From positions 234,936,779-235,000,778 of the forward strand of contig NC_089494.1 of the NCBI RefSeq assembly GCF_036850765.1: 64,000 nucleotides of DNA, read 5' to 3'. A program made the translations under genes and the position numbers. The DNA comes from Saccopteryx bilineata (lineage: Eukaryota > Chordata > Mammalia > Chiroptera > Emballonuridae). Below the pieces are notes generated by a model. It was not told where the DNA came from and made no database searches. It worked only from the letters and a program-made list of their open reading frames with translations. Below are positions 1 through 64,000 of this stretch, one piece after another (positions within the stretch are counted from its first letter, which is position 1; every line of letters starts with the position of its first letter).

Positions 1-126
1 TTTTGGCCCCCTTCCCACTTGTACCTGCTCTCAAGGGGTGAAAAACTAGAGGTCTTGTTTGAGTGTGTTCTTTCTCTTACACCTGCACAACCAATCCATC
101 AAATCTACTTTTAAAATTATATGTAA

Positions 127-478
127 GCCCTGGCCGGTTGGCTCAGTGGTAGACTACTGGCCCGGCGTGTGGAAGTCCCAGGTTCAATTCCCATCAGGCA
201 CACAGGAGAAGAGGCCACCTGCTTTTCCACCCCCCCTTCTCTCTCTCTCTCTTCTCCTCCCTCAGCCATGGCTCAATTCATTTGAGCATGTAAGCACTAA
301 GGATGGCTCCCTGGAGCCTCTGCCTCAGGCACTAAAAATAACTCAGCTGTGAGCATTGGCCCCAAATAGGCAGAGCATCAGCCCCCAACAGGGGTTGCTG
401 GGTGGATCTCACCCGGGGTGCATGCAGGAGTCTGTCTCTCTATCTCCCTGCCTCTCCCTTAAAAATTAAAAAAAAAAT
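127..478 (+). mobile_element. tRNA-derived SINE (type 1, bat)
   Basis: The head GCCCTGGCCGGTTGGCTCAG carries a pol III A box (TGGCTCAGTGG), and a B box (GGTTCAATTCC) follows about 35 bases later. A pyrimidine-rich stretch, a G-rich tail domain (GGCAGAGCATC) and an A-rich end come next. The same organisation recurs near 37.2, 40.4, 54.0 and 56.8 kb. It is moderately diverged and I see no clear target-site duplication. Confidence 0.85.
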
Positions 479-539
479 TATATTCAGAATCTGACCATTT
501 GCACTCCTTCCATTGACCTGGAATCAAGGCCCCACCATC

Positions 540-1013
540 TCTCTCCTGGACTGCTCCAGTGGCCCCTGACCAGACCCTCTACAGTCTAGCCTCCACAAGG
601 ACTACAACAAGTGCAAAAAATGAAGTTCAAATCTTATCTTTCCCTGACTCAAAATCCATCACTGCCTTCCTGTCTCACTTGTAACATGTCAGATCCTGTG
701 TGATCTGGCTGCTGTCTTCATCTCCACTTTCTGATCCTTCTGCTCCTAGCCCACACCGTTCTAGTCATGCTTCTCTATCACGTTAAGCTCTGCCGCCTGC
801 AGCTCTTCCTCAGGTGTTCATGTGGCACGCTCCTTTGCTCCCAGTTCTGCTCACCTGTCACCTGGCCATCATTCAAATAGCGGCCCCCTCCTCCAACTCC
901 ATCCAACCCACTCAGTCCTCGGCAGCTCCTTTATTTTTCTTCCTAATAGCATCCCTCTCTACCTGAGGTTCTTATCTACATTTGTTGGTTATTGTCTGGC
1001 TTTCCCTCTAGGG
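540..1013 (+). repeat. L2 LINE 3' fragment, split by a hAT insertion
   Basis: The text resembles the sense 3' end of mammalian L2 (clinic-style CT-rich run with CTCACCTGTCACCTGG). The characteristic 'ctaggg...ccatgacagcagaac' end resumes immediately after the hAT element at 1410. The hAT therefore inserted into an existing L2. Old and diverged; the left boundary is approximate. Confidence 0.5.
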
Positions 1014-1401
1014 CAGGTGTCTCAAACTCGCGGCCCACGGGCCGCATGCGGCCCGCGGAACAATTTTGTGTGGCCCGCAGACTAATCCACGAAGTTCAAA
1101 ATATTTTGGATAAAATTAGGTAAGCCTAGGGGCCTACTTGTATTTTTCATTTCTCTAGCATCCTAGCTAGATATTAGCTTAGTTAACAGCAGTTGTGATG
1201 CGAACGACAGTTTCTGGTCGTTTTGTGACACTGAGTAAACTGCATGTACGATTGTGCTTGTTGTACTGATTTTTTTTTTGTTTTCAACTGCAGTGAGAAA
1301 AGTGTTGCGTAACAGTTGCCTTTTGTAGACCTAGTGCGGCCCGCCGAATGGCTGTGATCTTGCTCTGCGGCCCACATGCTGAGTTGAGTTTGAGACCCCT
1401 G
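1014..1401. mobile_element. Non-autonomous hAT transposon
   Basis: The termini are CAGGTGTCTCAAACTCG on the left and the reverse complement of CAGGGGTCTCAAACTCA on the right, an inverted pair with two mismatches. The flanking 8-mers are CTCTAGGG (1006-1013) and GTCTAGGG (1402-1409), a 7/8 match to the hAT-type TCTAG target core. Subterminal sequence is GC-rich (GCGGCCC...GGGCCGC) around an AT-rich centre. No coding capacity, so it must have been mobilised in trans. Confidence 0.85.
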
Positions 1402-1629
1402 GTCTAGGGAATACGTTCCATGACAGCAGAACTCGAAATGCTTCTTTGCTCCTCTGCAGGAGGAACATGCATAGAAGGAGCATGGATGCCATCACCCTGT
1501 TGTAGCAATAAGTAAAAATCTGAAGGCTGCTTATGATAGAGCAGCAGAAGGAAATTTAACACAGGGAAGAGAGACAATGTGGCCATGGAGGCAGAGACTG
1601 GAGTGACATGGTTATAATCCAAGAATGGC

Positions 1630-1836
1630 CAACAGCCACCGGACATTGGAACAGGCGGGGAAAGGGTACCACCTAGAGCCTCCCAGGGAGCGTGGCCTTG
1701 CGGGCACCTGGATTCAGCCCAGTGAAATGATGTCAGATATCTGGCTTCCAGGACTGTAAGACGATAAATATCTGTGGTTTTAAGCCACTAATTTTGTAGG
1801 AATTTGTTGCAGCAGCCACAGAAAACTAATACAGTT
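1630..1836 (+). repeat. MLT1-type MaLR LTR 3' end
   Basis: The run from 'ggacttccagaactgt'-like text through 'taagccactaattttg' to 'agcagccacagaaaactaatac' is the classic 3' end of mammalian MLT1 LTRs in sense orientation. The 5' portion is too diverged to bound precisely. Confidence 0.7.
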
Positions 1837-2954
1837 AAGAGCTGACAGGGCCACTGGAAATCCATCCCGAGACGGAACAGGCAGAGAATGGGCAGAGAGA
1901 TATGAGCAGAGAAGTGATGGAGAGAATGGCAGCACTCGGGGAAGAGTGGAGGGCCAGCTACCTGCAGACACGGTGTCGCCGGAACGCGGAGGAAGATATA
2001 CCTTCCAGAATTGCCTCCTGAAATCCCCCGGCCTTTGTCAAGATGAACAGATCTAGGGCATTTTATTTAAAGCTATCAAGAAGCTTAAAACAATATGCTT
2101 TCCTGTGTTTGCTTTCTGTGAATTATAAACAAACTACACAAACTAAATTTGTAAAACATAGCAAGTTTAAATGTTATGTATACACTTCTTCTACATTGAA
2201 AAGCAATTTACATAAAACATAAACATAAACAACTGTGTATATCTTCAGTAATATATTAAGTGACAATGACGTTCTCCTTAACCAAATATGTACTTACGCA
2301 CTCAAAATTGCCATTTACACAGAATTTGGGGGGAAATACATATTTTCCCCAATGGAAATTACCCTAATGTGTCTTATAACATGTAAACATGACATAGATA
2401 CATCAGAGTGGTATTTGTGAAATATCACATATGTTCAAAGTTTACCCAAATAATTGTGTTTTACAGCTTTTAAAATAGTTTGCATCTAAAAAAAAATGGT
2501 TTGCATCTCTGAACACAGACCACATACTTACACACATGGAGTTCTGATTTGAATATAGTACTTGTATGATTCCTTCTTTAGATAATTAAAACACCGAGAA
2601 TTTGATCAACTTTTCCAGGAATAAAACGTGCATCTTTTAGTGATGGAAAAGTGGTACGCATTTTATTACATGCCATGTGAATCCAGGGTTTACATAGCTT
2701 ACTCGTTCAGGTTCCTGAGGCCAGTATCCACCCCTATAGAAGCAGTGAGCCCAGAGTCACAGGTCCCCTCATTCACATTCTTGGACAGAAACCCTCAGTT
2801 ATAAATGGTATCAAAGCTCAAGGCTGAGTGTCTTCCTTAACTGTACTGACTCCTCTTGCTTAAAATCAAGTGTCTCCATTCTCTTCCGTCCCCTCCTCTC
2901 CTACCTGTCCTTGTAAATCACCAATGCAATTCCTGTCCAAAGATGCAGTAGTCA
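1837..2954. other. No gene recognised; AT-rich sequence
   Basis: AT-rich sequence with stop codons in all frames at short intervals. I see no recognisable repeat, splice-flanked conserved frame or RNA gene here. Confidence 0.5.
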
Positions 2955-3190
2955 GGGTGATGTCATGGTTAGGTGTGTGGTCTCTAAAGCCACATGGACC
3001 TGCGTTGGGGTGCTGGCCTTCACACTTATTAGCACTGTGGTCTTTGATGGTTACTCACCCTGTTGGAGCCTCAATTCCTCATCAGTGAAATGCAGGGGAC
3101 ACTGTAGTCCCAACTTCACTGTGTTGTTATGGGGCATAATGAGTCATTCCCACAATATAGGTGTATAGCGTGAGGAAAGGGTCCCAGTGC
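2955..3190 (+). repeat. MIR SINE fragment
   Basis: The order of motifs fits sense MIR: 'tggttaggtgtgtgg', a cysteine-tRNA-derived core, 'gagcctcaattcctcatcagtgaaatg', then 'gttatggggcataatgag'. It is an old mammalian repeat with indels. Confidence 0.6.
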
Positions 3191-5959
3191 AGCCTGGCAC
3201 CTCTCTGCAGTTCCCCAGAAGAACCTGTGCTCCAAACAAGATGAACTGGCAAGCTCACAAATCACATCGCATGCCAAGATCTCAAAGTGCGGCCAGAATG
3301 GCCATGTTTCCTCTGAATTACACATGTGCAAACCTTTCTTGGAACTGTTCAGCTCTGTGTACATTGAGGACCCCCAGGCACACCCCAGCTTTCTGTATTT
3401 GAGACCCTACAGGGTGAGGAGTGGAGGTCTCCGTAACGGAAAATCAGGTGGGGGCAGCCACATCGCCCATCTGCTGCGTGGGGACTGTGCTTTGTCAGCT
3501 GACATGTTAGCATGACATTGTATCTAAATGACATCAGTTGTAGGAAATGTCATTGTTTGGTACCAATAAAAAAAATGAAAGGACTTCCAATTAAATTGTG
3601 ACATGTGATTGCAAGATACACTCTAACGTCAGAGATATTAAAATGTAAAATAATGTGCAGGCTAGAATCCCTGAAATATGATGTTATTATAAAGAAAATG
3701 GGTGTGTGCATTAAAAAGTACTTGCGCCTTTGCTGATTAGATAGGGAAAAAGCCTTCTTATAGATGCAGAAATGGATTTAATTATCAGTATGCATTAATT
3801 TATAAATGACATCCAGTTTTTAAATCTTCCCCAAACTATCTCTGCATAAGTCCTTTCCCATAGTCACATACTGTTATTTTTACTGTTTTGCATTTGGTGA
3901 CTGCCTTTTGGTGCTATCAATATTTAATTTTCCTTTGGACACCTTTTATTTAAACAATCTCCCACCTGTACCTTCCTCCTATTTCAATGGTATTCAAAAA
4001 CCAGAATCTCATTTTTAAAAATTCCCTACAGTAAAGACCAGATAACAGATGCTAAGGATGTCTTTTAATGCTAGAATTTGTTACATGAGATTATTAATTC
4101 CAGGGCTTCCGCTTAGTTTGAACCTCTGGGCTGAGTAGACAAGGTCCCCTGTCTTCTCCTTCCCCAGGGGTGTCCCTGCCAGCTTTTCTTGGGGCTGCTT
4201 CTTCTCAAAGGCACCCCTTCATTAAGAGGGTTTTTTTCCTGGGCAGTGGCTTTGTCTCTGATTAATTATCCTGAACCCAACTTGGACCTTTGGCTTTCTG
4301 GCTCTTAGCTGAGTAGCCAAGACATTTCTCTAGACTGATAGTTGGCTTCAGTTCTAATTAATGATCAGTTGTTATCAGCTTAGTTTAGACGTGTTGCTCT
4401 CTGACTTTTTGGCTGAGGAGCCTAAACACTTCCCAGATCCAAAGAGCTGGCTAAAATTTATGTTCCATTTTTTTGGCACTGTCTTGATCATTCTGATGCT
4501 TTCCCGGATCTGGAAAAAGATTTTAATTGTTTACAGTCTTGATTAATGGGTTTGCTGTTGCTTTGATAGTACATCATTTATAACGATAAGAAACCAAAAA
4601 AAAAAAATGTGCATGTTATATTACTCTTCTGGGATATTTTGGTCAATTCTTTTTAAGGAGTTACTGTTTTGTTTCCTTCTTTACTACTATTAAGTTACTA
4701 ATAATTTCATCATAATTGAACTTTAAACTATCACCATTTCTAACTCCTCTCTTCCTACAGTATTTATTGGGCTGTTGTTCCAACAGAGTTCTTTCTCAGA
4801 GCTCTCTGGCTATGTATCTGGAGTTAGCGTCTCACTCAGACATTTGCTTGCAAAAACAGGGTGTTCTTATCACGGCTTTAGCATCTATCACAAAACTCAG
4901 TGAACCCTGGCTTCTTACTCCCTCTCTAGCGGATAAATGAATCCCTTAGATTCCATAATCATTCTTTGGTTAATTACCACGTTTGGCCAAGTAAATAGTT
5001 CCCATTTAAGGTGGGACCCCACGTTCATTTTTACTAACAAGTTTTATTCTGCACGGTCAACTTGTCATCTGAGTTCCAGTTCATGTCAAAGGCTCTACTT
5101 GAGATCAGCTGTTATTTATGAAGGTCATCGCTGCTGTGAATTAATACACCGTTAACCTCGTCTAGATGGCCTCTGCTTTCCAAATACTTGGCTAAGATGG
5201 AATTGTTTCCTCTGCTACAATTCTCTGTAGCTACCTTCTTTGTTTCCAAAGAGAAACGAACAAAAAATAAATAAATAAAAAGTATTAGAGGGAGGGGACG
5301 AGTTCTTTTTTTCTTTCTATTCGTAAACTGATTATTGTGCATCCAGTGTCATATGACATTTTCTTGACAATGACCCAAGAAGCCAAAGTTTGCTCTCAGT
5401 TATGCTTGGTGTCTTAAATAGAGAGAGTTTATTAAATTCTATACTGTTTCAATTATCTCTAGATAGTTTCTGTTTGATGTTCATCAAAATTTTACACATA
5501 CTAAAAAGCATCTCTAAGTTCACCAGTGACTTCAGTTTGAGAGAAATTGTAGGTTTTCCCCCAGTCTTGTTTTTTTTTTTTTTACTTCTTCCTTGCAGAT
5601 GATACTGTTGACCCTTCACTCCCTGAAGCCCTTTCCTCCCTTGGGTTGTGTGACCCTACACGGCCCCAGCTCTCCTCCTCTCTCGCCAATCCGTCTTGCT
5701 CTGTGTTCTCCACAGACTCCTCCCCCCCTAGTCTTCGCATTCTCTAACACTAGACCTCCCTGAGGACCTGTCCTTACCTTTTTGCTACTGTTTCTACACA
5801 TTTCTCCCTCTTTGGACTACTTCTATTTAATGCACAGCTGCTTACAGCTTTAACCTCTATACTAATTGATTCTGTTATCGTGAAGTTCAGCAACTTCACC
5901 CGGATTCTGATTCACTTTCACTTATTCATTTTTTGAACCAATATTGGTAAAATAAAATA
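3191..5959. other. No gene recognised; unassigned AT-rich DNA
   Basis: Mixed AT-rich sequence with no open frame above about 90 codons. I see no convincing repeat family. Simple A and T runs occur (for example near 4600 and 5570). It may be diverged LINE or LTR material that I cannot place by eye. Confidence 0.45.
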
Positions 5960-6115
5960 AATGCATTTACCAATATTTATTCGCTTTGGCTATTTGGGAT
6001 CTCTGTGGTTCCATAAAATTTTAGGACTGGTTTTCTATTTCTGTGAAAAATTTCCATTGGAATTCTGATAGAGATTGCATTGAATCCTTACATTTGCCAA
6101 ATAATTAAAACCTCT
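5960..6115 (-). repeat. L1 ORF2 fragment
   Basis: On the minus strand this reads like the L1 ORF2 stretch 'CACAGAAATAGAAAA.CCAGTCCTAAAATT', part of the reverse-transcriptase C-terminal region. It is short, has lost its frame, and lies out of order relative to the L1 piece at 6400-7470, so it is a separate fragment. Confidence 0.6.
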
Positions 6116-6399
6116 ATCTGGAACCAGTCATAAGTCCAAGCCCAGTGTGAATAAAACAAGAGACTCTATTTCCCCTTTTCACAAGAGAAGAAGGAAGTGA
6201 GTGAATATTTGCTAAACAACCGTTTAATCTAACCAATATTCCTTTCCTTTACCACCAATAACAATCAACTAGCCAAAAGGTCTCATTAATTTTTGTGTCA
6301 ATGTATCGCCTATATTTATCAGCCATAATTCCTGAGGTTGTAGAATGAACCTTAATGCCTCACGTCTCTCTCCTTAAAGGTAGAAGCTGACAACTGTTC

Positions 6400-6576
6400 T
6401 TCAAAGTAGCTGGACCATTTTCCATTCCCCCCAGAACTGTATGAGCTCCAGCTGTTCCATAGTTTCACTAGCACTTGTGTTGTCAGAGTTTTTATTTTTA
6501 TCTTTCAGCCATCCTAATAAATGTGTAGTAGTTTCCACTTTGGTTTTTGGGGATTTGTTTGTTTGTTTTTTTAGCA

Positions 6577-6608
<32 letters not shown>

Positions 6609-7470
6609 GGAGAGAGAGACAAAGAGACAGACAAGAAGAAAGAGAGATGAGTTGCAGCACTTTTGTTGTTCATTGATTACTTCTCATATGTGCCTTCACC
6701 AGGGGCTCCAACCAAGCCAATGACCCCTTGCTCAAGCCAGAAACCTTGGATTCAAACAAGCAACCACGGGATCACGTCTACTATCCATGCTCAAGCTGGT
6801 GAGCCCTGTGCTCAAGCTGGGGACCTCAGGGTTTCAAACCTGGGTCCTCAGTGTCCCAGGCCGACTCTTTACTCACTGCAGCACTGCTTGATCAGGCTTC
6901 CACTTTGGTTTTAATTTGCATTTCCCTAGTGTCTAATGATGATGAGCATCTTTTCATGAATGCTTATTTACTATCCATATGTATAGCTCCTTTGGTGAAG
7001 TATCTATTTAAATCTTTTACCCATTTTTTATTAGGTTGCTTGCCTTTTATTATTGAGTTTTGAAAGCTTTGCATATACTATGGATACCCGTCTTTTATCA
7101 GATATTTGTTTTGCAAATATTTTCTCACAGTCTGGCTTGTCTTTTCATTCTCTTAGTAGTGTCTTTTGCAGAGCAGAATTGTTTATTTTGACAGAGTCCT
7201 GCTTATCAATGTTTTCTTTTATGGGTCTTGTTTTTGGTGCCATAGCTAAGAAATCTTTGCATAACACAAGGTCACAAAGGTTTTGTCCTCTGTTTTCTTC
7301 TAGAAGTTTTATAGTTTTATTTTACATTTAGGTCTATGATCCATTTAGGTTAATTTTTACATAAAGTGAGAAGTATGAGTCAAGGTTCAATTTTCACATA
7401 TGCATCCCCAGTTATTTCTCCCCCTCACAGAACTGAAATATGTCCCCTGGTATCACTTTACCATGGTCTC
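6400..7470 (-). repeat. L1 3' region (ORF2 end), interrupted by a SINE
   Basis: Plus-strand text such as 'tgcatttccctagtgtctaatgatg' and 'tatcagatatttgttttgcaaatattttctca' is the antisense of the ORF2 C-terminal coding region of old mammalian L1. A SINE (6548-6897) sits inside, flanked by a 15-bp duplication of L1 sequence, so the L1 is older than the SINE. Confidence 0.8.
6548..6897 (-). mobile_element. tRNA-derived SINE (type 2, bat) with 15-bp TSD
   Basis: Read on the minus strand, it starts with a GCCTGATCAAGCAGTGCTGCAGTGAGT-like tRNA head. It continues through a 'caagctggtgagc' body and ends in a GA-rich (plus-strand) tail. Perfect target-site duplications TTCCACTTTGGTTTT flank it at 6533-6547 and 6898-6912. 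The same SINE type occurs near 19.5 and 51.7 kb. Confidence 0.88.
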
Positions 7471-7872
7471 CCTCTGGTTCGAACTCAGCATGGCTTCCTG
7501 CTGTGTACTGTTAACAGATAACACTCCTCAGTCTCCATTTATTATCTGGCAAGGAGCTGCTTAGCCCACTGCATTCTCCATAACCTTTCCTACTGACCAT
7601 TCCACTGTCCTTATCATGGTCAGTGGACTTAGGGAAATGTTGTTTCTGGATTACCCAGGAAGGTTAATCAGAAGGTTTCTGAGGGTTATAAAATGGATAT
7701 TGGAAGAGTGAAGCTTTCTCTCCAAGAACCACTGAAGTAAAAGAGCCAAATAAAGGTGGAGAGAAGGAAGCCAACACAGGATTGACCTGACACACTTCAC
7801 CCTCTCGGCTACAGGGGTTGGCACGTAACCCAGCACAGCCCTAACGACTGTGAGGTTGAGGAGGGTCTAGTC

Positions 7873-8738
7873 CAGTGGTTCTCAAAGTGTGCACCAGGGC
7901 GCACTGGTATGCCCTAGAAGATTTCCATGTGCGCCCTATGGTATTCCAGAGAAATACGTGCCTGCCGGGGACCAAAAAACCAACAGGGTTTTTGGAGTTT
8001 AGATTTTTGGGGGACAAAGGTGTAGGGAATTGGCTGTAAACTGACAGTCTGCCCAACCCCCCACCTCACTTGCCTGATTAGGTTGCAAAAGGCTGTTAAG
8101 CTGTGGTGGGTGCTGGATTGTTTACACTACCCCCCATGTTCCCCGGAAAGACTGGAAGCAAGTTTCTTCTATCCTTTGTTTGGTGTCAAGTTAAGATGAT
8201 ATGTATGGTGGGGGTTTTCTGCACTCAACACAATTAAGAGTAAAAAGAGAGGAATTCTTCAATGTATTGATGAGAAAATGAGAGTTTGCCTTTCAAATGT
8301 ATGCCCAAACATTGAAAAAATTGCTAGGACACATAAGGCTCATGTTTCTCATAAACACAGAATCAAAAAACTTAACACACATTAGTGCCGGGGCCTGCAA
8401 AATTTACTAAATCTTACTAAGAATGTATCTATATATATATATAAAAAGATAACTTTTTTGTCTTTTTTAAATTTTTTAACCCCTCTTTTTTACAAATTCT
8501 AAAAAGCATAACTCAAAAAATGTAACATAAAAATGATTTTTAATGTCAGAATAAATTTAATTTTGTCATATTTATTTCATTTAATTACCATAAAAGCATA
8601 CTTAGACTTTATATATTTTTTCTTTAATATTTGACTTAATTATTATAATATATTACTCAGAAATTTGTATATAGTGCACCTACAATTATTTGTAGGATTT
8701 TAAATGCACCCCGACTTCAAAAAGTTTGAGAACCACTG
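7873..8738. mobile_element. Non-autonomous hAT transposon, 866 bp
   Basis: The left end CAGTGGTTCTCAAAGTG and the right end (reverse complement CAGTGGTTCTCAAACTT) form a terminal inverted repeat. Flanking 8-mers are GTCTAGTC (7865-7872) and CTCTAGTT (8739-8746), sharing the TCTAGT core. The interior is AT-rich with a TA microsatellite near 8430 and no long reading frame. The ends place it in the hAT superfamily; I do not assign a named family. Confidence 0.8.
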
Positions 8739-8746
8739 CTCTAGTT

Positions 8747-10829
8747 CATCAGCAGAGAAGATCTTACAATGAGATACTCAGGCTAAACACAAAATCCGGA
8801 AGATGGTACGAGAGTTCTCAGCTCTGCCCCTTACGGTTGACCTTGCCCTTCCCCTCCCGTTTCCCTCACCCTCCTCCTCCCTCCACAGTACCCTGGGTCT
8901 TATTGGCTCTCTTCCTCCATCTCTGGGCTTGCTGCTGCTACTCTTCTCCGCTTCTTGCTTTGGCTTCCATTTGAGTTTCCCCCAGGGGAGTGGAGCTGGA
9001 GCTACATAGAAGAGAAGCTGGAACGCGGAGCTATATAGCTGGTGCTTATAAGGAAAGAATGAAGGAAACAAACCCTCTTTCTTGGTCAAGCTTCAGAGTG
9101 AACCATCTACGGACCAACACACCAAATGAAACAGATATAAATGTCATTCAACAGCACATTCCTCTAAAAAGTCAAATTAAATCTGACTCCCAGACCACAT
9201 GCTCTAAGGTGGTGAGAAATTTAATTAGAACAGCTTAATTAAATTTAATTAAAACAGTAGAAGACAAGACAGTCTAAGTTGGCAGCTTTCTGAGACTGGC
9301 TCGATTCAAGGGCATTTGGAGATTAAGCCAAAGCGGCCTTGAAATATATTAGGTGGCTGGACTCGGACGGCCAGGCAGACTCCAGTTCGTTGCTGGCGAA
9401 AAGGCAGAGAGAGACAGGTCTTGGGCGAGCCCCGATTCTCACCTGGCTCACGGCGCTTCTTCCTGAGCCCAACTATCCAACACCTGCAACCACGGTGGAG
9501 ACTGGCGATGAGCAGAATCAGGTCGCAGTTTCCCTCGTATGTATGCATTTGGTTGGTGAGTAGCCGGAGAGGATTAGACTGAAGAACAAAGCCCTACTCT
9601 CCTCTTTCCCTGACCACTGGTGGAGTCCTCTCCCTGACTAGGTGGGCCACCCCTCTCCTCACCATCTCCAGCAAAGACCACACCATTTGTTTACAGACTC
9701 GACACAGCCCCTGGTTGACTTCTTGCTCTGGTCAGAGTGAAGAGATAACCTTTTCCTGATGGCTTCTCTTTTATTCCACTATTGTAATAAATATGAAAAC
9801 TCCTCTCCAAACGTACGCCCCTATGAACAATCCAATTGTCCCGTACATGATCTCAGGACTCTGGCTCAGGGTCAATTGCCGTGGGGTCAGAGACCCATAC
9901 ACTGAATGCTCAGCCCAGTTCTTTCCTCCGCCCTCCATTTTCTCTCTCGCTTTCTCTCGGTTGTTGTTGTAAAAAAATTTCCTGAGTGAAGGGAAGAAGA
10001 CAAAGAATTTTTGTCTCTGCCTCAGCTTAAAAAAAAAAAAAAAATCTACAAATCCTTGGAGACTGGTAGCGAGAATAAAGGAAAAAGCTAAAGACACCCA
10101 AGGGAGAAGTGAGAACTCGGGCCAAGAAAGGCAGAGGCCAGTTGTACAGAAGTACTTGCCCCTTCTGGGGCTGTTTACCACACAGGCTCTTTTTTCCTTG
10201 TCATTTGGGGAATTTTTCTACTTTATTTTACAGTGCAGTTCCCACACACACCATTCTCTTGGTTTGGTCTGATTTGGAAACGATGTTCCTTTAGTTCCAC
10301 GCTGCCTGCGTGTGTGTGTGTGCGCGTGCAATTTCTTTAAACTTGTTCTTTGTGAAAAGGAGGCTGGTACAGGTCTTACACTTTCATTCCTTCTCTAGGG
10401 TTTGGGTCCCCAGATGGCAAGGACTATTTCTAACTTCTACAGACTTGGAAAAGTTCTACGTGTAAACAGAAACTCAAAATTCATTTTAAGCTCATTTGAA
10501 TTGAGTTGTAGCATAATTTACACCTTGAACTTCATTAATGAGCTTCATAACTAGACAGGCACTTCAAAGAGAGGGGTCCTGCAGAACTGACCAAGAGCTA
10601 GAGGGGTATGAGATGTTCCCCATGGAGCAGACTCTCCTAGGCCCCGAGGATAAGGAAGCTGAGGTTTGGAGCTGGAAGCGACCTGGCCCAAAGTCACTGG
10701 TTGAGTGTGCACGCTACTGTTCTTGCATTTGTAGCCAGACTGTTTCTACTCGTACTTCACTAATCAGTATTCATAAAGTTTGGAAACTTCATAAATATTT
10801 TGGAAGCTGGAGTTCTTGGTTTTAATTAA
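8747..10829. other. No gene recognised; mixed sequence
   Basis: This contains a CT-rich block (8810-8960), TAATTA-rich sequence (9180-9260) and a GC-richer block (9350-9550). None of the small open frames shows a recognisable domain. The GC-richer block could be unfamiliar LTR material, but I see no TG..CA boundaries or duplication. Confidence 0.4.
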
Positions 10830-11000
10830 TTAAAACAATTGTGACTTTGTGTCAGATATTGGGCCCAGGACTAAACCTGGATGGTGGTGATATTGCGCAG
10901 ACAAATGTACTTTAAAAAGCATTGAATTCTACACTAACAATGCGTGAATTTGATGGTATGTAAATTATACTTTAATAAAGCTGGAAAATGAAAACATATA
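10830..11000 (+). repeat. L1 3' end fragment
   Basis: The tail 'aaaaagcattgaattctacac...gtatgtaaattatactttaataaagctgg' is the typical 3' end of mammalian L1, ending near an AATAAA-like signal and A-rich sequence. Confidence 0.7.
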
Positions 11001-11439
11001 TAGGAATAATTTAAAAAAATACAAGAAAATAAATTTTAAAAAATTTCCCATAATTGGACAGAAAAGTTTCTTCCTCCCATATGTCATCTGTAGGAGGAAC
11101 CAGTCTACCCCCATCCCCAGTGAGTCCTTAGTTCAGCGCTGTGAGGGGTACAGGAAGGAGAAGAATCTTGCAGCCCAAGGGTCTTGTATATTGTTTCTTG
11201 TGCAATGACTTATTCTTGGTAAAGTCTGGCAAGTGATAAAATTCTAGAACAGTAACCCTGGGAGGACCCTCAAGCACCATCTTGTGCAAACCTCTCATTT
11301 AATTGAGGCTAGGGTGAAGACTCAGAAACCTATATGGCCTGACTTGTTCAAGACACAATGGCCTGGCTGTAATCTTCCCCAAGTGCCCTGATTCTTTATC
11401 CAGGGTCTTTTGCTGGGCTGTGTCTCCATGTTTCTTAGC
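11001..11439. other. No gene recognised
   Basis: Single-copy-looking sequence with no recognised repeat or coding signal. Confidence 0.4.
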
Positions 11440-11600
11440 GCCTCTCAGCCCCAGTTAGCTCACTTGCAAACGGGGTCTAGGATATCTGCCCCTGCCTGTT
11501 TCACAGGGCCATGTGAAGGGCAAATAGGATCAGTAACATGGAAATGTTTTCAAAAAGCAGAAAGCCCTTACTAATGTAAAGTGCTGTTTTAGTAGTATTA
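11440..11600 (+). repeat. MIR SINE fragment
   Basis: 'ctcagccccagttagctcacttgcaaacggggt' followed by 'ttcacagggccatgtgaagggcaaatagg' follows the sense MIR 3' half. Confidence 0.55.
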
Positions 11601-12689
11601 ACCGGTCAATCATAGGTCAGTCTAGCAAAGGATCCAGACCAAAGATCTACAAGAATGTACTTCGAGGAAACGCATTCATCTGTCCTGATGTGAGCATGAT
11701 TCTCTGGCTAAAGCTGGACCCCATGACCAGAAGGAGGTAAAGGTGGACAGTGTTGGCACTATTCCTTTCATCTTCCAGAACATTCTGTCATTCCAGAGCA
11801 TCATTATCTTCCTGTTGTCCATTGATGACACTTTAATGAATTTGATGACAATGAAATTTAGTCTGTGTGCATTCAACTATGATTCCTCAAGTAACAAAGA
11901 TGAAAATGAAGATTTGTTTTAGATATCTATAACCTAAAACTTATTTATTTTACCCCTCCCTTGAAAACCTATCCACTCCTGTTGGGACAGCATAAAGGGC
12001 CTTCTGTGTCTAATAACACCTGGAAATCCCTAAGCCTGTAAACTAAGTGTATTTTGGAGTGTATTAATCTGTTAAAGGATCCCTTCAATCCAACCCCCTT
12101 CCCCGAGCCTCCCACCACCCACACAGGAGCGGATCTCACTAGGAACCCTCAGCAAAAGGAGAGCCCAGCAAACCAGTCATCTCCGCCGGCCCAGCGAAAA
12201 CACCAGGTGCAGAGCCCAGCACGGAATGTGATCTGGGAAAACACTTATAAATCAAGCAGGTCTCGGGGAGTGCAAGTACAAATTAGCAAAAAATAACAAC
12301 AAAGTGGCCATGAAATGTTTAATCAGGCCAACCCAACAGCAAGCTAATTATTGTGGCTCTACAGAAAGCCCAGGGTGAAGACTGAATGATAAACAAGAAG
12401 GAAGTTGGAGATGTTCACCTCCCACGTCTGGTTATTTTTTATGTATTAGCATTGGCCCTCTAATGCTGCTATATGTTTCAAATGGTTTCCCTCAGTTGTC
12501 TTATGACTTGATCATGATTTTTTTAAATGTCCAATGCAAATATTTTTTATTTTTACCTACGGTAGTTTGAATTATCAGTCTCTTTCTTTGTTGCATATTG
12601 ATTTTGAATTGTATTTAGAAAGCAAGTCTTTACAACTGTTACAGAGAAAGCCACCCATCTTTTCACCTGACACTGGTGGGTTTCATTCT
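11601..12689. other. No gene recognised
   Basis: Short open frames only. A proline-rich 80-codon frame near 12054-12296 has no recognisable domain and no sign of conservation that I can see. Confidence 0.4.
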
Positions 12690-13250
12690 TGATCAATCTG
12701 GAGTGGCCTGACCACATTTATTACAAAGTTCATTTTTGCCCCAGTAATTGGAGATACCCTTATCATGTATTAAATTTCCACATTCATTTGGATCTATTCC
12801 TCAACTTTTTATCTTATTCCATTGATCTATCTATCCACATGCCAGTATCACATTGTTGTAATTATAGAGGCATTATAGTACATTATAACATCTTGTAGGT
12901 AGCTTTTACCACCCAGTGTTTTCTTAACTATTCCTTGCATGTTTCTTTTGGTTTTCTGTATGAACTTTACTATCAACTTGCCTAGCTCCAGAAAAAAGAC
13001 TTATTATAGTACTTGTATGGGGATCACATTAACGTAGGAAGAAGCAATCATCTCCATGATACTTAGGATGCTGAGTCCTAGCCAAGAACTGGGATTTCTT
13101 TCCATTTGCTCGAGTTTATTTTTATGTCTTTCAGGAGTGTCCTAAATTTTTATTTGCCATATAAGATCTGCACATTTAAGTTCACTCTTAAGTGTTATAT
13201 CTTCTTTTGTGGCTACATTCTGTTACTTTTTGAGGCCAAGCTGATCTAGG
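12690..13250 (-). repeat. L1 ORF2 fragment
   Basis: Plus-strand phrases 'ttattccattgatctatctatccacatgccagtatcac' and 'tttcaggagtgtcctaaatttt' are antisense L1 ORF2 sequence. The reading frame is destroyed. Right boundary approximate. Confidence 0.75.
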
Positions 13251-14099
13251 CACTTTATTCTGGGTCCTAAATAAAAAAGAGACACATTCTTTTCCACGCC
13301 CATTTAGTTTTCCCTTTGCCAAGTTCACTAGTTTCTTTTGCATGATCTGAGGGTATCTCTATTGACTAGGTTGGGAGAACAATAAACAATAGCAGGTCTA
13401 GGATTTCACATAAAATGACACAGCACAGTGGTGAATAAGGTCTTAAGGTCTTAGCAAAAAATGAATTCACATCTGCCTGGGGGCAGAGATAAGAGGTTGC
13501 AGGATCCTCACATACTTAAAAATCTGAACTTGGATTTAACTGGTCTGCTTTTCTCAGTCAAGTAAACTCTATCAATCTTTGTGACATCTTGGACAATCTT
13601 CTAAATCCTCTTTCCCCTTCGTGGTCTGACATAATGCAGTATACTTATGAGTAATATATAGTATTGAGTTGATAAATGTCTTCTATAAATTCTCCTTTCT
13701 AATATCTTCCTAATACTTTCATGATCCTAGTCCATGTGGCCAAAAGAATCTCCGATAGATAATTGTCTCCAGGACTATCTGTAGACCAGGCGGGAGGCAG
13801 GCCCTGTGAATTGTACAGTACATATCTTAGACTGTACATTTCTGCAGATTGCAAACTTGGGGGTCCCTAGCTGTTTTTCTCAGGTAGTTGGTGCATGGTT
13901 CCACTGAGACAAAGGTCAATAGTTGGCTTTTACTCTAGGCCAGCTTCCTCTCCTCTCTCCCAATGCCTTTCTTCCAATGGTATTGTAATCCGTTAGACCC
14001 AAAGAGGACTGAGTAAGAACTAGATTAGATGAGTCATAGAAAATGCAGTGTTGAAAAAGCAATTGGAGACTCTAAGCCTTTGACAAGAATGAGAAGAAA
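13251..14099. other. No gene recognised
   Basis: Unassigned sequence of average composition with only short frames. Confidence 0.4.
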
Positions 14100-14440
14100 G
14101 ACCCCTGCTGAGCCCTTTGCCTGTAACACTTCTTTCTCCTCCAGTTTCACTGTTGAACTCCTAAACACCTTTCAGGGTCAGACTTAACTGCCACCTTTGG
14201 TACATAATTTTTCATGACACCCCTCTTACCTCTCAATGATCTAATTGCCCCCTCACCTGTTTTCCCATTAAATTTAAAGCATGCTTCTAATATCGTTTTA
14301 ATCACATTTTATTACCGTTCTTTTATTATTTGTTTATATATCTCTTACCAACTAGGCTTCAGATTCCTGAAGGGCAGAAATATGTTTCCTTCATCTTGGT
14401 ATCCTCAAGATGTATCACTTTAATTGAATGAAATTGAACA
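14100..14440 (+). repeat. L2 LINE 3' fragment
   Basis: The order 'ctttcagggtcagacttaactgccacct', then a region with 'cccctcacctgttttccc', then 'cagattcctgaagggcagaaatatg' and 'aattgaatgaaattgaa' follows the sense L2 3' end. Confidence 0.6.
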
Positions 14441-15060
14441 GAGGAAAAAAAAATTGACTTTTTTTTCCTATTCACTGTTTTAGATCTATTAGTCCCAGCC
14501 TGAGCAGAAAGCAGGCTACAAGTATTACTCAGCTCACGTTTATACCAAGAGACTCAAGACAGACCTCCTGGTGACAATATGCAGGGTGTTCGAAAGCCTG
14601 TATCCCTTTCAGCCTACTAATGAACTCTTAATTAGTGAAATTATGAGGATTAAATAAGATATTTAATGCATCTCAGGCACTTACTGGTGAAATAGTCATT
14701 AAAATATTAGTGATTTTATACTACACGGACTGATGAGAAAAACCAGATGATACATAGTTCAGTTATTGAATCAAAGGAATTCTTTTAATGAATTGCTGTA
14801 TGACCCAACAATAGTTCCCCACCTTTTCTCTACCGCGTTCCAGGGTCATTCCTGTGGACTGGCATGAAGAGAAGGAGGCATGCCCATCACAGGCAACCTC
14901 GGGTACGCTTGCTGGAACTCCCTCTGTCTTTCCCTTGTGTCTCAAGAAATCACACCCGAAGGTCTGTAAGTAAAGATGGCATAGTTATAAAAACAACATG
15001 TCAACCCTTATTAATTTATTTTTTAAGGTACAAAATTTTTTAAGGTCTTCATTATCATTA
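14441..15060. other. No gene recognised; possible MIR trace
   Basis: A short stretch near 14645-14710 ('gaggattaaataagatatttaatgc') may be a MIR end. Nothing else is recognised. Confidence 0.35.
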
Positions 15061-15071
15061 ATACAAAACCC

Positions 15072-15193
15072 GGCCTGACCTGAGGTGGTGCAGTGGATAA
15101 AGCGTCGACCTGGAAATGCTGAGGTCGCCGGTTCGAAACCCTGGGCTTGCCTGGTCAAGGCACATATGGGAGTTGATGCTTCCAGCTCCTCCC

Positions 15194-15229
<36 letters not shown>

Positions 15230-15284
15230 CTCTCCCTCTCTGTCTCTCTCTCCTCTCTAAAAATGAATAAAAAAATAAAATAAA
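15072..15284 (+). mobile_element. tRNA-derived SINE with 11-bp TSD
   Basis: The head GCCTGACCTGAGGTGGTGCA contains an A-box-like segment (GGTGCAGTGGATA) and a B box (GGTTCGAAACCC). A CT microsatellite and an AAATGAATAAA tail follow. Perfect duplications ATACAAAACCC flank it at 15061-15071 and 15285-15295. It is close to its family by eye and therefore fairly young. Confidence 0.9.
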
Positions 15285-15295
15285 ATACAAAACCC

Positions 15296-16619
15296 AGCCC
15301 ACTTCTGTTTTCACACATCAGTGTTTTATAAAACCCAGTTACTTAATCCCTCAGGATTAAGGCTGACTATCGTCACACACTATGAGATGTTCACAACTCT
15401 TCTGCTCGCCATAAGAATTATGAAGTGTTAAATGCACCATGGAATAGTCTCAGGGATAGTCTGGCACAGAATGAAGCCTCACTGTCTCGTAAGATGCTCT
15501 AAAGCTCAGGGTCCTGGCAAGAAAGAGATGAGATGGCAACCTCCAAAGGAGAGAGTAAAGAGAGTTTGATGAAGGTACTGTTTATAAAAACTTGGACAAA
15601 TTTAAAAAATACCAACAAGTTGCCAGGAGCAAACACCACAGGAAGTCACTACAACCTACTTCCTGGGGAGAGCAAGGAATGACCACTGGAACCCAGAAAG
15701 AGCTGTAGTTGTCGGGAGAGGCTGCCTATAAGAAGGAGCCACTGACAAGCACTGGCTCAGCAGGCAGTGACCAGGAGAGTAAATACTTCAAGCTATTTAC
15801 TCTGTGCCTGCTCCCTGCCTGTGCCTCCCACTGGCTAAACCTAACTGGAATTCGAAGGGCAATGGCCATACTATGTGTGGTCTGTAGAGACCAGCCTTCT
15901 TAGACAGAGACCAGGGCGAGGGCTGCACAGTGTACTTGGAGAGACAAATGGAAAACAAAACACCCAGCAACATTGGTAACCAACTCATTTCTTTTTGGTT
16001 CTGCATTGTAATTTCTAGCCTATTGTTTAGAGATACTAGATAAATGTTCAGTCTTTTTCAAGTTGGTCTAAAGGAGTGTTTTGTCATTGTTGTTTCTTAA
16101 TGAGCAAAAACTAGAAAGAGCTAGACTCACAAGTGTGCAGCTAACCCCTGAAAATACACAGCTTTGTCTCAAACCTAAATAAAAAGAAATCTCAGGCATG
16201 CTTTTCCCAGGCCATTTTAATTAACTGTGTTCAGAAAGTTCTAAACGTCTCACTCTCTTAATCTTCATTTTCAGAATACTAACTGGGCAGAATTTAAAGA
16301 TAAAACTTAACAGAATTTATACTGAAGGGGAAAGAACAAAAACTTGGAAAAGAACAGAAATATTATAAGGGGATTTTTTTTCACCCTCTGCCTTTTTAAT
16401 TCTTGTCATACTTAACAGGGTTTTGATGGTTGACAGAACTCAAAGTCCCATGTGTTCACTTTAATGACACATCCCCTGCTGTAGCTGGAATCCTTCTCAG
16501 AGAAATAAGCCAAGGTCAGCCTGCCTCTCTGAGCTGGGCAGGTGGGACCTCCATCTTCCATTCAAGCTTACTCAACTCACATTTTTTGAGGAAACACCAA
16601 ATAATTATTCGTTTTAGCA
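15296..16619. other. No gene recognised
   Basis: Unassigned sequence. The small open frames in 15700-16000 overlap on both strands and show no domain. Confidence 0.4.
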
Positions 16620-17560
16620 GAACATTTTTATTGATCATTTAATTACATAGAATTTTAAAAGTACGACAATATATGATATAAAGAAAAATCGAAGCCGTGC
16701 ATTTCCTCATCTAACAGTGGTAACTATTATTAATGTTTTATTCTATATATTTTTTATTCTTTGTCTCTACATAGATTTCCCAGATAGGCATTATGACCTG
16801 TGTGTTTGCATCCTCTTTCTTATTGTTAACATTATAGGACAATATTCCTGATGTTGTTAAGTAAATTTCAAAATAATCAAATTTAAAGACTGTGTAACAT
16901 TTTGTATGTGAATGGTGCCTTAGTCTGTTGGGACTGCTATAACAAAATACCCTAGACTGGGTGACTTCAACGACAAATGTTTATTTGTCACAATTATGGA
17001 GACTGGAAGTTCGTGATTGGAGTACCAGCACGGTGGGGTTTTAGTGAAGACCTTCTTCCTGTTTTGCAGACCACTGTCTTCTTTTTATAAGGGCACAATC
17101 CCTTCAGGGAGCTCCACCTTCACGTCCTAATTATTTCCCAAAAGCCCCACCTCCTGCTACCATTCTATTGGGGGTTACAATTTGGGGGCTGGATACACAA
17201 ACATAAAGTCCATAACAGACAACTATACCCCAGTGTGTTTAACCATTCCACTATTATCAAACATTTATGTTTTTCTAATTTTCCTTATTGTGAGTCAGAT
17301 TGCAGTAAACACCTTCATTCATAATTTTTCTAAGTTCATGATCCATTTCTTAGAACAGATTTCTTGAAGCAGTTCCAAATTTAAAATTTTACTTTGGCTC
17401 TTGCCAAATTGCAATAGAAAAAATACTTACTATACTAGTTTACATTCCCACCTGCAGAGAATCAGACTGCCCATATTACAGAACCCAGCTGATACTGAGT
17501 ACGGGACTTTATTTTCATCTCTGTCAATGGCGTTCTGCTGTTGTTTGAACGGACTGATCT
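16620..17560. repeat. Old L1 3' region interrupted by MLT1
   Basis: Text at 16640-16915 and 17221-17450, including 'ttgccaaattgcaatag...tttacattcccacctgcagag', matches old L1 3'-region sequence in probable antisense orientation. An MLT1-like LTR lies between. Divergence makes strand and ends uncertain. Confidence 0.5.
16917..17218 (-). repeat. MLT1-type MaLR LTR (antisense)
   Basis: 'ttagtctgttgggactgctataacaaaataccctagactggg' is the reverse complement of the MLT/MST LTR 3' end. The far end, 'gggctggatacacaaacataaagtcc', is the reverse complement of the LTR start, so the copy is nearly complete although short. Confidence 0.75.
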
Positions 17561-19309
17561 TTGTTCAGTGAGAGTGAACAGTTTTCTACACACTGTAGGC
17601 CATTCAACTCCCTCCTTTGTAAATTGTCTGTTCCTGCAGTTTGGCAGCTAAACTTTCTTCCAAACTTTTGTTTCTCTCCTGAGGACCACAAAACTTTGTA
17701 CAACTTTATTCCAATTCATTGAGTGTTTTCAGATGGTTGGTTGCTTTTAAAAGAGTGAGTGATTCCAAACATGTCATTTCAGTTTGGTTTTTGACAGAGA
17801 AAAGTTATATGTTCAGTTGCGTGCCGCCCAGACTGTTTTTCAAAACCATAACTAAAGTAATCTTAATTGTCTCTCTGAATATATTAAAACACACAGTAGC
17901 TTATGGTTTGCAGTTCATAAGTCCAAACCTTTTGGAAACACATTTCTTTTGTTGGCCTCCCTAGGCCTAATTAGAACTATATGATCCTTTTTAGGTACTG
18001 AGACGAATGAGGGAAAAAAACAGTATGGCCAAACATAGCGCTTTTGATGTGAGTTTTCAACTTAATATGAGGCCCAGAAATGTTACTATAAATGTATTCT
18101 TGAATCCCTGAGTGTTCTCCTACCATTTCTATGGTAGGCTATGATGAGATTATTTCCATGCCTGGGTACACCTTGCAGTAGCTAGCAGAAGTCAGTGATC
18201 CCAGAGGAAGTACTAAGAAATCCTTCGGGAGTGAAGAGCATAGAATCATTTCCACGGCAAGCTGACCAGCTGTGGCAAGTAGTATTTGTTCAGTATCTCC
18301 TGTTTTACAAAGCACTTTCTCAAACATAATTTCATTTGATCCTTACAACCAAATGGGGTGTTTGATACCATCATCCTCATTTTGCAGGATTAAATGACTT
18401 GCTCAAAAAGTCAAACAGCTAGTAAGTTGTAGCCAGTATTTAAAACTCCCACCTTGCTGGTACTGATTTATTGAGCACCCTTAAGAAATGTAACAGGATC
18501 ATGGAGCAAAAATAGAAAAAAAACAACGGCGATATATATACTGAGGTACAACCCTGCTCATTATCTTAGTGGTCTGGAGAGAAAAAATAAGAGAGATTTG
18601 TGTGATCTTTTCAGTGAGTAGTTACGTTCTTGGTTGTTGCATATGCCTCTCATTATATGATTATAGTTTATGATTACTCTCTGGGGATATAATGGATTTT
18701 TTTATTTGGAAATGCTAGAGTTATTCAGTTAATATTTCCCATTCTTCTTAACATTTAAAGATAAAATAACTTTTATAAGCAAATTAGAATTTTTTTCAAA
18801 TGTAAATATTATGCTTCAGACATTTGAAAGCAACTGACACATTTATGGTAATAAGAAAACCACACAGAATTGACAGTCTATCTTCAAGCTGCCATTCGGT
18901 GATTTCGAACTCTTATTAACCCAGAGAAAACACACAGAGAACTAGGAAATGTAGATTTATACCCACACCATATTTTTATTATCCACTGGTGAGAATGGTT
19001 CTATTCTAGGTTACCACATCTATCTTCACTGAGTAATAGATATTGCATTAGACTTTTCAATTAGGTTACTGAATTATTCCCACTCCTTTGCACCCTCACT
19101 TTTTGAGCCAGTTTGATTAAGCTTCTGAACTTGTATAGCATTGAGGTCTGGTTAATACAGTATCTCAGAAAATGTGCTGACCAAGAAAATAAGAAAATCA
19201 GTCTCTCAATTATCTATTAACTAACTTTTATAACTAATCACTGTATACAACTTTATGATTACAATATTCTCAAATAATTCTAGTTATGGGTTTTTTAAAG
19301 TTGTTCTTT
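17561..19309. other. No gene recognised; AT-rich
   Basis: AT-rich DNA. A weak MIR-like stretch may lie at 18300-18460 ('aaccaaatggggtgtttgatacc...cattttgcaggattaaatgactt'). No coding signal. Confidence 0.4.
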
Positions 19310-19669
19310 TTTGTTGTTGTTGTTGTTTTAGTGAGGGGGAGGGGGAGAGGGACAAATAGGGACAGACAGATAGGAAGGGAAAGAGATAAGAAGTATCAAC
19401 CTGTAGTTGCGGCACCTTAGTTGTTCATTGATTGCTTCCATAGTGCCTTGACTGGGGGGGGGGGGTACTACAGCCCAGACAGAGACCCCTTGCTCAAACC
19501 AGTGACCTTGGGCTTCAAGCCAGCAACCATTTCAATGCTCCCATGCTCAAGCTTGCAACCCCACGCTCAAACTGGTGAGCCTGCGCTCAAGCCAGGAACC
19601 TCAGGGTTTTGAACCTGGAACTTCAGTGTCCCAGGTTGAAGCTCTATCCACTGTGCCACCACCAGTCAG
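19310..19669 (-). mobile_element. tRNA-derived SINE (type 2)
   Basis: The minus strand begins CTGACTGGTGGTGGCACAGTGGATAGAGC-like and carries the 'gttcatt...ggcac' 3' segment with a GA-rich tail on the plus strand. It includes a run of ten or so G near 19456. No clear target-site duplication was found. Confidence 0.75.
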
Positions 19670-19740
19670 TAAAGCTCTTATATTTAAAACAAAATTCAGT
19701 TATTAATTTAAAAAAGAACTATTTCTGAGGATGCTAGATT

Positions 19741-19773
19741 GGCGCTTTATCTGCTGTGCCACCACCTGGTCAG
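19741..19773 (-). repeat. SINE head fragment
   Basis: A 33-bp piece whose reverse complement starts CTGACCAGGTGGTGGCACAG matches only the 5' head of the type 2 SINE. The adjacent T/A runs suggest a truncated or rearranged copy. Confidence 0.55.
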
Positions 19774-20464
19774 ACTAGATTTTTTTTTTTTAAGAAAAAA
19801 AAACCTTATTCTATACATGCAACTATCATGATTATATTCTTTAATCTGAATAAAATGTTTAATGGGAGAAAAAGGAGTGAAGAGGGCAATCTTCAACAAT
19901 TCAAGAAGTATGATGATTTGACTTCTTGGGACCCGTCTTGCTTGTCGTCCTATTTTTAATTTGTAAAAGTCAGTGCCTACAGTAACACATAAAGCTTTCC
20001 CTAACCCCTCCTCCCAGTTGAGTTCCCATCCTTCTAATCTGTAATCAAATAGCCAAATTAACACTTCACTTCATCCAGCAGGGAGGAAAAATACATTTTA
20101 AATCTTTTGACATTATGTAGCAGAAAATATAGCATATATCTGCATTTTCTAAATAAAAATTCTGCATAATTGTTAGAAGCAATACAACATTTCAACTTAA
20201 TGACTCAGGCAACCTATAAACAAATGCACTAATAAATGTTTCAAGATTCATTAGCAAGTCAGTGATATAAAGCTCAGAACATATTTTCCCAAAGACATAA
20301 CCTTGTTTTTGGTGGATAGATTCCTAGGCCAATCCTCTGAGACTCCATTACCCATAAGGAAGGGTATTTCAGTCTGATTGATTGCTCCCCATCCTTCAAA
20401 GCCCTGTATACCAGGTTCCTGGGCTCCCTCCCTATGATAATTGTTAAAACCCAAGTCCCATCAT
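19774..20464. other. No gene recognised
   Basis: AT-rich single-copy-looking DNA without recognised features. Confidence 0.4.
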
Positions 20465-20610
20465 TCATCAGATGGGTGCTCTCAGTTTACTCTACTGTAA
20501 AATGGATATAGTGACACTTCCTTTTTTAAGGGGTAGATGAAATAATGAGACTAAAGCACCTAATACAGGGCTTGGCACAGAATAAATGGTGATAACGATG
20601 GCGATGGTGA
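20465..20610 (+). repeat. MIR SINE fragment
   Basis: 'tcagtttactctactgtaaaatggatatagtgac...aatgagactaaagcacctaatacagggcttggcacagaataaatgg' is sense MIR 3' sequence. Confidence 0.7.
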
Positions 20611-20717
20611 CAAGGACTTTTGAACTTGAGGCCGCTCTGAAGCCAAGGCAGAGGCGGGTCTAGGAAGTTTCTTGTACCAAGCATGTGTTTATAGTACATT
20701 CATTGAGAGAATGCCTG

Positions 20718-21150
20718 GTGAGTGTAATCGTTTCCTAGGGCTTCTGTAGCACAGTGCTAGGTGGCTTGAGACAGCAATTTATTGACGTTCTGGACACTGG
20801 GAGTCCAAAATTAAGGGGTTGGGGGGTTGACTCCTTCTGAGGGCTGTGAGGGAGATTCTGTCTCCTGTCTCTCCTAGCTCCAGGTGGCCTCAGGCACGCC
20901 TTCGCTTGTAGATGGCATTCTCCCTGCGTCTCCACATCGTCTTCCCTCCATGCACGTCTATCTCTCTGTCCAAATTTCTCCTTTTTATAAGGACACAGTC
21001 ATATTGTGCTAAAGTCTAAGCTAATGACATCATGTTAAACTTGATCATTGCAATGACGCTATTTCCAAATGAGGTCACCTTCACAGATACTGGGAATTTA
21101 GGACTTCAACATCTTTTTCAGAAAACACAATTCAGCCTTTAATAGTGAAT
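20718..21150 (-). repeat. MLT1-type MaLR LTR (antisense)
   Basis: The plus strand starts with 'cgtttcctagggcttctgtagcac' and runs through 'ttataaggacacagtcatattg' to 'gaatttaggacttcaacat'. This is the reverse complement of an MLT1 LTR of near full length. Confidence 0.75.
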
Positions 21151-22099
21151 ATTTGGGGGGGAGGGCATCTCCCCAGCGACGTTGTGCCAGGCTTCACAAA
21201 GGAGAAGGAGAGGGAGTCTCAGCGTCTCTGGGTGCAGGGGTGGAGGAGTAGGGGGCTCTGTGTAACCATTGCTGTCACAGCGGAGCAGCAGCTCTGGGAA
21301 TTTCTCATGTGTAGCAATGGTAAACCCGAGAACTGTCTGTACTTCTCAAGTGTAAGGCAGATTTTAGATATCCAAGCCTCACATTTCTCTTTTCTTCAGG
21401 GTTTGCCTAGTTTCAGATAATTAAATTGCCTCCCTTCCTGAGCTAATAAGCGTCTTAAGAAAGTACTTATCCTTCCGGCTATCAGGGTCCCCCGAATGAG
21501 TCTCTGTATTACTCAATTCCTAGCAACAGTTTTGCGAACACCTGGGATTTCATCAATTTCTCAAAACTCCTCAAAGTGAAATGAATTTTATATCCAGTTA
21601 AATGTTTAAAACAAGCCCAAGCTTCCTAGCACTTCCAGAGGATGAGGTAATCACGAACTCTAACAAATGACATGAGGGCGTCCCAGTTCGCCCCAAGTTG
21701 GGAATCACAGTACTAAATAGCACGCCTGACCTCTGGAAGGAAAACCAACCCCCTCTGGTGACTAATTTACAACCAGGAAGTAATTTCTCCACTGGGAGCC
21801 TGAGAATCAACAAAGTTCATTCTTCGTGTTCTCCCAGAGCTGCAGTGACTCAGGCAGGGGGTGATCTAGGTTCACTCTTCCTGCAGACAGGACAGCCCCC
21901 CACCCACCCCCAGGCCCCGGCAGGGGGTCTGCAGAAGGCGATTCTTCTCTACAACTGTCCAATTACTCAGAACAATGCTTTGAATCGCCAAACATCCCAA
22001 CTAGCTAGCTTCAAGCAGTAGTTTGAGAACCAAGTTTAGGTCTCTAACAGTTTGGTAGATAGAGAAGCCAGAGCAGTTGTTGTCCAGCCATGTTAAGGT
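21151..22099. other. No gene recognised
   Basis: Unassigned sequence. A 107-codon frame at 21698-22021 has low-complexity proline-rich content and no recognisable domain. Confidence 0.4.
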
Positions 22100-22430
22100 G
22101 AAGACGGGGCCTTGACTGCCTCACTTCTCTCCCAGCTGGCCCCTCCCCCTCCCGACCCTTCAGGCTCAGCTGAAACACCTCCACCGAGACGCGGTCCGTG
22201 ACCACCCTCATCTTCACTATTCTTCATTACGTGCTCCTCGCAGGTTCCTTCCTAGCGCTACTCTCTGTCCATAATTACCTTATTGGCTTATGCGGTCTAT
22301 CTTCTCCGTGAGAATATAAGCGTAAGGAAACCAGGAGCCTCGCCCAGCCTCCTCTCTGCTTCAGCTCCAGGGTCTGACGCTGTGCCTGGCACGGAGCAGA
22401 TGTTCAATAAGTATGTGTTGAATGATTAAC
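22100..22430 (+). repeat. L2 LINE 3' end
   Basis: The sense L2 end is clear in 'gctgtgcctggcacggagcagatgttcaataagtatgtgttgaatga'. Upstream text ('ccataattaccttattggcttatgcggtct') follows the L2 3' consensus pattern. Confidence 0.75.
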
Positions 22431-23737
22431 GTTCCGAACGGCAAGCAGGTGAACCCATACCCTCGCAGCCCGTGTTGACCAGTGTTCAAGGTGTAGTCGT
22501 ACATAGTGTATAGGCCGGATCGAGCAATAAAATAACGACCTGCAAAATATTACTTTCCTGACTAGTCGCTCTGGCCTAAATAAACAGAAGGAGCCCAGAG
22601 GAACGATCTCGCAAGGCTGATTTAGTAGAATCATTGGCACTTGGGTAAAATTTTGGAAACTAATGTCCTCAGCACAGATGCTATTTTTAAGAACTTAACA
22701 CCAGGAAAAACCTTCTGGGGCTCGCTCTGCGGGAATGAGGCCCCTTTTGTGTCATGGGTGATGTATGAACTGATGGCTCATGAAAGGTGAAGCTCAGACT
22801 AAGTTATCGGAATTTTTCCTTCTGAGTTATAGCTCGGCAAGCAGACTTGACCGATTACAGTCACTGACAAGAGCTGAGCAGTCTGTGGGCTTGTTTATAT
22901 TACCAAAGAAAAGTGACAATATGGCCCAATTTAGTGCCTACAGCTCAGCATAACTAAACACATTCTCCTCCCAGTCCAAGTTGAGGTTCCCCTTAACGGA
23001 GCTGGATTTATGGGAAACAAATTCCAAAGAGAGCCAATCAGTCTGCACTGCTTATTTGGGGCCAAATTACTTTAAAAGCCACAAATTAGGACCCTTCTAG
23101 AAACTTAATAAGAAGAAATCTCCTTAAACAGTGAAACTCCATTCTGGCCTCTGGTGTGTACTGGACAAGGCTGCCTGCAGTAGTAAGGGAAGTTCAGAGG
23201 GTCACCCAGCGCCACCTGACCAGTAAGCATCTCACAGAAGCAGAGAGACTCAATAACTCAGAGTCCAGGCGGGCTTCTGCTCGGCTGGGGACTTTTAATG
23301 ACAACATTCATCATTAAGAGTTTTAAGAAAAAAGATCTTCTAGAAAAGGCAAGTTTACCTGCTCTGTGGGCAAGTCCAGAGATGGAGGTCCATGGGGCTC
23401 AAAACACAGGACTTCCTCCCCTGAGCTCAAAAATAAATACTTGGGAGAAAGATACTGCACAAAACATTTAGATCTTTTTTTTTTTTCCTGCTACAACTTC
23501 TGTGTTAAAGGGAGTGAGAAAAGTTCTAAAGCAAAGTACATCCTATCCTTTTGCAGAAAAAAAAATTGTATTTGGTACCCAAATGGAGCTACATTGCTGC
23601 ATTCACCCACTTTCTGACCAGTGCTTCCGAACCTTTGAGGGGGAGGCGGCATCATGGCACTTCACGAATGTGGACTCTCTCCCTGGAGAAAGTACAACAG
23701 TTTCAGGGGTCTGTGAACCCCATTCTCAGCCCATTCA
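22431..23737. other. No gene recognised; single-copy-looking
   Basis: I find no repeat family and no gene. The 22700-23100 part is compositionally complex rather than repetitive. Confidence 0.4.
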
Positions 23738-23742
23738 TGGAC

Positions 23743-24444
23743 TGTAAAGCCAGCAGCCACAGCCACCATCACAGCTACCTGGCCCGTGCAGGTTTGCATT
23801 TGATTCGGACAGATGGTAATGAAACAATGGAGCCAAGAACTGGTGGGCCATTAGCTTTAATCCTAGCTTGTACCCAGCGGGCAAGAAATACACACAGTGG
23901 GAAAAGACTTCCCTTTCCATTTAGGGCTCCCAAAGTCACTGACTTACCTGAGTTTCCTAGAATCAAAGGTTGCTACCTCCCCAGCCTTAATCACCTCTGT
24001 TCCTCATCTCCTTCTCTCTGCACAAACTCTGCACAAACTGGCTTCTCCTTCAGCACTCCGCCATCTTGGCTGCCTCTCCTCTCCTCCACGTGAGCTTTCT
24101 CTGCTCTCCCCTAGCATGGGTTCCTCTGCCCCATTTTATAGTGTAGAAATCAAAACCTTTATTCCAATATACAAACAAGGAAATCTCTGATACAAGTCAC
24201 TTATCTGAGGCATAATGGGATTCCTCATGAGAGTGCACCACCCCAAATCATGCAAAAGTCAAGGGTGGGGAGAAAAGATAAGTGTTGAGAAGATCTTATT
24301 ATTAAAAGGGTAGGAAAGGCTTAGTCTTAAAACTAAGCCTTAGGCTATAACAACCCTGCCTGTTTACAGCCTGTCCCCCACACTCAATGCAAACTATAAG
24401 TGAGCAAACATATATGTCATATTTACAAACATATTTGACCAACA
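23743..24444 (-). mobile_element. LTR copy A: 3' LTR of the provirus
   Basis: On the minus strand the LTR starts TGTTGGTCAAATATG and ends CTTTACA. It contains a TATA box (ACTATAAAATGGGG, plus-strand 'ccccattttatagt' near 24131-24144) and an ATTAAAG polyadenylation-type signal. The TGGAC on its outer side matches the outer side of LTR copy C, which pairs them as one provirus. Confidence 0.82.
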
Positions 24445-24460
24445 TTCCACCCCTTTTGGT
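24445..24460 (-). promoter_or_regulatory. Polypurine tract
   Basis: The minus strand reads ACCAAAAGGGGTGGAA directly before the TG of LTR copy A. A purine-rich run at this place primes plus-strand DNA synthesis in retroviruses, and it marks copy A as a 3' LTR. Confidence 0.7.
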
Positions 24461-24842
24461 TGGATTGTCCTTCACAATCTAAAGGACAGGTATTCCTGCA
24501 CAAAGTAATTTGGCACATTACACAAATTACAACAACATGACAAACCATACAATTTCAACAATTACAAAGGTACACTTCACCAGTCTCTGAGCACTTTGCC
24601 AAAAGTGCAAAATGTCCTTGGCCTTCTTTCTAGCCATTTGAAAAGCTTCCTGGGGTAGAGGGAGGGCCTCCAGCAAAGCCACCCCCCACCCCCATCAGGA
24701 TATTTCACATTGTCCAAAATTCGTAAGTCCATCCAACAAAGGAGCCAGTGCCCACTACAGTCATAGTCCAGGAATCAGTTCAACCACAATGGTCCTCAGC
24801 CATCCCCCTTATCCCTGCTGTCCTGGCAGGTCTAACACTGTC

Positions 24843-25519
24843 TGTAAGGCCAGTAGCCACGGCCACCATCACAGCCGCCTGGCCCATGAAGGTTTGTATT
24901 AGATTCAGACAGATGGTAATGAAACAATGGAGCCAAGAGCTGGTGGGCCATCATCTTTAATCCTAGCTTGCACCCAGTGGGCAAGTAAAAACACACACTG
25001 GGCTCCAAAACCCACTCATTCAATGCTCACAAAGCCACTGACTTATCTGAGTTTCCTAGAATCAAAGGTTTCTAGCTCATCAGACTTATTCACCTCTGTT
25101 CCCCATCTCCTTCTCTCTGCATAAACTGGCTTCTCCCTCAGCACTCCACCATCTTGGCTGCTTCTCCTCTCCTCCATGTGGCCTTTCTCTGCTCTCCTCT
25201 CTAATGCTAATCTCAGGAACCGAGAGCACAAGCTCCTGGTCTGCCCCACTTTATAGTACAGAAATCAAAACCTTTAATCCAATATACAAATAAGGAAGTT
25301 TCTGCTACAAAGTCACTTATCTGAGGTATAATGGGATTCCTCGCGAGAGTGCACCACCCCACATCATGCAATCAGTCAAGGGTGTGGGGAAAAGCTTAGT
25401 CTTAAAACTAAGCCTTAGGCTATAACGACCCAGCTTGCTTACAGCCTGTCCCCCATACCCAATACAAACTATAAGCAAGAAACCATATATGTCATATTTA
25501 AAAACTTATTTGACCAACA
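24843..25519 (-). mobile_element. LTR copy B: solo LTR with 5-bp TSD
   Basis: Same LTR subfamily as copies A and C (TGTTGGTCAAATAAG start). It is flanked by perfect CTGTC duplications at 24838-24842 and 25520-25524. It is therefore an independent insertion inside the provirus interior, later reduced to a solo LTR, and not the partner of copy A. Confidence 0.85.
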
Positions 25520-25669
25520 CTGTCCCAAGGAGGAGCACATGGCAATGGCAGTCAGCATTTCCATCTCTGCTCCAGAGAGCATGATGGCATCAACCCCTAT
25601 GTCCCAAAATTGCAGACCTACCAGGGGTGTAGTCAGTACTTTTTGCTGCTGGGCTCTCACCTTCTAGAG

Positions 25670-26128
25670 TAGGGGTCTCCAAAATTTTACACAAGGGGCC
25701 AGTTCTCTGTCCCTCAGACCATTGGAGGGCCGGACTATAAAAAAAACTATGAACAAATCCCTATGCACACTGCATATATCTTATTTTAAAGTAAAAAAAC
25801 CAAAATGGGAACAAATATAATATTTAAAATAAAGAACAAGTAAATTTAAATCAACAAACTGACCAGTATTTCAATGGGAACTATGGGCCTGCTTTTGGCT
25901 AATGAGATGGTCAACGTCCGTTTCCATATTTGTCACTGCTAGCCGTAACAAGTGATATGACGTGCTTCTGGAGCCGTGAGGCGTGCGTCCTGCATCACCG
26001 GAAGTAGTACTGTACATGAGCGACGCCGTGCCAATGAAAGAGGTGCCCCTCTGGAAGTGCGGCAGGGGCTGGATAAATGGCCTCAGGGGGCCGCATGCGG
26101 CCCGTGGGCAGTAGTTTGGGGACCTCTG
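25670..26128. mobile_element. Non-autonomous hAT transposon, 459 bp
   Basis: The ends TAGGGGTCTCC and (reverse complement of the right end) CAGAGGTCCCC form short terminal inverted repeats. A perfect 8-bp duplication TTCTAGAG flanks the element at 25662-25669 and 26129-26136. The interior is AT-rich on the left, and the right third has a CpG-bearing segment ending GGCCGCATGCGGCCC. No coding capacity. Confidence 0.9.
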
Positions 26129-26136
26129 TTCTAGAG

Positions 26137-26390
26137 ACTGCAGATCGCAACTCCAGTCCTCCCCCAACACATATTAGCATAACCACGCCCCTTCCAAACA
26201 AGAGGGCATTAATATTATTGCCTGGGGATGGGCAGCACCATCTTTAACAGTAAGGGTGAGAAAATATAACTTTATCTGCCCAGTAATATCCATCTCCAAA
26301 GGTTACAGCAGTTACATTCCAGTGTTCACTGTCCTTATGGTGGCTGTGAATTTTAGTCATAAACCCTGTTCCAAAGAGGAACTAAAAACA
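26137..26390 (-). mobile_element. Fragment of related ERV: LTR 5' part plus upstream interior
   Basis: The minus strand reads interior sequence (CACTGGAATGTAACTGCTGT...) into an LTR start resembling the TGTTGGGCAGATAAAG subfamily, then truncates. The same junction occurs on the plus strand at 29590-29790, so the two form an inverted repeat about 3.3 kb apart. Confidence 0.65.
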
Positions 26391-26447
26391 CCAGCTTGTG
26401 CTGCTGGGCTGGAGCCCTGGGCCGCTGCTGCCTTCTGCTCTATGGGC

Positions 26448-26741
26448 CTAGCAGCCCCGCCCCAGCCTCAGCCCCGGCTGGCTCTCCACAATGTCCAGGG
26501 CGATCTGCCACTCACGAACCTGTGATTCCTTCTCCAGTGTCTGCTCCATTTCCAAATGAATCTCGTGAACCTTGTCGGCCTCCTCCAGTGCCTGCTTCAG
26601 CTCCAGGGTCAGCATCTCTTTCTCCTGCATATGCTCCAGCTCCTTCCACTGCTCGGTTTGCAGGTCCTGGGCAGCCTCTTCCACAGAGCTCTCAGTTTCT
26701 TCACGCAAGGCTGTAAAAGTCAGCCAGCCTACGGCCCTCAA
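26448..26741 (-). pseudogene. Coiled-coil retroviral Gag-like remnant
   Basis: A 97-codon open frame dominated by charged heptad-like sequence (for example LREETESSVEEAAQDLQ and MEQTLEKESQ). It lies on the same strand as the host provirus, on the 5' side, where gag is expected. Spuma-like and class III Gag proteins carry coiled coils, so a Gag fragment is plausible. It has no zinc knuckle or capsid motif that I can see. It ends at a stop at 26448-26450, and the D-copy LTR cuts into the upstream side. The assignment is inference from place and composition. Confidence 0.45.
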
Positions 26742-26749
26742 AAGAACAG

Positions 26750-27427
26750 TGTTGGGCAGATAAAATATATTATGCTCACTTTGTTAAAGATGGCACTGCC
26801 CACATGGAAGCCCGTCGCCCAGGTGATATTAATGTGTGTTGGGGGCGGGCTGTGGGCAGGCAAGATGCTTGTAGCCTGGGGCTTGGTTTTAGGACTAAGC
26901 CTTTCCCACCCTTTTTGATGTGGGGTGGTGCAATCCCATCATGTCTCTGATAAGTGACTTTGTCTTAGAGACTTTCCTATTTTGTATACTGGAGTAAAGG
27001 TTTTGATTTCTGCACTATAAAGTGGGGCAGACCTGGAGCTTGTTCTCTCGGTTCCTGAGATTAGTATTGGAGGAAAGAGCAGGGAAAGGCCACATGGAGG
27101 AGGCCAGGAGAGGCAGCCAAGATGGCAGAGTGCTGAAGGAAAAGACAAGTTTGTGCAGGGAGAAGGAAGGAGATGGGGAACAGAGGTAAATAAGTCTGGT
27201 GAACTAGAAACCTTTGACTCTAGGAAACTCAGATAAGTCAGTAGCTTTGTGAGCACTAAATGAGTGGGTTTTGGAGCCCAGTGTGTGTTTTTACTTGCCC
27301 GCTGGGTGCAAGCTAGGATTAAAGATGATAGCCCATCAGCTTTTGGCTCCAATGTTTCTTTAATGGCTGTCCGAATCCAACACGAACCTGCATGTGAATG
27401 GCCATGGTGGTGGCTCCTGGTTTTACA
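26750..27427 (+). mobile_element. LTR copy D: solo LTR
   Basis: Starts TGTTGGGCAGATAAAAT and ends GGTTTTACA. The flanking 5-mers are AACAG (26745-26749) and GACAG (27428-27432), a 4/5 match. It is in the opposite orientation to the provirus it lies in. A TATA-like CACTATAAAGTGGGG lies near 27015. Confidence 0.78.
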
Positions 27428-27495
27428 GACAGCCATGGGGAACCATAACAGCAGCCAGTCCTCTACTTCACCGCTTAAAGGTGGTGGTGGTGGCT

Positions 27496-28194
27496 TGTTG
27501 GGCAGATGAAATATATTATGCTCACTTTGTTAAAGATAACACTGCCCACGTGGAGGCCGTTGCCCAGGTGATACTAATGTGTGTTGGGGGCAGGCAGGAT
27601 CGTTGTAGCCTGGGGCTTGGTTTTGGGATTAAGCCTTTCCCACCCTTTTTGATGTGGGGTGGTACAATCCAATCATGCCTCAGAGAAGTGACTGTAGTAG
27701 AGACTTCCCTATTTTGTATATTGGATTAAAGGTTTGGATTGCTACACTATAAAATGGGGGCAGAACAGGAGCTTGCTCTCTTGGTTCCTGAGATTATCAT
27801 TAGAGGAGAGAGCAGAGAGGAGAGCAGAAAGAGGCCATGTGGCCAGGAGAAGCAGCCAAGATGGCAGAGTATTGAGTGAGAGGCCAGTTTATGCAGTTTG
27901 ACGCTGGAGAAGGAAGGAGATGGGGAACAGAGGTGAATAAGTCTGGTGAGCTAGAAACCTTTGATTCTAGGAAACTCAGATAAGTCAGTAGCTTTGTGAG
28001 CACTGAATGTGAGTGGGTTATGGAGCCCAGTGTGTGTTTTTACTTGCCCGCCGGGTGCAAGCTAGGATTAAAGACTATGGCCCACCAGTTTTTGGCTCCG
28101 TTGTTTCTTTACCGACTGTCCGAATCCAATACGAACCTGCATAGGCCAGAAGGCTGCTGTGATAGTGGCCCTGGCCATGGCTGCTGGCTTTACA
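27496..28194 (+). mobile_element. LTR copy E: solo LTR with 5-bp TSD
   Basis: Starts TGTTGGGCAGATGAAAT and ends GGCTTTACA. Perfect TGGCT duplications flank it at 27491-27495 and 28195-28199. It lies only 47 bp from copy C, which is in the opposite orientation, so the two 3' ends face each other. Confidence 0.85.
27748..28072 (+). promoter_or_regulatory. LTR E TATA box and polyadenylation signal
   Basis: TATAAAA (27748-27754) lies in ACTATAAAATGGGG, and ATTAAA (28067-28072) lies about 315 bp downstream. This is the arrangement expected of an LTR promoter and its R-region polyadenylation signal. Both are shared by the other copies. Activity is unknown. Confidence 0.45.
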
Positions 28195-28221
28195 TGGCTC
28201 CATACTGAATTGATCCAAATA

Positions 28222-28240
28222 CTGCTACAGACTACGCCCA
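28222..28240 (-). promoter_or_regulatory. Candidate primer binding site (tRNA-Ser-like)
   Basis: Directly after the end of 5' LTR copy C, the minus strand reads TTGGGCGTAGTCTGTAGCAG. With one extra G this resembles the 3' end complement of a tRNA-Ser (TGGCGTAGTCGGCAG). The resemblance is imperfect; other primers are possible. Confidence 0.4.
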
Positions 28241-28241
28241 A

Positions 28242-29271
28242 TGTAAGGCCAGTAGCCATGGCCACCATCACAGCCGTCTGGCCCATGCAGGTTCGCATTT
28301 GATTTGGACAGACGGTAATAAAACAACAGAGCCAAGAACTGGTGGATCATTAGCTTTAATCCTAGCTTGCACCTGGCGGGCAAGAAATACACACAGTGGG
28401 AAAACACTTCCCTTTCCATTCAAGGCTCCCAAAGCCACTTATCTGAGTTTCCTAGAATCAAAGGTTTCCACCTCACCAGCCTTATTCACATCTGTTCCCC
28501 ATTTTCTTCTCTCTGCACAAACTCTGCACAAACTGGCTTCTCCTTCACCACTCTGCCATCTTGGCTGCTTCTCTCCTCCACGTGACCTTTCTCTGCTCTC
28601 CTCCAGCATGGGCTTCTCTGCCCCATTTTATAGTGTAGAAATCAAAGTCTTTAATCCAATATATAAATACAAACAAGGAAGTCTCTGATACAAAGTCACT
28701 TATCTGAGGCATAACGGGATTCATCATGAGAGTGTACCACCCCACATCATGCAACAGTCAAAGGTATAGGGAAAAGCTTAGTGTTGAGAAGATTTAGTAT
28801 TAAAAGGGTGGGAAAGGCTTAGTCTTAAAACTAAGCCTTAGGCTATAACAGGGGTCAGGAAACTTTTTGACTGAGAGAGCCATGAATGTCACATATTTTA
28901 AAATGTAATTCTGTGAGAGCCATACAATGACCCGTGTACATTACGCATTATCCAATAAAAATTTAGTGTTGTCCCAGAGGACAGCTGTGATTGGCTGCAG
29001 CCACTTGCAACCATGTACATGAGCGGTAGGAAATGAATGGATTGTAATACATGAGAATGTTTTATATTTTTAACATGTTTTTTTTATTATTAAAGATTTG
29101 TCTGCAAGCCAGATGCAGCCATCAAAAGAACCACATCTGGGTCGCGAGCCAGAGGTTCCCGACCCCTCGGGCTATAACGACCCTGCCTGCTCACAGCCTG
29201 TCCCCCACACCCAATGCCAACTATAAGCAAGCAAACACATATATCATATTTACAAACTTATTTGACCAACA
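28242..29271 (-). mobile_element. LTR copy C: 5' LTR of the provirus, interrupted by hAT
   Basis: Same subfamily as copies A and B (starts TGTTGGTCAAATAAG on the minus strand; ends GGCCTTACA). TGGAC follows its outer end, matching the outer flank of copy A. A 321-bp hAT and its 8-bp duplication split it. Confidence 0.82.
28849..29169. mobile_element. Non-autonomous hAT transposon inside an LTR
   Basis: The ends CAGGGGTCAGGAAAC and, at the right, (reverse complement) CGAGGGGTCGGGAAC are inverted with a one-base irregularity. GGCTATAA is duplicated at 28841-28848 and 29170-29177. LTR copies A (near 24350) and B (near 25421) carry the same site once, giving an in-window view of the empty target. 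Confidence 0.88.
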
Positions 29272-29276
29272 TGGAC

Positions 29277-29672
29277 CCACTGGATTGATGAACAAAAGTA
29301 CCCTAAAGTTGGGTTAAAGCTAGAGGACATTTTCAAGATGGGATATTACAGAGAGAAAGAGAAGTGATTTGACAGAAAGAAGGGAAGACAGACTTCCTTC
29401 ACTCTGTACTCCTGAAAACCCTGCCCTAGGTACCAATAAAAAATTAGGCATATGCTAATGACACAGGGGAATCACCTTGACAAAGAGGAAACTGGAGAAA
29501 TCCCTCCTTTGTTTGGCTACTGAAGTGACTCTGATGTGGTCCAGCTACTGGGATCCACTTCCCTCCTTTTGTGATTACCTGTGATTCAACAGAGTTTATG
29601 ACTAAAAATCACAGCCACCATAGGGACAGTGAACACTGGAATGTAACTGCTGTAACCTTTGGAGATGGATAT
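29277..29672 (+). mobile_element. ERV interior remnant upstream of LTR copy F
   Basis: The 29590-29672 part repeats, in inverted orientation, the interior next to the fragment at 26286-26390. It therefore appears to be the 3' interior of a plus-strand retrovirus ending at LTR copy F. The rest (29277-29590) is probably the same interior but has no readable frame. Confidence 0.5.
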
Positions 29673-30094
29673 TGTTGGGCAGATAAAGTTATATTTTCTC
29701 ACCCTTATTGTTAAAGATGGTGTTGCCCATCCCCGGGAGCTAATATTAAAGCCCTCTTGCTTAGAAGGGGCATGGTTATGCTAATATGTGTTGGGGGTGG
29801 GCTTTCATGCCAAAAGGTTTTAAAAAGAGGAGCTAGGAGGCCATTTTGGAGAGGGCGTGGCCATGTTCTTGTAGGGAGGAGGAGCCCAGGCTGGAGCAGG
29901 AATGGGAGAAGGAGAAGCCAGTCTATGGAGGAGAAGGAGATGGGGAACAGAGGTGAATAAGACTGGTGAGGTAGAAACCTTTGATTCTAGGAAAACTCGG
30001 ATAAGTCAGTGGCTTTGGGAGCCCTGGATGGAAAGGGAAGTGTTTCTCTGCTGTGTGTATTTTCTCGCCCACAGCTGTGACTAGGATTAAACTG
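29673..30094 (+). mobile_element. LTR copy F, 3'-truncated
   Basis: Starts TGTTGGGCAGATAAAG and carries the shared 'gaacagaggtgaataag' and 'ctttgattctaggaaaactcgg' blocks. It breaks off after the ATTAAA region, leaving about 420 bp. It also has a deletion relative to copies D and E in the U3 part. Confidence 0.75.
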
Positions 30095-30419
30095 CATTTA
30101 GGAAATTTAGGTGATTTTCTAAACTCATGCAGCTAGTAAACTGGAAGCTGAACCCAGAAGGACCCTTCTCCAGAGGACCTCATGGCACAATCATAGCACG
30201 GCTGGCTCCTAGGTCCTCAGTCAGCGGCAACACCCAGCTGAGGGCTGGTGTTCTGCTCCTACGAGAATGTTTCCATCCCAGAGCACATCTCCAGATTTCC
30301 AACCTGCACATTGCCCATCCTCTGAGAATGTCACTGCTCCCCAAGGATGATCTGTTCGTCACGTCACATCGGCCTTATACCATCTCATTCAGTCTGGATA
30401 AACACCCTATGCGAAGGTA
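30095..30419. other. No gene recognised
   Basis: Unassigned sequence. A 98-codon plus-strand frame overlaps it but shows no domain. Confidence 0.4.
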
Positions 30420-30540
30420 TTAGCAGCTCTGTTCTGCAACAAGAAAACTAGGCATGGTGAGATAAAGTAACTCACTTAAGGTCACACAGCTGGGCCTCTA
30501 TCTGTAAACCCTGTGTTCTTTCCATCATATCATTTGGCTC
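30420..30540 (-). repeat. MIR SINE fragment
   Basis: 'gaaaactaggcatggtgagataaagtaactcacttaaggtcacacagctgg' is the reverse complement of the MIR core. Confidence 0.65.
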
Positions 30541-30929
30541 CTGCAAGAAGTCAAGGAATCCCTTTGAACAGTCAATCCCTTTAATGAGCATTCATCATGT
30601 GTTTGTCATCTAGGCAGTGGGGGTTTCGAGTCTGGGCTAGCTCTGCGCCATGCCTGCCTGCAAATGCTCAGAGCTCATGTCCTCCAGCTCTGAGATGCCC
30701 AGGTGTTTGCTTCCCCACGGGGCAGCCAAGCACAATGTGCTGGTCCCCTTTTTCTCAGAAGGAGTAAGAGTGCATTGAACCTCAGAAAAGTGAGCCTTCA
30801 GTGCTTAAATTGTGGCTGCTTTGGTACAGCCACGTGTCACATGACACTAAAAGTTGCAGCTCTGAAAGGCAGAGCCACAGAAGGACTTCTGCTCCCTATT
30901 ACATTTGGTAGTCCACATGGAAGGGTAGT

Positions 30930-31090
30930 GCAGTGTGGTGGCTAAGAGAATAGACTTGACATCAGACTGGCTGACTTCATCTCTTAGAAGATGAGTCACC
31001 AACAATACAATGGGATAGATCTCTCCTCCGGTTATGAGAAGGATTGTAGGAATTAACACTTGTGAAGTACTTAGGGAGTGAAGGAGCAGT
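30930..31090 (+). repeat. MIR SINE fragment
   Basis: 'gtggtggctaagagaatagacttgacatcagactgg' through 'gaaggattgtaggaattaacacttgtgaagtacttagg' follows sense MIR with an internal gap. Confidence 0.65.
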
Positions 31091-31306
31091 GCTGGTTAAA
31101 TAAAATATGCACCAGCCTGTGACAAGCTGCTGTGGCACTGAGTACCTTTTATTCTCAGGGTGGCGCCCACAGAAGCAGAGGCTCCTGCTTTCTCAGGCCT
31201 CCTGAGTTACAGCCCAGGTGAGGCCCGGCTTTCCTATGCACCACGCAGACCACTTAAATCCCTGCCCTGCTCTTACATTCCTAAGGGTCACTTCATCCCC
31301 GGCACC

Positions 31307-31880
31307 TGTAGAGCCAGTATTCACGGCTGCCATCAAAGCTGCCTGGCCCGTGTGGGTTCAGGTTTGATTCAGACTGATGGTAATGAAGCAACACAGCCAA
31401 AAACTGGTGGGCCATTGTTGTTGTTTTTTTCTAGACTTGCACTTGGCAAGTGAGAAAATACACACAGCAGGAAACACTTCGCTTTGCATCCAGGGCTCCC
31501 AAAGCCACTGACTCATCTGAGTTTTCCTAGAATCAAAGGTTCCACCTCACCAGTCTTATTCACCTCTGTTCCCCATCTCCTTCTCCGCCATGAACTGGCT
31601 TCTCCTTCACCATTCCGTCATTTTGGCTGCCTTTTCCACATGGCTTTCCTACCCTGCTCCAGCCTGGGCTCCTCCTCCCTACAAGAACGTGGCCACTCTC
31701 CCCCAAAATAGCCTTCTAGCTCCTCCTTTCTAAACCTTTTTGGCACAAGAGCCCTCCCCCAACACAGGTTAGCACAGCCACGCCCCTTCCCAAACAAGAA
31801 GGGCATTAATATTATCGCCTGGGCCACGGGCAGTGTCATCTTTAACAATAAGGGTGAGAAATATAACTTTATCTTCCCAA
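31307..31880 (-). mobile_element. LTR copy G: solo LTR with 5-bp TSD
   Basis: On the minus strand it starts TGTTGGGAAGATAAAG and ends TCTACA, with perfect GCACC duplications at 31302-31306 and 31881-31885. At about 574 bp it is shorter than copies D and E. It belongs to the same subfamily as copy F by its 'gttatatttctcacc' start. Confidence 0.87.
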
Positions 31881-31885
31881 CAGCA

Positions 31886-32514
31886 CCCCCCCATTCTAAG
31901 TCCCACAAAACTCTTACATTGCGGGTATACTAAAGCAATTCACAGCCGGGTGAGCTTTGCAGCCGTGGTCCCACACTTCCTGAGCGGCCCGGGGATCCTG
32001 GGCCGAGAGGGGCCCTAGGCAGACCGAGGGCCTGACCTCTCACAGCAGCCTACCCCCTCCCTCAGCACACCTGCTCCTTCCCTGCTGACCGCCTTATCCC
32101 AGCCAGGGTCACTACGACCCATGGGAGTGCTCTGCACCCACGGTAGGGGAGCAGTGAGCGTCCCTACACTGCTGCAGGGCCAGGTCATTGCCTTCGAGGG
32201 AGAGCTCTTCACCACCCCCACCCGCCCCCAACCTCATCTCTCCTCTGCTGCCGCTGAGCCGGTGCCACCTGCACTGACACCCAGGAGAGGGACAAGGGAA
32301 CGGCTCCTTCTTGCCAACGCCCACAGGTCAGGAGGCAAAACATCTCTTCAAATTGAACTTGACACCAACCGCCAGGGCTCGAGCTGAGCCTTCTCAGCCT
32401 GACCCCAGGCTTGAACCCGGCTTCGGCACAGCCCGTCCGTGCACAGGGCCAAAGCAAAGGGCAGACTACTGCTCCCACAGTTCCTCTGTCTAAAGGGTGC
32501 CCTCAGGGCTGCCT
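31886..32514. other. No gene recognised; GC-richer sequence
   Basis: GC-richer than its surroundings, with overlapping short frames on both strands. No domain or CpG-island-like density that I would call. Confidence 0.4.
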
Positions 32515-33330
32515 TTTTTCTTAAATTGTGGTAAAGTACACATAGCATAAAGTTTCCCATCTTAACCATTTTAAGTGCACAGTGCTGGACCATTAAGTGC
32601 ATTTACACCGCTGTGCTGCCGGCATCACCATCCATCTGCAGGACTGTTGACGCCTTCCCCAGCTGAAACTCTGTGCCCAGCAGATAATCACTCGGCAGTC
32701 CTCTCCGCCCTCACTCCGCACTCCAGGCCTGGCAGCCACCACTCTGCCTCCTGTCTCTATGAACTCTGTCTCTATGAACCTGACTACTGTGGGAACGTCG
32801 TATGAGTGGAATCACACAGTATTTGTCTCCTTTGTGACTGGCCTACTTCACTTAGCATAATAACACCAAGGCTCATCCGTGGTGTAGCCCGTGTCAGAAT
32901 TTCCTTCCCTGTTAAGGCTGAATTGTATGTATACACCGTATTTTGTTTATCCATTCATCAGTGGACATTTGATTTGCTTCCGCCTTCTAGCTGTTGTGAA
33001 TAATTGCCGCTGTGAACATTTGTGTACAAGTATCTGCTCAAGTCCCTGCTCTCAGTTCATTTGGAAGTATATTCAGAAGCGGGTTTTTTGCTGAACTGTA
33101 TGGTAATTCTCTGTTTAATCTGTTTGCGGGACCACCATGCCGTCTTCCACCGCAAGCGCACCATTTACAGCCCCACCCACAGTGCCGCGGGGCTTCTGTC
33201 CGTCTCCCCTCCGCCTCCGGCACGCCCCTCCATGAGCCTCTTGCCCCAAAGCAGCTTCTCCATTATGGCCTTTGGGAGGGTCGTATCATACAGAGAAAAG
33301 AACCAAAATCCTTTTTGATCAAATAAATCT
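32515..33330 (-). repeat. L1 3' region (antisense)
   Basis: Phrases such as 'cacatagcataaagtttcccatcttaaccattttaagtgcac' and 'tttatccattcatcagtggacattt' are antisense sequence of the L1 ORF2 end and 3' UTR. No frame survives. Confidence 0.75.
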
Positions 33331-34014
33331 AGATTTGAAGTCTTTTTGTTTAAAAAACTCAATCTCTCTGTGCTTCTGTCTCAATAAAAGTCCAGGAAAT
33401 GTTATGCTCTCTTCCAGTTCCAAAGACCACTAGAATGTAAGCTCCACACAGGCAGAGTGGGGCTTTGCTGTTTGTTTGATTTTTCTCTCCCTCCCTTTCT
33501 CTCTCTGGGGCTCTCTCTTCTCTCGCTTATTCATCAGGTCAGAACGGGCAACCACCAGCCAGGCATCCATAGGCATCAAATTAAAATGTGTTAAATAAGC
33601 AATCTCTATGTGTCAGAATCCCAGGCTCCTTATGTGTTTTCCGTAAGCCTGGTGTCCCTTATCAATGTAAAGAATCCTGCAATTCTATCCGGCATTCTCA
33701 AACACCTGGAAACCTTACATACTACAAAATATGTTGTACAACGTTTTGAACAGGTTGGCTTTTTAAAACAAAGATTTAATCATTTCACATAATATAATCC
33801 ATCAACACTGAACCATACACCAAGTACTGAAAAGGACACAAAAGAAATACAATCAGCGATTCCTATTCATAGGAAATGTAATCTGGTGGGATAGGCAAGA
33901 ATGAAGCCGTGGAACAACCTAAGACCTTACGAGACGGCAAATTCTGCCTGAGAAGTCTAGGGGAGGAAAAGGTGAGGCCTTTGGGACTCTGTATCTGTAA
34001 GAGTTGTGCACTGA
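33331..34014. other. No gene recognised; L2 trace
   Basis: 'cactagaatgtaagctccacacaggcagag' near 33430 is an L2 end motif. The rest is unassigned. Confidence 0.4.
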
Positions 34015-34200
34015 GCACTTTCCATGCTCCATATGCTATGTCCAACCTCCTAGCAATATTCTGCTCTTCCCAGTTTACAAGCGAGAAAAATGGAGCTCAG
34101 AGAAGGGGAATAACTTCCCCAAAGTGATATAGCTAGTAAGGGACCGAACTGGAATCTGATCCCATGCATGGCCTACTCCCTTGCCCATGCTCTTCACAAA
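34015..34200 (-). repeat. MIR SINE fragment
   Basis: 'cagtttacaagcgagaaaaatggagctcagagaaggggaataacttccccaaagtgatatagctagtaagg' is antisense MIR core. Confidence 0.7.
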
Positions 34201-35099
34201 GTTTCCCCGTGTGAAAGTGGACGGGGTGAGGTTTCTGACCACGGAAGGGAGAGCAGGCTGGTAAGGGCGCAGCATGAGCGAAACCATGAGACAGGCAAAG
34301 AGAGGGCTCATGTTGAAAAGCAGGGAAGACTTAGGCTGTCCTGATAGAGGGAGACCTCTGATTTCCACCGATTTTAAAGTCAGGTGGGATGTACCTATTT
34401 CTCTCTGCATTCAGTCCCACACACTGCAACAAGTTTGCAGCAATAAAATGCCGAAAGAGCAGAGCAGAGAAGAGCGGGTGATGGAGGGGAGAAATATTAA
34501 CACCGTTCTCTGCAGCGACAGGCAGGCTGTAAGCGCAGATGGAAGGATGGCGTGAACAGGTCCAGCAGACATTGGACTGTCCCAGGTGGCTCCCGGAGGA
34601 GGCGTCACGCAGCCTGCCAACCAGATTTAACAGGGAGGTTTTACTCCACCACTTCCCCCTCCCCGGCCAATTCTTGGCTCTGATTACAAAACAGACAGTG
34701 ACAGGCTGGCTGCCCCTGAGACAGCCACTTAGACTCCCTCACTCATCCTTTTCTTTAAAGGAAGAATTTGAGAAAGAGAGAAAGTAGCATGAAAACCCAC
34801 ACGTGTATTTCATCAGCTCTCCCCTCTCAACAATTTCCCTTTGGTTCCATTTTTTTTTCTTTTATTACTTTTTCAATTTAGGGAATCTTCCACATACTAA
34901 GCGTCACTTTGCTTCTATGAAGTTCAAACACATAGGTGAACTTTTCTTAAGAAGACACACTGATGAGAATCTTGAAGGTTCAAATTCAGTGTCTAGACAA
35001 GGTTCAGAACGAGCACTAACTAGTTCCTGGTCTTGAAAGATCTAAATCGGCAAACTGCCTGTTGGAAAAAAAAAACATTCCATTTGTCTAGTCATTGGC
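34201..35099. other. No gene recognised
   Basis: Unassigned, possibly containing diverged L2. Short frames only. Confidence 0.4.
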
Positions 35100-35215
35100 T
35101 TGTTCCCGAGTATTTATTGAGCACCTACTGTGTGCCCAGCACGGTCTGGGCTCTGGAGGCACAATGGTGATATGGCCCCTGCTCTTCTGGAACTTAGTCT
35201 ACCTGGTGATAGAAA
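35100..35215. repeat. Old interspersed repeat fragment
   Basis: 'tatttattgagcacctactgtgtgcccagcac...ggaacttagtctacctggtgatag' is a widely dispersed mammalian repeat motif. I am not sure whether it belongs to L2 or another old family. Confidence 0.45.
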
Positions 35216-35329
35216 GGCACAGAAACAATGACACAAAATGCTCTGGGAGGACAAATGTTAAAGGTATGTGAACACACAGGAGAAACTTCCTATTTTTATT
35301 CTAGAAATAGGATCAGGTTGAAGTATCGT

Positions 35330-35775
35330 CCTCCATGCTTTACGGCTCCCTGCATCCATGCTCTTGTCATGGTTTCATCCCGGGTGCCCTTTGTCTTTGG
35401 GCTTGCCCATGTCGCTTGCTTTGGCCAGGGGCATGTGGGCGGAAGGGACAGCGTGACCGTTCCGAGCCCAGGACTCAAGAAGCGTCACATATTTCCACTT
35501 GCCTTCTTGCACCTCTACCATCTCTCTGAGAAAAACATGCCCTGGCCCTCCCACTGGTCCCAGGGGGCTGTGTGACACGTGGAGGACAGCCACCCGAGCA
35601 AAGCCACCAGCCTGCAGCGAGAAGCAGAGCCACCAAGCCAACCCAGTCTACAGCCAAACCCTCGTCAACCTCTCTGGACACATGAGCAATAATAAGTATT
35701 GTGCTAAGTCACTAAGTTTGGAAGCGGTTTGTTTTACTGCAACATCAAACCTTGACAGAAACTGGTACGGCAATA
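35330..35775 (+). repeat. MaLR/ERVL-like LTR fragment
   Basis: The 3' part ('gagcaataataagtattgtgctaagtcactaagtttggaagcggtttgttttactgcaacatcaaac') resembles sense MLT-type LTR ends. The 5' part is diverged. Confidence 0.45.
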
Positions 35776-36264
35776 AAATCCGAAAATATATTGGCTGTGG
35801 GCCTAGATGGTGGATGGAGGCTGAAAAAAAAAATAGCAAGGAAACTGTTACAGAGGCTGAAAAACTGTGACCTGTGTTATACAATGATAAGCATCTGGTA
35901 AAGCTGTCGGAGTACACGTGGAAGATAGGAAATGCACCCGATGAACCTGAGACTTGGGCACAAGCTCACAACTGGGAGCTGGCTGCGCTCGGTGGCCTCT
36001 GAGATAATACCACTCCAAGAAGAGCTGGTGAGACGACACAATGACTTACCAGAGGACGCATAGAGAGCCAGAACTAGCTGGGCTGGAAAATAAGACTGTT
36101 TTCCCAAGACTTTTCAGCCAGTAAGAAAGGGTCTCAAATACGATACAGCCTGGAGACCAAGATCAAGTCAAGGGTGTGGCCATCAAGGAAGGCTTGCAAA
36201 CAAAAACCAATCCTTGGCGCTGCTGGTTAAGCCAAATCTGAAGAAATGAGGCGGCACTTAGTGC

Positions 36265-36445
36265 AGTGTTCACAAACTGTAGTGTAGTGTGCTTCAGAGT
36301 CACCCGGAGGTTTGTTAACACAGACGCATGGGCACCTTCTCCACAGGTTCTGCGTCAAGATCAGGTGAGGGGCCCAGCAGCTTGTACTTTGAGCAGGCTC
36401 CCAGGTGATGGTGGTGATGCATCTCTGAGGAGCCCTGGTCCCAGA
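36265..36445 (+). repeat. MER5A-type hAT-Charlie remnant
   Basis: Starts CAGTGTTCACAAACTG and continues 'cttcagagtcacccggaggtttgttaacacag' and 'ccaggtgatggtggtgatgc', the layout of MER5A. The right terminus is lost. This is an ancient mammalian element, unrelated in age to the other hATs here. Confidence 0.75.
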
Positions 36446-37139
36446 GGATATCTTTTTAGCCAGACAAACCAGGTTCCTAGAAAACTTAAGGGCGTGGTCA
36501 CTCAGTAGCCTGATGCACCCAGATTGACAGCAAGCGAGTCAGGAGAGAAGGGGAGAGAGACAGAAACAGACAAGCCTGTCCCAAATGAATTTTGACACCT
36601 GGATGGACTAGAATAAAATGCATTTAAAAAAACTCATAAGGTGTTTTTTTATTTCAGTAACTTTATTTCTGTTAATTTTTTGCTTGTTTATAACCAATAC
36701 ATGTGCTGAGAAATTTTACCTGTAAATGTAATTTATTGGGAATGGAAAGAATTTGGTGAGAGCCGTGTCATTCAATTCTTTGAATTTCTTCTGAGGTAAA
36801 TGCTAAACATCACAGGGTAAGCATTTATCAAAGCTGAATTAAAAGTCCTATCAGTGGAAAACCCAATTAAATCCTATTGCAATCTTCTTAAAGACAATGA
36901 ATTAGAAACCATCTGATTTGCAGAAAGGTTGTGCCCAGATATGAGTCATTCACTTTCTCAGTCATTGTGACAGCTCCTAAAAATGCTTTCTTAGAACTTA
37001 TATGTCAGCCACTAATAATCATGCAAATTATACTAATTGTACAAGTGTTCTCATTGAAGGACACCTTGTTTAATCTGACATACATGGTAAAACTTTTAGT
37101 ACACTACTACCAACATAATACTCGTTATAAATTATTTTA
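36446..37139. other. No gene recognised; unusually non-repetitive block
   Basis: 36640-36930 is complex, AT-rich and matches no repeat I know. It could be conserved non-coding DNA, which cannot be tested here. Confidence 0.35.
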
Positions 37140-37151
37140 TTAAATTTATTT

Positions 37152-37551
37152 ATTTATTTATTTATTTTTTTCGTTTTCTGAAGCTGGAAATGGGGAGAGA
37201 CAGTCAGACAGACTCCCGCATGCGCCCAACCGGGATCCACCCGGCACACCCACCAGGGGCGATGCTGTGCCCACCAGGGGGCGATGCTCTGCCCCTCCGG
37301 GGCGTCGCTCTGCTGCTACCAGAGCCACTATAGTGCCTGGGGCAGAGGCCAAGGAGCCATCCCCAGCGCCCGGGCCATCTTTGCTCCAATGGAGCCTTGG
37401 CTGTGGGAGGGGAAGAGAGAGACAGAGAGGAAGGAGGGGGGGGGATGGAGAAGCAAATGGGCGCTTCTCCTATGTGCCCTGGCCGGGAATCGAACCCAGG
37501 TCCCCCGCACGCCAGGTCAACGCTCTACCGCTGAGCCAACCGGCCAGGGCC
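37152..37551 (-). mobile_element. tRNA-derived SINE (type 1) with 12-bp TSD
   Basis: The minus strand starts GGCCCTGGCCGGTTGGCTCAG, with A and B boxes and the long GC-rich body, ending in an (AAAT)n tail. Duplications TTAAATTTATTT flank it at 37140-37151 and 37552-37563. It is near its family by eye and so a younger copy. Confidence 0.92.
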
Positions 37552-37563
37552 TTAAATTTATTT

Positions 37564-37992
37564 TTATAGAAAATTTTTCCCCCATAATTCCCCAAACTGG
37601 GAAGCAACCAAAATGTCCTTCAATATATGTGAATAGATAAACAAAGGGCGGTACATTCAGACAACGGGATGTTATCAGCACCAACAAGAAATGAGCTATC
37701 AAGCTGTGAAAAGACACGGAAGAACCTTACATGCATGTGACGAAGGGAAAGAAGCCAGTCTGAAAAGGCTACACGCCGAATAATTTCAACTATTTGACAT
37801 TCTGGAGAAGGCAAAGCTGCGGAGACAGTAAAAGATCAGTGGTTGTCAAGGAGTCCGAGGGAGAGAGGAAGGGATGGAAAGGTGACGCAGAGGGGACTTT
37901 CAGGGCCGTGAAACTAGTCGTATGAGACTGTGATGGTGGATACATGACCTTACACATTTGTCAAAACCATGGAACTGAACTCGAAGGTTCTG
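37564..37992 (+). repeat. L1 3' region (sense)
   Basis: 'ccccaaactgggaagcaaccaaaatgtccttcaatatatg' through 'gatggtggatacatgaccttacacatttgtcaaaacc' is sense L1 sequence from the ORF2 end into the 3' UTR. Confidence 0.7.
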
Positions 37993-38229
37993 GGTGGCTT
38001 ATGAGCACCAGTTCTGGAGGCTGGGGGCCAGGTTGCCACAACTCTCTTCCCCACCCCCTCCTTGGCACAGCAGCCTGCTCCCACTCCCCCTGGGCTGTGG
38101 GGACACGAGGTCTTTTACTGCCTCAGCGGCAGGTGGCGACGGCATGCCATTGTTCCTCCTCTCCGGGTGCCTGTCTCTCCTCACTTGTCTCCTTAGCCTG
38201 AGTACACTCCAAAATCGTCTCCCCACTCA

Positions 38230-38720
38230 AGTGTTGTTTTCAAACCATTGGAGTCACTGCAGTATCTATCACACAGACGCAAAAGTTGGACAGTTTAGGG
38301 AGGCTGATAGGAAAAGCATCGACTCACCTGAAATACAGTGTTGGAGGGGGGCTCTACGGGTACCCTAGACTGCCAGAAAGGTGAACAAGTGGGTTCCAGA
38401 TCAAATTAAGCCTGAACCATCGGTGGAGGCAAAAGTGACGAAGCTGAAGCTGTCCTCCATGGGGCACGTCATGCGAAGGCAGGGGTCTTTGGAAAAGACA
38501 GTAATGCTGGGAAAATGGAAGGCAGCAGGAAAAAGGGAAGACCAAATAGGAGATGGGTGGACTCCCTGAAGGAAGCCGCAGGCATGAGTCCCCAGGAGCT
38601 GAGCTGGGCTGTTGAGGACAGGACGGTGTGGACATCACTCAGTCACTGGGTCGCTCTGACTCAAAGGCGTGTACACACAGCCCGTGCCCAATGGAAACGG
38701 TTGCCTTAACCAAGTGGTAG
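38230..38720 (+). pseudogene. RTE-type LINE reverse transcriptase C-terminus remnant
   Basis: Translation gives a broken series of RTE-type motifs: CWRGALRVPWTARK-like, then KLKLSSMGHVMRRQGSLEKT, then RKKGRPNRRWVDSLKEA. This is the characteristic C-terminal end of RTE/BovB-class reverse transcriptases (from memory, most like mammalian RTE relics). A stop at 38366-38368 and a frame change near 38520 break it. It belongs to an ancient, dead LINE. Confidence 0.7.
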
Positions 38721-40149
38721 GAATAGACAAAGGAAACAGCCAGAGAGATACGTAGGAGACGAACTTGAGGCCAGAACTCGGACACGGCACGGACCGGGGC
38801 AGGAAGCGCAGGTCCAGGAAAAGTTGTGGGTGGCTGGGTATTTCGCCTAGACCCCTGGGTGGATGGTGACGTCGTTTACTACCGTTATCTTGGTGCTGTT
38901 TCTTGATGCTGGTGGACTTAGGACAAACCACAATTACAGTGACTATATCTTGAACATTAGTAAAAATTGCTTTTTTGCTGACATGGTCCAGTCACTTTTA
39001 AAACATACAGTCCTATGATTCATTTTACTTAAGAGTAACTCTCCAGGCCTATTTAAAAGGTTTCTAAAAACATCTGTGCTCGATTAAACAACAGATACCA
39101 CTTACAGACCGTGTCTGTTTTCAAGGGTTTCAGAGCGGTAATTAATCAGGCAAATGAAAAAGCACAGACCTCATCTTTTTATCCAATTAGGAGAAACCTC
39201 TGTAAGTCTAGGGCACCAAACTGTTTGGTTTTGTTGAAATGCCTTGTGATGAGTGACTGGTTTTATATCTTGGAAAATATCAATATTTACTTTAAACTTA
39301 CAGCTAAATGAAAGAAAAACAGAATTTATTAGTTAACTGTCACAGAATATAGAGAGACTGTTATGGGGTAGCTACTGCCGGGCACCGTAAGGGAGTAGCA
39401 CCCACGACTTTGTGCTTTCTCCACAGCTGGGGACATTGCAGGCTTCCTTTTCGTAATTTTTCTTTTTGTCCTCACACACCATCCACCCATGATGAGCTTG
39501 TGTCTGCTTCTCCATCTTTACCCAGAACCCCTAGACTGCCCTGCTTCCTCCGTATCCCGTCTGTGCCCTTCACTGCCTTAAAAACAGCGCTCCAAATACC
39601 AATGCCAGGGAACTCCGCTGCCCTGCCTCTACTCGAGTTTTCTGCCTTCACTCTGCAGTAGGAAGAGCCACTCCTGTGCTCAGTTTGGCACTGCCAGGAT
39701 CTTCAGGTAATTAAACTGGTATCGCCCAGCAAAGTCAGCTGTAGGCTCATTGTTGCCCATTTCCCCCATTGACTTCCACAAGGCACCAGAGAGTCATTGA
39801 AGCTCGGTCCCGGGAGGGGTGGACAACTACTCCACCGGGGAGATTGAGGCGCGCCATGTTTGGGGGTGGGAGAACCAGAACTCACTCTCAGTCTCCCAGT
39901 CCCAAGCTCTTTCCATTCAACTTTCTTCTGATGAGAAGTTGGCTGGGTCTGTACTTTTGCTCATTAATCTACCTCCCTCTCAGCTGGACAGATCTGTCAC
40001 GGCGGAATTTCAGGGAGTAAAACGAGCTACAAACAAAAAAATATCATGACTACTCAAAATTAAAGTTGTCTGCACTAGATAGAATATAACTTCACGGAAA
40101 GAGACAGCTAATCTCAAACTCAGGGGGAAAAAACCCACATATACAAACA
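38721..40149. other. No gene recognised; possible L2 traces
   Basis: 39360-39660 has CT-rich text that may be old L2. Nothing else is recognised. Confidence 0.4.
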
Positions 40150-40340
40150 AAATCCACTTCCTTTCGTATTATAAAAGCAGAACATGCTTACTGAGAAGAA
40201 AATGAAAATAAGCCATAATTGCATCACCCACAGACTCGTTAGCATTTTGGTACATTTCCACCAAGGTTTTTTTTTTTTTAAAGCCATGCACGACAAAAGT
40301 TTTTAACATCATATGGTAAAGGAGAAAAGTAGCATTTTAG
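40150..40340. repeat. Old L1 fragment
   Basis: 'gcagaacatgcttactgagaagaaaatg...gcatcacccacagactcgttagcattttggtacatttcc' resembles an old L1 3'-region stretch, similar in kind to 16640-16720. Confidence 0.5.
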
Positions 40341-40377
40341 TTTTGAAAATCCCAATCCTATTAAAAATAATACTACA

Positions 40378-40735
40378 GGCCCTGGCCGTTTGGCTCAGTG
40401 GAAGAGCATCAGCCTAGCATGTGGAAGTCCCAGGTTCAATTCCTGGTCAGGGTACACAGGAAAAGCTCCCATCTGCTTCTCCATCCTTCCCCCTCTCCTC
40501 TCTCTATACCGCTCTCTTCCCCTCCTGCAGCCAAGGTTCTGTTGGAGCAAGGTTGGCTCGGGCGCTGAGGATGGCTCCATGACCTTTGCCTCAGGCGCTA
40601 GAATGGCTCCAGTTGCAACGAAGCTACACCCCAGATAGGCAGAGCATCGCCCCCTGGTGGGCATGCCGGTGGATCCCGGTTAGGATGTGTCTCTACCTCC
40701 CTGCTTCTCATTTCAGAAAAATTAAAAAAAAAAAA
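40378..40735 (+). mobile_element. tRNA-derived SINE (type 1)
   Basis: GGCCCTGGCCGTTTGGCTCAG head with A box and B box (GGTTCAATTCC), GC-rich body and A-rich tail. Target-site duplication not clear. Confidence 0.87.
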
Positions 40736-41464
40736 CTATATATATTCAAAAACTTTAAAATAAAATAACAGAAAAGAGAGGTATCATCTAGGTGTCGAGG
40801 ACATGGGTACATTGGTTTTCGGTGAAGGAAGGATGAGAAGGTGCTTGCTCATTTGTGGTTATTCATATGCGGGTTCTGTGAAAGTGTCTTTTAAGCATCA
40901 AGGTGGTCACTCTGGTGCTTCATGCACATAGGCTGTGTCTGGTCATTGCTTTCTTTGTGTTTTCCCAGGGCCTTGGGATCTTCTAGAAAGCAGGCAGGGA
41001 CCCCATCTTGTCGCCCAATGTAGGGAGACCATTCCCTATTCCCAGGTTTCCCTCCAGGACCCTGCAGGCCTCAGGCTGGGTCACAGGCAAGGACAGACCC
41101 ACCAGGAGCCCAAAAAGGCACTGGTTTGGTTAAGAGGATTTCCGCGTTCTCATCTCTGCAAACAAAGCTGAAGGATAGCACTGCAGTGCCAATCGTCTGT
41201 GACACTAAAAGTAGCACCTCAACTAAGTTCTAAGCATTGGCCAGGTCCTGAGCAGTGGTACTGTAAACCCAAAAACAGTGTCCCCAAACTGAGGGGAGAA
41301 ATGGGGCCATGCTAACATCGGAGCCCAAAGTGAGGTGAGTGTTTGGATCCCAGGCGCCTGCAGAAGCTCAGCTGCGCCCTACTCCACGGCTCCCCAAGGG
41401 CAGGGGTGGGAGGCCCATCTGTGCCCGGGAGGGTCCTGTTCCCTGATGGGGAGGCAGTCTGGGG
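40736..41464. other. No gene recognised
   Basis: Unassigned sequence without repeat or coding signal that I can defend. Confidence 0.4.
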
Positions 41465-41680
41465 CGTGGCTAAGAGCGCGGGCTCCGGCTTCCAGCAGCC
41501 TGGATTCAAACCTGGCTCTGCCGGTTGCTCTTAGTAGCACTGGGGAAAGTCCCTCACTCCCTCTTTGCCTCCGCTTTCCATCTGTCAAATGGGGATGACG
41601 AGAGTGCTGGTAGTTGTAGTGACCATTAAAAGTGAACATGTATGCATAGCGTTGGCAGAGTACCTGGAGCCTATGATCTC
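41465..41680 (+). repeat. MIR SINE fragment
   Basis: 'gcgtggctaagagcgcgggctccggcttccagcagcctggattcaaacctggctctgcc' to 'tctgtcaaatggggatgacgagagtgctgg' is a good sense MIR. Confidence 0.75.
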
Positions 41681-41955
41681 CAGCTATTCCAGCGACGGGA
41701 GGGCACACCCCGCTCTGCACCTCACTCTATGGCCCCCTCCCTCCAATATACATACACACCAGTGTCTCTGACTTCATGAGAATGCTGAGAGCCAGACACA
41801 GTCGTGTGGCATAGAGCACCCTGGGATCTGGGCAGGGTGCTGCAGCATGGTGGCTTGATGGGTGGGGTGACCTGGGGCTGTCTTCCTGGGTCCTAAAACA
41901 GCCCTTCTTGGACCTAGAGCTGCACAAAATCTCACATACACAGGTAGTTCAGTTG

Positions 41956-41960
41956 CTCTC

Positions 41961-42023
<63 letters not shown>

Positions 42024-42024
42024 C
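41956..42024. repeat. (CT)n-(GC)8 compound microsatellite
   Basis: About 26 CT dinucleotides with one interruption run directly into eight GC dinucleotides (42009-42024). The GC part is an alternating purine-pyrimidine tract. Confidence 0.95.
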
Positions 42025-42150
42025 TTTCTCTCCTGAATCTCAAACCAGTGGGCACAAGGCTCTCTCTCATACGGCTCCTCTGAGTGGCTCCTAGGGTCCC
42101 TCTGTAGGAATTGGACAAGACATCTCTCCCCTGGGGCCAACTCACTCTGT

Positions 42151-42312
42151 GTCTAGGTATGGACCCCCACCGCTCAGGGCCCCGTGGCCAGGCACGGACC
42201 CCCACCGCCCAGGGCCCTGTGGCCAGGCACGGACCCCCACGGCTCAGGGCCCTGTGGCCAGGCACGGACCCCCACGGCTCAGGGCCCTGTGGCCAGGCAC
42301 GGACCCCCACCC
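42151..42312. repeat. 35-bp minisatellite, about 4.5 copies
   Basis: GGCCAGGCACGG recurs at 42186, 42221, 42256 and 42291, a strict 35-bp period. The unit also contains ACCCCCAC and CAGGGCCC. Overlapping open frames of about 180 codons on both strands come only from the repeat and its GC content. Confidence 0.92.
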
Positions 42313-43221
42313 CAGCAGGAGGGCCCCCTGCACCACCTGCAGGAATGAGGCCCGCAGCTGGTGCGCGATCCTCCCAGCCCAGCCCTGTCTCCCTTCTTTC
42401 CCCTTCTAACTTCCTTCCAAGTTCTTACCCGACTGTTGCTCACTGGCAGGCAAACTACCCTGACCAGGTAGCACTAAACTCGTTAAAATCAAGTCAATTT
42501 TCCACCAGCGATTTGTTAAGCCCCTCCTGGCATGTGCAAGGCTGGGCTAGATCTCAAATATCAGTCATTTGCACAACGCCTTTGCAATTCGACCTATGGC
42601 TGGGAGCCACCCATGGTGGTGGGTTTTTTTTTTCTTTGAATCAACTAATTATTTAACTTAAACCTTGTTTCAGCCTCACCCTCCACAGACTCATCAGTGA
42701 AATCAGAGATTTGGTGTGCAGGCGGGACCATTTTTCTTATTACACATTAAAAGAAATATATTGAATATATTTACAAGATGTAGTATTCTAAAAGCAAATA
42801 TATTAAAAGGCAAATATGTGTCAGCCTGCTCTTTAAAATCACCTCCCTTACCGCAGACGGCACGCGTGCCGTACGCTGGGAAACGCCGCTGAAAGAGAGA
42901 TTTTTTTATTAAGAGTGTAAAGCGCAGTGCTCGCTGTCGCAAAACTTTACATCTGGTGAGAGATAAAGGGAGAGAGAGGTTTCACAGGAGATGGATAGAT
43001 GGTGAAGAAGGCAGACTGTAATTAAATCCCAAAGTGCATGGCCAGGGCAAGAAGAAAAAATGAGAGTGAGAAATAAAGAAGCCAGCGGGGGGAGAGAGGG
43101 GATAGGCAGGATGGCTGCACACTGAATAGATGGATTGGGAGATGCTACCCAAAATCCTGCAGGGCCCCCAGAGCTCCAGGACCAACTGCGAAGCTCTCAG
43201 CACACCCGCCCATCCGGAGTG
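42313..43221. other. No gene recognised
   Basis: Unassigned sequence between two tandem arrays. No gene signal. Confidence 0.4.
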
Positions 43222-45693
43222 CCGTCTGTCCATCCTCGGGTGTGATGCCCCAGATGTCCCTACAGTCTCTTTCCCAGCCATCTGTCCATCCTCGTGTGTG
43301 ATGCCCCAGATGTCCCTAGAGTCTCTTTCCCAGCTGTCTGTTCATCCTCCTGTGTGATGCCCCAGATGTCCCTACAGTCTCTTTCCCAGCTGTCTGTCCA
43401 TCCTCGTGTGTGATGCTCCAGATGTCCCTACAGTCTCTTTCCCAGCCGTCTGTCCATCCTTGTGTGTGATGCCCCAGATGTCCCTACAGTCCCTTTCCCA
43501 GCTGTCTGTCCATCCTCCTGTGTGATGCCCCAGATGTCCCTACAGTCTCCTTCCCAGCTGTCTGTCCATCCTCATGTGTGATGCCCCAGATGTCCCTACA
43601 GTATCTTTCCCAGCTGTCTGTCCATCCTCCTGTGTGATGCCCCAGATGTCCCTACAGTCTCCTTCCCAGCTGTCTGTCCATCCTCGTGTGTGATGCCCCA
43701 GATGTCCCTACAGTCTCCTTCCCAGCTGTCTGTCCATCCTCGTGTGTGATGCCCCAGATGTCCTTACAGTCTCTTTCCCAGCTGTCTGTCCATCCTCCTG
43801 TGTGATGCCCCAGATGTCCCTACAGTCTCCTTCCCAGCTGTCTGTCCATCCTCGGGTGTGATGCCCCAGATGTCCCTACAGTCTCTTTCCCAGCCATCTG
43901 TCCATCCTCGTGTGTGATGCCCCAGATGTCCCTAGAGTCTCTTTCCCAGCTGTCTGTTCATCCTCCTGTGTGATGCCCCAGATGTCCCTACAGTCTCTTT
44001 CCCAGCTGTCTGTCCATCCTCGTGTGTGATGCTCCAGATGTCCCTACAGTCTCTTTCCCAGCCGTCTGTCCATCCTTGTGTGTGATGCCCCAGATGTCCC
44101 TACAGTCTCTTTCCCAGCTGTCTGTCCATCCTCCTGTGTGATGCCCCAGATGTCCCTACAGTCTCCTTCCCAGCTGTCTGTCCATCCTCATGTGTGATGC
44201 CCCAGATGTCCCTACAGTCTCTTTCCCAGCTGTCTGTCCATCCTCGTGTGTGATGCTCCAGATGTCCCTACAGTCTCTTTCCCAGCTGTCTGTCCGTCCT
44301 CGTGTGTGATGCCCCAGATGTCCCTACAGTCTCCTTCCCAGCTGTCTGTCCATCCTCGTGTGTGATGCTCCAGATGTCCCTACAGTCTCTTTCCCAGCCG
44401 TCTGTCCATCCTTGTGTGTGATGCCCCAGATGTCCCTACAGTCCCTTTCCCAGCTGTCTGTCCATCCTCCTGTGTGATGCCCCAGATGTCCCTACAGTCT
44501 CCTTCCCAGCTGTCTGTCCATCCTCATGTGTGATGCCCCAGATGTCCCTACAGTATCTTTCCCAGCTGTCTGTCCATCCTCCTGTGTGATGCCCCAGATG
44601 TCCCTACAGTCTCCTTCCCAGCTGTCTGTCCATCCTCGTGTGTGATGCCCCAGATGTCCCTACAGTCTCCTTCCCAGCTGTCTGTCCATCCTCGTGTGTG
44701 ATGCCCCAGATGTCCTTACAGTCTCTTTCCCAGCCGTCTGTCCATCCTCGTGTGTGATGCCCCAGATGTCCCTACAGTCTCTTCACCAGCTGTCTGTCCG
44801 TCCTCGTGTGTGATGCCCCAGATGTCCCTACAGTCTCTTCACCAGCTGTCTGTCCGTCCTCGTGTGTGATGCCCCAGATGTCCCTACAGTCTCTTCACCA
44901 GCTGTCTGTCCATCCTCGTGTGTGATGCCCCAGATGTCCCTACAGTCTCTTCACCAGCCATCTGTCCATCCTCGTGTGTGATGCCCCAGATGTCCCTACA
45001 GTCTCTTCACCAGCCATCTGTCCATCCTCGTGTGTGATGCCCCAGATGTCCCTACAGTCTCTTCACCAGCTGTCTGTCCATCCTCGTGTGTGATACCCCA
45101 GATGTCCCTACAGTCTCTTCTCCAGCTGTCTGTCCATCCTCGTGTGTGATGCCCCAGATGTCCCTACAGTCTTTTTCCCAGCTGTCTGTCCATCCCTGTG
45201 TGTGATGCCCCAGATGTCCCTACAGTATCTTTCCCAGCTGTCTGTCCATCCTCGTGTGTGATGCTCCAGATGTCCCTGCAGTCTTTTTCCCAGCTGTCTG
45301 TCCATCCTCGTGTGTGATGCCCCAGATGTCCCTACAGTCTCTTCACCAGCTGTCTGTCCATCCCCGTGTGTGATGCCCCAGATGTCCCTACAGTCTTTTT
45401 CCCAGCTGTCTGTCCATCCCCATGTGTGATGCCCCAGATGTCCCCACAGTCTCTTTCCCAGCTGTCTGTCCATGCCCGTGTGTGATGCCCCAGATGTCCC
45501 TACAGTCTCTTCACCAGCTGTCTGTCCATCCTCGTGTGTGATGCCCCAGATGTCCCTACAGTCTCTTCACCAGCTGTCTGTCCATCCTCGTGTGTGATGT
45601 CCCAGATGTCCCTACAGTCTCTTTCCCAGCTGTCTGTCCATCCTCGTGTGTGATGCCCCAGATGTCCCTACAGTCTCTTCACCAACTGTTTGT
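43222..45693. repeat. 56-bp minisatellite, about 44 copies
   Basis: The unit contains TGTCCATCCTCGTGTGTGATG, CCCCAGATGTCCCTACAGTC and TCTTTCCCAGCTG. ATGCCCC recurs every 56 bp (43245, 43301, 43357). Variant patterns repeat at offsets of 616 bp (11 units) and 952 bp (17 units), so blocks of units were duplicated. The last third uses a CTTCACCAGC variant. Minus-strand open frames here (up to 121 codons) are artefacts of the repeat. Confidence 0.95.
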
Positions 45694-46260
45694 CATTGCT
45701 GAAAGGCACCCCCTTCCGCTCCCCAGTATGTCCGCCCTCACTCAGAGTATGTCCTTCTGCTCGGAAATCTCTCCACTCCTGTCTTTAGCCCTGTTCCTAT
45801 GCAGTCTTTTAAACTCAGTTCAAATGTCCCTCTTTCTCTCTAGACCCCTTAGAAGGTTTGGGGGTGCCCTTGTGCATAGTAGGGGTTGATCCCTCTAGGT
45901 GGGTGCTGTCCAATGGATGGAGGGCCACAGCACCCGGCGAGCAAATGGCACTTTGTAGGGATAAAAATACAGCCCTTTCCCATGTGTGCAAAGCCCTGCA
46001 ACAGGGCCCGAGGACCAGACAGCTGTCCCCTGTCCTGGCACCCTGTGCAGGGCATGCGCTGCAGGACAGACGGGCAGACTGCCTGCTCTAGTCACATGAC
46101 TCAGGCAGTCAGCTGCGTGCCTCTGTCCACGTGTATTGATTGACTCACACTCTCCAGCAGATAGTCAACAATGAAAGGGGAAGGGCTCCATCTAGCTCTG
46201 TATTCCCAGCACCTAAGAGAGTGCCTATAAAGTGCAGCAGAATAAATATTTGCTGGGCAA
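45694..46260 (+). repeat. Probable L2 LINE fragments
   Basis: 'ctcagttcaaatgtccctc' near 45815 and 'tgtattcccagcacctaagagagtgcctataaagtgcagcagaataaatatttgctgg' near 46200 follow sense L2 3' sequence, with unassigned sequence in between. Confidence 0.5.
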
Positions 46261-46708
46261 AGGGTGATCAACAAACACAAGCTGGAATGATTCAGAAAGC
46301 AATAGGTGTTGGGAAACTTTGAGCAAAGGAAATTTATTTGAAATCGGAGTTTTAACTGAGCACCTTTGCACATTGCCCAACACATACAGCGTACTAACTC
46401 CGTATACAGTGGGCAGAAAGTACCTCCAAGTGGCCGCAGAATGCAATGAACAGCAGTGACCAGCATTTACCTGCACAGAATCTCGGAAGATGAACCAGTT
46501 GCTTAGGGCTGGGTCCATACCTGTCTCGTTCCATGCTACGCCCCTTGAGCCAGCACGGAGTACTTGTTCAGTATCGATCGAACAAACAAATTAGGTACAT
46601 ACTCCTTGCATATCTCATTACAAATATTTAGACAATAATGGATTGAAGGATTGGGGTTTAGTAGACCCAATACTGATAAAAGTAACCTTTATACAATGAC
46701 TCAGCTTG

Positions 46709-46739
<31 letters not shown>

Positions 46740-48188
46740 GCAATTTTGTCACTCTAAATATTCATATCGTGATCTTGAGCCTTATTCCTGTCAATTGAAG
46801 AAAAGAAACTTAAACTTGCAAATTAAAGATAGCTTAGTCTCGTCTTGTTTAAAGCAGACCTTTCCCATCTGAGCCAGTCTCCTCTGGGTTAGACTAAATT
46901 CAAAGCTCACATTTCCTCCAGGGCTTCTTTCCCTTTCCATCCCCTCTGCAGTGTCAGCGGAAGCTTCGCTACCCTCACGCTGGCCACGTGCTGTCCCCCA
47001 GTCCCTCCTGGCTGCTGCTGGGAATGGCAGATCTACTGGGCCCCTGTGGTTATCCTGAGTACCATGTGGGGCAGTCTTCATTGGCTGCAGACTCATTCTA
47101 GCCCCAGGCTCTGTCCCCTTCACCCCTCACCCCTGCATCCGAGGACTTACAGAAGGGCTGTGCTTCTCCCCTGGCCCCTCAGGGCCATCGCCTCCACACC
47201 TCACTCAGCCATTCCAAACTGCACCCCGAGGGATGCCGCAGGCTCCAGCTCCAAGGCTGCACACAGGGCCTCCCTGCGGGGCTGGCGGTCTTCTGTGTTG
47301 TCCCTGAGAAGCAGGGAACAGACTCGGCTGCTCTAGGAGCTCTGGACTGTGCTCTATGACCCCTTGCTCCTCCCCACCGCCCACCGCCCACCACCCCGGC
47401 CCGGGGAGGGGAGCCAGGACCCTCCCGTGGAGTCCGACCCTCCCGTGGAGTCCGACCCTCCCCTGTTCTCTCTCACACACCCCTAGTTTGCCCCCTGCCT
47501 GGGGGGCTAGGAGAGACTTTTCTTATGGAATATACCCAGTCGTCTGTCTTTGGTTTAAAATAAAACTCTGTTCAGATCACCAATTAGAATGTATTCTTCT
47601 TTCCACTCTTTTTATGTAAAAGAACGTTTTGTAGTTGACAAATCCCTTTTTTTCTCTCAACAAAGCCTGTCTATCAAGACTATTGTTTTACTATTCAAAA
47701 CCCTATTTGAAAGTCAAAGCTGAACAGAATCTTTATTTTTTAATTCTTGCTAGGATGCTTTTGGCTGAATGTGGGGAAGTCCCAAGGGGGTGAGAAGGAG
47801 ACAAGTACATTCATGTATTTCAACAAGTAGAATCCCTGTTCCATCAGCAAATTTAACTCCAAAACTACACCCTTCAGAACCTGCCTCTTCCGCAGCCCTT
47901 GCTGAGCGGGTAACAGGTCAAGTGACCCCAAGCCACTGTTAGATATGATTGGGCCAAAGTCCTCTCAAGCCAGTTTCTACTTGCTGGTCAATCAGAGGCT
48001 TTTATGAGTATGAACCGAAAATATGGAAGTAGGAACCCAACCACAGTAGACACTGGTCCTCAGAAGTCAGGCAGAGCCAGGGTCAAAGTCAGCATCATGG
48101 CAAGATAAAGCCACAAGCAGCTGCACCAGAACCAAAAGGAAGTGGAGGAAGAATGTGACACATGCACCAAGAGAAGTGTGCCCAAACC
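46261..48188. other. No gene recognised; contains A29 run
   Basis: A pure run of 29 A occupies 46711-46739. The rest shows no repeat family or coding region I recognise; a CCCTCCCGTGGAGTCCGA duplication near 47423-47460 is a short local repeat. Confidence 0.5.
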
Positions 48189-51148
48189 AGGGGGTCCCAG
48201 AGAGTGAGATCCGGCCTCCACAGACCCCGGGGTCCCCGAGAGTGAGATCCGGCCTCGACAGACCCCGGGGTCCCCGAGAGTGAGATCCGGCCTCGACAGA
48301 CCCCGGGGTCCCCGAGAGTGAGATCCGGCCTCGACAGACCCCGGGGTCCCCGAGAGTGAGATCCGGCCTCGACAGACCCCGGGGTCCCAGAGAGTGAGAT
48401 CCGGCCTCCACAGACCTCGGGGTCCCCGAGAGTGAGATCCGGCCTCGACAGACCCCGGGGTCCCAGAGAGTGAGATCCGGCCTCCACAGACCTCGGGGTC
48501 CCCGAGAGTGAGATCCGGCCTCGACAGACCCCGGGGTCCCAAAGAGTGAGATCCGGCCTCGACAGACCCCGGGGTCCCGGAGAGTGAGATCCGGCCTCCA
48601 CAGACCCCGGGGTCCCAGAGAGTGAGATCCGGCCTCGACAGACCCCGGGGTCCCGGAGAGTGAGATCCGGCCTCCACAGACCCCGGGGTCCCAGAGAGTG
48701 AGATCCGGCATCGACAGACCCCGGGGTCCCAGAGAGTGAGATATGTCCTCAACAGACCCCGGGGTCCCAGAGAGTGAGATCCGGCCTCAACAGACCCCGG
48801 GGTCCCAGAGAGTGAGATCCGGCCTCGACAGACCCCGGGGTCCCCGAGAGTGAGATCCGGCCTCCACAGACCCCGGGGTCCCGGAGAGTGAGATCCGGCC
48901 TCCACAGACCCCGGGGTCCCAGAGAGTGAGATCCGGCCTCGACAGACCCCGGGGTCCCCGAGAGTGAGATCCGGCCTCGACAGACCCCGGGGTTGCAGAG
49001 AGTGAGATCCGGCCTCGACAGACCTCGGGGTCCCCGAGAGTGAGATCCGGCCTCGACAGACCCCGGGGTCCCCGAGAGTGAGATATGTCCTCAACAGACC
49101 CCGGGGTCCCAGAGAGTGAGATCCGGCCTCAACAGACCCCGGGGGTCCCGGAGAGTGAGATCCGGCCTCCACAGACCCCGGGGGTCCCGGAGAGTGAGAT
49201 CCGGCCTCGACAGACCTCAAGGTCCCAGAGAGTGAGATCCGGCCTCCACAGACCCCAGGGTCCCAGAGAGTGAGATCCGGCCTCCACAGACCCCAGGGTC
49301 CCAGAGAGTGAGATCCGGCCTCGACAGACCCCGGGGTCCCAGAGAGTGAGATCCGGCCTCCACAGACCTCGGGGTCCCAGAGAGTGAGATCCGGCCTCGA
49401 CAGACCCCAGGGTCCCAGAGAGTGAGATCCGGCCTCGACAGACCCCGGGGTCCCAGAGAGTGAGATCCGGCCTCCACAGACCCCAGGGTCCCAGAGAGTG
49501 AGATCCGGCCTCCACAGACCCCAGGGTCCCAGAGAGTGAGATCCGGCCTCGACAGACCCCGGGGTCCCAGAGAGTGAGATCCGGCCTCCACAGACCTCGG
49601 GGTCCCAGAGAGTGAGATCCGGCCTCCACAGACCCCAGGGTCCCAGAGAGTGAGATCCAGCCTCGACAGACCTTGGGGTCCCAGAGAGTGAGATCCGGCC
49701 TCCACAGACCCCGGGGTCCCAGAGAGTGAGATCTGGCCTCCACAGACCTCGGGGTCCCAGAGAGTGAGATCCGGCCTCGACAGACCTTGGGGTCCCAGAG
49801 AGTGAGATCCGGCCTCCACAGACCCCCGGGGTCCCAGAGAGTGAGATCCGGCCTCCACAGACCCCCGGGTCCCAGAGAGTGAGATCTGGCCTCCACAGAC
49901 CTCGGGGTCCCAGAGAGTGAGATCCGGCCTCCACAGACCCCCAGGTCCCAGAGAGTGAGATCCGGCCTCCACAGACCTCGGGGTCCCAGAGAGTGAGATC
50001 CGGCCTCGACAGACCTTGGGGTCCCAGAGAGTGAGATCCGGCCTCCACAGACCCCCGGGGTCCCAGAGAGTGAGATCCGGCCTCCACAGACCCCGGGGGT
50101 CCCGGAGAGTGAGATCCGGCCTCCACAGACCCCAGGGTCCCAGAGAGTGAGATCCGGCCTCGACAGACCCCGGGGTCCCAGAGAGTGAGATCCGGCCTCC
50201 ACAGACCTCGGGGTCCCAGAGAGTGAGATCCGGCCTCCACAGACCCCAGGGTCCCAGAGAGTGAGATCCAGCCTCGACAGACCTTGGGGTCCCAGAGAGT
50301 GAGATCCGGCCTCCACAGACCCCGGGGTCCCAGAGAGTGAGATCTGGCCTCCACAGAACCCCGGGTCCCAGAGAGTGAGATCCGGCCTCCACAGACCCCG
50401 GGGTCCCAGAGAGTGAGATCTGGCCTCCACAGACCCCCAGGTCCCAGAGAGTGAGATCCGGCCTCCACAGACCTCGGGGTCCCAGAGAGTGAGATCCGGC
50501 CTCGACAGACCTTGGGGTCCCAGAGAGTGAGATCCGGCCTCCACAGACCCCCGGGGTCCCAGAGAGTGAGATCCGGCCTCCACAGACCCCCGGGTCCCAG
50601 AGAGTGAGATCTGGCCTCCACAGACCTCGGGGTCCCAGAGAGTGAGATCCGGCCTCCACAGACCCCCAGGTCCCAGAGAGTGAGATCCGGCCTCCACAGA
50701 CCTCGGGGTCCCAGAGAGTGAGATCCGGCCTCGACAGACCTTGGGGTCCCAGAGAGTGAGATCCGGCCTCCACAGACCCCCGGGGTCCCAGAGAGTGAGA
50801 TCCGGCCTCCACAGACCCCGGGGGTCCCGGAGAGTGAGATCCGGCCTCCACAGACCCCGGGGGTCCCGGAGAGTGAGATCCGGCCTCCACAGACCCCGGG
50901 GGTCCCAGAGAGTGAGATCCGGCCTCCACAGACCCCCGGGGTCCCAGAGAGTGAGATCCGGCCTCCACAGACCCCCGGGTCCCAGAGAGTGAGATCTGGC
51001 CTCCACAGACCTCGGGGTCCCAGAGAGTGAGATCCGGCCTCCACAGACCCCCGGGTCCCAGAGAGTGAGATCTGGCCTCCACAGACCTCGGGGTCCCAGA
51101 GAGTGAGATCCGGCCTCAACAGACCCCGGGGTTGCAGAGAGTGAGATA
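48189..51148. repeat. 38-bp minisatellite, about 77 copies
   Basis: The unit includes AGAGAGTGAGATCCGGCCTC and a (G/C)ACAGACC(C/T)CGGGGTCCC segment. GTGAGATCC recurs at 48204, 48242 and 48280, a 38-bp period, with some 37- and 39-bp units. All three minus-strand frames stay open for hundreds of codons (one reads 1019 codons, 48060-51119) because the unit has no stop in any minus frame and its length is not a multiple of three. The plus strand is mostly closed by TGA in 'agtgagatc'. I treat the frames as artefacts. Confidence 0.95.
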
Positions 51149-51473
51149 CGTCTTTAATGGCTCTTAGCTAACTTTCCAGGTCCATGAAGGCCTGGCTGCA
51201 CTTATCAATTTTTATTTTCAAGAGATTCCCCCTCATACCTTCAATAGAGCTTTTTGGATGGATTCATGTCTTTTACTAAGATCTCTGACTGAGACACTGA
51301 AAAAGATATGCATCTGGTGAGTGAGTGAGTGAGTGACACACTTGTGAAAGTGACAGAGACCGTGAAACCCTTTGCTTCACCACGTTATTGTTTCCTGAGC
51401 CTTCCTTGGGAGCTCTAGACTCAGAACTCAAACACCCAAATCCAGGCCAACTGCCTTTCGGAAGCTCAGTAAA
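51149..51473. other. No gene recognised; GTGA run
   Basis: A short (GTGA)5 microsatellite lies near 51317-51336. Otherwise unassigned. Confidence 0.5.
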
Positions 51474-51490
51474 GCTCATTCTGCTTTCTT

Positions 51491-51854
51491 TTTTCTTTTT
51501 AAATTTTATTTATTTATTTATTTACTTACTTACTTCTTATTTACAGAGACAGAGAGAGGGATAGACAGGGACAGACAGACAGGAACGGAGAGATGAGAAG
51601 CATCAATCATTAGTTTTTCGTTGCACATTGCAATACCTTAGTTGTTCATTGATTGCTTTCTCAGATGTGCCTTGACCATTGGGTCTTCAGCAGATCCAGT
51701 AACCCCTTGCTCGAGCCAGCGACCTTGGGTCCAAGCTGGTGAGCTTTGCTCAAACCAGGTGAGCCCACGCTCAAGCTGGCGACCTCGGGGTCTCGAACCT
51801 GGGCCCTCAGCATCCCAGTCTGACACTCTATCCACTGCGCCACCACCCGGTCAG
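51491..51854 (-). mobile_element. tRNA-derived SINE (type 2) with 17-bp TSD
   Basis: The minus strand starts CCTGACCGGGTGGTGGCGCA with an A box (GTGGATAGAG). It carries the 'gagcaaggggttactgg' body and an (AAAT)n tail. The duplications GCTCATTCTGCTTTCTT (51474-51490) and GCTCATTATGCTTTCTT (51855-51871) differ at one base. Confidence 0.9.
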
Positions 51855-51871
51855 GCTCATTATGCTTTCTT

Positions 51872-52389
51872 CATGGGCAAGCACCAGCCCTCCTGACGGT
51901 AAGAGGTGCACCGAAGGCTGGCTGCTCCCCAGACATGACTAACACAACCGGTTGATACGGCAACGCCGACTGTGCGCCACATGAAGGGAGGACGCCACTT
52001 TGCGCAGGTCTGTCCGTGTTTCCAAGGGAGTAAGGTACAGTTAGAATTTACTGAGAATAGGACGTTTGATTTGAGGAGGGCACTTCAAAGCAGGGAGCTC
52101 CTTAGGGTTAGGTAAGGCTCATGATACAATAGTCCAGGATGGGTGGAAATAGCAAGCTAAGAATTTTGAGGCAAGGAATTCAAAGACTGCTAGGCACAAC
52201 TCTGTTGGGCTGAGGGGTTGGGAAGAGCATTGGGACATTCCTGGACAGGAAAAATAAAGTCATGGGTTGAAAAGAACCCTTAAAATCATCGTGACCACTA
52301 CTTCTTGTGCAAATGCTAAGGCAGACCAGCAATGACTCAACCCTGCCCCTAACCTTGGGGTTAAAGGGGAGTGGGGGAGAGAGGCTGGG

Positions 52390-52427
<38 letters not shown>

Positions 52428-53963
52428 CAGGTCACTGGGAGCGCTGAGAGGCAGAGCTTGGGAAACAGCGTGCGGTCCATCCACCCACCCAAGCAGTGAT
52501 TGACTTCCCTCTACCCTGACCTGATCCAAGTTAAACAACATGCCTTTCAAAACACGGAGAAATGTGCACCCAGAATGTGCTTCAACAACTCCAAAGCCAA
52601 TTATGGTCCATCTAATCTAACCAAAGCTGATTTCCTCAGGTGGCTGAGGAAAGGGTCAAACGGCCATTCCTGAGGATTTTTTCCACAGCCCTGGGCCAGA
52701 ACATGAAGTTCCCGGCATGTCCCCAGGGCCACAGCTCAACTGCTGAAGAGTTAAGCAGTTAAATCTTTTAATTTCTCTCCCTCTCCTGATAGTTATAATT
52801 ATGACATAGCAGTGAACTACAGCAAGCTCCCCCAGAGGCAGGGGTTCAGTATTCATTCACAAAGGAAACAAAAAGAAATCTTACTTTTTGTAAGATTTTA
52901 CTTTTCCACATGTGCATGATTTCCACTGATGCCGATTCAAAAAAAGACAAAGAGGTATTATTTGTTAATGAGAAAAAAAATCCGCACATCCACATTCATG
53001 TATTAATACGGATCCCGTCTGGCTCCCGAGCAGTCTGACTCGTGGAGAAGCTCTGAGTGCCCTCTAGAGGAATTCTGTCTCTATTGCAGCTCCTCACCGA
53101 GGAACCGAGCACACTGGCTAAATTCTGGAGAGCATTAACTTCTCAGGATATGTTATGCAAAATTTGAGGGGGTTTTGGCATTTTTTTTAAAATGCATGTG
53201 ATTTGTAACTTAGAGCCAAAGCAAGTGCTGTGATCAGAGTAAGAGCTGGACAGGTGAAGTTTAGTGAGTTTCTCTCTGCTAGAGCGACCCCCAGAGCAAG
53301 AGGACAGCTCAGCTCCCGCGGAAAAATTCAAGCAGGGCGGAATGAAGCCTTGCAAATCCCCTCTGTGGACTGTCCTCACTTCCCGTGCTGGCAATAACCA
53401 TTACTGCCTGGAGGGTGAACCCAGCCACCCCCTACAAGACCCCCTCATTCCCCTTTCTCTGAAGTTACACAAACCGTGGCAGAGGACCGATCAATATCAT
53501 CTGGGCCGCTAACAACCCGCATGACCCTGGGCAAGTCGTGTAACTTCTTAAAGGCTGAGGAAAGCCTGGGAATGCTGCGCCAGCAGCTGTGTGGCGAGGG
53601 GGACAGAAACCAATAAAATCTTGATATAAATGTCCCTTGAATTTTTTCTTCTCAAATATGATGCTGAGGATTGAGCACTGGGTGACAACAAAGTGAACAT
53701 GCACTTCAAACAGTTGAGTCATTCACATGTGAGAAGCCCTGCTGTGTGGTGTGACTACGGACTCATCAGAAAGTCGTTCGTGTCATCAGGGGGAAAATAT
53801 TTTTACTCATAGAGAGTGACTTTTTATATACAACACACCGAAAACAGTTTAAGGGCAATCCCTGGCGGTTCACCTTAGTAAAATACTGACGAAAATCTCA
53901 TTACATGGGAAGGAAATTATAGGAAGAGAATGAATGTCAAATCGACTTGGTTAAAACTGTGTG
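51872..53963. other. No gene recognised; contains G34 run
   Basis: Mostly unassigned. It holds the G34 run at 52391-52424 (see separate entry) and a MIR-like phrase 'catgaccctgggcaagtcgtgtaacttctt' near 53520. Confidence 0.45.
52391..52424. repeat. Uninterrupted run of 34 G
   Basis: Thirty-four consecutive G on the plus strand. Such length is rare because poly-G forms quadruplexes and is hard to replicate and sequence. The exact length may be an assembly estimate. Confidence 0.9.
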
Positions 53964-54340
53964 AGGTCCTGACTGATTGGCTCAGCGGTAGAGCGTCGGC
54001 CCGGTGTGTGGAAGTCCCGGGTTCGATTCCCAGTCAGGGCACACAGGAGAAGCGCCCATCTGCTTCTCTACCCCTCCCCATCTCCTTCCTCTCTCTCTCT
54101 CTTCCCCTCCCGCAGCCAAGGCTCCATTGGAGCAAAGTTGGCCCAGGCGCTGAGGATGGCTCTGTGGCCTCTGCCTCATGCGCTATAATGGCTCTGGTTG
54201 CAACAGGGCAATGCCCCAGATGGGCAGAGCATCGTCCCCTGGTGGGCATGTCAGGTGGATCCTGGTCGAGCACATGAGAGATTCTGTGTCTCTGCCTCCC
54301 CACTTCTAACTTAAGAAAAATACAAACAAACAAAAAAACC
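53964..54340 (+). mobile_element. tRNA-derived SINE (type 1)
   Basis: Head GGTCCTGACTGATTGGCTCAG with A box, B box (GGTTCGATTCC) and GC-rich body, ending in an AAACAAACAAA tail. Target-site duplication not secure. Confidence 0.87.
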
Positions 54341-54649
54341 TGTGCAATATTTTTAAAATAATAACAATATTAAGCATCTAGATTCAGAGATAGTTGTTTC
54401 AGATTATGTTGAATCTTGGGTCTGAAAATATTCCTTCTTTCTGGTATAATGAAATGAGCAGATGTTGGAGCCAGAGAACTCTGGGTTCGATGCTGCTTGA
54501 GGGTGCAGAGTCCAACCCACAAACATGAAACGGAGAAGCTTTTAGTCTAACTTTAATTCTATAAAGAGCCCCCATTCCACCAGGGGGCAAAAATGGGATC
54601 CGAGTCCATTACAGTCCCAATGTTTCCCCCCTAATCCGTAGAAGGAAGA
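54341..54649. other. No gene recognised
   Basis: Short unassigned stretch between a SINE and a hAT element. Confidence 0.4.
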
Positions 54650-54657
54650 GATTAGAT

Positions 54658-54870
54658 CAGTGGTTCCCAACCTTTCTAATGCCGTGACCCCGCAATACAG
54701 TTCCTCATGTTGCGGTGACCCCAAACCAAAAATAATTTTGGTGGCTACTTCATAACTGTAATTTTGCTACAGTTATGATTTGGAATGTAAATACCTGATA
54801 TGCATTATGTATTTTCCGATGGCTTTAGGCGACCCCGCTGGGGTCACGACACACAGGTTGAGAACCACTG
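54658..54870. mobile_element. SPIN-like non-autonomous hAT transposon
   Basis: The ends CAGTGGTTCCCAACC and (reverse complement of the right end) CAGTGGTTCTCAACC form a terminal inverted repeat. A perfect 8-bp duplication GATTAGAT flanks it at 54650-54657 and 54871-54878. Internal text such as TTCATAACTGTAATTTTGCT and 'ttccgatggctttaggcgacccc' matches, from memory, the SPIN (SPACE INVADERS) consensus. SPIN is a hAT family known for horizontal transfer among tetrapods. At 213 bp it is a short non-autonomous copy. Confidence 0.88.
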
Positions 54871-54878
54871 GATTAGAT

Positions 54879-56506
54879 GGTGTCACAGCATGGCAGGCTG
54901 GGGGTGGGTCTTCATAACTGTTGTCATCATCTGTCACATCCACGGAGCCCTCCTCTTCCCATCCAGGTTTCAGCTGTCACTCCACACGATCACTGCAGAT
55001 GATCCCTCTGTCCCCCAAGGTGCCTTCCAGTCGGTCCTCCCTGGCAGGGCCTGTGCCCACTTGAGCAGGTGACACCACGCTGCTGCTGGGGAACTGAGCG
55101 AGGCTGCCGGGGTGCAGCTATGCAGGACAAGCACAGCCACGCTCCCCAGAGTCCCGCTGCCACCTGGATAGGGGAGCAGATAGCTCTGCAAATGGACCCT
55201 GTTCCCCAAAACTAGCTGGGCTCGTGTTTCCCCCGCTCCTTACCTTCAGCCCACCTTTGAGGCTGAGGGATAAGGCTCTTCCTTTCTCAGGCACCAGCAG
55301 TGCCTGCTCATTTCCCGTCCTTTCCTTACTCTGCCTGCCACACTAAGGGATGCCAGCATAACCGGTAAGACAGTGTTTCTGGGTGTGTCTGAGGGACTGT
55401 CTTTGGAAGATTAGCTCTTGAATCAGAAGACTGAGTAAAGGTGATCACCCTGACCAACAAAGGCATCATCCAATCCAGTGAAGGCTGAAGAGAAAAAGGT
55501 GGAGGAAAGATGAGTTTGCTTTTTCTGCTTGAGGTCAGACACCACATCTGCTTCTGCGCTCGGGCCTCAGAGCTCTAAGTTCCTTGGGTCTTCGGACTCA
55601 GACTGAGGCTTACCATTGGCTCCCTGTTTTTTCTGAGCTCTGTGACCCCTGCGCAGTTCCTGTGACATCCCTTTCCTGAGCCTGTGGATGTCCGTGATGC
55701 CAGGAAATCTAAATGCTGCGGGAATTGGGGGAAGGGTCAAGAGTAACAAAAAATATTGTGGGGAGAGCGGGGAGTACGTGCTCCTAAACTTGCTGTGGGC
55801 CCTAGGTAAGCTCCTTATTCTCTCTGAGCCTCAGTTTATCCATCAGTCTAAAGGGAAAATGATGTCTATAATCCATCACATAGAGTCCTGAGAAGGACAG
55901 ACGTTAAATTCCAACTCAGCCGTTAAACCCTCTGTTCATTCTGTTAGCGCCCCGGACAGCAGAGAGCACAGAGGTCAGAGCACTCTGTTCAGAGCACTGC
56001 TTTCAATAAAGAGAAAAGGCAGAAGGAGAAGTGCACAGACATGCCCAGAGGCCCACATGGTCAGCAGAGGCACCTGGGGAAACAGAAGAGTAGGAGACAG
56101 GGAACCCGGACACACCACTGAGAAAAGGCCAGGACAAAGGTGCAGAATGACAGGGCCCACCCGGGGCTGCTCCGGCCACACACATGCTGTTCATCGGCTC
56201 AGGAAGATGGCTCCAGAGGCCTGCTCAGTCACAGCCATCCATCCGGAAAGTGCATCAGCAGCCACAGGGGCAGGTTTAGAAGACAGATGATGGCTCAGCG
56301 GCCGCACACCTGGTTCTGATGCCTCACTTCTGCCACCTGCTGGGAAAAATCCTCAGGTGAAGCTTCCTTGGTCAAATTGACCACCTTCATGAACTTGGGC
56401 ATACATTTTCCTGTTTCCTTACCTAAACTTGTTTTATTATAAACTGATATTTTCTTAATTTTGGACATCTTTAAGCAACACTATTTCATTAAGCCAAATT
56501 AGATGA
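54879..56506. other. No gene recognised; MIR trace
   Basis: 'ggtaagctccttattctctctgagcctcagtttatccatcag' near 55803-55845 is a sense MIR piece. The rest has only short frames. Confidence 0.45.
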
Positions 56507-56509
56507 TAA

Positions 56510-56640
56510 CACTGGGAAACAATTTTTTTTTTTCATTTTCTGTTGCATGAGGTTTTAGAACTGTTTCTATATATTTCTGCATTGCTGATATCAAATCTGA
56601 AATCCGTTTTTTGGTGCATGCTCTAGTTTTTATGCAATTT
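56510..56640 (+). repeat. Left terminal inverted repeat of the transposon
   Basis: Aligned to the reverse complement of 59132-59250, it shares CACTGGG at the tip, TGTTGCAT, GCTGATNTCAAATCTGA (56584-56600) and AGTTTTTATGCAATT (56625-56639), in the same order. A short T-run makes the left copy slightly longer. Confidence 0.85.
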
Positions 56641-56779
56641 TAATTTATTTTTGTTACAGTTAATGGCATACATTGGTTTTTAAATTGGAGTTAAAAGGCA
56701 ACGACTCTTGGATTGAACATAACCACAAGGCAATTAATGTTTTACAAACATCACTTTTACATAATTGTAGTTGTTTTTA

Positions 56780-57190
56780 TTTTTATTTATTTATTTATTT
56801 ATTTTTTCATTTTTCTGAAGCTGGAAACAGGGAGAGACAGTCAGACAGACTCCCGCATGCGCCCGACCGGGATCCACCCGGCACGCCCACCAGGGGCGAC
56901 GCTCTGCCCACCAGGGGGCGATGCTCTGCCCATCCTGGGCATCGCCATGTTGCGACCAGAGCCACTCCAGCGCCTGGGGCAGAGGCCACAGAGCCATCCC
57001 CAGCGCCCGGGCCATCTTTGCTCCAATGGAGCCCTGGCTGCGGGAGGGGAAGAGAGAGACAGAGAGGAAAGTGCGGCGGAGGGGTGGAAAAGCAAATGGG
57101 CGCTTCTCCTGTGTGCCCTGGCCGGGAATCGAACCCGGGTCCTCTGCACGCTAGGCCGACGCTCTACCGCTGAGCCAACCGGCCAGGGCC
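56780..57190 (-). mobile_element. tRNA-derived SINE (type 1) with 14-bp TSD
   Basis: The minus strand starts GGCCCTGGCCGGTTGGCTCAG and ends in an (AAAT)n tail. Perfect duplications TGTAGTTGTTTTTA lie at 56766-56779 and 57191-57204. It sits between the left inverted repeat and the gene of the DNA transposon, so it arrived after the transposon. Confidence 0.93.
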
Positions 57191-57262
57191 TGTAGTTGTT
57201 TTTAAATGTAAAAAATTATTATCTGATAAAAATACCTTCTTATTTTGTTTTAAGATTGAATC

Positions 57263-58903
57263 ATGGCTTCTTCGAGTAGGCATAAATGTAAGAATAGTCC
57301 TGACACCTCCTGTTATATATATGGCTGTTACACTTCAACGTCAAAGGTGCAATATTTCATCATTTGTGAACATGTGCATATATTTCCCATTTTCAAGTTC
57401 TCCTTGGCAATCAAGACAAGAATTGGGCTCCTCATATTGTGTGTCATAATTGTGAGGAAATGCTTTGTGACTGGACAAAAGGAAAATGCAAAGGAATGTC
57501 TTTTGGTATTCCCATGGTTTGGCGTGAACCTAAGGACCGCAGCAGTGACTGTTATTTCTGTCTGATCCATACAAAGGGCATCGGCAAGAAAAAACGGCAT
57601 ATAATTGCATATCCTAATATTCCTTCAACAATATGACCTATCCCACACTCTGAGACACTCCCGGTTCCAATTTTCAATGGTTTTATTTCTTCTAAGGATG
57701 AAGAAAGTGAATATGGTGATCAAGTGTATTTTGATAAGATGCATGAGGAAATGGTTGTAGAATCTAAAGGGTCTTCTTCTGATGCCAAGCAGTCATTAAC
57801 CCCTCAGCAGTTTAGCCAACCCGAATTGAATGACTTAGTAAGAGATTTGGGCTATCAAAGAAAGCAGCTGAGTCATTAGCCTCCAGGCTTCAAGAAAAGA
57901 ATGTACTTCACTGGTCAGCTAAAGTATCCCATTTCAGGAAGCGTGAACAAATTTTTGTGAACTTTCTTTTTGAAGACAAACACTTTGTTTACTGTCATGA
58001 TATCAGTAGTCCTCTCAGCCAGCTAGGTGTTACCACTTACAGTCCAACAGAATGGCGGCTAGTTCTTGACAGCTCTAAATGGAGTCTGAAATGTGTTCTC
58101 CTACACAACAGTAATGTTTATGCAGCAGTTCCAATTGGTTATTCAACTCATCTGCGAGAAGATTATAATGACATAAAAATTGTCCTCGACTTTCTGAAGT
58201 ATGAGGAGCATAACTGGATCATTTGTGTGGATCTTAAAATGGTAAATTTCCTGCTAGGACAACAGAGAGGTTTCACGAAGTATCCTTGCTTTCTGTGTTT
58301 GTGGGACAGCCAAGCTCAGGAGAAACACTGGACACAGAAGGAGTGGCTGAAACATGAAGCTCTGGAAGTAGGGATGCAAAATATTGTGAATGGACTTGTA
58401 GTAATCGAGACAGGATCATTTTTCTCCCACTTCACATCAAACTTGGCTTAATGAAGCAGTTTGTTCAGGCTTTGAATAGAGAAAGTGAATGCTTTCAACA
58501 TATTATTTCTGCTTTTCCTGCCTTGTCTTTCGAGAAGATAAAAGCAGGTATATTCAATGGACCTCAAATTCGAACCCTCATACGTGACGAGGAATTTGCC
58601 AGGAAGATGAATAAGGAGGAGAAAGCAGCATGGCAGTCTTTTGTGGCAGTTACAAAGAATTTCCTTGGCAACAAAAAAGCAGAAACCTATGAACTTCTGA
58701 TTCAAAGGATGCTGTTGGCTTTCCGTGACATTGGATGTAACATGAGCGTTAAGATTCACTTCCTGAACAGTCACTTTGATAAGCTTCCTGAAAATTTTGG
58801 AGCTGTTAGTGATGAGCAGACTACTGCTGGAGCATCAAACAAGATTTACCTCAACAAGTACACAAACGCAAGAGCTACAAATGCAAAATTTTTGCCTGAA
58901 TAG
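57263..58903 (+). pseudogene. Transposase-like gene, disrupted (family common in fish and invertebrates)
   Basis: A single-exon gene of about 540 codons, read in segments across frames: 57263 onward, 57439-57636, about 57637-57956, 57957-58447 and 58451-58903. The N-terminus is cysteine-rich: CKNSPDTSCYIYGC, then CHNCEEML, then DCYFCLIHTKG, a likely zinc-binding domain. The core has LVLDSSK (D at 58068), ICVDLKM (D at 58230), YPCFLCLWD and a following H, then LHIKLGLMKQFVQAL and PENFGAVSDEQ. I recognise this order from uncharacterised proteins abundant in fish and arthropod genomes; I know no function. The inverted repeats outside suggest a transposase. Lesions are at least two indels in 57310-57430, TGA at 57634 (probably from CGA), a 1-base loss near 57850 and an indel near 58420. 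The C-terminus after SDEQ looks deleted and rejoined. Confidence 0.78.
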
Positions 58904-59131
58904 AATTTAAATAAGTTTTGCGCAAATTTTATGATTAAAATAAGTGTTTTAATATGTTCTATTTTAAAACTGTAGACAAATTCCAATGCAATCATATCTT
59001 TTAGTGTATTAGTGTATTTACTGCATTATATAAATTATTATATTTTCACAAAGATGATGCCCAAGAAGACATTCTAGTTCATTATGTTAAATTAAATGTT
59101 GAAAATTTTACAAGATGAAAACTTAAATCTT

Positions 59132-59250
59132 GAATTGCATAAAAACTGTAGCTTACAGAGAAAAACTAATGTCAGATTTGAGATCAGCATGCTCGAATTA
59201 GGTAAGAACAAGTGTTTTTGTGGATGCAACAAAAATTTTGTTCCCCAGTG
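59132..59250 (-). repeat. Right terminal inverted repeat of the transposon
   Basis: The inverted counterpart of 56510-56640. GAATTGCATAAAAACT, TCAGATTTGAGATCAGC, ATGCAACA and CCCAGTG occur in mirrored order. It begins about 230 bp beyond the end of the disrupted gene. Confidence 0.85.
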
Positions 59251-59253
59251 TAA

Positions 59254-60559
59254 TTAAAGAATTTCCCAAGCTCTGTGTCCTTGATGTCAGAATGCCCTTT
59301 TCTTTACTCTGATGCTTCTTTTAGCCTATTTTCCATTTAGCCTCTTTGTACACAGCGTTCTACTGCTCCAGACTCTCAAATTACTTATTTTTATGCTTCT
59401 TCCTTAGCACTTAATGCAGTTCATAAATTTCACTGTAAAAGTTTAGGCATTCATCACGCTAAAAGCCCAAGTTGCTGAAGAAAACTAGCAGCAAATCACA
59501 CTCAAAATATCAAGGTGCCAGGGCCAATTCTACAGCCACACATTTTAAATTCAGCTTCCCCCTGTTATTTAAATGTAATTTAAACTTTTCTTACAACTTT
59601 CCTTGTCTTTATGGCCAACTCCAAACTTAAAAAAAATTCAAAATGCTCACTTATTTGTTTCTTTTGCTTTTGTTGTTAAAATACTGAACTTTCTAATGTG
59701 TGTGAATAAAAATCAGCTCAGCATAGAAACAAACAAATGAAGAAAAAACGCCTCTGAGAAACTATTATTCATATCCTGACCAAGGTAAAGGATATTAAGT
59801 TCGATGTATTCTGGAGGGAAAAAAAATTTTACATATACATCTGTGATCCCCTGTGTATGATTTAGGCTGTCAGTAGCATTTGAGGTGACACGCAGCTGAC
59901 CAAACGCAAAGCCACACTTCATCGTCAGTGCCACTGCGTAAGATGGCAAGCCCTTTGCTGACCTGGACCCAGATGTTGACCGTAACCAGGCTGCCGCAGT
60001 TACAGTCCATGGTGGGAGCCTGGTCACATCTTTTCAAAGCAGACAAACAGGCTTCAAGAAGCTCTTTTCTGTGGAGACGTTCTTCTTTATTGGTAAATAA
60101 ATGTTCCACCTGTGAGCTGCAGAGCATTCCACTGAAATACCAGGGACCATTCTGCGGCTCCCTTTAAATGCAGAGGATTTCTCTTTAAAAGACAGAATAA
60201 TAAGAATAAGAATAAATTGGCATTTTTCATCCTCAAAGCAGTTTTTTTCACATTAACTAATCAATCTGTCCAACATCTGTGCAAGGTGGATGAATAGGAC
60301 CATTATTACCACCAGGGAGAGAGAAATGACGGGGAAAGCTGAGTGGCTGGGGCTCAGCTGAGGCCAAGAGAATCCTGGACTCAAAGTCAGGAGAACGTGC
60401 TTCAAAGGCGACTCAGGCTTTGGGACTTCAGGCAAGAGAACGGAGGCTGCGGCTCACCTAAAAGGACGTTGCCAACAGTAGGGGTGGACTTTGAGAATGT
60501 TATGCCAAGTCAAAAAGAGCTAAGATACGGACAACAGTGTGTTGACTGCTGAGCGGCGG
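59254..60559. other. No gene recognised
   Basis: AT-rich sequence to 59880, then mixed composition. Overlapping frames at 59713-60167 on both strands show no recognisable domain. A MIR-like phrase may lie near 60290-60430. Confidence 0.4.
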
Positions 60560-60720
60560 GGGATATAGGGCAGATAAAAGATGATGGATGAAAATTTGAC
60601 ATGGGGTGGGCGAATACACAATACAATGTACAGAGATATGTTGTAGAATTGGGCACCTGAAACCTGTAAAATTATGTTAACCAGCATCACCCCCAATAAA
60701 ATTCAATTTAAAAAAATTAA
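60560..60720 (+). repeat. L1 3' end (first of two)
   Basis: 'gatgatggatgaaaatttgacatgggg' to 'accagcatcacccccaataaaattcaattt' plus an A-rich tail is a sense L1 3' UTR end. Confidence 0.75.
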
Positions 60721-60744
60721 GGAAGCCCTGACTTTCACAGAAAA

Positions 60745-61021
60745 AATAAAAAGCCAAGGACCACATGATTTTACTCCTATGTGGCACATAAAACTGAAAT
60801 CACAAACATAGGCAGCAGTCTGGTGGTTACCAGAGGAAAGGGGGTGATGGAGACAGTAGAGGGTGAAGGGGGTCGAATATATTGTGATGGAAGATGATCT
60901 GACTTTGGGAGGTGGGCACACAATGCAATACACAGGTCATATCATAGAAATATATACTTGAAACCTATATGACTCCATTGACCTGTGTCACCCCAATACA
61001 TTTAATTTAAAAAAAATAAAA
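60745..61021 (+). repeat. L1 3' end (second of two)
   Basis: 'ttactcctatgtggcacataaaactgaaatcacaaac' to 'cctgtgtcaccccaatacatttaattt' plus an A-rich tail. It shares its final 120 bp in kind with the preceding copy, in the same orientation. Confidence 0.75.
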
Positions 61022-61489
61022 AAATTTAAAAAGAACAAGCAAACTTACAAAGAAAAATAAAAGGATATTGCAATATTCCAAGTGAGATTTCTGCTCTTCG
61101 TGTGATGAGGACAGTGGTAGAAATTAAGAATAGAAGTCAGGATGCTATGGAAGGCCATCAGACCCCAGCAAGGAAATCATCATTTAATTTAACTCACTGC
61201 TTCACTGCCTGACTCATTCACTCAGCCGAAGATGTGTTGGCCGAACAATGGAATTAATCCATTTACCATGTATTGGGTGTCTGCCAGGAACTGTGTTAGA
61301 TTTGGAGACACTAAATGAAAAAGACACAACCCTTGATCTTAATCTGTGTCACTGATAAAAAGAGCCGCTCTCTCTCTCTTTCACAGAGATCACTAACTGC
61401 TATCAATTCCAGCTCTCAGGCCTCTCTGCAGTCCGCCCGGCCTCCGCATTAGCAGCCCTGCGGTTGCCCTTGCTCAGGTCCTCATCTCT
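61022..61489. other. No gene recognised
   Basis: Unassigned; a short phrase near 61260-61310 resembles an old dispersed repeat ('ccatgtattgggtgtctgccaggaactgtg'). Confidence 0.4.
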
Positions 61490-61960
61490 GGCTACAGGTC
61501 TCTGTCCTCAGATCCTGTTTCTGTTTTGTTTCTAGAGTATTCTTCTAAAGTCCAAATGTGATGCTAACACTCTCTTGCTTAAAGGCCTTCACTGTGGTCC
61601 ATGTCTTTCAGAATAAACTCCCAACAAGACCCTTCCATTCAGGCTGAGCCCTTTTTCCAGCCTCATCTTCCCTGCGGCTTACACTTCAGCATTAGGGAAA
61701 TATTTTCAGTTCCCGGAACACAAAAGGATGGTTTTGGGTTTTTTTTAATTTTTTTGTTTCTCTGACTTTGCACATTTTTCTCTCTGCCTTAAATGCCCTC
61801 CACTCAACCTCTCCACCTGCCTGTCTGCTGAGCTATCATCCTGCATCTCTCCCTGGTTCTGCTTTCCTTCTGCACAGCCTCCCCCCCCCGACCTTCCCAG
61901 ATAGAGTTCATCACTCTCCTCTGTGTGACCATGACCTTAGACCCATCATTCTTGAAATTA
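61490..61960 (+). repeat. L2 LINE 3' fragment
   Basis: 'taaaggccttcactgtggtccatgtctttcagaataaactccc' and 'ccattcaggctgagccctttttccagcctcatcttccc' follow the sense L2 3' region. Confidence 0.6.
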
Positions 61961-64000
61961 AAGGTTTCCCTTATGATCTGAGGACTCGTCATATGAACAT
62001 TTGCTGAGCTGACTAGCAAAAATTTTCACCCAATAGTCTTTCCAACACAGAAGACCATCATAATAAACCAGCATATTTAGGTTGTGTGCAAATGCAGGCA
62101 AGAAGGAGTAGAGTGGCCTGTGGTCATTTGTCACTTCTTCTCCCAAAAGGACCTAATCGCAAGCATCCATTGTGCATTACTGCTCTCACGTATCCCACCA
62201 AGTTAAGTGAAAGGGTCATCAAAGATGTAACAGAGAAAGCAGGTAAATGCAACATACCTGAACAAATCCCTGTCTTAGAGGTGACAAAGTGTACTGAGAG
62301 AGGTAAACACACAAAGGAGCCATGTTTGACCACACACACATCCCCTTCTACTGTGCATACTATTTTTCTAGGTGAGAAAAAAATGCAGAGAAAACTCGAA
62401 AGCATTGTTGGTTTGGAAAAGCTATACTAGACATAGCATGATATTTTTTAAGTCTAGAGAAGTACCTTGTTCAGTAGACCGATGACATAGACCAAGGACC
62501 ACAATCAGACTGGGATGCACTGAGGGTATGTTCTATATATTGAAACAATACTTGATTCATGCCAGTGCCCCTCAGTATTATCAGACACTGCACAAAACCA
62601 TTGAGTTCATTCGGTGCTAAATAATTAAATGACTGGTGTTTAAGATGATTTATATTAAACCAGAAATCTTCAGTAGATAAGTATAGATTGGTAGGGATGT
62701 ACAAGTGTTTTGAGAGATTCTTGGAAAAATTAGATAGAGTTTTTGGATTAAATGAGACACATCATTATTTTTCCACTTTAGAACAACAAAGCATAAGTTC
62801 CCCTATCTGAAGATATGCAATCAAAAATTAAATCAGAATTTAATTTTAAGGATTGAATTTGGATGACAAGGATATCTACATTGGCTTGCACCACTGTCTT
62901 TCCTTCTTCCCTACAAAACTGTGAGCTCCAGAGCCAGGGACTTGTGCTTTGTTTGTCTATCTCCAGACGTAGACACCATGCTCACATTCAGCAAATGTAT
63001 ATGGGATGAACAGACAGATGAATGGACGGATGGTTGAATGAATGGATGTTCCAACTGCAATATCATTAGATGTCCTTTCCCTTGGAATCCGCCAGTGGAC
63101 TCTCTGTTCTGTTCTCATGCTTAGCCAAGGACATGACTTTTCTGTCTTCCTCATGACATGACAGTGATGAGAAAAAAGAAGGAAGATCTTGGAAGGCTAG
63201 TTTGAGAGTGCCAGACATTAAATAAATGCAAGTGACTTTACCATGGTGGATGATTGAATAGAAATAGAAGCAGAATCACAGGGCCCATCATATTCAATCC
63301 TGCTCCTCATTTTTTGCTTTTGATCCAGTTCAGAATGAGGTAAAAAACTTCCAGAACTGCATCCTCCTCCTTCCAGAAGAAAAATCAACATGGTTCTTTC
63401 TAACAGGCATCCCTGTTTGGAGACTTTCTCTTGTCATTATCAGTTTCCCAATAGGGAAGCGAGTTTGCTCTCTGCTCAGGACTGGCTCTATAGCCACCTA
63501 CAGGTTTTGAGTTCTGTTAATCATGCCTGTAAATCAATAGCCACTGAGCCATAGACCACACTGCATTCTCTATCAGTTGAGTATTTATAAACAGAAATAA
63601 CAAAATCCCCTAAGGGTTTACTGAGTAAAAGAAAAAGAAGTATTCTGTAGCTTAATTTATAAGTAACCCTTACCACCTATTATATGAGCTAAGAGTCTGG
63701 GCACCAGCTACCAGGAATCAATATGTACTCAAATTGCTCCATCAATATGCACATTCATTTATTCCCTTCAAGGTTATCTTGGCTCCTTCAGAACAGATGC
63801 TCATGTTCTCCATCACAGCCATACCTGTTAAGTTAGGTGAGACAAGGGGGAGGAAGGCTCTCTCCTACTAGGACATCAGCTTATGTTTTTGCAGCCCTAG
63901 GAACCAGGACATTCTCACTGGTAAGAGTGGTGGGAGCGTGTAGCTAATAGCTTCACTTACACTTCTTGTTTATTTAGGGAATTATTTTCTTAAACACAGT
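61961..64000. other. No gene recognised to the window end
   Basis: Mixed single-copy-looking DNA. The longest frame (62086-62430, 114 codons) shows no domain. I cannot exclude a distant intron or untranslated exon. Confidence 0.4.

Follow-up and report, generated by a model that had tools for sequence, protein, structure and literature searches.

The window analyzed here, a 64,000-nucleotide stretch of the Saccopteryx bilineata genome, contains a gene of a protein family that an initial annotation, made from the DNA letters, could describe only as "uncharacterized" in fish and invertebrates. The gene lies between inverted repeats, which raises the question of whether it encodes the transposase of a DNA transposon and, if so, what kind of transposon this is and how it came to reside in a bat. 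Taking all of the evidence together, we are confident that the locus is best explained as a decayed, nonautonomous copy of a Chapaev3-type element, whose family most likely arrived horizontally and whose enzyme-dead derivatives were probably mobilized in trans.

A decayed transposon copy in the window

The element comprises 2,741 bp (Table 1), starts with the tip CACTGGG, ends with CCCAGTG, and is flanked by A[TAA] on the left and [TAA]T on the right. Its inverted ends are identical at 99 of 124 ungapped alignment columns (79.8%). Both the CACTGGG-tipped repeats and the TAA outside each end are confirmed as initially described. The local alignment of the ends scores 62, whereas 1000 dinucleotide shuffles gave a mean of 21.4 (standard deviation, 3.1) and a highest value of 35. 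When up to 2000 random pairs of the same size were drawn from within the window, however, four scored above 62 and one equaled it, presumably because dispersed repeats fill the window. Since random pairs reach this value, the score is not decisive by itself; the case for the end repeats is decided by the exact tips, the target site duplication (TSD), and the other copies in the genome.

Table 1. Features of the element, with positions in the 64,000-nucleotide window
Feature	Position	Strand	Remarks
Left TSD, TAA	56507..56509		Preceded by A
DNA transposon	56510..59250		2,741 bp
5' terminal inverted repeat, tip CACTGGG	56510..56649	+	Inner border approximate
tRNA-type SINE in the 5' part of the element	56766..57204	-	Body about 56780-57190; RF00005 match and direct repeats
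Remains of the Chapaev3 transposase gene (assigned by hallmarks and predicted fold)	57263..58893 (end approximate)	+	Several frameshifts and one TGA in frame at 57634; traced by tblastn with P0121 and P0122
76-bp deletion site	58816..58819	+	P0121 residues 521-544 absent, including invariant E522; common to 33 other copies
3' terminal inverted repeat, end CCCAGTG	59114..59250	-	Inner border approximate
Right TSD, TAA	59251..59253		Followed by T

The transposon is interrupted by a SINE of about 0.4 kb, which is therefore younger than the transposon itself. The SINE contains a minus-strand match to RF00005 (57114-57184) and is bordered by 14-bp direct repeats (TGTAGTTGTTTTTA, at 56766-56779 and 57191-57204). 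Without it the element would measure about 2.3 kb, and six copies that have neither the 325-bp deletion described below nor a large insert (L010, L011, L013, L019, L028, and L046) are 2,287 to 2,331 bp long. The window holds a second tRNA-like match (40391-40446), which probably marks another SINE.

To describe the gene, we used as a reference P0121, a predicted Saccopteryx leptura transposase protein with a DLGAP5 tail. Piecewise tblastn recovered its residues 1 to 563 at 84 to 90% identity in six pieces, with a shift of reading frame between all consecutive pieces, the last of which is a jump from residue 520 to residue 545; at base level, five frameshifts and one stop were counted. The extent first assigned to the gene (57263-58903) was thus right, but it is not a working gene. 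Judged by its reading frames, the gene in this copy is broken and untranslatable as a single protein, the intact transposase having a predicted length of about 565 amino acids.

Across 75 aligned family sequences, C343/C346, L391/H392, H505, D270, D324, and E522 are invariant, and H500 is present in at least 90%; most bat copies that have the respective site retain the residues of the C(2)C, LH, and H(4)H motifs and of the DDE triad. E522 is presumed to be the catalytic glutamate. In the N-terminal part, C61/C64 and C97/C100 are invariant and C17/C20 nearly so, and these pairs are confidently folded in the predicted structure. No Pfam family scored above the cutoff with the window pieces and relatives tried. 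Of the sequence searches for a related solved structure, one returned none and one gave two weak, unrelated matches (E values of 0.27 and 8.6), so the fold was taken from structure prediction, where the transposase strongly matched a RAG1/Transib-like RNase H core. Fold matches to the P element, Hermes, ISCth4, and integrases were set aside as reflecting general RNase H relatives only. One protein of the same animal transposon family, P0141, is filed under a Pseudomonadota metagenome bin and probably represents animal DNA in that bin.

Genomic copies, insertion sites, and nested deletions

The exact tip TWACACTGGGGAACAA occurs 989 + 989 = 1,978 times in the genome, compared with 4 + 2 = 6 occurrences of a control, in a count that takes either end, so that one element may count twice, and that misses mutated tips. 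Other copies with the same termini are therefore present in number, and the initial picture of one copy that had reached a mammal has to be abandoned. A query with the 194-bp 5' end gave 1,882 first-look candidates, and all 40 scored copies (the window copy included) match it at 94 to 100%; the 39 scored besides the window copy are the best matches to its 5' end, a choice that favors the subfamily of that copy and little-diverged sequences.

Of these 40 copies, 34 allowed both ends to be located; L012, L020, L025, L034, L043, and L044, in which the 3' end is missing, unclear, or near the end of the stretch, were dropped. Identical 3-bp duplications flank 26 of the 34, TWA in 25 cases and TTT in one, and the remaining eight have no identical TSDs. 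In a smaller set (the window copy plus 20 others), identical TSDs were found in 14 of 18. Empty sites were sought in 287 kb of fetched sequence, with spans for three copies (L022, L030, and L033). L041 contains an uninterrupted repeat to which the joined flanks of L033 align (243/301) with no gap across the junction, and the joined flanks of L030 align to many copies of a SINE-like repeat. Both cases, as paralogous empty sites, reveal that insertion was precise and duplicated 3 bp. The candidate site of L022 was not counted, as only 15 bases extend across the junction on one side.

Internally deleted copies, suggested at the outset as something to look for, were found in two nested forms. In the sample, whose choice by similarity to the window copy favors its predominance, a 76-bp deletion with the same spacing occurs in 34 of the 37 readable copies, two being intact and one carrying another deletion (3 of the 40 were unreadable); the deletion is bounded by GCAG direct repeats. 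A 325-bp deletion, which removes the first aspartate, D270, was seen in 18 of 33 readable copies, and all 18 also have the 76-bp deletion. An apparent four-way mixture of the two proved to be an artifact of gapped alignment, the exact spacing revealing that they are nested. When the complete protein was used as the query, which favors complete copies, 60 of the 68 listed matches ended no later than residue 532, including 35 that stopped at 520 to 523, the point where the 76-bp deletion begins, and seven long matches and one fragment reached at least residue 552. This agrees with a predominance of deleted copies, albeit indirectly, because other matches stop early through frameshifts. Three copies of about 1.58 kb (L033, L036, and L038) form a third deletion class, in which roughly 730 bp are missing from the 5' half of the gene between near-identical breakpoints.

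The dead copies decay near-neutrally, with a pooled dN/dS of 0.89 (39 copies including the window copy and excluding L020). For L048 and L049, whose frames are nearly or fully open, the values are 0.37 and 0.43; Fisher tests against the pool gave P values of 0.003 and 0.013, respectively, uncorrected for the fact that both had been picked beforehand as the best protein matches. L049 (G000:C4:288233000-288236600) has an uninterrupted transposase frame that is 93% identical to P0121, and its 3' untranslated part is apparently split by an insertion.

The elements that were amplified thus seem to have been mostly dead ones, moved in trans by an autonomous lineage under constraint, and a sequence of events can be proposed. 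An autonomous element with a DDE transposase of about 565 amino acids and a RAG1/Transib fold would have entered the sac-winged bat lineage; its transposase would cut at the CAC...GTG ends, and insertion at A[TWA]T sites would duplicate TWA. An internal deletion between the GCAG repeats may then have removed the helix bearing the presumed catalytic glutamate. This enzyme-dead derivative, and a second one with the additional 325-bp deletion, would have been mobilized in trans by an intact copy; together they account for most of the copies sampled. Judging from its gene remains, the window copy is nonautonomous and decayed, and its subfamily was already without the presumed third catalytic residue.

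Class and origin of the family

We file the element as a Chapaev3-type cut-and-paste transposon family because it combines inverted 5'-CAC...GTG-3' ends, TWA duplications placed between A and T (insertion between these two bases in 25 of 34 copies), the C(2)C, LH, and H(4)H motifs, and the predicted RAG1/Transib fold, an assignment made by these hallmarks and the fold. A different superfamily with similar ends, namely, Transib, Mirage, or CACTA, might be considered, given that the match to the RAG1/Transib fold is strong and that CAC-type ends are shared across a wider group. TSDs, however, are 5 bp long in Transib and 2 to 3 bp in Mirage and CACTA, and the bat element duplicates 3 bp of the form TWA. 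The latter is what PMC4079192 reports for Chapaev3, including insertion by the rule A[TWA]T, so that we consider another superfamily very improbable. The labels themselves overlap in part, because one survey ranks Chapaev3 as a clade within the Transib superfamily (PMC4411706).

The "undescribed" DNA transposon of the initial annotation is therefore real, but its hallmarks are those published in PMC4079192 and PMC4411706; it is a new family of an already known kind, Chapaev3. PMC4079192 also records Chapaev3 from one mammal, the tenrec. A description of Chapaev in bats was not found in the literature searched, a search that lay outside Repbase, Dfam, and the main paper on transfers into bats.

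Where, then, did the family come from? A maximum-likelihood analysis of 37 sequences (midpoint rooted, with several named rows partial and the bats represented by two species only) places the stick insect Bacillus rossius as the sister of the bat proteins (support, 100/97). Both lie within a 19-row clade (100/99) that includes a horseshoe crab and a pipefish, and frog, snake, amphisbaenian, Hydra, three moths, and one spider fall outside the bat clade. Because the tree of the element conflicts with that of its hosts, horizontal transfer, presumably into the sac-winged bat lineage from another animal, is most likely on these protein sequences. The protein search and tree with fish and arthropod homologs that had been recommended thus give good support to the horizontal transfer first raised as a serious possibility, and ends, TSDs, genomic copies, and tree agree with the early suspicion that the "uncharacterized" family is the transposase of a DNA transposon. 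The closest non-bat relatives are 76% identical to the bat proteins in the alignment, and the direct donor is therefore absent from the set. No virus-borne copy was confirmed in viral contigs, where one scan gave 0 pattern matches and another gave 103, none of them relatives.

Copies diverge by 2.5% at their 5' ends (the 20 best matches and the window copy) and by 4.7% at synonymous sites (39 copies). If neutral sites change at about 2.2e-9 per site per year, the age would be roughly 10 to 20 million years. These values also bear on vertical inheritance, according to which early mammals already had the family and only sac-winged bats have retained it. The wider protein family does have members in other tetrapods (frog, snake, and amphisbaenian), but the bat sequences cluster away from them, with stick insect, horseshoe crab, and pipefish, and the copies are too young for residence since early mammals unless the family was continuously active. 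In addition, neither another mammal nor any bat other than the two Saccopteryx species appears among the named rows of the best 120 of 1408 proteins, most of which are nameless. We hence regard vertical descent as highly unlikely. Contamination of the assembly by arthropod or fish sequence, which might come to mind with invertebrates and a fish as the nearest named relatives, is practically out of the question and was rejected, since copies are spread over 13 contigs that measure tens to hundreds of megabases (C1 to C13, with the window on C5), a SINE flanked by its own TSD has inserted into the window copy, two copies are inserted in repeats that recur in the same genome, and the transposase also occurs in a second species, S. 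leptura, on a 196-Mb contig.

A transposase next to DLGAP5, and related systems

The predicted S. leptura protein P0121 terminates in a DLGAP5 tail and thus represents a transposase-DLGAP5 fusion. In S. bilineata, the true DLGAP5 lies at C4:44.978-45.021 Mb (two exon stretches of the DLGAP5 protein P0241 are 100% identical on C4), and C4 also carries, at about 45.167-45.178 Mb, a partial duplicate of the last exons in inverted orientation. Directly before this duplicate stands L048 (G000:C4:45177300-45181300), the best copy, with a near-complete transposase that is 98% identical to P0121. The similarity of the duplicate to the parental DLGAP5 intron begins one base past the 3' end of the transposon, and the parental intron has A[TAA]T at the matching point, which suggests that it represents a one-sided empty site for L048. 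On the other hand, the right flank of L048 starts with AAT and so falls one base short of TAA; the 5' tip of the copy is degraded, and its 5' side is nonhomologous to the parental intron. The idea of a composite transposon carrying the DLGAP5 fragment gained no support, as the 10 kb past the far border showed no second Chapaev3 end.

An AGC-to-AGG change in L048, found in 0 of 34 other readable copies, creates a GT donor at precisely the point at which P0121 passes into DLGAP5. As P0121 switches at this donor, S. leptura, seen here through its protein alone, would share the change, and the insertion would predate the split of the two species. The L048 and P0121 proteins differ at 13 of 564 positions, stop included, and in the DLGAP5 tail 6% of 84 residues from one exon and none of 21 from another are different. 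It is conceivable, although we think it rather unlikely, that this near-intact RAG1-fold transposase was captured as a Saccopteryx host gene, spliced to the last exons of the inverted DLGAP5 duplicate through the C-to-G donor, and kept under selection in S. leptura. The stop, a TAG at codon 105 of L048 in the S. bilineata assembly, argues against a functional fusion in that species, and the low dN/dS of L048 could be explained by selection before insertion. The locus nonetheless offers a testable case of the possible capture of a RAG-like transposase in a mammal.

More broadly, the list of DNA transposons invading bats would gain a RAG1-related superfamily, from Emballonuridae, a family outside the well-studied vesper bats, and this would be the second mammalian Chapaev3 invasion after that of the tenrec. 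The nested deletions illustrate how copies with a broken enzyme may take over a transposon invasion.

Among known systems, Merrow and Garfield, Chapaev3 families of lampreys, fishes, insects, and a bracovirus described in PMC4079192, resemble the bat element in their C(2)C, LH, and H(4)H motifs, CAC/GTG ends, A[TWA]T insertion, size (2.3 to 2.5 kb, with a transposase of 556 to 562 amino acids), and repeated horizontal transfer. Compared by that description, they have two coding exons (78 + ~480 amino acids), whereas the bat open reading frame is intronless at this point, as are most other Chapaev3 elements according to the same source. Conan/Chapaev3-1_ET, from tenrec and Anolis, shares with the bat family its occurrence in a mammal and an origin ascribed to horizontal transfer, with 88 tenrec copies, a length of 1,865 bp, and an age of 26 to 36 million years (PMC4079192); the bat family, in contrast, has 1,978 exact tips (either end counted), measures about 2.3 kb, is apparently younger, and consists, in the copies sampled, mostly of nested enzyme-dead deletions. 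The hAT and piggyBac elements of bats reported in PMC4298943 are also recent DNA-transposon invasions shared with invertebrates, but they belong to different superfamilies and their hosts are Vespertilionidae. Finally, the RAG1 core recombinase, the antibody gene-rearranging enzyme to which Chapaev3 is distantly related, and HzTransib share about 10 to 15% identity with the bat transposase, and the bat element differs from both in its 3-bp TSD, with no RAG2-like gene seen within it.
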